Source of the DNA: Cellulomonas massiliensis JC225
GTDB taxonomy: Bacteria > Actinomycetota > Actinomycetes > Actinomycetales > Cellulomonadaceae
Direction of reading: 5' to 3'
Length of the DNA: 33,192 nucleotides
Assembly (NCBI RefSeq): GCF_000312005.1
Contig: NZ_HE978588.1
Coordinates: 413,113-446,304, forward strand
This document shows, one piece after another, positions 1 through 33,192 of this stretch (within the stretch, counting starts at the first letter, position 1; each line of letters begins with the position of its first letter). The notes below the pieces were generated by a model. The model was not told where the DNA came from. It made no database searches and was given only the letters and a program-made list of their open reading frames with translations. The position numbers and the translations under genes are program-made.

Positions 1-45
1 GGCACGGTGCCCGGCGGCGACCAGGTGCCGTCCGACGCGCAGTAG
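1..45 (+). CDS. Possible 3' end of an unidentified gene (partial)
   Basis: The first reading frame is open from the window edge to a TAG at 43-45 and encodes 14 residues, GTVPGGDQVPSDAQ. Fifteen codons are too few to identify a family or prove coding. The frame converges on the acetyltransferase gene that ends at 60, which leaves a plausible 14-base gap between stops. Treat it as a tentative gene end. Confidence 0.3.
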   Translation, partial: GTVPGGDQVPSDAQ

Positions 46-59
46 CCCTCGGGACACCG

Positions 60-638
60 TCAGGCCGGCGGTCCGGCGAGCCGCGCGAGCAGGCCCGCCC
101 GGACCGCCGGCCACTCGTCCGCGAGGACCGAGAAGTACGCCGTGTCCGCCACCGTCCCGTCGGGCGAGCGCCGGTGGCGGCGCAGCACGCCCTCCGGCTG
201 CGCGCCGAGCCGCCGGATCGCCGCGATCGAGCGCGTGTTGCGCGAGTCGGCCCGCAGCGCCACGCGCTCGCAGCCCCACTCCTCGAACGCGTGCGTGAGC
301 AGCACGAGCTTGCAGGCGGGGTTGGTGGTCCCGCCCCACCACGGCCGTGCGTAGTAGGTGTGCCCGACCTCGACGCGCGGCACCCGGGGCACCCAGTCGT
401 AGAACGACGTGCTGCCCCGCACCTCGTCGTCGTCGCCGAGGACCGCGAACGCGAGCCGGTCCGGCGCGCGCAGGGCACCCGCGATCTCCTCCCCCATGCG
501 CTCGGCGGAGTCGGGCAGCGGCGAGCCCATGCCGCGCCACAGGTCGAGGTCGACGATCGCCGCGAGCGCCGTCGCGTGCTCCGGCGCGAGCGGCACGAGG
601 CGGACGCCGGGACCGGTGAGGACGAGGTCGTGCTCCAT
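60..638 (-). CDS. GNAT family N-acetyltransferase, RimJ/RimL type
   Basis: A 192-residue protein spanning one GNAT fold. The N-terminus (VRLVPLAPEHATAL) is the usual RimJ/RimL opening strand. A hydrophobic strand with WWGGTTNPACK at about 115-125 lies in the acetyl-CoA pyrophosphate-binding region, and RNTRSIAAIRRLGA near 148 is the family's typical C-terminal helix, followed by a GVLRRH strand. The likely role is cytoplasmic acetyl transfer from acetyl-CoA to an amine such as a protein N-terminus, small molecule or antibiotic; the substrate cannot be read from sequence. The start at 638 was chosen because GAGAGGGTG precedes that ATG by about six bases and the GNAT fold begins there; upstream in-frame sequence is arginine-rich and unlike the family. 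It follows the das operon terminator and probably has its own promoter. Confidence 0.85.
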   Translation of the reverse strand: MEHDLVLTGPGVRLVPLAPEHATALAAIVDLDLWRGMGSPLPDSAERMGEEIAGALRAPDRLAFAVLGDDDEVRGSTSFYDWVPRVPRVEVGHTYYARPWWGGTTNPACKLVLLTHAFEEWGCERVALRADSRNTRSIAAIRRLGAQPEGVLRRHRRSPDGTVADTAYFSVLADEWPAVRAGLLARLAGPPA

Positions 639-698
639 GCGGACACCCTCTCGCGCCACGTCGGCGCGGGGCCTGACCGTCTCGGGGGGACGCGGCCA

Positions 699-735
699 GG
701 CGGGGCGGGTCGTCGCGGCGACGGCCCGCCCCGCC
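699..735 (-). terminator. Hairpin terminator after the das operon
   Basis: GGCGGGGCGGG (699-709) and CCCGCCCCGCC (725-735) are perfect 11-bp inverted arms around a 15-base loop that can pair further internally (CGTCG/CGACG). It lies 12 bases after the stop codon of the CBM3-GH16 gene. No T-tract follows, which is usual in high-GC actinobacteria, so this is an L-shaped terminator inferred from structure and position. Confidence 0.6.
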
Positions 736-747
736 CTCACCGCCGGC

Positions 748-2190
748 TCACGGCGCCGGGACCGTGTCGACCCAGCTCGTGCCCGCGGCGCGGTAGCCGT
801 TGACCCGCGCGACGACGTCGGACGGCGCCACCACCTCACCCTTCGCGTGGTAGAACCAGTCGACCTGCTGCACGTAGGTGCGCGGCGTGCTGCTGCCGAT
901 CTGGCCGCCGCTGATGAACCAGAGGTTGAAGTTCACCGACTGCACCGTCTCCGGGTAGTAGTCGCCCCCGTGCGTCGCGAACAGCTGCCCGTCGACGTAG
1001 TAGCGGATCTGCCCGTCCGCGACCTGCAGCACGAGGTCGTGCCAGCCGGCGTAGCTCTGCCGGACCTCGGTGTGCGTGTTGACGGCCAGCCACGGCTCGT
1101 TGCGGTACGTCTCCCACGACGTCGTGTAGAGGATGTTCGACGGCTCGCCCCAACCGCCGTTGGGCAGGTACTCGAAGTCCTGCTCGGAGTACTGCGGGTC
1201 GAGGTCGTAGGCGAGGGGCGTGATGGTGAAGAAGGTCTCGACGACGGCGTCGCCGTCCGGACCGCTGACCGGGGCGTCCGTGAACAGCACCCGCGCGGCG
1301 TACGTCCCGTCGAGGAACTTGCGCTGGTGCAGGACCTCCGACTGCTGGGTCCCCGCCCCCGTGCCGTCCGTCGTCGAGCGCAGCTGCAGCGCCGTGTTGC
1401 TCCCCGAGACGGTGGGGAAGGAGACGTTCTGCTTCGGCCACGACGCCCCGGGGATCCCCGGGCCGCCCGCGTTCGTGCGGATCGTCCAGTGGTGGGCGCC
1501 GATGGCCGGGTCGTCGGCGTTCGCGTAGCTGAAGTCGTCGAAGACGACCGGGCCGCGGCCGGGGGGCTGGGTCGGCTGCGGTGTCGTCGGCGTCGGGTTC
1601 GGCGTCGTGGGCGTCGGGCTGCTGCCCGTGGGCGGCGTGCCCCAGACGAGGGCACCGTCCACGTACACGGCCGCCCTGGTCCAGTCCTGGTAGGCCGTCG
1701 TGGCCCCGTAGGAGTAGTCGTCCGCCTGCCCGATGCGCTGCCAGTCGGACCGGTGGAAGCGCAGCTGGAGGTCGCCCGTGCTCGCACCCGGCGCCAGCGT
1801 GCCCGCGGTGAAGCCGACGTCGAGGTACCGGTCGGCGCCGGCGGGCGCCCCGGCGACCGTCCCGAACGTGCCCGTCACCGTGGAGCAGGAGACGACGGCC
1901 CACGAGCACGCGAACCGGTACTGCTGGCCCGGGGAGTCCGAGCCGAACCAGTAGCGGATCGTCACCCGGCTCAGCGGCACCGCGCTCGCGCCGTCGTTGC
2001 GGAGCTGGAACCACGGCTCGACCTGGTCGACCGTGGCCCCCGGCGCACTCGTGCGGTACTGCAGGCGGAGCGTGCCCGCCGCCTGTGCGGACCCGGCGGC
2101 CACGCCGACCGCCACGAGCGCGGCGGCCGCCGTCGCGGCGGCCCACACCACCCGTCTCCTGCTCCTCGTCATGCTCGTCCTGGTTGCCAT
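748..2190 (-). CDS. Secreted GH16-family glycoside hydrolase with N-terminal CBM3
   Basis: 480 residues. A Sec signal peptide is visible: the basic n-region RSRRR, an Ala/Val-rich core and a likely AQA cleavage near residue 37. Residues about 39-186 form a family 3 carbohydrate-binding module, with the FQLRNDG strand, YWF, and a closing VYVDGALVWGT. A Thr/Pro linker covers about 188-213. Residues about 214-455 are a concanavalin-like domain with EQDFE at 336-340, matching the GH16 catalytic ExDxE pattern (nucleophile, assisting Asp, acid/base). CBM3 modules bind crystalline cellulose and sometimes chitin; GH16 enzymes cleave or transfer beta-glucans and galactans, so the true substrate is open. 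The start at 2190 has a strong AAGGA site five bases upstream; an ATG at 2172 overlaps the GH20 stop as ATGA and is a real alternative. The gene overlaps dasD by 22 bases and ends the das-like operon. Confidence 0.8.
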   Translation of the reverse strand: MATRTSMTRSRRRVVWAAATAAAALVAVGVAAGSAQAAGTLRLQYRTSAPGATVDQVEPWFQLRNDGASAVPLSRVTIRYWFGSDSPGQQYRFACSWAVVSCSTVTGTFGTVAGAPAGADRYLDVGFTAGTLAPGASTGDLQLRFHRSDWQRIGQADDYSYGATTAYQDWTRAAVYVDGALVWGTPPTGSSPTPTTPNPTPTTPQPTQPPGRGPVVFDDFSYANADDPAIGAHHWTIRTNAGGPGIPGASWPKQNVSFPTVSGSNTALQLRSTTDGTGAGTQQSEVLHQRKFLDGTYAARVLFTDAPVSGPDGDAVVETFFTITPLAYDLDPQYSEQDFEYLPNGGWGEPSNILYTTSWETYRNEPWLAVNTHTEVRQSYAGWHDLVLQVADGQIRYYVDGQLFATHGGDYYPETVQSVNFNLWFISGGQIGSSTPRTYVQQVDWFYHAKGEVVAPSDVVARVNGYRAAGTSWVDTVPAP

Positions 2191-3449
2191 GGCGGTTCCT
2201 TCCACTCGGTGTTCAGGCCCAGCCGGGCCAGGTGTGCGCGAAGCCGTGCGAGGAAGTCGGGGTAGTCACCGGCGGTGCCCCAGGCGACCTCGGCGAACGC
2301 GCACAGCCGCGGGAAGGCTCGGCGCTCCACGTCAGCGGGAGTCGGGAGGTACTCGGTCCAGAGCTGCGCCTGCACGCCGAGCACCCGTCCGGGCGCTCCG
2401 TGCGGCGTCGGGGGGTCGAACGTGTAGACGTTCTCGAGCGGCAGCACGCGGTCGGGGGCGAACGGGCCGGGCTCGAGGCGGGTCGGGTAGTCGAGGTACG
2501 TGCGCAGGTGCGGCGTGAGGACGACGTCGTGACCCGCGAACGCGGCGGCGGCTCCGCTGTCCTCGTCGAGCCACGTCATCGCCACCGCGCCGGGCGGCCC
2601 GTCGGCCTTCTCGTACCAGTACACCGGGGTCCGGCCGAGCGAGCGCACGTGCGCGGCCATCCGCGCGGAGAACCAGGCGCGCGCCTCGTGCGGGCCGGCG
2701 AGCCCGAGCTCGGCGATGCGCTCCCGCGCCCGTGGGGTCGTCGCCCACTCGTCCGGCAGGCACTCGTCCCCGCCGAGGTGCACGTGCTCGGCCGGGAACA
2801 CCTCGACGAGCTCGTCGAGCACGTGCCGGAAGAAGTCGAGCGTGGACTCCTCCAGGTTGAGCGTGTGCGGGCTGATCCCCCACGAGCGCCACACCTCGAG
2901 CGGCCGGTCCGGGTCGTTGCCCAGCTCCGGGTACGCCGCGAGCGCGGCCTGGACGTGCCCGGGGAGGCCGATCTCCGGCACGACGGTCACGCCCTGCCCC
3001 GCCGCGTGCTCGACGACCCGGCGCAGGTCGTCGAGCGCGTAGTGCTCCCCGGACGCCAGGCGCGGGTAGCGCTCGACGGGCAGCCGCCAGCCCTGGTCGT
3101 CGGTGAGGTGCAGCTGGAGGACGTTGAGCTTGTGGGCCGCGAGGAGGTCGACGAGCCGCAGGAGGAACTCCACCGGCATGAAGTGCCGCGCGACGTCGAG
3201 CATGACGCCCCGCCAGGGGAACCGGGGCGCGTCCACGATCGTCCCGAGCGGCACGTCGGCGCCGAGCGCGTCGAGCGTCGTGCGGCCGTACCGCTCTCCC
3301 GCGGGGCCGCCCGCGGTGAGGACGACCTCGGCCGTGGACACGTCCAGGCGGTACGCCTCCGGGCCGAAGGTGGCGTCGTGGTGCACGCGCAGCACCTGGG
3401 GTGCGGCGGTGGGTCCGCCGCGGGGCATGATCCGGGGTCGCGGGATCAC
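2169..3449 (-). CDS. dasD: Beta-N-acetylhexosaminidase, GH20 (DasD-like)
   Basis: 426 residues of glycoside hydrolase family 20, which removes terminal GlcNAc by substrate-assisted catalysis. The fold begins with the family's IPRPR opening. R80-G81 matches the substrate-binding Arg, HLTDDQGWRLP follows at about 114-124, and the catalytic pair is D228-E229 in HLGGDE (224-229). No signal peptide is seen, so the enzyme should be cytoplasmic and act on imported chito-oligomers. The N-terminal non-catalytic domain is short compared with most family members. The GTG at 3449 was chosen because GAAGGG lies nine bases upstream; the ATG at 3428 has no ribosome site and would remove the IPRPR strand. 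It begins four bases after the dasC stop, which indicates one operon with the importer. The arrangement matches dasABC-dasD in Streptomyces. Confidence 0.92.
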   Translation of the reverse strand: MIPRPRIMPRGGPTAAPQVLRVHHDATFGPEAYRLDVSTAEVVLTAGGPAGERYGRTTLDALGADVPLGTIVDAPRFPWRGVMLDVARHFMPVEFLLRLVDLLAAHKLNVLQLHLTDDQGWRLPVERYPRLASGEHYALDDLRRVVEHAAGQGVTVVPEIGLPGHVQAALAAYPELGNDPDRPLEVWRSWGISPHTLNLEESTLDFFRHVLDELVEVFPAEHVHLGGDECLPDEWATTPRARERIAELGLAGPHEARAWFSARMAAHVRSLGRTPVYWYEKADGPPGAVAMTWLDEDSGAAAAFAGHDVVLTPHLRTYLDYPTRLEPGPFAPDRVLPLENVYTFDPPTPHGAPGRVLGVQAQLWTEYLPTPADVERRAFPRLCAFAEVAWGTAGDYPDFLARLRAHLARLGLNTEWKEPPWQPGRA

Positions 3450-3453
3450 CGGG

Positions 3454-4347
3454 TCAGCCCTTCACCGCGCCGGCGACGATGCCGGTCGTCACGCGCCGCT
3501 GGAGCACGAGGAACACCCCGAGCACGGGCAGCATGAAGAGCGTCGCGGCGGCCATCGTGGCGCCCCAGTCGGTGCCGAAGACGTTGGAGAACGACGACAG
3601 CCAGACGGGCAGCGTGCGGTTGTCCTGGTTCTTGATGATCAGCGCGTTCGCGAACGCGAACTCGTTCCACGCGGTGATGAACCCGAACAGCGACGTCGAC
3701 ATCAGGCCGGGCGCGAGCAGCGGGAGCACCACGAGCCGGAAGGCCTGCGCGCGGCTGGCCCCGTCGAGCTGCGCCGCCTCCTCGAGCTCGACCGGGACGG
3801 ACGCGAGGAACCCGCGCAGCGTGACGATCGTGAACGGCAGCGTCGCCATGAAGTAGATGAGCGTGAGCATCGACAGGCGGTCGAGCATGTTCGTGTCCCG
3901 GGCGATGATGAACATGGGCACGATCAGCGCCTCCCAGGGCGCCATCTGGGCGACGAAGACCAGCAGGACGAAGCCCTGACGGCCGCGCCACCGCATGCGC
4001 GCCACGGCGAAGGCGGCCATGAGCGCGACGACGAGCGCGAGCAGCACCGCGCCGACCGAGACCAGCAGGCTGTTGCGCCAGAACAGCCAGAACCCGTCGG
4101 CGCCGACGGCCGTGCGGAAGTGGGCGAGCGTGGGGTGCAGCGGCACGAGCTGCGGGGTCTCGGCGTTGATGTCGGTGGCCGGCTTGAACGCCGTGACGAC
4201 CATCCAGTAGACCGGGAACGCCGAGACCACCAGGACGACCACGGCGGCGAGGTTGGACGGCAGGTCCCGCAGGCGCCGGGCCCGCCGCGCACCGGCCCGC
4301 TCCGGGGCGCGCACGCGGGGAGGCGCGGCCAGCGTCGGCGCGCTCAC
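3454..4347 (-). CDS. dasC: ABC sugar importer permease, MalG/DasC type
   Basis: 297 residues with six predicted membrane segments, the first at about 30-50 (VVVLVVSAFPVYWMVV). The cytoplasmic coupling loop that contacts the ATPase is EEAAQLDGASRAQAFRL, the EAA motif of CUT1-family carbohydrate permeases. It forms a heterodimeric channel with the upstream permease. The start is the GTG at 4347, which overlaps the dasB stop as GTGA and implies translational coupling. An Arg-rich cytoplasmic tail precedes the first membrane segment. No ATPase gene accompanies the permeases; DasABC of Streptomyces also lacks one and uses the shared ATPase MsiK. The substrate (GlcNAc oligomers) is inferred from the GH20 and DasR-like neighbours. 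Confidence 0.9.
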   Translation of the reverse strand: MSAPTLAAPPRVRAPERAGARRARRLRDLPSNLAAVVVLVVSAFPVYWMVVTAFKPATDINAETPQLVPLHPTLAHFRTAVGADGFWLFWRNSLLVSVGAVLLALVVALMAAFAVARMRWRGRQGFVLLVFVAQMAPWEALIVPMFIIARDTNMLDRLSMLTLIYFMATLPFTIVTLRGFLASVPVELEEAAQLDGASRAQAFRLVVLPLLAPGLMSTSLFGFITAWNEFAFANALIIKNQDNRTLPVWLSSFSNVFGTDWGATMAAATLFMLPVLGVFLVLQRRVTTGIVAGAVKG

Positions 4348-5312
4348 GCGGCACCGCCCTCGGCCCGCTCGTCGCGCCACAGCTGCCGCAGGTGCGGCAC
4401 GAGGACGACGAGCAGGATCAGCACCGTCAGGGTCGAGATCGCCGCGCCGAGGTCGTACCGGTGCAGCGACTGCGCGACCCGGAACGCGTGCACCGGCAGG
4501 GTCGTCGTCGCCCCGTCGGGGCCGCCCTGCGTGATCGCCCAGATCTGCGCGAAGCACTTGAACACCCAGATCACCTCCAGCGAGGTGACGAGCCCGAACA
4601 GCGTGCGCAGCATCGGCACCGTGATGACGCGGAAGATCTGGGCGGCCGAGGCGCCGTCGATGCGCGCCGACTCGAACAGCTCGTCCGGGATCGTCGTCAT
4701 GCCCGCGTACAGCGTCAGCGCCGCGAACGGCACCGACTGCCACACCACGAGCACCACGAGGATGACGAACGTCGACAGGCCGTCGGCGAACCAGGTGTAC
4801 CCGTCGAAGCGCTCGAGCCCGAGCGTGGTGAGCAGCCAGTTCACGACGCCGAGCTGCGACTGGAACAGCCACTGGAACACGGTCGTGGCGGCCAGCACGG
4901 GCACGGCCCAGACGAGGACGAGGACGCTCATCACCGCCAGGCGCATCCGACGCCCGAGCCGGACGAGCAGCAGCGCGACCGCCGTCGAGAGACCGACGAT
5001 CAGCACCGTGTTCACCGCCGTCCACAGCAGCGTCCGGCCCAGCACGGTCCACAGCTCCGGACCCGTGAGCAGCTCGCGGTAGTTCTCCAGGCCGACGAAG
5101 CGGGCGCCGCCGCGGATCAGCTCGCCGGTGCGGAAGTGCTGCAGCGAGATGAGGACGCTGCGCACGAGCGGGTAGAGCAGCAGGTACAGCGCACCGACGA
5201 CCGTGGGGGCCACCAGCAGGTACGGCCACACCGACGCCGGTGGGCGGGCCGGGCGGCGCGGACGCACCCGGGCCGGGGCCAGGCGGGTGCGCGCGGGGTC
5301 GGAGGTGAGCAC
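4344..5312 (-). CDS. dasB: ABC sugar importer permease, MalF/DasB type
   Basis: 322 residues, a CUT1 sugar permease of the MalF class. A basic N-terminal tail precedes the first membrane segment (VWPYLLVAPTVVGALYLLL, about 28-46), and several more follow. The EAA coupling loop is FESARIDGASAAQIFRV. With the next gene product it should form the membrane channel for the sugar delivered by the lipoprotein encoded upstream. The GTG at 5312 is preceded by GAGGA within a run of GAC triplets. The stop overlaps the start of the second permease. A strong hairpin lies between this gene and the binding-protein gene and probably lowers its expression relative to the binding protein, as is common for such operons. 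Confidence 0.9.
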   Translation of the reverse strand: MLTSDPARTRLAPARVRPRRPARPPASVWPYLLVAPTVVGALYLLLYPLVRSVLISLQHFRTGELIRGGARFVGLENYRELLTGPELWTVLGRTLLWTAVNTVLIVGLSTAVALLLVRLGRRMRLAVMSVLVLVWAVPVLAATTVFQWLFQSQLGVVNWLLTTLGLERFDGYTWFADGLSTFVILVVLVVWQSVPFAALTLYAGMTTIPDELFESARIDGASAAQIFRVITVPMLRTLFGLVTSLEVIWVFKCFAQIWAITQGGPDGATTTLPVHAFRVAQSLHRYDLGAAISTLTVLILLVVLVPHLRQLWRDERAEGGAA

Positions 5313-5367
5313 GTCGTCCTCGTCGTCGTCGTCGGGGCGTGGCGTCGGGCGTGGGGCACGAGGGCGC

Positions 5368-5398
5368 CCCGCGCGCCCCGAGGTGCGGGGCGCGCGGG
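5368..5398 (-). terminator. Intercistronic hairpin between dasA and dasB
   Basis: Perfect 12-bp arms CCCGCGCGCCCC (5368-5379) and GGGGCGCGCGGG (5387-5398) enclose a 7-base loop, eight bases after the dasA stop codon and 56 bases before the dasB start. No T-tract follows on the minus strand. It is better read as an mRNA-stabilising or partially terminating hairpin that sets a high binding-protein to permease ratio than as a full terminator. Confidence 0.6.
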
Positions 5399-5405
5399 AG
5401 CGTCC

Positions 5406-6674
5406 TCAGGAGTCGGCGCCGAGGATCGTCGTGATCTCGTCGGACGCCTGGGCGGCGGCGGCTGCCGCGTCGCCGCCGGTCAGGGCCTGGGTCATGTACT
5501 CCTTGATGACGTTGTTCGCCTCGACCGCCGCCCAGCTCGGCGACGTGGGCGTGGCGTGGCCGTTCGCCGCGCCCGCGGCCATGGCCTCCGCGCCCTCGTT
5601 GCCCTCGAGCGCGCCCGCGTACGCGGCCTTGTTCGGCACGTACGACATCGCGGCGGCCATCGCGGTCTGGAACCTCTCCGCGGTGAGCGCCTTCACGACC
5701 TCGTAGGCGGCGGCCTGGTTCTTCGACGCCTCGGGGATGACGAGGTCGGAGCCGCCGGTGAAGACGGCGCCAGGCGCGTCGGCGGTCTTGCCGGGGATGG
5801 GGAAGAACCCCAGCTTCCCCTCGAGGTCCGGGTTGGCCGCGAGGATCGCACCGGCGCCTCCCGGGGCCGAGATCAGCTGCGCGACGTCACCACGGGCGAA
5901 GACGTCGGCCTGCGGCGGGTTCGCCTCGTCGGAGTCCTTCGGCCCCTGCCCGAGCGCCTGCAGCTGGGCGTAGAACGCCATGCCCGCGAGCGCCTCCGGG
6001 GTGTCCAGCGCACCCTTCCAGGCGTCGCCGTCCCGGACGGCGAGGTCGCCGCCCTCGTCCCAGATGAACCCGGCGAGCGTGTACCAGTTCTGGCCCGGGA
6101 GGTAGATGCCCTGGTGGCCGTCGGTGTTCAGCCTCGTCGTGACGTCGATCCACTCCGCGCGCGTCGTCGGCAGGTCCGTGACGCCGGCCTGCTCGAACAG
6201 GTCCTTGTTGTAGATGACGACGCGGTTGGCGGCGTACCAGGGGATGCCGAACTGCGCGCCGTCGATCCGGCCCGGCTCCGCGAGGCCCGGGATCCAGTCC
6301 TGCCCGCCGAGCTCGTCGACCTTGTCGGTGAGGTCGACGACGCCGCCGCTCGCCGCGTACTCGGCGACCTGGGTGTTGCCGACCTCGATGACGTCGGGCG
6401 CGTCGTTGCTCGCGAGCGCGCTCGTGACCTTCTGGCCGATGCCGTCCCACTCCTGGATCTGCACGTCGAGGGTCAGGTCGTCGTGCTCGGCCTCGAAGGC
6501 GGCGACGAAGTCCTGCACCACCTCGTCGGTGAGGCTGTCGCGCATGAACCAGACGGTGAGCTCGGTGGGGCCGCTCGCCTCGGGCGCGGGGCTGCTGCCG
6601 CAGCCGGCGAGACCGACGACGAGGGGCACGGCGAGCCCGAGGGCGAGCGCCGGGCGGACGGGACGGAGCTTCAT
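5406..6674 (-). CDS. dasA: Sugar ABC importer solute-binding lipoprotein (DasA-like)
   Basis: 422 residues, an extracellular solute-binding protein family 1. The signal peptide is a type II lipoprotein signal with lipobox LAGC (Cys25), so the mature protein is tethered to the outer face of the membrane. The first strand of the binding fold (ELTVWFMRDS) starts at about 38. PDVIEVGNTQVAEYA, a GIPWYAANRVVIYNKDLF stretch and GGSDLVIPEASKN are typical of CUT1 binding proteins. GGGAGAG lies about five bases before the ATG. It is the first gene of the operon, and its promoter region shares a divergent operator region with the GntR regulator. Specificity for chitobiose or other GlcNAc oligomers is inferred from context and not visible in the sequence. 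Confidence 0.9.
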   Translation of the reverse strand: MKLRPVRPALALGLAVPLVVGLAGCGSSPAPEASGPTELTVWFMRDSLTDEVVQDFVAAFEAEHDDLTLDVQIQEWDGIGQKVTSALASNDAPDVIEVGNTQVAEYAASGGVVDLTDKVDELGGQDWIPGLAEPGRIDGAQFGIPWYAANRVVIYNKDLFEQAGVTDLPTTRAEWIDVTTRLNTDGHQGIYLPGQNWYTLAGFIWDEGGDLAVRDGDAWKGALDTPEALAGMAFYAQLQALGQGPKDSDEANPPQADVFARGDVAQLISAPGGAGAILAANPDLEGKLGFFPIPGKTADAPGAVFTGGSDLVIPEASKNQAAAYEVVKALTAERFQTAMAAAMSYVPNKAAYAGALEGNEGAEAMAAGAANGHATPTSPSWAAVEANNVIKEYMTQALTGGDAAAAAAQASDEITTILGADS

Positions 6675-6704
6675 CGATCTCTCCCAGTGGTCAGTGATTG
6701 GTAA

Positions 6705-6733
6705 GTTCTAGCGGGGGCAGGGCTAGAGTGGTC
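6705..6733 (-). promoter_or_regulatory. Candidate dasA promoter
   Basis: On the minus strand TAGAAC (6710-6705) can serve as the -10 box. The -35 position, 17 bases upstream (6733-6728, GACCAC), falls inside the DasR-type operator, so a bound repressor would block RNA polymerase. The 5' UTR would be about 24 bases and contain a GGGAGAG ribosome site. The -35 box is poor, so this is tentative. A direct pair of half-sites, AGTGGT (6686-6691) and ATTGGT (6697-6702), lies just downstream. Confidence 0.4.
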
Positions 6734-6742
6734 CTGACCACT
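6727..6742. promoter_or_regulatory. DasR-type operator (dre-like palindrome)
   Basis: AGTGGTCCTGACCACT is a palindrome with perfect 7-bp arms. It matches the Streptomyces DasR responsive element AGTGGTCTAGACCACT at 14 of 16 positions, differing only in the central two bases. It lies between the divergent dasA and dasR-like genes, 52 bases upstream of the dasA start. Binding by the adjacent regulator is inferred from family knowledge. Confidence 0.75.
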
Positions 6743-6780
6743 GCGCGCGTCAAGAGGCGAACCGCCACCGAATGCACCTG

Positions 6781-6799
6781 ACCAGTGCGCCGCACTGGT
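6781..6799. promoter_or_regulatory. Second inverted repeat, at the dasR-like promoter
   Basis: ACCAGTGC (6781-6788) and GCACTGGT (6792-6799) are perfect 8-bp arms with a 3-base spacer. The half-sites are those of a DasR box (ACTGGT/ACCAGT) but in reversed order, outward rather than inward. The right arm abuts the -10 box TAAGGT (6799-6804), so occupancy would block the regulator's own promoter. Likely an autoregulatory site. Confidence 0.5.
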
Positions 6800-6804
6800 A
6801 AGGT
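6799..6804 (+). promoter_or_regulatory. -10 box of the dasR-like gene (leaderless)
   Basis: TAAGGT fits the actinobacterial TAnnnT pattern and ends exactly seven bases before the GTG start at 6812. Transcription would then begin at the start codon itself. The upstream -35 region is weak (CTGACC or CACCTG). Confidence 0.5.
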
Positions 6805-6811
6805 TCGGCGC

Positions 6812-7546
6812 GTGACGCTCAACCTCGGTCCCGGGCTCAAGCGGGACGCCGTGCGCGACTACCTGCTCGACCTGGTCGCCGGACGCGGCCCGGGCGAGGC
6901 CATCCCCTCCGAGCGCGACCTCGCCCGCGAGCTCGGGGTGTCACGGCCGACGCTGCGGGCCGCCGTGGACGACCTGGTGCGGGGCGGCGTCCTCGTGCGC
7001 GAGCACGGCCGCGGGACCTTCACGGGGCCGCACCGGGTGACCCAGGCGCTCGCCGCCACGCCGAGCGGGTCGTTCTACGCGCCGCCCGCCGAGGGCGAGT
7101 GGGCGAGCCGCGTCCTGGAGCTGGAGACCATCGCCGCGGGTCCCCAGCTGGCCCGGCGGCTGCAGCTCGCGCCGGCCGCGCTCGTGCGCCGCATCGTGCG
7201 CCTGCGCGTCGTCGACGGCGAGCCGATGGCGATCGAGCGCATCCACCTCCCGGCGGTGCTCGTCGACGGCCTGGAGGCGGACGACCTCGTCGCCGGGTCG
7301 TTCTACCGGCTGCTGCGCGAGCGCTTCGGCGTCGACGTGCGCAGCGCGGTGCAGACCCTCGAGGCGACCGTCACCGACGAGACCGAGGCGCACCTGCTCG
7401 ACGTCCCGCAGCACTTCCCCGCGCTCATGGTCGAGCGCACGACGCGGGACGCCGGGGGCCGCATCGTCGAGTTCGTCCGCTCGGTGTACCGCGGCGACCG
7501 CTACCGGGTGACGTCCGAGCTCCACTTCGACGCCGAGTCGGGCTGA
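6812..7546 (+). CDS. dasR: GntR-family (HutC/UTRA) transcriptional regulator, DasR-like
   Basis: 244 residues. Residues about 10-75 are a winged helix-turn-helix of the GntR family, with the recognition region IPSERDLARELGVSRPTLRAAVDDL. Residues about 90-240 are a UTRA ligand-binding domain with VVDGEPMAIERIHLP and EFVRSVYRGDRYRV, the segments best conserved with Streptomyces DasR. DasR senses amino-sugar phosphates such as GlcN-6-P and represses chitin and GlcNAc genes; that role is transferred here from the family and the locus. The GTG at 6812 was chosen over a GTG at 6785 because the earlier codon lies inside the operator and promoter. The gene is divergent from dasA across two inverted repeats. 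DasR proper is confirmed only by ligand and regulon, so the symbol is provisional. Confidence 0.8.
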   Translation: MTLNLGPGLKRDAVRDYLLDLVAGRGPGEAIPSERDLARELGVSRPTLRAAVDDLVRGGVLVREHGRGTFTGPHRVTQALAATPSGSFYAPPAEGEWASRVLELETIAAGPQLARRLQLAPAALVRRIVRLRVVDGEPMAIERIHLPAVLVDGLEADDLVAGSFYRLLRERFGVDVRSAVQTLEATVTDETEAHLLDVPQHFPALMVERTTRDAGGRIVEFVRSVYRGDRYRVTSELHFDAESG

Positions 7547-7556
7547 CCCGGCGGGT

Positions 7557-7576
7557 GCGCCGCGGGAGCGCGGCGC
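7557..7576 (+). terminator. Hairpin after the dasR-like gene
   Basis: GCGCCGC (7557-7563) and GCGGCGC (7570-7576) form a 7-bp stem with a 6-base loop, ten bases past the regulator's stop codon. No T-tract follows. A plausible terminator separating it from the next gene. Confidence 0.4.
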
Positions 7577-7614
7577 GGGCGGGACCGTCCGCGCCCCGTG
7601 GCAGGGTGGGCCGC

Positions 7615-8214
7615 GTGAGCCCCCTCGACGACGTGCTGCCCGGCGACGACCTGGACGGCGAGCGCCTGGAGGACGCCGTGCTCGACGGCCGCGACCTCGC
7701 GGGGTCGTCGCTGCTCGAGTGCGCGTTCGCGCGCTGCTCGCTCGACGAGCTGCGCCTCGACCGGGCCCGGCTCGTCGACACCACGTTCGACGAGTGCCGC
7801 GCCGGGTCCCTGTCCGCCGCGAGCGGCACCTGGCAGGACGTCACGTGGACGGACGCGCGCGTGGGTGCGCTGCTCGCCGGCGGGTCGGCGTGGACCCGGG
7901 TCGAGCTGCGCGGCGGCAAGCTCGACTACGTGAACCTGCGCGGCGCCCGCCTGGACACCGTGCGGCTCGTCGAGGTCGTCGTCGACGAGCTCGACCTCAC
8001 CGACGCGCAGGCCCGCGGGCTCCGCCTCGAGGGCTGCCGCGTGCGCTCGCTCACGCTGCGCGGCGCCCGGCTGCGCTCCGCCGACCTGCGCGGCGTGGAC
8101 GGGCTGCAGGCGCTCGCCGGCGCGGACGGCCTCGCGGGCGCGACGATCACGCAGGGCCAGCTGCTCGAGCTCGCCCCGCTGCTCGCCGAGCACCTCGGCC
8201 TCGTCGTCGACTGA
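7615..8214 (+). CDS. Pentapeptide-repeat protein
   Basis: 199 residues dominated by degenerate pentapeptide repeats of the A(D/N)LXX type: DDLDGERLEDAVLDGRDLAG near the start, then RLDRARLVDTTF, LRGGKLDYVNLRGARL and LRGARLRSADLRGVDG toward the end. Such repeats fold as a right-handed square beta-helix about 100 residues or more long. The C-terminal 25 residues form a helical cap (ITQGQLLELAPLLAEHLGL) typical of actinobacterial members. No signal peptide or membrane segment is seen, so it is probably cytoplasmic. Some relatives mimic DNA and protect gyrase (Qnr, MfpA), but no feature here proves that. The GTG at 7615 is preceded at seven bases by CAGGGT, a possible -10 box for a leaderless transcript, which also resembles a ribosome site. 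Confidence 0.85.
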   Translation: MSPLDDVLPGDDLDGERLEDAVLDGRDLAGSSLLECAFARCSLDELRLDRARLVDTTFDECRAGSLSAASGTWQDVTWTDARVGALLAGGSAWTRVELRGGKLDYVNLRGARLDTVRLVEVVVDELDLTDAQARGLRLEGCRVRSLTLRGARLRSADLRGVDGLQALAGADGLAGATITQGQLLELAPLLAEHLGLVVD

Positions 8215-8223
8215 CGTCAGTCG
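8208..8223. terminator. Palindrome spanning two convergent stop codons
   Basis: CGACTGACGTCAGTCG is a perfect 16-bp palindrome containing the TGA of the pentapeptide gene (8212-8214) and the TGA of the opposing aminotransferase gene (8217-8219 on the minus strand). In RNA it could fold as a 6-bp stem with a 4-base loop in either direction. A weak bidirectional terminator is the simplest reading. Confidence 0.4.
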
Positions 8224-9638
8224 TCGAGCGCGGGCCCGCACGCCGCGGCCGCCGTGGCGGCGAGGTGGTCCAGGCCCTCCACGGCGATGAGCGGCCGGGT
8301 GTCGTCGACGACGGCCCAGCAGCCGTCGACCACCTCGTACCGCGCGCGCGGCCCCTCGCCCAGGTACGCGGCCACCCCGGACACCAGGCGGTCGACCCAC
8401 TCGCTCGTCGAGCCGACCCCGACGGACGCGCGGACGGCGCCGCCGGACGCCCCGAGGTGCGCGAGCAGGGGGTGCGCGCAGAACCGCCCGTCGCGCACGC
8501 CGATGCCGTGCTCGGCCGCGAGGTAGGCGGCGACGAGGCCGGCGTCGTGGCCGGGCACGGTGAACGTGACGACCCCGACGGGGTCGGCCGAGTCCGGCCA
8601 GATCCGGGCCACCTCGACGCCGTCGACCGCCCGCAGCCCGTCGACGAGCCGGTCCCGCAGCGCGACCTCGTGCGCCTCCAGGGCGCCGTCGGGCAGGGAC
8701 GCGAGCGTCTCACAGGCCTGCGCGAGGGCGATCGCGCCGACGACGTTCGGCGAGCCGGCCTCGTGCCGCGCGGGGGCCGGCTGCCAGACGGTACGGTCCG
8801 CGCGCACGTCGCGCACCGCGCCGCCGCCGGCCAGGTACGGGGTGCCGGTGTCGAGCCAGTCCCGGCGCCCGACGAGGGCGCCCGCACCGAACGGCGCGTA
8901 GGTCTTGTGGCCGGAGAAGGCGACGTAGTCGACGCCGGACTCCTGCAGCGAGAAGCGCCGGTGCGGGACGAGCTGCGCCCCGTCGACCGCCACCCGGGCA
9001 CCGGCGGCGTGGGCGATCGCCACCACCCGGTCCAGCGGCAGCGACTCCCCGGTCACGTTCGACGCCCCCGTCACCGTGACGAGCGCGAACGGCTGCTGCG
9101 CGAGCTCGATGGCGAGCGACGCGAGCGTGCCCTCCACCGTGGCGTCGATCGGCAGGATGGTCGTGCGGTGCTCGCCCCGCGCGGCGTGCACCCACGGCAG
9201 CAGGTTGGCGTGGTGCTCGAGGTCGAGCACCAGCACACGGCCGGGCACCACGGACGCGAGCAGGTTGAGCGAGTCGGTCGTGTTGCGGGTCACGACCGCC
9301 ACGTCGTCCTCGCGCGCCCCGACGAAGCGGGCGATCGTCTGCCGGGCCGCCTCGTACAGGGCGGTCGACACCTGCGAGAGGTAACCCGCCCCGCGGTGCA
9401 CGGAGGCGTACAGCGGCAGGACCTCGGCCACGCGGTCGGCGACGGCCTGCAGCGCCGGCGCGCTCGCCGCGTAGTCGAGGTTCGCGTAGACGCGCTGGGT
9501 GCCGTCGACGAGCGGCACGGTCGTGGACGCCCCCACGACGGGGAGCAGCGCCGCCACCGCGTCCGCGGCGGGGGTCAGGGGGTGGCCCGGCCCGGCGGCG
9601 CCGGTGGCACAGGACGGGGCGATCTCGGTGACGGTCAT
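8217..9638 (-). CDS. Class V aminotransferase, SufS/CsdA-like cysteine desulfurase
   Basis: 473 residues with fold type I PLP-enzyme features. NLDYAASAP at 53-61 is the start of the fold, HRGAGYLSQ at 81-89 follows, and EHHANLLPW lies at 141-149. D219 and Q222 (AVDGAQ) would contact PLP, and K245 in FSGHKTYAPFG is the PLP lysine. C387 in VRDGRFCAHPLL occupies the position of the persulfide cysteine of SufS, so it may release sulfur from cysteine as an enzyme-bound persulfide. About 40 residues beyond the usual fold end (YEVVDGCWAVVDDTRPLIAV onward) are unexplained. No suf genes are adjacent. A SAM-IV riboswitch in the leader and a divergent methionine operon suggest a role in sulfur mobilisation. 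The ATG at 9638 has GGAGGG seven bases upstream. Confidence 0.85.
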   Translation of the reverse strand: MTVTEIAPSCATGAAGPGHPLTPAADAVAALLPVVGASTTVPLVDGTQRVYANLDYAASAPALQAVADRVAEVLPLYASVHRGAGYLSQVSTALYEAARQTIARFVGAREDDVAVVTRNTTDSLNLLASVVPGRVLVLDLEHHANLLPWVHAARGEHRTTILPIDATVEGTLASLAIELAQQPFALVTVTGASNVTGESLPLDRVVAIAHAAGARVAVDGAQLVPHRRFSLQESGVDYVAFSGHKTYAPFGAGALVGRRDWLDTGTPYLAGGGAVRDVRADRTVWQPAPARHEAGSPNVVGAIALAQACETLASLPDGALEAHEVALRDRLVDGLRAVDGVEVARIWPDSADPVGVVTFTVPGHDAGLVAAYLAAEHGIGVRDGRFCAHPLLAHLGASGGAVRASVGVGSTSEWVDRLVSGVAAYLGEGPRARYEVVDGCWAVVDDTRPLIAVEGLDHLAATAAAACGPALDD

Positions 9639-9645
9639 GGCACAG

Positions 9646-9672
9646 CCCTCCGACTGGGGGACTGCCGTCCCC
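9646..9672 (-). promoter_or_regulatory. Expression platform of the SAM-IV leader
   Basis: On the minus strand a hairpin GGGGAC-GGCA-GTCCCC (9672-9657) overlaps the last bases of the SAM-IV aptamer and ends five bases before the ribosome site GGAGGG (9651-9646). The aptamer also contains CCCTCC, the exact complement of that site. Both features suggest control of translation initiation rather than transcription. The switching mechanism is an inference. Confidence 0.45.
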
Positions 9673-9784
9673 GCGCTTGCCGACGCCGGACGGCGTACGG
9701 CCAGGTCGTCACCCGGGGCACCCCGCCGCGGTGGGAGGGTTGCCGGCCAGCGAGCCGGGGCTTCGCGCTGGCGCTCATGACCTG
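9669..9784 (-). ncRNA. SAM-IV riboswitch
   Basis: The minus-strand sequence follows the SAM-IV class (mostly found in Actinobacteria) closely. P1 is CAGGTC (9784-9779) with GACCTG (9707-9702). P2 is GCCAGCG with CGCTGGC. The conserved CCGGCAACCCTCC junction and a GGGGTGCCCCGGGTGA segment follow. After P1 comes a hairpin ACGCC/GGCGT and the conserved GGCAAGCGCGGG tail, whose CGCGG can pair with CCGCG as the pseudoknot. It lies 31 bases before the ATG of the SufS-like gene and should lower its expression when S-adenosylmethionine is abundant. Confidence 0.9.
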
Positions 9785-9789
9785 CGTCG

Positions 9790-9819
9790 AGGGTGCCGAC
9801 GACGTGCCGACGGTGTCAA
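9790..9819 (-). promoter_or_regulatory. Promoter of the SAM-IV/SufS-like transcript
   Basis: TTGACA (9819-9814 on the minus strand) is a perfect -35 box. Eighteen bases later CACCCT (9795-9790) gives a poor -10 that keeps only the second A and final T. Transcription would start at about 9783, which is the first base of the riboswitch P1 stem. Confidence 0.55.
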
Positions 9820-9865
9820 CGCGTCGTCGCGCACGTCTCGGATCGCGGGACGACCGGTCCACCCC

Positions 9866-9895
9866 TTGGAGCCGGTCGGGCGGCGTGCGTACGAT
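9866..9895 (+). promoter_or_regulatory. Promoter of the SAM-I/rhodanese-metZ transcript
   Basis: TTGGAG (9866-9871) and TACGAT (9890-9895) are separated by 18 bases. The start would be near 9902, exactly at the beginning of the SAM-I P1 stem. It is back to back with the minus-strand promoter about 47 bases away. Confidence 0.65.
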
Positions 9896-9902
9896 CGCCG
9901 CA

Positions 9903-9994
9903 CCATCCAGAGCGGCCGAGAGATCTGGCTCGACGACGCCGCAGCAACCCGCGGGGCCACGCCCCGGCCGAGGGTGCTACCGCCAGACCGATGG
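9903..9994 (+). ncRNA. SAM-I (S-box) riboswitch
   Basis: The S-box pattern is visible in order. P1 is CCATC (9903-9907) with GATGG (9990-9994). CAGAGCGGCCGAGAGATC includes P2 and the kink-turn, and CTCGACGACGCCGCAGCAACC closes P2. A short P3 with GGGGC/GCCCC follows, then GAGGGTGCTACCGCC forms P4. The 3' strand of P1 runs directly into the ribosome site GGAGGAG before the ATG at 10003. SAM binding, which stabilises P1, would therefore hide the ribosome site, and translational control is likely. It regulates the rhodanese-metZ pair. Confidence 0.9.
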
Positions 9995-10002
9995 AGGAGC
10001 GC

Positions 10003-10410
10003 ATGACGTACGCCGGCGACCTGACCCCCCAGCAGGCCTGGGACCTGCTCCGCGACGACGAGGGCGCCGTGCTCGTCGACGTCCGCACCGACGGCGAGTG
10101 GCGCACGGTCGGGGTGCCGGACGCCGCCCAGCTCGGCGGACGAGCCGCGTTCGTCGAGTGGACCACCGCCGCCGGCCCCAACCCGCGGTTCCTCGAGGAG
10201 CTCGCCGAGGCGGGCGTCGAGCGCGGGCGGCCGGTCGTCTTCCTGTGCCGCTCGGGCGTCCGCTCGGTGGCCGCCGCCCAGGCGGCGACCTCCGCCGGCT
10301 ACGGCCCCGCCTACAACGTGCTGCAGGGCTTCGAGGGGGACGCCGGGCCGGACGGGCAGCGGGGCCACAGCGGCTGGCGCGCCGACGGCCTGCCCTGGCG
10401 CTCGCTGTGA
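10003..10410 (+). CDS. Rhodanese-domain sulfurtransferase
   Basis: 135 residues, a single rhodanese domain. It opens with LTPQQAWDLL and VLVDVRTDGEWRTVGVPDA, the usual Cdc25/rhodanese strand with the Asp-Val-Arg motif. The catalytic cysteine is C82 in FLCRSGVRS, a six-residue active loop suited to sulfur transfer. The protein has no signal peptide and should act in the cytoplasm, carrying persulfide sulfur. It is the first gene behind the SAM-I riboswitch and overlaps metZ by GTGA, so it may supply or handle sulfide for O-acylhomoserine sulfhydrylation. Rhodanese-metZ pairs are common in actinobacteria. The ATG has GGAGG about six bases upstream. Confidence 0.88.
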   Translation: MTYAGDLTPQQAWDLLRDDEGAVLVDVRTDGEWRTVGVPDAAQLGGRAAFVEWTTAAGPNPRFLEELAEAGVERGRPVVFLCRSGVRSVAAAQAATSAGYGPAYNVLQGFEGDAGPDGQRGHSGWRADGLPWRSL

Positions 10411-11669
10411 GCGCGGGCCGCGCCCTGCCCGGGCCCGGCGACTGGGACGACCACGGCCTGGACCGCTCGACCCTGCGCCCCGACACGCTCGCCGTGCGCG
10501 GCGGCCTCGTGCGCTCGGGCTTCGAGGAGATGTCCGAGGCGCTGTTCCTCACGCAGGGCTACACCTACGCGTCCGCGGCCGAGGCGGAGGCCGCGTTCGC
10601 CGGCGAGCGGGACCGGTTCCTGTACTCCCGGTACTCCAACCCGACCGTCTCGACGTTCGAGGAGCGCCTGCGGCTGCTCGACGGCGCCGAGGCCTGCTAC
10701 GCGACGGCGACCGGCATGTCCGCCGTGTTCACCGCGCTCGCCGCGCTGGTGAAGGCGGGCTCGCGGGTCGTGGCGGCGCGCGCGCTGTTCGGCTCGACCG
10801 TCGTCATCTTCGACGAGATCCTCGCCGGCTGGGGCGTCACCACCGATTACGTCGACGGGCACGAGCTCGCGCAGTGGGAGGCGGCGCTCGCCACGCCCGC
10901 CGACGTCGTGTTCTTCGAGACGCCGTCGAACCCGATGCAGGACCTCGTGGACGTCGCCGCGGTCGCGCGCCTGGCGCACGCCGCGGGAGCGACCGTCGTC
11001 GTCGACAACGTGTTCGCGACCCCGGTGCTGTCCCGGCCGCTCGACCTCGGCGCGGACGTGGTCGTCTACTCGGCGACGAAGCACATCGACGGGCAGGGCC
11101 GCGTCCTGGGCGGCGCGATCCTCGGTTCCGAGGACTACGTCCGCGGGCCGGTGCAGACGCTGCTGCGCAACACCGGGCCGTCCCTGTCGCCGTTCAACGC
11201 CTGGGTGCTGCTCAAGGGCCTCGAGACCCTGTCGCTGCGCGTCCGGCACCAGACGGCCTCGGCCCTCGAGCTGGCCACGTGGCTCGAGCAGCAGCCGCAG
11301 GTCGCCCGGGTCCGCTACCCGTACCTCGCCTCCCACCCGCAGCACGCGCTGGCCCGGCGGCAGCAGTCGGGCGGCGGCACCGTCGTCACGTTCGACCTCG
11401 CCGTGCCGCAGGACGCGAGCCCGGAGGTCGCGAAGAAGGCGACGTTCGGCGTGCTCGACGCGCTGCGGCTCGTCGACATCTCGAACAACCTCGGCGACGC
11501 GAAGTCGATCGTCACGCACCCGGCGACGACCACGCACCGCAAGCTCGGCCCGGAGGGCCGCGCACGCGTGGGGATCGCCGAGGCGACCGTCCGGTTCTCG
11601 GTGGGGCTGGAGGACGTCGGCGACCTGCGGGACGACCTGACGCAGGCGCTGGGGACGCTCGGCGGCTGA
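10407..11669 (+). CDS. metZ: O-succinylhomoserine sulfhydrylase (MetZ)
   Basis: 420 residues of the Cys/Met metabolism PLP family. It should convert O-succinylhomoserine (or the acetyl ester) and sulfide to homocysteine by direct sulfhydrylation. LYSRYSNPTVSTFEERL at about 72-88 is the family's substrate and PLP-phosphate segment, ATGMSAVFTAL follows at about 101-111, and K225 in YSATKHIDGQGR is the PLP lysine. THPATTTHRKL near the end contains the conserved substrate-binding region. The family resembles cystathionine gamma-synthase, but the FEEMSEALFLTQGYTYASA opening favours MetZ. The GTG at 10407 overlaps the rhodanese stop, so the two are translationally coupled and share the SAM-I riboswitch. 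Confidence 0.9.
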   Translation: MSAGRALPGPGDWDDHGLDRSTLRPDTLAVRGGLVRSGFEEMSEALFLTQGYTYASAAEAEAAFAGERDRFLYSRYSNPTVSTFEERLRLLDGAEACYATATGMSAVFTALAALVKAGSRVVAARALFGSTVVIFDEILAGWGVTTDYVDGHELAQWEAALATPADVVFFETPSNPMQDLVDVAAVARLAHAAGATVVVDNVFATPVLSRPLDLGADVVVYSATKHIDGQGRVLGGAILGSEDYVRGPVQTLLRNTGPSLSPFNAWVLLKGLETLSLRVRHQTASALELATWLEQQPQVARVRYPYLASHPQHALARRQQSGGGTVVTFDLAVPQDASPEVAKKATFGVLDALRLVDISNNLGDAKSIVTHPATTTHRKLGPEGRARVGIAEATVRFSVGLEDVGDLRDDLTQALGTLGG

Positions 11670-11677
11670 GCGGCTGC

Positions 11678-11707
11678 CCCCCGCGGTTGCGGGCGCTGCC
11701 GCGGGGG
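11678..11707 (+). terminator. Hairpin terminator after metZ
   Basis: CCCCCGCGG (11678-11686) and CCGCGGGGG (11699-11707) are perfect 9-bp arms with a 12-base loop, eight bases after the metZ stop codon. No T-tract follows. Confidence 0.55.
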
Positions 11708-11762
11708 TCCACGGTGGAGCGACGTCGAGCCGACGGCGCACCCCTGCTCAGCGGGAGCACGC

Positions 11763-12131
11763 ATGCCCACCTCGTCCGCGCCGGCCGGCGCCCGCGTCCG
11801 CCGCCTCGTCGCCACCCTGCTGCGCCTCGCGCTCGCCGTCGGTCTCGTCGGGCTGGCGGTCCTGCCGGGCACGGCGGCCGACGCCGCCGCCGCGCGCGAG
11901 CCCGTCACGGCCGTGGGCGTGCACGCCGCGACCACGCCCGCACCGACGCCGTCGGAGCCCGACTACGGGCCGCACCAGGCGCCCGGGCACGGTCAGCTCG
12001 GCGAGGTGAGCACCGCGGGCATCGTCTTCATCGTGGTGGTCGCCGCCGCGGCGATCTCGTTCGTCGTGACGATGGCGCTCCGCCACCGCCGCCGCACGCT
12101 GCGCGAACGCCGGGAGCACGAGGCGTCCTGA
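11763..12131 (+). CDS. Small membrane protein with signal peptide and C-terminal anchor
   Basis: 122 residues, family not recognised. A basic N-terminus is followed by a hydrophobic segment at about 17-37 (LVATLLRLALAVGLVGLAVL) and a likely signal-peptide cleavage after an Ala-rich stretch near 43. A Pro/Thr-rich extracellular part (TTPAPTPSEPDYGPHQAPGHG) spans about 45-80. A second membrane segment at about 86-106 (GIVFIVVVAAAAISFVVTMAL) precedes a highly basic tail (RHRRRTLRERREHEAS). It is probably a single-pass protein with its short middle part outside. GGGAG lies six bases before the ATG. It converges on the lipid kinase gene. Nothing supports a specific function. Confidence 0.7.
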   Translation: MPTSSAPAGARVRRLVATLLRLALAVGLVGLAVLPGTAADAAAAREPVTAVGVHAATTPAPTPSEPDYGPHQAPGHGQLGEVSTAGIVFIVVVAAAAISFVVTMALRHRRRTLRERREHEAS

Positions 12132-12140
12132 CGACGCCCG

Positions 12141-12171
12141 CGGCCCGGCAGCGGGCTACTGCGCCGGGCCG
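12141..12171. terminator. Bidirectional hairpin between convergent genes
   Basis: CGGCCCGGC (12141-12149) and GCCGGGCCG (12163-12171) are perfect 9-bp arms with a 13-base loop. The stop codon of the minus-strand lipid kinase gene (12156-12158) sits in the loop, so the hairpin uses the end of that coding sequence. It can serve both strands. Confidence 0.55.
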
Positions 12172-13124
12172 ATCGGCACGCAGACCTGCAGCGCGCCGGG
12201 CCGGACGCGGACGTCCAGGACGCGGCCGGGCTCGATGACGTCGCCGTCCAGCTGGCGGGGCTGCGGACGGTTGCTGCGCACGACGACGTGCTCGCCGTGC
12301 AGCACCTCCCTGTTGGGCACCCGCGTGCGGCGCAGCAGCACCCCGACGAGGAGCTGGATCCAGTGCCCGAGGTTGCGGGGGGCGATGATCGCGACGTCGA
12401 GGCGGCCGTTCGCGGGCTGCGCGTCCGGCAGCAGGTCCAAGCCGCCCTGCAGGCGGCCGACGTTGCCGACCACGACGGTGCGCGCGTGCCGGCGCAGCGG
12501 GGGCCGCCCGTCGATGACGACGTCCACGAGCATCTCGTCGTCGGCCAGGTGCTTGAACGCGGAGACGACGTAGGCGAGGAACCCGGCCTTCGCCTTCAGG
12601 TTCGTCGGCGCGTCCTGCATGATGTGCGCGTCCAGGCCCATGCCGGCCATGACGGCGAACGTCTGCCCGTCCACCTCGCCCACGTCGATGGCGTCGCGCC
12701 CGCCGCCGAGGGCCAGCGCCACCGCCGCGGACGCGTCGGTCTCGACGCCGAGGTTCGTCGCGAGCAGGTTGCCCGTGCCGCCCGGGACGACCGCGAGCGC
12801 GGCGTCCGTGTCGAGCAGGCCCCGGATCGCCGACCGCACGGTGCCGTCGCCGCCGCAGACCATCACGACCTCGGCGCCGTCCTCGACGGCCTGCCGGGCC
12901 TGCCCCTCCCCCGGGTCCTCGGCCGTGGTCTCGAACCACGCCGGCTCCGGCCAGCCGGCCGCCGTGAGCTGCTCGGTGATCTGCGCGCGCAGCTCCTGCG
13001 CGCCCTCGACGCGGTTCGCGTTCATGACGATCGCCGTGCGGCGAGGGCGCTCCTGGGCGAGCTCCTCGGCCGCCTCCTCGTCGGGCGCCTGGTCGGGGTG
13101 GGGCTGCGTGCCGGTGTCGTCCAC
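12156..13124 (-). CDS. Diacylglycerol kinase family lipid kinase
   Basis: 322 residues of the DAGK catalytic family (DgkB/YegS class), which phosphorylates lipid hydroxyls with ATP at the membrane. After about 35 acidic, probably disordered residues the fold starts at TAIVMNANRVEGAQEL. The nucleotide loop is VVMVCGGDGTVRSAI, followed by LAVVPGGTGNLLATNLGV, both diagnostic. Further conserved pieces are MAGMGLDAHIM and ANGRLDVAII. The GTG at 13124 is preceded, with a seven-base gap, by GATACT (13137-13132), which suggests a leaderless transcript; an internal start at the NANRV methionine would cut the first strand. Substrate lipid is unknown. Confidence 0.85.
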   Translation of the reverse strand: MDDTGTQPHPDQAPDEEAAEELAQERPRRTAIVMNANRVEGAQELRAQITEQLTAAGWPEPAWFETTAEDPGEGQARQAVEDGAEVVMVCGGDGTVRSAIRGLLDTDAALAVVPGGTGNLLATNLGVETDASAAVALALGGGRDAIDVGEVDGQTFAVMAGMGLDAHIMQDAPTNLKAKAGFLAYVVSAFKHLADDEMLVDVVIDGRPPLRRHARTVVVGNVGRLQGGLDLLPDAQPANGRLDVAIIAPRNLGHWIQLLVGVLLRRTRVPNREVLHGEHVVVRSNRPQPRQLDGDVIEPGRVLDVRVRPGALQVCVPIGPAQ

Positions 13125-13186
13125 GGCCCCGAGTATCCAGGCGATCGGCGGATCCGGCGCGGCGACGAGGTCGGCGCGGGTGCCGG

Positions 13187-14176
13187 TCAGAGCGTGCGGG
13201 CGAAGCAGAGCGCGAGCAGGTCGTGCTCCCAGGGCGCGAACGGCGCGACGGGCCGCCAGCCCAGCGCCGCGTAGAGGCGGACGGCGTCCGGCTGACGCAC
13301 GCCGGTGTGCAGCACGAGCCGCCCCAGGCCCCGCGCCCGCGCCTCGTCGTCGGCCGTCGCGAGCAGCGCCGTGGCGACGCCGGCCCCGCGGGCCACCGGG
13401 TCCACGAACAGCTTCTTCAGCTCGGCGGTGCCCGGCGGCTGGTCGGGCCCCGGCCGGCACAGCGAGAGGCACCCGACCGGGCGCCGGTCCACGAGCGCCA
13501 CCCAGGTCGCGAGCTCGCCCGCGCCGATCCGGTCGTCCATCGCGTCGTACCCGCCGTCGGCCGCGACGCGCGCCACGACCTCCGGGTACACCGGCGCGAT
13601 CATCTCGTCCCACATCCGCCGCCGCAGCGCGGCCGCCTCCGGGTCGCGCCAGGGCCGCGGCTCGACGAGCGCCGACGCGGTGGCGCGACCCGGGCGCCCG
13701 GCCGCGGGCGCGCCCAGCTCCTTGGCGAAGCAGCGCGAGTCGGTCACGCCGACGTACTCGCCGTAGTTCTCGGTCGGGGCGTAGCCCGCGGAGAGGTAGA
13801 GGCCGATGGCCTCCGGCTGCAGCGGGCCGGTCTCCAGGACGAGCCGCCGGTACCCGTGCTCGTGGGCGAGGCGCTCGAGCTCCGCGAGGACCGCTCGGGA
13901 GTGGCCGTTGCCGCGGTGCTGCGGCAGGACGAACATCCGCTTGAGCTCGCCGGTGCCGGGCCCGAGCTCGGCCGCGTCCCGCAGCGCGCCGCACGCGACG
14001 GCCTCGCCCGCCGGGCCGCTGCGCAGCACGAGCATCGCGACGATGTCGTCGCCCGTCATGAGATGGCCGATGTCGTCGTCGCCGTAGCGCTCGCGCAGCT
14101 CCGCCTGCTGCTGGGTGCGCAGGCGCGCGACGTCCGGGTCGTCCCAGGCGGTGCGCTCGAGGACGACCGCGGTCAT
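13187..14176 (-). CDS. Tandem GNAT acetyltransferase (two GNAT domains)
   Basis: 329 residues holding two complete GNAT domains in line. Domain 1 (about 1-155) has [20 protein letters not shown] with the acetyl-CoA pyrophosphate loop, then [23 protein letters not shown]. Domain 2 (about 170-329) repeats the pattern with [21 protein letters not shown] and [24 protein letters not shown]. The two are clearly homologous, so the gene arose by internal duplication or fusion. Both loops keep the R/Q-x-x-G-x-G/A signature, so both may bind acetyl-CoA. The start at 14176 overlaps the purQ stop as ATGA, which implies coupled translation with purQ although no link to purine synthesis is known. The substrate is unknown. 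Confidence 0.88.
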
Positions 14177-14868
14177 CCGACGAGCGCGTGCAGCACCGAC
14201 GTGAAGAAGCGCAGCCCGTCGGTGCCGCTGCGCGGGCCCTGCGCGCCGTCCGGGCCGAAGCCGGCCTCGACGGCGTGCTCGGGGTGCGGCATGAGGCCGA
14301 CGACGTTGCCCGCGGCGTTGCTGATGCCCGCGATGTCGCGCCGGGAGCCGTTGGGGTTCCAGCCCTGGTAGCGGAAGACCACGCGGCCCTCGCCCTCGAG
14401 CTCGTCGAGCGTGCGCTCGTCGGCGACGTACTGCCCGTCCTGGTTCTTCAGCGGCACGGTGATGTGCTCGCCGGGCGCGTAGTCGCGCGTCCAGGCGGTC
14501 TCGGTGTTCTCGACCGACAGCACCTGCTCGCGGCAGACGAAGTGCAGGTGGTCGTTCTTGATCATCGAGCCCGGCAGCAGGTGGGCCTCGGTGAGCACCT
14601 GGAACCCGTTGCAGATGCCGAGCACCGGCAGGCCCCGGTGCGCGGCGTCCACGATCTCGCCCATGACCGGCGCGAACCGGCTGATCGCCCCGGCACGCAG
14701 GTAGTCGCCGTACGAGAACCCGCCCGGCAGGACGACGGCGTCCACGCCCCGCAGGTCGGCGTCCGCGTGCCACAGCGGCACCGCCTCGCCGCCCGCGAGC
14801 CGCACGGCCCGGGCCGCGTCCCGGTCGTCGAGCGTGCCGGGGAAGGTGACGACGCCGACGCGGGTCAT
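14173..14868 (-). CDS. purQ: Phosphoribosylformylglycinamidine synthase glutaminase subunit PurQ
   Basis: 231 residues, a class I glutamine amidotransferase that supplies ammonia to PurL for the FGAR-to-FGAM step of purine synthesis. [16 protein letters not shown] at about 47-62 is a PurQ signature. The nucleophile is C86 in GICNGFQ, and H195 and E197 in MPHPEH complete the triad. Length is typical. The ATG at 14868 overlaps the purS stop (ATGA), and the stop overlaps the tandem-GNAT start, so the three genes are one translational unit. PurL, the synthase partner, is not in the window; it would be expected nearby in many actinobacteria. Confidence 0.96.
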
Positions 14869-15119
14869 GCCTGCGCGTCCTCGTAGACGGCGACGACGTC
14901 CTCGATCACCGGGTTGGAGAGCACCTGCTCGCCGGCCGCGCGGGCCGCGGCGAGCACCTCGTCCGTCACGGGGCCGTCGACCTCGAGCTCGAACCGCTTG
15001 CCCTGGCGCACGGACGCGAACTGCGCGAAGCCGAGCCGCGGCAGCGCCCCGGCGACGGCCTTGCCCTGCGGGTCGAGGATCTCGGGCTTGGGCATCACAT
15101 CGACGACGACTCGTCCCAC
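14865..15119 (-). CDS. purS: Phosphoribosylformylglycinamidine synthase subunit PurS
   Basis: 84 residues, the small PurS subunit that bridges PurQ and PurL in the FGAM synthase complex. [21 protein letters not shown] is the characteristic opening, followed by [14 protein letters not shown] and a C-terminal [15 protein letters not shown]. Full length for the family. The GTG at 15119 has GGAG six bases upstream. First gene of the purS-purQ-GNAT unit. Confidence 0.95.
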
Positions 15120-15155
15120 GGGGGCTCCAGGTTCGACGGGGAGGGGGCCGCCGCG

Positions 15156-15161
15156 ATTCTA
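15156..15161 (-). promoter_or_regulatory. -10 box of the purS operon
   Basis: TAGAAT on the minus strand (15161-15156) is a good -10 box. Transcription would begin near 15149 and leave a leader of about 30 bases with a GGAG ribosome site. No convincing -35 is present. No purine riboswitch or PurR-type box was seen in the leader. Confidence 0.5.
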
Positions 15162-15237
15162 CCGATCGCCACGGCGGTCCCGGCCCCGCGTCTCACCGGC
15201 CGGGGCGACGCCCGCCGCGCGGGCTAGCGTGACGTCC

Positions 15238-16127
15238 GTGGAGGCGCAGCGGAGCGGGCGCACGGGGCCCGGCCCGGCCGAGGGTACGACGTCGCCTTCC
15301 TCGGCGTCCCCGTCCCGCTGCCACGGCCGGCGCAGGAGGTGCGCGAGCTGCCCTCGACGCACTTCACCGTGCTGCTCGACCCCGCGCGTCGGCTGGCCGC
15401 GGCGACGGCGGTCAACGTCGACGGCTCCGCGCTCGTCGACGTGCCGCGCGGCGACGACTGGCACCTGGACCCGCGCGTCCCGGCAGACGAGCAGGCAGGC
15501 CCGGAGCTCTACGCCCGCAACGACCTCGACCGCGGCCACCTCGTCCGCCGCCGGGACCCGGTCTGGGGCGAGGCGGCGACCGCGGCCCGGGCGAACCGCG
15601 AGACGTTCGCCTACCCGAACGCCGCGCCCCAGGCGTCGGCGTTCAACCAGGGCGAGAGCCTGTGGGTCGGGCTGGAGGACCACGTGCTCGGCTACGCGCA
15701 GGCGTGGCGGCTGCGCGTCTCGGTGCTCACGGGGCCGGTGCTCGCGCCGGACGACCCGGTGTACCGCGGCGTGGCGCTCCCCCGGCGGTTCTGGAAGGTC
15801 GCGGCGTGGGTCGCCGACGAGCCCGGCCCCGGAGGCGCGGCCCCGCTCGCCGCGCGGCTGCGGGCGACGGCGTTCGTGCTCGACCAGTCGTCGCTGCTCG
15901 GGCCGGTCGCCACCCGGCGGGCGCTCGAGGCGGGCGGGCCGCCCCCGCTCGGCCCGTTCCGGACGTACCAGGTGCCCGTCGCGGACGTCGCCGTGCTCAC
16001 GGGCGTGGACCTGGGCCCGCTGCCCGCGGCCGACGTGCTCGAGCCCGTCGTCCCGACGACGACGGAGCACCGCTGGCGCCTCCTGAGGGACGCGTCCGAC
16101 GTCGACCTCGGGACCCGGCCGGTGTGA
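15238..16127 (+). CDS. DNA/RNA non-specific endonuclease with apparent one-base frameshift
   Basis: The body of the gene encodes a metal-dependent NUC-type nuclease. THFTVLLDPARRLAAATAVN opens the fold, NDLDRGHLVRRRD carries the catalytic His of DRGH (codon near 15537), and YPNAAPQASAFNQG supplies the metal-ligand Asn. The frame keeps family-like sequence upstream to GYDVAFLGVPVPLP (from 15282) yet has no usable start before GTG 15339, which lacks a spaced ribosome site and would remove that segment. A GTG at 15238, seven bases after a TAGCGT -10 box, begins the other frame and joins well if one G is restored in the GGG run at 15282-15284. This could be a sequencing error, a true mutation or slippage. 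If GTG 15339 is used instead, the product is 262 residues. No signal peptide is seen. Confidence 0.7.
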
Positions 16128-16142
16128 CCCACGGCACGTGGG
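16128..16142 (+). terminator. Short hairpin after the nuclease gene
   Basis: CCCACG (16128-16133) and CGTGGG (16137-16142) form a 6-bp stem with a 3-base loop directly after the stop codon. It is short, so only a possible terminator. Confidence 0.3.
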
Positions 16143-16165
16143 CGCCGTCGGGCCGCGGCGCTAAT

Positions 16166-16184
16166 GTAGGTTCGCCTTACCTCA
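16166..16184 (+). promoter_or_regulatory. DtxR/IdeR iron box
   Basis: GTAGGTTCGCCTTACCTCA matches the IdeR/DtxR consensus TTAGGTTAGCCTAACCTAA at 15 of 19 positions, with both AGG and CCT cores intact. It overlaps a likely -10 region (TAATGT, 16162-16167). It lies 86 bases before the binding-protein gene of the iron importer, so the operon should be repressed when ferrous iron is plentiful. Confidence 0.8.
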
Positions 16185-16269
16185 CACGGCCGCCGACGCC
16201 CCGTCCTCCCCGCGGAGGCTGCCGCACGGTCGTCCACCTGACCCGTCCCCCGAACCGGGAGCACTCCTC

Positions 16270-17310
16270 ATGCGCCGAACCCTCGGCCTCGCCACCGCCG
16301 TCGTCGCGGTCGGTCTCGCCCTCACCGCGTGCAGCACGTCCGGCGGGACGCCCGCGTCCTCGTCCTCCGCCTCGGCGACCGCCGGCGGCGGGGACGCGTT
16401 CCCCGTCACGGTCACCCACGCCTTCGGCGAGACGACGATCCCGTCGCAGCCGCAGCGCGTCGCGACGGTCGGGTGGGGCAGCACCGAGTCGGTGCTCGCG
16501 CTCGGCGTGGTGCTGGTGGGCGTCGCGGCGCAGACCTACGGGGACGACGACGGCGACGGCATCCTGCCGTGGAGCGAGGAGAAGATCACCGCGCTGGGCG
16601 GCGAGACGCCCACGGTGTACGACGAGACCGACGGGCCCGCCCTCGAGACCCTCGACGGCCTCACCCCCGACCTCATCCTGGGCACGTACTCGGGCCTGAC
16701 GAAGGAGCAGTACGACCTGCTCTCGAAGATCGCGCCGACGGTCGCGTACCCGGCGATCGCGTGGAACACGCCGTGGCGCGACGTCATCACGACGAACGCG
16801 AAGGCGCTCGGCAGGACGGCCGACGGCGACGCCCTGGTGTCGGACCTCGAGAAGCAGATCGCCGATGCGGCGGGCGCGCACCCCGAGATCGCGGGCAAGA
16901 CCGTCCTGTTCGCCTACCTCAACCCGGCCGACCTGTCGTCGATCGGCTTCTACACGCCGGGCGACGCCCGCGTCGCGTACCTGTCCGACCTCGGCCTCGC
17001 GACGCCGGAGTCCGTCACCACGCTCAGCGAGGGCAAGACGGAGTTCTACCTCACGCAGAGCGCGGAGGAGGCGGACGCCTTCTCCGACGTCGACGTGCTG
17101 GTCACCTACGGCGACGACGCCCTCGTCCGGGCGCTGCAGGCGGACGAGCGCTACCAGGCGATCCCGGCGGTCAAGAACGGCGCGGTCGTCGCGCTGAAGG
17201 ACGGCTCCCCGCTCGCCGCCGCGGTCTCCCCGCCGACGGCGCTGTCGCTGCCGTGGTCGCTCGACGAGTACGTCGGGCTCCTCGCGGACGCCGCCGCGAA
17301 GGTGAAGTGA
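16270..17310 (+). CDS. Iron-siderophore ABC transporter binding lipoprotein (FecB/FepB-like)
   Basis: 346 residues, a class III periplasmic-binding-fold protein for ferric siderophores. The signal peptide ends at a lipobox, LTAC (Cys21), so it is anchored on the outer membrane face. A Ser/Gly-rich spacer follows, then PVTVTHAFGETTIPSQPQRVATVGWGSTESVLALG, the usual opening of the FhuD/FepB family. LDGLTPDLILGTYSGLTKEQYD closes the first lobe, and a long backbone helix separates the lobes. GGGAG lies about eight bases before the ATG. It is the first gene of a four-gene operon behind a DtxR/IdeR box. The siderophore type (hydroxamate or catecholate) cannot be told from sequence. Confidence 0.92.
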   Translation: MRRTLGLATAVVAVGLALTACSTSGGTPASSSSASATAGGGDAFPVTVTHAFGETTIPSQPQRVATVGWGSTESVLALGVVLVGVAAQTYGDDDGDGILPWSEEKITALGGETPTVYDETDGPALETLDGLTPDLILGTYSGLTKEQYDLLSKIAPTVAYPAIAWNTPWRDVITTNAKALGRTADGDALVSDLEKQIADAAGAHPEIAGKTVLFAYLNPADLSSIGFYTPGDARVAYLSDLGLATPESVTTLSEGKTEFYLTQSAEEADAFSDVDVLVTYGDDALVRALQADERYQAIPAVKNGAVVALKDGSPLAAAVSPPTALSLPWSLDEYVGLLADAAAKVK

Positions 17311-18353
17311 CGACCCAGTCCCCCACGAGGCCGCCCGCTCCCGCCCGGGAGCGGGCGGTCTCGCGCCGTCGCCGCTGGGTGTGGCTCGCCGCCGCGCTCG
17401 CGCTCGTCGCGGTCGCGGCCGTCGTCTCGGTGGCGTTCGGCACGCGCGTCGTGAGCCTCGGCGACGTGGTGGGCGCCCTGGTCGGCAAGGACGAGGGCAT
17501 CGCGGCCGCCGCCGTGCGGGCGCGCGTGCCGCGCACGGTGCTGGCCCTGCTCGTCGGGGCCGCGCTGGGGCTCGCCGGGGCGGTCATGCAGGGCGTGACC
17601 CGCAACCCCCTCGGCGACCCCGGCATCCTCGGCATCACCATGGGGGCGTCGCTGGCCGTCGTGAGCGGCATCGCGTTCCTCGGCATCACCACGCTGCCCC
17701 AGTACGTGTGGTTCGCCCTCGTCGGCGCGGCGCTGACGTCGGTGTTCGTGTACCTCGTCGGGTCGATCGGCCGCGGCGGCCCGACACCGCTCAAGCTCGC
17801 CCTCGCGGGCGCGGCGACGACGGCCGCGTTCTCGTCGCTCGTCAGCGCGATCCTCCTGCCGCGCATCGACGTGATGAACGTGTTCCGGTTCTGGCAGATC
17901 GGCGGCGTGGGCGGCGCGACCTGGGAGGCGATCGGCATCGTCCTGCCCTTCCTCGTCGTCGGCACGGCCCTGACGCTCGCCTCCGCGCGCGGGCTCGACG
18001 CGCTGGCGCTGGGCGACGACCTCGCGACGGGCCTCGGCGTGCACGTGACGCGCGCCCGCGTGCTCGCCGCGGTCGGCGCCGTGCTGCTCGCGGGCGCCGC
18101 GACGGCGGTCGCCGGGCCCATCGCGTTCGTCGGGCTCGTCGTGCCGCACGCGGCGCGGCTCGTGGTCGGCGTCGACCACCGCTGGGTGCTGCCGTTCTCG
18201 GCGCTCACCGGCGCGGTGCTCCTCACGCTGGCGGACGTGATCGGGCGCGTCGTGGCCCGCCCGGGCGAGATCGAGGTGGGCATCGTGACGGCGCTCATCG
18301 GCGCGCCGGTGTTCGTCGCGCTCGCCCGCCGGCGCCGGGTGGTGCAGCTGTGA
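17307..18353 (+). CDS. Iron-siderophore ABC permease (FecCD family), first subunit
   Basis: 348 residues of the BtuC/FecCD permease family. About ten membrane segments follow a basic tail. RVPRTVLALLVGAALGLAGAVMQGVTRNPLGDPGILGITMGAS is cut here only to name its key pieces: RVPR, the GAVMQG helix and the RNPLGDPGILG loop are family signatures. GPIAFVGLVVPHAARL near the end contains the coupling helix region. The GTG at 17307 overlaps the binding-protein stop as GTGA, with GAAGG upstream. It pairs with the next gene product as a heterodimeric channel. Confidence 0.92.
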   Translation: MTTQSPTRPPAPARERAVSRRRRWVWLAAALALVAVAAVVSVAFGTRVVSLGDVVGALVGKDEGIAAAAVRARVPRTVLALLVGAALGLAGAVMQGVTRNPLGDPGILGITMGASLAVVSGIAFLGITTLPQYVWFALVGAALTSVFVYLVGSIGRGGPTPLKLALAGAATTAAFSSLVSAILLPRIDVMNVFRFWQIGGVGGATWEAIGIVLPFLVVGTALTLASARGLDALALGDDLATGLGVHVTRARVLAAVGAVLLAGAATAVAGPIAFVGLVVPHAARLVVGVDHRWVLPFSALTGAVLLTLADVIGRVVARPGEIEVGIVTALIGAPVFVALARRRRVVQL

Positions 18354-19405
18354 CCGCCACCGTGGCCCGGCCGGCGACCACCGCGCACGCCGCCCTCGCG
18401 GCGTCCCGCCGGGCCCGGCGGCGGCGGCGCGCCCTCGTCACCGGGGGCCTGCTCGCGCTCGTCGTCGCGCTGGCACTCGTCGCTCTCATGGTCGGCGAGA
18501 CGTTCGTGCCGCTCGGCGACGTCGTCCGCGTCGCGCTGGGCCAGACCGTCCCCGGGGCGAGCTTCACCGTCGGCGAGCTGCGGCTGCCGCGGACCGCCAC
18601 CGCGGTGCTCGCGGGCCTGGCGTTCGGCGCGGGCGGCGTGACGTTCCAGACGATGCTCCGCAACCCGCTGGCCAGCCCCGACATCATCGGCATCTCCTCC
18701 GGCGCGTCCGTCGCGGCCGTCTTCGGCATCCTCGTGCTGGGCGTCTCGGGCCCCACCCTCTCCGCGATGGCGGTGGGACTCGGGCTCGCGACGGCCCTGC
18801 TCATCTACCTGCTCGCCTACCGCGACGGCCTGCTCGGCGCTCGCCTCGTGCTCGTCGGCATCGGCGCCGGCGCGTTCCTGCACGCGATGGTGCAGTGGAT
18901 GCTGCTGCGCGCCTCCGCGTGGGACCTTCCCGCCGCGATCCGCTGGCTCACCGGCTCGCTGAACGACTCCTCGTGGGAGCAGGTGCGCCCGCTGGCGATC
19001 GCCGTCCTCCTCGTCGGGCCCGTGATGGTGCTGGCCTCCCGCCCGCTCGCGGTGCTGCAGCTCGGCGACGACGCGGCGACGGGGCTCGGCGTCCGCGTCG
19101 AGCGCACGCGCCTGCTGCTGCTCGTCGGCGCCGTCGTCCTCGTCTCGTTCGCGACCGCGACCACCGGCCCGATCGCGTTCCTCGCGTTCCTGGCCGGCCC
19201 GATCGCCGCCCGCCTGGTGGGGCCGGGCGCGACGCTCGTCCTGCCGGCCGGCCTCGTCGGCGCCGCGCTCACCCTCGCCGCCGACCTCGTCGGGCAGCAC
19301 GCGTTCGACACCCGCTTCCCGGTCGGGGTCGTCACCGGTGCCATCGGCGCGCCCTACCTGGTGTACCTGCTCATCCGCTCCAACCGTGCCGGAGGCTCGT
19401 TGTGA
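18350..19405 (+). CDS. Iron-siderophore ABC permease (FecCD family), second subunit
   Basis: 351 residues, the partner permease. RLPRTATAVLAGLAFGAGG, then FQTMLRNPLASPDIIG with the conserved RNPLASPDIIGI loop, and later GPIAFLAFLAGPIAARL mark the FecCD family. These parallel the first permease but with about a third of the residues changed, as in FepD/FepG pairs. The start is the GTG at 18350, overlapping the previous stop as GTGA. Expected in the cytoplasmic membrane. Confidence 0.92.
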   Translation: MTATVARPATTAHAALAASRRARRRRRALVTGGLLALVVALALVALMVGETFVPLGDVVRVALGQTVPGASFTVGELRLPRTATAVLAGLAFGAGGVTFQTMLRNPLASPDIIGISSGASVAAVFGILVLGVSGPTLSAMAVGLGLATALLIYLLAYRDGLLGARLVLVGIGAGAFLHAMVQWMLLRASAWDLPAAIRWLTGSLNDSSWEQVRPLAIAVLLVGPVMVLASRPLAVLQLGDDAATGLGVRVERTRLLLLVGAVVLVSFATATTGPIAFLAFLAGPIAARLVGPGATLVLPAGLVGAALTLAADLVGQHAFDTRFPVGVVTGAIGAPYLVYLLIRSNRAGGSL

Positions 19406-20205
19406 CGACCGCGCACACCCTCACCGTCGACCACGCGACCGTCGGATACGGCGACCGCGTCGTGCTCGAGGACCTCGAGCTGACCGTCCCTCCGGGGCGG
19501 TTCAGCGTCATCGTCGGCGCCAACGCGTGCGGCAAGTCGACGCTGCTGCGCGCGATGGCCCGCCTGCTCGTGCCCCGGGCCGGCGCCGTGCTGCTCGACG
19601 GCAGGCAGGTGCACCGCGAGCCCGCGCGCCGGGTCGCGCAGCTGCTCGGGCTCCTGCCCCAGCAGCCGGTCGCGCCGGAGGGCATCGTCGTGGCGGACCT
19701 CGTCGGCCGGGGCCGGCACCCGCACCAGGGCCCGTTCCAGCGCTGGACCACGGAGGACGACGAGGCGGTCGCGCAGGCGCTCGAGGCGGCCGGCGTGCTG
19801 GACCTCGCGGACCGGTCGGTCGACGAGCTGTCCGGCGGGCAGCGCCAGCGCGTCTGGATCGCGATGGCGCTCGCGCAGCGCACCGACGTGCTCCTGCTCG
19901 ACGAGCCGACGACGTTCCTCGACGTGGCGCACCAGGTCGAGGTGCTGGACCTGGTGACGGACCTCAACCGCGAGCGCGGCACGACCGTCGTCGCCGTGCT
20001 GCACGACCTCAACCTCGCGGCGCGCTACGCCGACCACCTGTTCGCCATGAAGGCGGGGCGGCTCGTCGCGGCGGGGCCGCCGAGCGAGGTCGTGACCGCC
20101 GACCTCGTGCGCGACGTGTTCGGGCTCGAGAGCGTCGTCATCCCCGACCCGACGTCCGGCGCGCCGCTGGTCCTGCCGCTGGGGCGCCACCACACCGGCG
20201 CCTGA
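19402..20205 (+). CDS. Iron-siderophore ABC transporter ATPase (FepC-like)
   Basis: 267 residues. Walker A is GANACGKST (about 39-47, with Ala where most relatives have Gly), the ABC signature is LSGGQRQR, Walker B is VLLLDEPTTFLD, and the switch His lies in VLHDLN. The Q-loop region LLPQQP agrees with FepC/FhuC proteins. PEGIVVADLVGRGRHPHQGPFQRW is the family's helical-domain opening. The GTG at 19402 overlaps the permease stop and has GGAGG six bases upstream. It powers the importer; together the four genes form a complete uptake system. Confidence 0.94.
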   Translation: MTTAHTLTVDHATVGYGDRVVLEDLELTVPPGRFSVIVGANACGKSTLLRAMARLLVPRAGAVLLDGRQVHREPARRVAQLLGLLPQQPVAPEGIVVADLVGRGRHPHQGPFQRWTTEDDEAVAQALEAAGVLDLADRSVDELSGGQRQRVWIAMALAQRTDVLLLDEPTTFLDVAHQVEVLDLVTDLNRERGTTVVAVLHDLNLAARYADHLFAMKAGRLVAAGPPSEVVTADLVRDVFGLESVVIPDPTSGAPLVLPLGRHHTGA

Positions 20206-20210
20206 GGGCG

Positions 20211-20237
20211 CGGCCCGCGCTCAGAGCGCGAGGGCCG
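20211..20237. terminator. Bidirectional hairpin at the importer/purC junction
   Basis: CGGCCC (20211-20216) pairs with GGGCCG (20232-20237), continued inward by GCGCT (20217-20221) with AGCGC (20225-20229) around a 3-base loop, with a 2-base bulge. The purC stop codon (20221-20223) lies inside. It serves the convergent ATPase and purC genes. Confidence 0.5.
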
Positions 20238-21144
20238 TCCCCGTCAGCCGCTGGTAGGCCTCGAGGTAGCGCGCGCGGGTGCGCTCGACGACGTCGGCGG
20301 GCAGCGCGGGCGGCGGCGCGTCGCCGGCGCGGTCCCAGCCCGACGCGTCGGAGGTGAGCCAGTCCCGGACGACCTGCTTGTCGAAGGACGGCTGCGGCTG
20401 GCCGGGCTGCCACGCGTCGGCCGGCCAGAAGCGCGAGGAGTCCGGCGTGAGCACCTCGTCGCCGAGCGTGACCGCCCCGGTCGCCGGGTCGGTGCCGAGC
20501 TCGAGCTTGGTGTCCGCGAGGATGACGCCCCGCTCACGCGCGATCCGCTCCGCGCGCTCGTAGACCGCCAGCGTCAGCTCCCGCAGCGTGCCCGCCGCCT
20601 CGGCGCCGACCAGGTCGACGACCGCCGAGAACGGCACGTTCTCGTCGTGCTCGCCGAGCTCCGCCTTCGTCGCCGGCGTGAAGATCGGCTCCGGCAGCCG
20701 CGAGCCGTCGGTCAGGCCCGGGGGCAGCGCGATGCCCGTGACGGAGCCCGACGCGCGGTACTCCGCCAGGCCCGAGCCGGTGAGGTAGCCGCGGGCGACG
20801 CACTCGACCGGGAACATCGTCAGCCGCCGGCACACCATCGACCTGCCGGCCACGGCGGCGGGCACGTCGGTCGAGACGACGTGGTTCGGCACGAGGTCAG
20901 CGAGCTGCGCGAACCACCACAGGCTCAGCTGGGTGAGCACCACGCCCTTGCCCGGGATGCCGGGGGCGAGCACGTGGTCGAACGCCGAGACCCGGTCGGA
21001 GGCGACGACGAGCAGCACGTCGCCGTGCTCGGCCGTGATCGCGCGGCCCGCCTCGTCGTCGGCCGGCACGTACAGGTCGCGGACCTTGCCGCTGTAGGTG
21101 TGCTGCCAGCCGGGCAGGGTCGTCGTCGAGGCGTCGAGGCTCAC
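20221..21144 (-). CDS. purC: Phosphoribosylaminoimidazole-succinocarboxamide synthase (PurC)
   Basis: 307 residues, SAICAR synthetase, which joins CAIR and aspartate using ATP in purine synthesis. YSGKVRDLY at about 18-26 is the family's opening nucleotide-binding strand. SDRVSAFDHVLAPGIPGKG, VECVARGYLTGSG and LADTKLELG follow in the expected order. SRFWPADAWQPGQPQPSFDKQ is typical of the longer PurC form found in actinobacteria. The GTG at 21144 was preferred to a GTG at 21180 because it lies seven bases after CACACT, a likely -10 for a leaderless mRNA, and the extra N-terminus would be non-conserved. It lies downstream of purD and the amidohydrolase on the same strand. Confidence 0.94.
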   Translation of the reverse strand: MSLDASTTTLPGWQHTYSGKVRDLYVPADDEAGRAITAEHGDVLLVVASDRVSAFDHVLAPGIPGKGVVLTQLSLWWFAQLADLVPNHVVSTDVPAAVAGRSMVCRRLTMFPVECVARGYLTGSGLAEYRASGSVTGIALPPGLTDGSRLPEPIFTPATKAELGEHDENVPFSAVVDLVGAEAAGTLRELTLAVYERAERIARERGVILADTKLELGTDPATGAVTLGDEVLTPDSSRFWPADAWQPGQPQPSFDKQVVRDWLTSDASGWDRAGDAPPPALPADVVERTRARYLEAYQRLTGTALAL

Positions 21145-21205
21145 GGCGCCCAGTGTGGCGGGTCCGCGCGGCCGGGTCACACCCGTCTCGTGCCCGCCCC
21201 GCCCG

Positions 21206-22681
21206 TCACCAGGCGCGGTGGGTCCAGCGCCCGGCGACGAGGGTGCCCGCGGCGGTCGTCCCGCGCAGCGTCCCGGCGCGGGCGAGCCGCTGCGCCGGGG
21301 CCTCGTCGAGGACGACGAGGTCCGCCGGGCCGCCGACGCGCAGCCCGAGCGGCTCGCCGTCGACCGACGCCGCGAGGGCCGCGTCGAGGTCGAGGCGCTG
21401 CTCGGGGTGCCACGGCTCGCGGCCGTCGCGGGAGCGGAGCACCGCCGCGTCGACGGCGGCCCACGGGTCGAGCGGCGCGACCGGGGCGTCCGACCCGAGG
21501 GTCAGGCGCACGCCGGCCGCGTGCAGCGACGCCAGCGGGAACGCGCGCCCGGTGCGGCCGGCCCAGTGGTGGTCGGCCACGTCGCGGTCGTCCATCGCGT
21601 GCTCGGGCTGCACGCTCGCCGTGACGCCGAGGGCGGCGAACCGCTCCACGTCGGCGGCCGTCAGCAGCTGCGCGTGCTCGACGCTGCCGCGCGCGCCGGT
21701 CGCCGCGAAGGCGTCCAGCGCGTGCGTGTTCGCCGCGTCGCCGATCGCGTGGATCGCGCACGTCAGCCCCGCGTCGGTGGCGCGCCGCATGACGGGGACG
21801 AGGCGCTCGGGCGGCACCGTCAGGACGCCCCGGCCGGACGTGCCCGGGTAGGGGTCGTGGCAGTACGCGGTGCGGGTGTTGAGCGAGCCGTCCGTGACCA
21901 CCTTGAACGGTCCCTGCGTGACCCCCGGCGCGAGCGCGTCGCCCGTCCGCAGACCCTCGGTGAGCACGGCGTCGAGGAACTGCTCCCACACGCCGGCCCG
22001 GACGCGCACCGGTGGCGCCCCGGCGGCGGCGCGGCGCCGCCACACGGCCACGTTGTCCGCGATCTCCAGGTCCACCACGCCGACGACGCCCAGGGTCGCG
22101 ACGTGCGCCAGCCCTGCGGCGACGGCGGCGTCCGCGACGGCGTCGCCCTCGTCAAGCAGGCCCATGCGCGGCATCCAGTCGTCCTCGCGGAGCAGCCCCG
22201 GCACGTCGTCCGGGCGCACCCCCAGCAGCCGCAGCCCGGAGCTCGACGCCCACGCGCAGTGCAGGTCGCCCGAGACGAGGACGACGGGCACGTCACCCGC
22301 CGCCTCGTCGAGGAGGGCGACGGTCGGCTCGTCGGGCCACAGCGCGTCCCGGAAGCCCTGCCCGACGAGCGGCGCACCGCCGGCCGGGACGCCGGCCCGG
22401 AGCCGCTCCCGGACCTGCGCCGCGGCCTCGGCGGCCGACGCGGCGTCCGAGACGTCGAGCCGGGCCCGCGCGAGCGCCCACTGCGTGAGGTGCGTGTGCT
22501 GGTCCCACAGCCCGGGCAGCACGACGCGGCCGTCGAGGTCGACCGGCTCGGCATCCTGGGCGGCGACCGACCCCGCCGGCCCGAGCGCGGCGATCCGGCC
22601 GTCCCGGACGAGCACGTCGGACAGCCCGCGGTCGCCCGCGCGGCGGACGCGCCGCAGCAGCCACCCGGCGTCGGGCGTCAC
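21206..22681 (-). CDS. Amidohydrolase family protein (YtcJ-like)
   Basis: 491 residues of the metal-dependent amidohydrolase superfamily, Amidohydrolase_3/YtcJ class. LPGLWDQHTHLTQWA carries the HxH metal ligands, TDGSLNTRTAYCHDPY is a class signature, HAIGDAAN and VEHAQLL provide further His ligands, and LGSDAPVAPLDPW holds the terminal catalytic Asp. The C-terminal beta-sandwich ends with GRWTHRAW. Relatives hydrolyse amide or N-formyl bonds, but most have no known substrate. The GTG at 22681 begins five bases after the purD stop, so it is co-transcribed with purD and may be translated by reinitiation; its ribosome site is weak. A role in purine metabolism is only suggested by position. Confidence 0.87.
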   Translation of the reverse strand: MTPDAGWLLRRVRRAGDRGLSDVLVRDGRIAALGPAGSVAAQDAEPVDLDGRVVLPGLWDQHTHLTQWALARARLDVSDAASAAEAAAQVRERLRAGVPAGGAPLVGQGFRDALWPDEPTVALLDEAAGDVPVVLVSGDLHCAWASSSGLRLLGVRPDDVPGLLREDDWMPRMGLLDEGDAVADAAVAAGLAHVATLGVVGVVDLEIADNVAVWRRRAAAGAPPVRVRAGVWEQFLDAVLTEGLRTGDALAPGVTQGPFKVVTDGSLNTRTAYCHDPYPGTSGRGVLTVPPERLVPVMRRATDAGLTCAIHAIGDAANTHALDAFAATGARGSVEHAQLLTAADVERFAALGVTASVQPEHAMDDRDVADHHWAGRTGRAFPLASLHAAGVRLTLGSDAPVAPLDPWAAVDAAVLRSRDGREPWHPEQRLDLDAALAASVDGEPLGLRVGGPADLVVLDEAPAQRLARAGTLRGTTAAGTLVAGRWTHRAW

Positions 22682-22686
22682 GGCTG

Positions 22687-23985
22687 TCAGGAGCCCTGGC
22701 TGGCCGCGAGCGCGATGTCGCCGCGGTGGTGCGACCCCGCCAGCGCGATCCGCCCGACCCCCCCGTACGCGGCGGCGCGCGCGGCCGCGAGGTCGCTCCC
22801 GACGCCGACGACCGAGAGCACGCGCCCGCCGGCCGAGACGAGGTGCGCGCCCTCGGTCGCGTCGTCGTCGTCCCCGCCCGGGTCCTGGTGCAGCGCGGTG
22901 CCGGCGTGCAGGACGTGCACGCCGGGGAGCGCCTCGGCGGCCTCGACGCCGGTGATCGCGTCCCCGGACCGCACCGAGCCGGGGTAGCCCTCCGAGGCGA
23001 CGACGACGGTCACGGCCGCCTCGTCGCGCCACTCGAGCGGCGCGAGCTCGCCGAGGCGCCCCGTCGCGGCGGCCAGCAGCACCCCGGCGAGCGGGGTGGC
23101 CAGCCTCGCGAGCACGACCTGCGTCTCGGGGTCCCCGAACCGCGCGTTGAACTCGACGACCCGCACGCCCTTCGAGGTGAGCGCCAGCCCGCAGTACAGG
23201 ACGCCCGCGAACGGCGTGCCGCGGCGCGCCATCTCGGCGACCGTGGGCCGCGCGACCGTCTCGACGACCTCGTCGACGAGGCCCGCCGGTGCCCACGGCA
23301 GCGGCGAGTACGCGCCCATGCCGCCGGTGTTGGGGCCGGTGTCGCCGTCGCCGGCCCGCTTGAAGTCCTGCGCGGGCACGAGGGGGACGACGTCCGTGCC
23401 GTCGCTGAGGACGAACAGCGAGACCTCGGGCCCGTCGAGGTACTCCTCGACCACGACCGCGCCGCCCTCCTTGCCCAGGCAGGCGAGCGCGTGCGCGACC
23501 GCGTCGTCACGGTCGTCCGTGACGACGACGCCCTTGCCCGCCGCGAGACCGTCCTCCTTGACGACGTACGGGGCGCCGAACGCGTCGAGCGCCGCCTCCA
23601 CCTCGTCGGGGCGGGTGACCAGGCGCGGCTCGGCGGTCGGGACGCCCGCCGCGGCCATGACGTCCTTCGCGAACGCCTTGGAGCCCTCGAGCCGCGCGGC
23701 CTCGCCGGACGGACCGAACACCGGGACGCCCGCCGCGCGCACGGCGTCGGCGACACCCGCGACGAGCGGTGCCTCGGGGCCGACCACGACGAGGTCGGCG
23801 CCCAGGCGGGTCGCCAGCGCGGCGACCTGTGCGCCGTCGAGCTGGTCGACGGCGTGCAGCGTCGCGAGCCGGCCGATGCCGGGGTTCCCGGGCGCGGCGT
23901 GCAGCTCGGTGACCGCGGGGTCGAGGGACAGCGCACGCACCAGGGCGTGCTCACGGGCGCCGGTGCCGACGACGAGGATCCTCAC
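22687..23985 (-). CDS. purD: Phosphoribosylamine-glycine ligase (PurD)
   Basis: 432 residues, GAR synthetase of the ATP-grasp fold, which joins phosphoribosylamine and glycine. [14 protein letters not shown] is the N-terminal signature. [41 protein letters not shown] and the ATP-grasp core [16 protein letters not shown] follow, with [15 protein letters not shown] and [12 protein letters not shown] as catalytic and metal sites. Length is normal. The GTG at 23985 lies seven bases after TAGGGT, a good -10 box for a leaderless transcript. It heads the purD-amidohydrolase pair and probably feeds into purC. Confidence 0.96.
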
Positions 23986-24038
23986 GGCGGCGACCCTACC
24001 GAGCCGCCCGGCGCGCCGTCCGCCGCGTCCAGCGCCGG

Positions 24039-24635
24039 TCAGCCCGCGTCGTCCGCGCGCGGCAGCGGGAAGGCGTCGAGGTAGAGCCGCACGCGCCGCC
24101 GGCCGGGCACGTCGGTGCTGCGCGCGGCCGTGACGTGCCGGTCGACGACCTCCTCGAGCTCGGCGATGAGCGCGTGCAGCTCGTCGGCCGTCATGCCGAC
24201 CGTCGCGCGCTGGTTGACGCCGACGTCCGCCCACTCCGGCTCGGTGTCGGGGTGCGTCATCCAGTGCGCGAGCACGGACGTGCGCTCGTCGATCACCCGC
24301 TGCAGGACGATGCCGGTCGCGGCCGCGGTCGACGGGTCCTCCATCATCGACCGGCCCTCGAGGCTGAAGCCGATCGATCGCCACCAGCGCTCGCGCCCGC
24401 CGGGCCTGTCGGGGTCGTCCTCGACGAAGCCGTGCCGCTCGAGCTGGCGCAGGTGGTAGCTCGTCTGCCCCGTGCTCTCCCCCAGGCGCCGCGCCAGCAT
24501 CGTCGCGGTCGCCGAGCCGTACTCGACGAGCGCGTCGTAGAGGGCCATGCGCAGGGGGTGCGCGAAGGCCTTGAGCGCCTCCGGGCCGATGGCCGGCTCG
24601 TGGCGCACCGGTGTCCGGCTCTTGCCGTCAGTCAT
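24039..24635 (-). CDS. ArsR-like winged-helix transcriptional regulator
   Basis: 198 residues. Residues about 18-95 are an ArsR/HTH_20-type winged helix: [21 protein letters not shown], then [25 protein letters not shown] as recognition helix, with a wing ending in RERWW. The C-terminal half (helical, with [22 protein letters not shown] as a probable coiled dimerisation helix) has no recognised sensor domain and no cysteine-rich metal site. It is divergent from an MFS exporter over an 80-base region containing 14-bp repeats, so it most likely represses the exporter and itself. The ATG at 24635 has only a weak ribosome site. Confidence 0.85.
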
Positions 24636-24647
24636 CGACAGAGATAC

Positions 24648-24697
24648 CTTTGCAGAGATGTCTTTGCAGAAGCCCCTTTGCAGAGCTTCCTCTACAG
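24648..24697. repeat. 14-bp iterated operator-like array
   Basis: CTTTGCAGAG occurs at 24648, as CTTTGCAGAA at 24662 and again exactly at 24676, each 14 bases from the last. A degenerate copy CTCTACAG begins at 24690, still in phase, and a weak copy (ATCGACAGAG) at 24634 extends the phase the other way. Each unit is itself a near palindrome, CT(C/T)TGCA(G/A)AG. The array fills the space between the divergent regulator and exporter genes and is visibly less GC-rich than its surroundings. Probable binding sites of the ArsR-like regulator. Confidence 0.75.
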
Positions 24698-24715
24698 CCT
24701 AGGACGGAGAGGGCC

Positions 24716-26042
24716 ATGACCACGGCACCCACCAGCGAGCGGCCCGGCGTGGCGCCCGCCGACGAGCCCCGGCCGGCGCCGTCGCCGCGCGAGCCGCTCG
24801 GGCGGCGCTTCACCGCGCACCTGGCCTCCACCGGCCTCTCGAACCTCGGCGACGGCGTGCTGCAGCTCGGCGCACCCCTCGTCGCGCTGACGCTGACGCG
24901 CTCGCCCGCGCAGGTGGCGCTCATCGGCGCGTTCGCGTGGCTGCCGTGGCTCGTGCTCGGCATCGCGGGCGGCGTGCTCGTCGACCGCACCGACCGCCGT
25001 CGGGTCCGCCTCGCGGCGCTGGCCGCCCGCGCCGCCCTGCTCGCCGCCGCGGCCGGCGTCGCCGCGAGCGGCCGGCTCACGATGACCGTCCTGCTCGCCG
25101 TCGTCCTCGCCTACGGCGTCACCGAGGTCGTCGCCGACCTCGCGGGCAGCGCCCTCGTCCCCGACCTCGCTCCCCGCTCGCGCCTGCAGGCCGCGAACTC
25201 CCGCCTAATGGCCGTCGAGCAGGTCGCCAACGCGTTCCTCGGTGCCCCCCTCGGCGCGCTCGTGCTGGCCGCCGGCACCGGGTGGGTCTTCGGCGTCCCC
25301 GCCGGCCTCGCCGTCGCCGCGGCCGCGGCCACCTGGTCCATCCGCGGCACCTACCGGGCTCAGGCGGCACAGGCGACACAGGAGGAGGGCGCGCCCACGG
25401 GCGCCGTCCGCCGGGCGTGGTCCGACGTGCGCGCCGGGCTGACGTTCCTGTGGCACCACCCCGTCCAGCGGCCGCTGCTCATCAGCGCCGGGCTGACGAA
25501 CATGGCCAACACCGCCTACTTCGCGGTCTTCGTGCTCTGGATGGTCGGCGAGGGCTCGCGGGTCGGTCTCACCGCGACGCAGTACGCGCTCGTCGTGACG
25601 GTGCTCGCCGTGGGCGCGGTGCTCGGCTCGCTCGTCGCGGAGCCGCTGCACCGACGCCTCCGGGACGCCCGCCTGCTCTGCGGCGCGTGGACGGCCAACG
25701 CGCTGCTGCTGCTCGTGCCCGTGCTGGTGCCCCAGCCGATCGTCATCGCCGGCGCGGTGCTCCTGCTCGGGGCCACCAACACCATCGGCAACGTGACGAG
25801 CCAGTCGATGCGCCAGCGCATGGTGCCCCGCGCGATGCTGGGCCGCGTGGCCGGCGCCGGCCGGACCGTCGCCTTCGGGCTCATGCCCGTCGGCGCGCTC
25901 CTCGGCGGCGCGGTGGCCGAGCACGCGGGCCTGCCGACGCTGTTCGTCGGCGCGGCACTCCTCGCCCTCGCGTGCACGGTCGGCGTCGCCCTGACAGTCC
26001 GCCAGAGCACCATCGACGCCTGCGAGCTCCCGGACGACGCTC

Positions 26043-26047
<5 letters not shown>
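24716..26047 (+). CDS. MFS transporter (DHA3-type efflux)
   Basis: 443 residues with about twelve membrane segments. A Pro-rich cytoplasmic tail of some 35 residues precedes the first segment. STGLSNLGDGVLQLGAPLVAL begins the first membrane pair; VDRTDRRRVRL is the conserved cytoplasmic loop between segments 2 and 3. AVRRAWSDVRAGLTFLWHHP forms the central loop, and SQSMRQRMVPRAMLGRVAGAGRTVAFGLMPVGALLGG is the hallmark of the DHA3 group that exports macrolides and siderophores. GGAGAGG lies just before the ATG. It is divergent from the ArsR-like regulator over the 14-bp array. The exported compound is unknown. Confidence 0.9.
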
Positions 26048-27355
<1,308 letters not shown>

Positions 27356-27432
27356 TCACCGCTCCCTGACTGCCGGCGTACGGAAGGCCTGATGGCGAGG
27401 ACGCGGGCGGCAGCGGACCCGGTTCCCCGGAG

Positions 27433-27438
27433 AGTTTA
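27433..27438 (-). promoter_or_regulatory. -10 box upstream of purA
   Basis: TAAACT on the minus strand (27438-27433) is the best -10 box in this GC-rich gap. Transcription would start near 27426 and give a leader of about 76 bases. No clear -35 box, riboswitch or purine operator is visible. Confidence 0.45.
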
Positions 27439-27470
27439 CCGGCCGGGCCGCCGCCGCACCGGGGCGGTCC

Positions 27471-27911
27471 TCAGCGCAGCGCCGCGACGGCCTCGGCGGA
27501 CGTGCCGGAGTCGACGAGGAACTGCCGGCAGCGGTCGGCCTCCTCCTGCTCGCCGATGGCCTCGGCGGCCTCGGCCAGCGCGAGCAGCGCCCGCAGGAAG
27601 CCGCGGTTCGGCTCGTGGTCCGCGGGGATCGGGCCGCGTCCGCGCCACCCCGCGCGGCGCAGCGCGTCGAGCCCGCGGTGGTAGCCGGTGCGCGCGTAGG
27701 CGTACGCGGCCACGGCGTCCCCGCTCACCAGGTCGCGGCTGCCCAGCTCCTTCTCGGCCAGCACGGCCCAGACGAGCGACGACGCCGGGGCGACGGGCAC
27801 GACGTCGCGCGGGTGGGCGCCCCCGGCGAGGGCCACGCGCACGTCGGCGTCCGGGCCGTCGGCGGGCAGGTAGGTGGGCGCGGGTCCGTCGAGCAGGTTC
27901 TCGTGGCTCAT
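27471..27911 (-). CDS. DUF3151 family protein
   Basis: 146 residues, matching the actinobacterial DUF3151 family of unknown function. It opens with MSHENLLDGPAPTYLP and has the pieces VVPVAPASSLVWAVLAE, AYAYARTGYHRGLDALRRAGWRG, and PNRGFLRALLALAEAAEAIGE, in the family's order. The sequence is helical and soluble, with no signal peptide. The ATG at 27911 follows GGGGAG at about nine bases; an upstream start would add 36 unrelated residues. It lies directly upstream of purA on the same strand with its own intervening promoter candidate. Its neighbour fba is a common genomic companion in actinobacteria, but here fba lies about 3.3 kb away. Confidence 0.85.
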   Translation of the reverse strand: MSHENLLDGPAPTYLPADGPDADVRVALAGGAHPRDVVPVAPASSLVWAVLAEKELGSRDLVSGDAVAAYAYARTGYHRGLDALRRAGWRGRGPIPADHEPNRGFLRALLALAEAAEAIGEQEEADRCRQFLVDSGTSAEAVAALR

Positions 27912-28036
27912 GGCGACAGTCTCCCCGACGCGTGCCCCTCGCGTTCGCCGACGACGAGGTGCGCGCCCGAACCGGACGGCCCGGGGTGATCCGGACATCG
28001 CCCCCCGCACCGGATGCACGCCTCGCGGGCCCGTCC

Positions 28037-28042
28037 TACAGT
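28037..28042 (+). promoter_or_regulatory. -10 box of the first STAS gene
   Basis: TACAGT on the plus strand fits TAnnnT. The start would be near 28050, leaving a leader of about 47 bases. No clear -35 box is seen. Confidence 0.4.
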
Positions 28043-28096
28043 CGTGGGCGCCGGTCCCCCTGCCGGTGACGTCTGCCTTCCCCCGGACCGGTGAGC

Positions 28097-28468
28097 ATGA
28101 TCGAGATCTCGACGTCGTCGACGACGACGACCCTCGTCGTCTCCGGCGACCTCGACCTCGCCGAGCGCGACCAGTTCCCGGTCGTGGCCTCCCGCGTCGT
28201 CGGGCTGCGCCGCCAGCTCCTCGTCATCGACATGTGCCGGGTGACGTTCATGGACTCGACGGGCGCCGCGTTCCTCATCTCGCTCGCCGACGCGGGCGCG
28301 AAGCGGGGCGGTGCCACGGTCCTGCGCGGCGCGGACCCGCGCGACCTGTTCGTCCTGGAGGTGTGCGGGGCGCTGGAGATGTTCCGCATCGACGACGAGC
28401 ACCGCTGCGACCTCGACGAGGCGAGCGAGACCTCGGAGCAGCCGGACGGGGCTCCCACGCCCGCCTGA
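28097..28468 (+). CDS. STAS-domain anti-anti-sigma factor (SpoIIAA/RsbV-like)
   Basis: 123 residues, one STAS domain. LVVSGDLDLAERDQF is the first strand and helix; LLVIDMCRVTFMDSTGAAFL contains the phosphorylation loop with Ser54 in DSTG. Such proteins bind an anti-sigma kinase when unphosphorylated and free the sigma factor; kinase phosphorylation of the Ser turns them off, and a PP2C phosphatase restores them. The C-terminal 20 residues are acidic and Pro-rich, unlike the fold. The ATG at 28097 was preferred to the in-frame GTG at 28091; neither has a strong ribosome site. The gene converges on the phosphatase-kinase gene, a likely partner. Confidence 0.88.
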   Translation: MIEISTSSTTTTLVVSGDLDLAERDQFPVVASRVVGLRRQLLVIDMCRVTFMDSTGAAFLISLADAGAKRGGATVLRGADPRDLFVLEVCGALEMFRIDDEHRCDLDEASETSEQPDGAPTPA

Positions 28469-28519
28469 GGCCGCCTCCCGGACGCGGATACCCGCGCCCG
28501 CTCGGGAACCTCCCTCGGA

Positions 28520-30673
28520 CTACTCGGGGCGCGTGCGCGCCGCCGGGAGCGCGCCGGGGCGCACCTTCGCCCAGACCACCTTGCCGCGCGCGGACTGCCG
28601 CCAGCCCCAGTCGGCGAGCCGCTCGACGATCTGCATGCCGAACCCGCCGACCCGGCCCGGGTGGCCGTCGGTCGCGATCGGCGGGGCCGGGTTGCCGTCC
28701 TCCACCTCGATGCGCAGGCCGTCGCCCGTGTCGTACAGCTGCAGCGAGACGTGCCCGTACCCGTGCAGCACGGCGTTCGCGACGAGCTCCGAGACGACGA
28801 GCTCCGCGTTCGACGCGTCCGGCATCTCCCACGCCTGGCACGTGCGGATCACGGCGTGCCGGGCCCGCGCGATGGACGCGGGCTCGCTCGGCAGCGACCA
28901 GCGGCGACGACGAGGGCTGCGGTCGTGCTCGAGGGTGTCGCGCGGGTCGGGCACGCGCACGACGACGACGGCGACGTCGTCCTCGGGGTGGTCGGCGAGG
29001 CGGGAGAGCAGCTCCTCGCCGATGCCGGCCGCGTCGTGCGCGGTGACCCCGGACGCGACGCGCGACAGGGCGGCGATACCGTCCCGCAGTCCCCGGTCGC
29101 GGCGCTCGATCAGCCCGTCCGTGTAGTAGACGAGCACGTCGCCGGGGTCGAGGTCGAGACGACCGGTGGAGCGGCCGTGGCCGCCGAAGCCGATGAGCGC
29201 ACCGCCGGCGTCGCGCAGCTGCTCGACCCGGCCGCCGCGCACGTGGATGAGCGGAAGGTGCCCGGCGCGCGACCACTCGACCCGCCAGCCCTCCCCCGAA
29301 CGGGTGAGCGTCGAGTGCACGAGGCTCGCCGAGCGCGGGATCGTCATCCCGGCGACGAGCTGGTCGACCCGGTCCAGCACCTGGCCGGGCGTGGTGATGT
29401 CGTAGGTGTACGACCGCACGACGGACCGCAGCTGGCCCATCGTCGCGGCCGCCTCGACGTCGTGGCCCACGACGTCACCGATGACCACGCCGACGACCTC
29501 GGGGGCGATCTGCAGCACGTCGTACCAGTCGCCGCCGACCTGGACGTTCTCGGAGTTCGGCGCGTAGTACGTCCACACGTCCAACCCGTCGACCTCCGCC
29601 TGCTGCGGCAGCATCGCGCGCTGCAGGGTCTCGGCGAGGTGGTGCTCGCGCCCGTAGAGGCGCGCGTTGTCGACCGCGAGCCCGACCCGTCGGACGGTCA
29701 GCTCGAGCAGCGTCGCGTCGGCGGGCTCCAACCCCGAGAGGCCCTCGCCGCGGCGCGGGACGACGACGAGCACGCCGAGCGTCCGGCGCCGCCCGGGGAC
29801 CCGCACGACGACGACGGCGTCGGGGTGCCGGCCGGTCGACGGGTCCGCCGGCACGTCCACGTGCCGGCGCAGCCAGGCGGACGCGCTGGCCGGCGCGTAC
29901 TCGCGCGTGAGGTCCAGCTCGACGGGGCCGTCGGCGTCGCCGTCCAGCAGCGCCTGCACCGCGTCCGGCGGCGCGGGTGGGCGCGGGTCGAGGGAGTCCT
30001 CGGCGCGGTAGTCGGTGCCGTGCCGGCTCCCGCGCCCCGACGGCGGGCGGCCGTGGTGCTCGTCCGCGGTCCGCAGGCCGCCGTCGTTGAGGTAGAACGC
30101 CGCCCAGCCGACCACCGACCGCTGCAGCAGCGCCGCGATCTCGCGCAGCTGGCCCATGCCGTCGTCGAACTCCATGAGCATGTCCGACACCTGCATGATG
30201 AGGCCCACGCTGCGCCGCTCGCGGCGCTCCATCTCGACGACGGCCTCCTGCTCGGCCTCGTGGGTCAGCTGCTGCGTGAGGTCCTGCAGCGCCGCCACCG
30301 CGAAGCGGACCTCGCCGGCGTCGTCCCGCACGGGGTCGAGCCGCACCACGCACGGGAACGTCGTGCCGTCCCCGCGGCGCATCGTCACGCGCTCCTGGGT
30401 CGAGCGTCCGACGCGCGCCGCCTCGGCCATGCGCAGCGACGCAGGGCCCCCGCGCTCCTCCTCGGCGACGAGCTCGCGGCTCAGCCCGATCGCGTCCTCG
30501 AGCCGGTAGCCGAGCTGCTGCTCGTACGCGCGGTTGATCCAGTGCACGACCAGACGCTGCGCGTCGATGATCGCGACGGGCACGCTCGTCGCCGCGAGCG
30601 CCCGGCACAGCACGCCGTCGAGCTCGGGCGGCGGGTCCGTCGAGAACGCCGCGCGCTCCGGGGAGTTGACCAC
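28520..30673 (-). CDS. PAS-GAF-PP2C phosphatase with C-terminal HATPase (RsbW-like) domain
   Basis: 717 residues. Order of domains: PAS (about 18-135, with VPVAIIDAQRLVVHWINRAY and a PAC strand), GAF-like region (about 155-340), SpoIIE/PP2C phosphatase (about 345-575, metal Asps D382, D400, D566 in GGDWYD, GDVVGHD and PEDD), then an HATPase anti-sigma-kinase domain (about 595-705, with N633 in SELVANAVLHG, D659 in VEDGNPAPP and GGFGMQIV). It thus joins the two opposing activities of a partner-switching cycle. The protein has no membrane segment. The third of three consecutive GTGs (30673) was chosen because GGAGG is spaced five bases from it. It is flanked by two STAS genes, one convergent and one divergent. 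Signal and sigma factor are unknown. Confidence 0.9.
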   Translation of the reverse strand: MVNSPERAAFSTDPPPELDGVLCRALAATSVPVAIIDAQRLVVHWINRAYEQQLGYRLEDAIGLSRELVAEEERGGPASLRMAEAARVGRSTQERVTMRRGDGTTFPCVVRLDPVRDDAGEVRFAVAALQDLTQQLTHEAEQEAVVEMERRERRSVGLIMQVSDMLMEFDDGMGQLREIAALLQRSVVGWAAFYLNDGGLRTADEHHGRPPSGRGSRHGTDYRAEDSLDPRPPAPPDAVQALLDGDADGPVELDLTREYAPASASAWLRRHVDVPADPSTGRHPDAVVVVRVPGRRRTLGVLVVVPRRGEGLSGLEPADATLLELTVRRVGLAVDNARLYGREHHLAETLQRAMLPQQAEVDGLDVWTYYAPNSENVQVGGDWYDVLQIAPEVVGVVIGDVVGHDVEAAATMGQLRSVVRSYTYDITTPGQVLDRVDQLVAGMTIPRSASLVHSTLTRSGEGWRVEWSRAGHLPLIHVRGGRVEQLRDAGGALIGFGGHGRSTGRLDLDPGDVLVYYTDGLIERRDRGLRDGIAALSRVASGVTAHDAAGIGEELLSRLADHPEDDVAVVVVRVPDPRDTLEHDRSPRRRRWSLPSEPASIARARHAVIRTCQAWEMPDASNAELVVSELVANAVLHGYGHVSLQLYDTGDGLRIEVEDGNPAPPIATDGHPGRVGGFGMQIVERLADWGWRQSARGKVVWAKVRPGALPAARTRPE

Positions 30674-30690
30674 CACCACCTCCGATCGTC

Positions 30691-30696
30691 TAGCGT
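30691..30696 (+). promoter_or_regulatory. -10 box of the second STAS gene
   Basis: TAGCGT on the plus strand fits the -10 pattern seen elsewhere in this window. It would start transcription near 30703 and leave a 45-base leader with a GGAAGGAG ribosome site. It sits between the divergent phosphatase-kinase and STAS genes. Confidence 0.35.
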
Positions 30697-30747
30697 GCCG
30701 ACTGGCGGAACGTCGAGCCTCCGGCGGGCCTTCATGGAAGGAGCACC

Positions 30748-31167
30748 GTGCGCGACGGTAGCAACAGGACACCGGACGAGCCCGGGCAGCAGCCTCCGGC
30801 CGGACTCTCCGACGGCGAGCCGGGTGCCGTGCACGTCATCGTGGGCACGGAGAGCACGCGCATCGTGCTGTCCGGCGAGGTCGACGCCGACCTCGGGCCC
30901 GAGCTGCAGGAGGCGACGGCCGAGGCGGAGCAGGTCGGCCTGCCCATCGAGGTCGACGCGCACCACGTGACGTTCATGGACTCGTCGGGCGTGGCGTTCC
31001 TCGCACGCCTGTCGATCCGGTCGCAGCACCGGGTGAAGCTCCTGCGGGTGCCGCCGACCGTCCGGTTCCTCCTCGAGGTCACCCGGATCGGCGAGCTGCT
31101 CGACGTGGTCGAGGGCGACGACGACCGGTCGTTCCAGCCCGTCGGCGAGACCGACACCACGAGCTGA
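30748..31167 (+). CDS. STAS-domain anti-anti-sigma factor (second copy)
   Basis: 139 residues with about 25 unstructured residues before a single STAS domain. IVLSGEVDADLGPELQEA opens the fold and VDAHHVTFMDSSGVAFLARL carries the phosphorylation loop with Ser79 in DSSG. It differs from the first STAS protein (DSTG) and lacks its acidic tail, so the two are not recent duplicates. It is divergent from the phosphatase-kinase gene by 74 bases. The GTG at 30748 has GGAAGGAG five bases upstream, a strong site. A likely substrate of the same kinase/phosphatase. Confidence 0.88.
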   Translation: MRDGSNRTPDEPGQQPPAGLSDGEPGAVHVIVGTESTRIVLSGEVDADLGPELQEATAEAEQVGLPIEVDAHHVTFMDSSGVAFLARLSIRSQHRVKLLRVPPTVRFLLEVTRIGELLDVVEGDDDRSFQPVGETDTTS

Positions 31168-31183
31168 CCCGCTCCCTGCACGC

Positions 31184-31218
31184 ACGAGGGCCCGGACGCG
31201 TCGCGTCCGGGCCCTCGT
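31184..31218. terminator. Strong bidirectional hairpin between STAS and fba
   Basis: ACGAGGGCCCGGACGC (31184-31199) and GCGTCCGGGCCCTCGT (31203-31218) are perfect 16-bp arms around a GTC loop. It separates the convergent STAS (stop ends 31167) and fba (ends 31231) genes. There is no U-tract, but the stem is the longest in the window. Confidence 0.75.
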
Positions 31219-31230
31219 CGTCAGCCTCGG

Positions 31231-32250
31231 TCAGAGCTTGTGCCCGGCCGACCGCAGCTGCTGGGACGCCTCGACGATGCGCTGGGCCATGCCCGCCTCG
31301 GCGAGCTTGCCCCAGGCGCGCGGGTCGTACGCCTTCTTGTTGCCGACCTCGCCGTCGATCTTCAGGACGCCGTCGTAGTTCGAGAACATGTGCGCGACGA
31401 CCGGACGGGTGAACGCGTACTGCGTGTCCGTGTCGATGTTCATCTTGATGACGCCGTTGTCGACCGCCTCCGCGATCTCCTCGGCCGTGGAGCCCGAGCC
31501 GCCGTGGAACACGAGGTCGAAGGGGTTCTCCTTGCCGATCGCGTCGCCGACGGCCTTCTGGATCTCCGCGAGGATCGACGGGCGGAGCTTGACGGCACCC
31601 GGCTTGTAGACGCCGTGCACGTTGCCGAACGTCAGGGCGGTCAGGTAGCGGCCGCGCTCGCCCGCACCGAGGGCCTTGACCGTGGCCAGGCCGTCCTCGG
31701 GGGTCGTGTAGAGCTTGTCGTTGATCTCGGCCGCGTGGCCGTCCTCCTCGCCACCGACGACGCCGACCTCGATCTCGAGGATCGTGCGCGCCTGCTGCGA
31801 CAGCTCGAGCAGCTCCGCCGCGATGACGAGGTTCTCGTCGAGCGGGATGTTGGAGCCGTCGAACATGTGCGACTGGAAGGTCGGGTTCTTGCCGGCCTTG
31901 ACCTCCTCGATCTCGAGCGCGAGCAGCGGCCGGACCCACGAGTCGAGGTTCTGCTTGGTGCAGTGGTCCGTGTGCAGCGCGACGGTCACGGGGTAGCTCT
32001 TCGCGACCTCGGCGGCGTAGGCGGCCAGGGCGCGGGTGCCCGCGACGCGGTCCTTGATCGTCGAGCCGGACGCGTACTCGGCGCCACCGACGGAGACCTG
32101 GATGATGCCGTCCGACTCGGCCTCCGCGAAGCCCTGGAGCGCGGCGGTGAGGGTCTGGGACGACGTCACGTTGACGGCCGGGTAGGCGAACTTGCCCGCC
32201 TTCGCCCGGTCGATCATCTCGGCGTAGACCTCGGGGGTGGCGATAGCCAT
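31231..32250 (-). CDS. fbaA: Class II fructose-bisphosphate aldolase
   Basis: 339 residues, zinc-dependent aldolase that interconverts fructose-1,6-bisphosphate with dihydroxyacetone phosphate and glyceraldehyde-3-phosphate in glycolysis and gluconeogenesis. VTVALHTDHCTKQNLDSWV carries the zinc His pair (HTDH), EIEVGVVGGEEDG the catalytic loop, TFGNVHGVYKPG the next zinc His, and VFHGGSGST the phosphate site. NIDTDTQYAFTRPV follows. Length and motifs fit FbaA/Fba of actinobacteria. The ATG at 32250 has AGGAG six bases upstream. A perfect inverted repeat lies 26 bases before it. Confidence 0.97.
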   Translation of the reverse strand: MAIATPEVYAEMIDRAKAGKFAYPAVNVTSSQTLTAALQGFAEAESDGIIQVSVGGAEYASGSTIKDRVAGTRALAAYAAEVAKSYPVTVALHTDHCTKQNLDSWVRPLLALEIEEVKAGKNPTFQSHMFDGSNIPLDENLVIAAELLELSQQARTILEIEVGVVGGEEDGHAAEINDKLYTTPEDGLATVKALGAGERGRYLTALTFGNVHGVYKPGAVKLRPSILAEIQKAVGDAIGKENPFDLVFHGGSGSTAEEIAEAVDNGVIKMNIDTDTQYAFTRPVVAHMFSNYDGVLKIDGEVGNKKAYDPRAWGKLAEAGMAQRIVEASQQLRSAGHKL

Positions 32251-32275
32251 GCACAGCTCCTGGGAACTCGTAGGG

Positions 32276-32290
32276 GACTCGGTCCGAGTC
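32276..32290. promoter_or_regulatory. Inverted repeat upstream of fbaA
   Basis: GACTCGG (32276-32282) and CCGAGTC (32284-32290) are perfect 7-bp arms around one base. It is centred 33 bases upstream of the fbaA start, between its promoter region and ribosome site. No known operator was recognised; it may be a repressor site or a leader hairpin. Confidence 0.4.
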
Positions 32291-32324
32291 TGCCACTACC
32301 CGGGACCGCGGTGAGCGGGACGTC

Positions 32325-33002
32325 CTACCCAGCGGACGGCGGCGGCCCGGCGTGCCGGACGATCCACGCGTGCATCGCGACGGCGGCTGCGGCGCCCGCG
32401 TTGATCGAGCGCGTCGAGCCGAACTGGGCGATGTGCAGCACGTCGGCGACGGCCGCCCGCGCCTCGTCCGTCAGCCCGGTGGACTCCTGGCCGAACAGCA
32501 GGACGCACGCGCGCGGCAGCGGGTAGCCCTCCAGCGGCACCGAGCCCGGCAGGTTGTCGACGCCGAGCAGGGGCAGCCCGGCGTCGGAGGCCCAGGCCGC
32601 CAGCGCCGCGACGTCCGCGTGGTGGTGCACGTGCAGGTAGCGGTCCGTCACCATCGCGCCGCGGCGGTTCCAGCGCCGCCGGCCGACGACGTGCACGCCC
32701 GCCGCGTTGAACGCGTTCGCCGTCCGGACGGCCGACCCGATGTTGAGGTCGTGCGCCCAGTTCTCGATCGCGACGTGGAACGGGTGGCGCCGGGTGTCGA
32801 GGTCGGCGACGACCGCCTCCACCGTCCAGTAGCGGTACCGGTCGACGACGTTGCGGCGGTCGCCCGTCGCGAGCAGCTCGGGGTCGTAGCGCGGGTCCGG
32901 CGAGCCGTCGGGCAGCCGGGGCCACGCGTCCGGCCCGCCGGGCCACGGGCCCACGCCGACGGCCTCGCGCTCGCCCGGCGCCGGCGGCCTGTCGTCCTGC
33001 AC
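32325..33002 (-). CDS. TrmH/SpoU-family RNA methyltransferase
   Basis: 225 residues, a SPOUT-fold 2'-O-ribose methyltransferase using S-adenosylmethionine. The three SpoU motifs are in order: NWAHDLNIGSAVRTANAFNAAG (motif 1, with the conserved Asn and Arg), VLLFGQESTGL (motif 2) and GSTRSINAGAAAAVAMHAW (motif 3), which form the knot and cofactor site. An N-terminal extension of about 75 residues (Pro-rich, then RYDPELLATGDRRNVVDRYRYW) precedes the fold and is typical of the actinobacterial type. The GTG at 33002 is seven bases after TAGCGT, so the transcript may be leaderless. Target RNA (tRNA or rRNA) cannot be told. Confidence 0.9.
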   Translation of the reverse strand: MQDDRPPAPGEREAVGVGPWPGGPDAWPRLPDGSPDPRYDPELLATGDRRNVVDRYRYWTVEAVVADLDTRRHPFHVAIENWAHDLNIGSAVRTANAFNAAGVHVVGRRRWNRRGAMVTDRYLHVHHHADVAALAAWASDAGLPLLGVDNLPGSVPLEGYPLPRACVLLFGQESTGLTDEARAAVADVLHIAQFGSTRSINAGAAAAVAMHAWIVRHAGPPPSAG

Positions 33003-33012
33003 GCCCGCGACG

Positions 33013-33192
33013 CTACGCGACCGGCGCGCCCTCGCCCCGCGCCAGGTGCTCGGCGTACGTGACGGTGCCGTACGGGGCCTCGGGCGTGACGGCGTCGCCG
33101 GACGAGAAGAACCGCCCGACGGCACCGGGCAGCGGCACGCCGACCGCCGGCCGCCGCACGCCGTGCGCGCGCCGCCACGCCTGCGCCATCGC
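33013..33192 (-). CDS. SDR/NmrA-like NAD(P)-binding protein, C-terminal part
   Basis: The minus strand is open from the window edge to a TAG at 33015-33013, encoding the last 59 residues. AWRRAHGVRRPAVGVPLPG, then VGRFFSSGDAVTPEAPYGT and VTYAEHLARGE resemble the end of short-chain-dehydrogenase-like (NmrA/epimerase) proteins of actinobacteria. The nucleotide-binding Rossmann start lies outside the window, so the family is a moderate-confidence reading. The TAG stop codon is also the first three bases of the -10 box (TAGCGT) of the methyltransferase gene. Confidence 0.6.
   Translation of the reverse strand, partial: AMAQAWRRAHGVRRPAVGVPLPGAVGRFFSSGDAVTPEAPYGTVTYAEHLARGEGAPVA

Follow-up and report, generated by a model that had tools for sequence, protein, structure and literature searches.

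A conserved head-to-head pair of SAM-IV and P4-less SAM-I leaders between a cysteine desulfurase gene and rhodanese-metZ in Cellulomonas and related genera

It is an open question why a single genome should maintain more than one riboswitch class that recognises the same ligand. Among the classes that sense S-adenosylmethionine (SAM), SAM-I and SAM-IV are usually distinguished by P4, and the hallmarks of SAM-IV are a P5 hairpin and a pseudoknot, PK-2, that joins the P3 loop to the 3′ tail, in the absence of P4 (PMC6890682, accessible text). A hallmark of SAM-I is the P2 kink-turn with its tandem G-A pairs (PMC3764141, accessible text). The SAM-I/IV variant, as described in the accessible parts of PMC6890682 and PMC2864571, has a P2 that is not split by an internal loop, lacks PK-1 and possesses P4. 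Combinations have been described in the form of tandem SAM-II/SAM-V and SAM-II/SAM-I-IV leaders, which stand in series before one gene (PMC9481103, in the part available), and a survey of riboswitches lying contiguously before one gene or operon uses neither ‘divergent’ nor ‘opposite’ in its main text (PMC12452182). Both classes that concern us here are thus already known; a conserved divergent pair of SAM-I and SAM-IV, and a SAM-I without P4, are undescribed in the literature searched, the accessible part of which (its reach into subscription papers being limited) yielded a statement on neither.

The window, i.e. the whole stretch of DNA that was analysed, comprises 33,192 nucleotides of Cellulomonas massiliensis JC225. 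A cmscan search of all of it against all Rfam families returned exactly two matches above gathering score, one for RF00634 on the minus strand and one for RF00162 on the plus strand, which are the models that the first-pass annotation had named as a check of its two classes; the margin of RF00162 over its cut-off is 4.9 bits only. A permissive Rfam scan of the locus added just mir-592 and BTH_s1, both far below their cut-offs. The two aptamers are separated by 117 bases and are flanked as follows.

8217..9638, minus strand: SufS-like cysteine desulfurase of the class-V aminotransferase fold, 473 residues, from profile matches
9668..9782, minus strand: SAM-IV aptamer (RF00634), 103.2 bits for a cut-off of 38, E = 3.8e-18, full-length match with P1, P2, P3, P5, PK-1 and PK-2
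9900..9997, plus strand: SAM-I (S-box) aptamer without P4 (RF00162), 49.3 bits for a cut-off of 44.4, E = 1.5e-8, full-length match with P1, P2 with its tandem GA turn, P3 and PK-1
10003..10410, plus strand: single-domain rhodanese (PF00581)
10407..11669, plus strand: metZ, O-succinylhomoserine sulfhydrylase (NF005870, 719.5 bits for a cut-off of 618; TIGR01325, 602.6 bits for a cut-off of 510)

The assignment of classes to strands and of genes to classes that had been made by inspection, with SAM-IV before the SufS-like desulfurase and SAM-I before rhodanese-metZ, was therefore borne out. The desulfurase scores 279 bits with the SufS model, under the cut-off of 475, and the genome encodes another SufS which reaches 558.8 bits; the solved structures that best match the family profile of the former are cysteine desulfurases and SufS, and K245 and C387, which we take to be the PLP lysine and the catalytic cysteine, are invariant in 13 of 13 sequences. 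On the other side, the start of metZ and the stop of the rhodanese gene share 4 bases. The genome encodes four full-length Cys/Met PLP enzymes, MetZ among them, the other three matching cystathionine gamma-synthase, O-acetylhomoserine/O-acetylserine sulfhydrylase and cystathionine gamma-lyase (the last one below its cut-off). At E ≤ 0.001, the minus-strand element is the sole RF00634 match of the JC225 genome, and RF00162 matches the plus-strand element and one further copy. This second SAM-I (L042 1501-1594; C1:979035-979128) lies directly before a gene for methylenetetrahydrofolate reductase, metF (PF02219, 241.9 bits), and, judged by eye, likewise lacks P4.

The reading that we favour, with considerable confidence and on comparative grounds, is that of conserved head-to-head SAM-sensing leaders which would exert coordinated OFF control over two units that became joined. 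Each RNA would bind SAM and switch off its own mRNA, and when SAM is plentiful, sulfur would cease at the same time to be released from cysteine and to be transferred into homocysteine.

Conservation within the genus is nearly complete. Judged from the places of the Rfam matches, the head-to-head pair is present in 33 of 36 Cellulomonas genomes (33 of the 34 that match both enzymes), and SAM-IV is always followed by the desulfurase gene, SAM-I by metZ. Of the genomes without it, G004 and G032 matched neither enzyme at E 1e-60 and 1e-130, and G012 is a fragmented assembly with the two units on different contigs. In 21 genomes, 116-120 bases separate the two elements; the remaining gaps measure 98 bases (one genome), 158-165 (six), 730-762 (four) and 1256 (one). 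A long spacer, that of G003 (L104 3882-4612), contains a frame resembling a GNAT acetyltransferase, by eye, which is read toward SAM-IV. The genus also holds cases of SAM-IV facing SAM-IV (L112 4626-5071 and L113 4979-5366), where the partner genes, again by eye, are those of an oxidoreductase, an FMN reductase, an aminotransferase and a nitroreductase.

By its sequence, the plus-strand element is a reduced, P4-less SAM-I, a member of the class by the Rfam cut-off and not by the textbook outline. In the cmscan alignment, 17 model positions of the P4 region are deleted. We aligned 37 SAM-I copies, that of the window together with those from 15 of the 32 remaining pairs in the genus, 12 of the 13 loci from other genera at which Rfam found both elements (L205 was omitted as like L206) and 9 of 16 loci from a set of named genomes: in all 37 the distance from PK-1 to P1 is at most 4 bases, which leaves no P4. 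The first-pass annotation had supposed a shared core with differing outer architecture; the two classes do differ in the P2 turn, P5 and PK-2, but the P4 contrast is absent, SAM-I having no P4 here. The parts of SAM-I to which we refer below are these.

9924..9928, plus strand: 5′ strand of SAM-I PK-1, UCUGG, with the 3′ strand CCAGA at 9983-9987, read from the sequence
9990..9997, plus strand: 3′ strand of SAM-I P1, GAUGG (9990-9994), overlapping the ribosome binding site (RBS) GGAGG (9993-9997), read from the sequence

One could regard the plus-strand element as a decayed or chance match, given a score of 49.3 bits against 44.4, the deleted P4 positions and the many relatives under the Rfam cut-off: SAM-I falls short of it in 7 of the 33 genus pairs (31.9 to 44.2 bits), 11 of the 16 named loci and 6 of 19 loci from other genera, and such elements rest on our own covariance model (R1) or on pattern and eye. 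With R1, whose 37 training rows include the window, the window element reaches 102.0 bits. We hold a chance or decayed match to be very improbable and rejected it on the pairing and covariation counts in 37 SAM-I and 36 SAM-IV leaders. For SAM-I, 95.4% of cells are paired, and two-sided changes occur at 6 pairs, compared to 3.1 in shuffles (0 of 500 as high), while further pair types are at the level of the shuffles (9 versus 8.7, 299 of 500 as high). No fewer than 46 columns are invariant across the 37 rows, the tip of P3 being variable; two P3 pairs of this outer loop fail in 12 and 22 rows, which probably reflects bad alignment there. The P2b pair reads A-U in 20 rows, and in the other 17 it is U-A. 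In PK-1, 95.8% of cells are paired (6 of 144 are unpaired), with two-sided changes at two pairs, one of which is C-G in 19 relatives, G-C in 8, G-U in 1, unpaired in 5 and a gap in 4, and the other U-A in 35, C-G in 1 and unpaired in 1. The tandem G-A of P2 is invariant as well (G19 A20 and, opposite, G36 A37, in 37 of 37 rows), and a kink-turn is predicted from the sequence. Lastly, the same form recurs before the metF gene of C. massiliensis, which also argues against chance. As P4-less copies score around the Rfam cut-off or beneath it, the number of SAM-I elements in these bacteria is probably underestimated.

The pairing of SAM-IV was counted in 36 distinct leaders (its alignment, like that of SAM-I, has 37 rows). 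Here 98.6% of cells are paired, and two-sided changes are seen at 11 pairs for 5.2 in shuffles (0 of 500 as high); the pairings that the first reading had expected to recur in related leaders are thus kept for both classes. The window element has the two hallmarks of its class, P5 and PK-2. In the two helices of P5, 97.2% and 91.6% of cells are paired, and 7 of the 9 pairs show two-sided changes; PK-2 is paired in 100% of cells, and in a single row one of its pairs has changed from G-C to A-U. The 5 pairs of PK-1 are present in 36 of 36 rows and are all invariant, so that they bring no support from covariation.

How each RNA would act on its mRNA may be proposed from the position of the RBS. 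On the rhodanese side, GATG followed by purine-rich bases is found in 33 of 33 genus SAM-I leaders (exactly GATGG in 32), and the RBS lies inside the 3′ strand of P1 or touches it in all 33. An RBS in this strand is a mode described for SAM-I (PMC2258182, accessible text), and riboswitch base stems are reported to overlap the start site frequently in Actinobacteria (PMC1262725, accessible text). The location of the RBS in or against P1, taken together with the published P1 mode, makes translational OFF control by SAM likely on the metZ side, by analogy, with P1 closing over the RBS. On the desulfurase side the switch would probably operate one step further downstream, with elements that we draw as follows.

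9646..9673, minus strand: proposed SAM-IV expression platform, with CGGGGAC (9673-9667) overlapping PK-2, its complement GUCCCC (9662-9657) and the RBS GGAGGG (9651-9646)

PK-2 would take up CGCGG, freeing the C-rich strand to cover the RBS. The best pairing between the bases after PK-2 and the C-rich stretch before the RBS has a mean score of 15.3 with a leader's own strand, 14.6 with the strand of other genomes and 11.9 after shuffling, and it is at least 15 in 25 of 33 genus leaders. Of 32 leaders that were folded whole (one leader, in which no RBS was found, was dropped), 7 showed an exposure of the RBS lowered by more than 0.1 when PK-2 was locked and none showed it raised, the others hardly shifting; in folds of the tail it went down by more than 0.1 in 7 of 33 and up in none, the shift being at most 0.1 in 26. 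In the window itself, exposure goes from 0.65 to 0.28 in the whole-leader fold and from 0.28 to 0.25 in the tail fold. The platform as drawn is therefore a proposal, to which modelling by folding lends weak support.

The region between the two aptamers contains the following candidate signals.

9814..9819, minus strand: TTGACA, −35 of the SAM-IV promoter, with a −10-like CACCCT at 9790-9795 (spacing 18) and a predicted start at A9783, one base before P1
9835..9851, no strand assigned: inverted repeat GTCTCG-N5-CGGGAC, centred at 60 bases from both aptamer 5′ ends, midway between the promoters
9890..9895, plus strand: TACGAT, −10-like element of the SAM-I promoter, with a −35-like TTGGAG at 9866-9871 (spacing 18) and a predicted start at A9902, one base before P1

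Two promoters with starts about 119 bases apart had been claimed for this region. The distance stands, A9783 and A9902 being 119 bases apart, and the hexamers are at fixed places, but the starts are predicted ones, and a sigma-70 consensus scan recovered neither promoter, finding no promoter and no terminator. The hexamers were read by eye and are supported by conservation. TAnnnT occurs 7-9 bases before the SAM-I core CCATCC in all 33 genus genomes and in 25 of the 28 further loci; TTGAC occurs 37-39 bases before the 5′ end of SAM-IV in 31 of 33 genus genomes and 36-38 bases before it in 28 of 28 further loci, the distance of 76 in the other two genus genomes seemingly being due to an enlarged P2 that shifted the start of the match.

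The pattern of the inverted repeat was found in 20 of 33 genus spacers, for a mean of 0.08 and a maximum of 2 in shuffles, which ignore the relatedness of the genomes. All 20 belong to the 28 spacers shorter than 170 bases, and the centre is 60-62 bases from both aptamers in 16 of them and from one only in 4. Among 20 short spacers from other genera and named loci, the full repeat is present in 2 (shuffles 0.08), and a GTCTC or GAGAC half-site in 19 (shuffles, mean 6.8, maximum 13). The exact pattern has 3 sites in the C. massiliensis genome; with up to one mismatch there are 98 forward and 63 reverse sites, for 16 and 21 with a reversed-pattern control, but because of the near-palindromic nature of the pattern and the different make-up of the control, no regulon was deduced from these numbers. 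The simplest reading, which the conservation of the sequence suggests, is that of a candidate site for a shared DNA-binding regulator.

This raises the possibility that the classes of the two RNAs are incidental, and that the pair is conserved because the genes share a single DNA-binding regulator and a single short promoter region; indeed the arrangement can also be kept for the shared promoter region alone. We give this explanation real weight, while judging it to be somewhat improbable. The frequent repeat and half-site and the fixed promoter hexamers speak for it. However, the pattern is missing from 8 of the 28 short genus spacers, the full repeat is confined to 2 of the 20 others, and five genus genomes as well as five of 19 other-genus loci keep both elements across 318-3369 bases.

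How far the arrangement extends was followed in two sets of genomes. The named genomes of the second overlap with the genomes counted elsewhere, those of the genus included (L118 is the same contig as the genus genome G002), so that the counts are not additive. The first consisted of 20 SAM-IV loci from 18 other genera of the host family (two each from g44 and g45), picked among the matches listed, 12 for a visible pair and 8 for none visible; 7 of these 8 did hold the pair. The desulfurase is present in 19 of the 20, all 19 having SAM-IV before it and a divergent SAM-I, as found with R1, which was trained partly on the same loci (Rfam alone saw 13 of the 19). At the twentieth locus, L213, SAM-IV precedes a different gene. 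A rhodanese gene follows SAM-I in 18 of the 19, and the nineteenth locus ends inside the SAM-I element. The gaps are of 86-143 bases in 14 and of 318 to 3369 in five. The second set comprised 80 named loci, with SAM-IV directly upstream of the desulfurase in 75 (Rfam alone detected it in 42 of the 47 named desulfurase loci given to it). The five without SAM-IV are from Leifsonia, Cryobacterium, Klugiella, Glaciihabitans and a bin named Microbacteriaceae; Klugiella and Glaciihabitans belong to the Microbacteriaceae according to a taxonomy look-up, and Leifsonia and Cryobacterium presumably do too. Rhodanese and metZ lie close to the desulfurase, on its opposite side, in 16 of the 80, from Cellulomonas, Cellulosimicrobium, Isoptericola, Myceligenerans, Xylanimonas and Sanguibacter, and all 16 have both SAM-IV and SAM-I (Rfam saw the latter in 5). 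In Xylanimicrobium, a distance of 3 kb lies between the two elements. NCBI spreads the pair-bearing genera that were looked up over three families, which we take to be joined in one by GTDB. This separate check of conservation makes the pair an arrangement of a whole group of genera, larger than one window.

Some other combinations were seen at the same desulfurase. Nocardia carnea (L168 3589-3957) has a divergent SAM-I/SAM-IV pair at the orthologous gene (60.7 and 103.8 bits), in which the next long frame is a 2OG-Fe(II) oxygenase-like gene and SAM-I is also P4-deleted; by its partner gene, as read from the sequence, it is an independent case. SAM-IV faces SAM-IV in Klenkia (L138 2875-3192) and Williamsia (L188 3465-3908), the partners being, by eye, a luciferase-like oxidoreductase and an ABC substrate-binding protein. 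SAM-IV with an actinobacterial-type desulfurase also occurs in L183, titled Sporosarcina beigongshangi, and in L150, a Thermoleophilia bin, records that could be due to contamination, misnaming or transfer.

As to the origin of the pair, each unit is found alone elsewhere. Among the named loci, 64 have no metZ in the vicinity of the desulfurase gene, and SAM-IV stands before that gene in 59 of them. Of 76 metZ leaders found outside the host family, 36 were analysed, the 16 best-scoring and 20 spread over families: 18 have SAM-I, 3 have SAM-IV and 15 have neither. The SAM-I leaders belong to three families in which rhodanese stands between (f12, f13 and f14) and to a fourth (f3) without rhodanese; in f6, SAM-IV stands on rhodanese-metZ in 3 of 3 loci, and so the class on metZ differs between families. 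Within the host family, the leader on the metZ side is SAM-I at all 14 metZ loci and SAM-IV at none, and in 12 of the 14 a SAM-IV faces away within the fetched stretch. That each unit occurs by itself points to the joining of two older units and argues against duplication, in line with the separate recruitment that the first-pass annotation had put forward. The pair probably arose, to judge from these distributions, when two older, separately regulated units became neighbours: the SAM-IV/desulfurase and SAM-I/rhodanese-metZ units would have existed separately in Actinomycetes and come to lie back to back around the base of this group of genera, each side inheriting its class with its gene instead of having it chosen for the pair. 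In a genome from another family of the order, G047 (L100 5070-9772), both units are divergent and 4.5 kb apart, which may be an older state or the result of an insertion and makes the time of joining uncertain.

That a single aptamer was duplicated locally and its copies then diverged into the two classes is an alternative which we find hardly credible. The SAM-clan core common to both elements and their back-to-back position are what it has in its favour; against it, and leading us to reject it, in other families each class occurs alone at the orthologous gene, neither model matches the site of the other in the C. massiliensis genome, and the intermediate class SAM-I-IV (RF01725) matches none of 150 family genomes, that of C. 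massiliensis included, in a search with stricter filters. Assignment of either element to that class was rejected on the same count and because the features of both disagree with it.

We may also ask, following the tuning to different SAM concentrations that the first-pass annotation had offered as an alternative, whether the two classes are kept for different set-points, i.e. a difference in affinity for SAM or in speed by which one side is turned off first. The class found on each side is constant in the 33 genus pairs, the 19 other-genus loci, the 14 family metZ loci and the 16 named loci (sets that overlap), and the proposed platforms differ, with direct cover by P1 for SAM-I and a downstream switch for SAM-IV. 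But each class also stands on the same gene elsewhere without a partner, in which case inheritance alone explains the constancy, and SAM-I is not required for metZ, as follows from the SAM-IV of f6 and from the 15 of 36 outside-family leaders with neither class. We thus think that different set-points are unlikely to be the reason. A more elaborate version, in which two aptamers of differing periphery and platforms, 119 bases apart across a group of genera, would read one SAM pool with different set-points and turn off the synthesis of homocysteine and the freeing of cysteine sulfur in a fixed order, with the input of a shared DNA-binding regulator in addition, appears to us quite doubtful.

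This locus is a good test case for whether class identity matters: two SAM-clan classes stand at one conserved locus, orthologous operons carry either class or none, and class swaps are therefore testable on one promoter region within a single host. If the P4-less SAM-I binds SAM, then P4 is dispensable. Compared with the known systems, the SAM-IV element resembles RF00634 in its core, P5, both pseudoknots and full-length match, with no difference seen in the aptamer, and what is new is its placement back to back with SAM-I. The SAM-I element shares with RF00162 the core, the P2 tandem-GA turn, PK-1, P3 and the RBS in the 3′ strand of P1, and differs from it by the lack of P4, in the window as in every one of the 37 aligned copies. 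The SAM-I/IV class (RF01725) is similar in that it mixes traits of both classes, whereas the SAM-I of the window has the P2 loop and PK-1 and no P4, going by the accessible descriptions of that class. Finally, the tandem SAM-II/SAM-V and SAM-II/SAM-I-IV leaders likewise bring two SAM-sensing classes to one locus, but, as far as the available text describes them, the Cellulomonas pair differs in being carried by two divergent transcripts that serve different genes.
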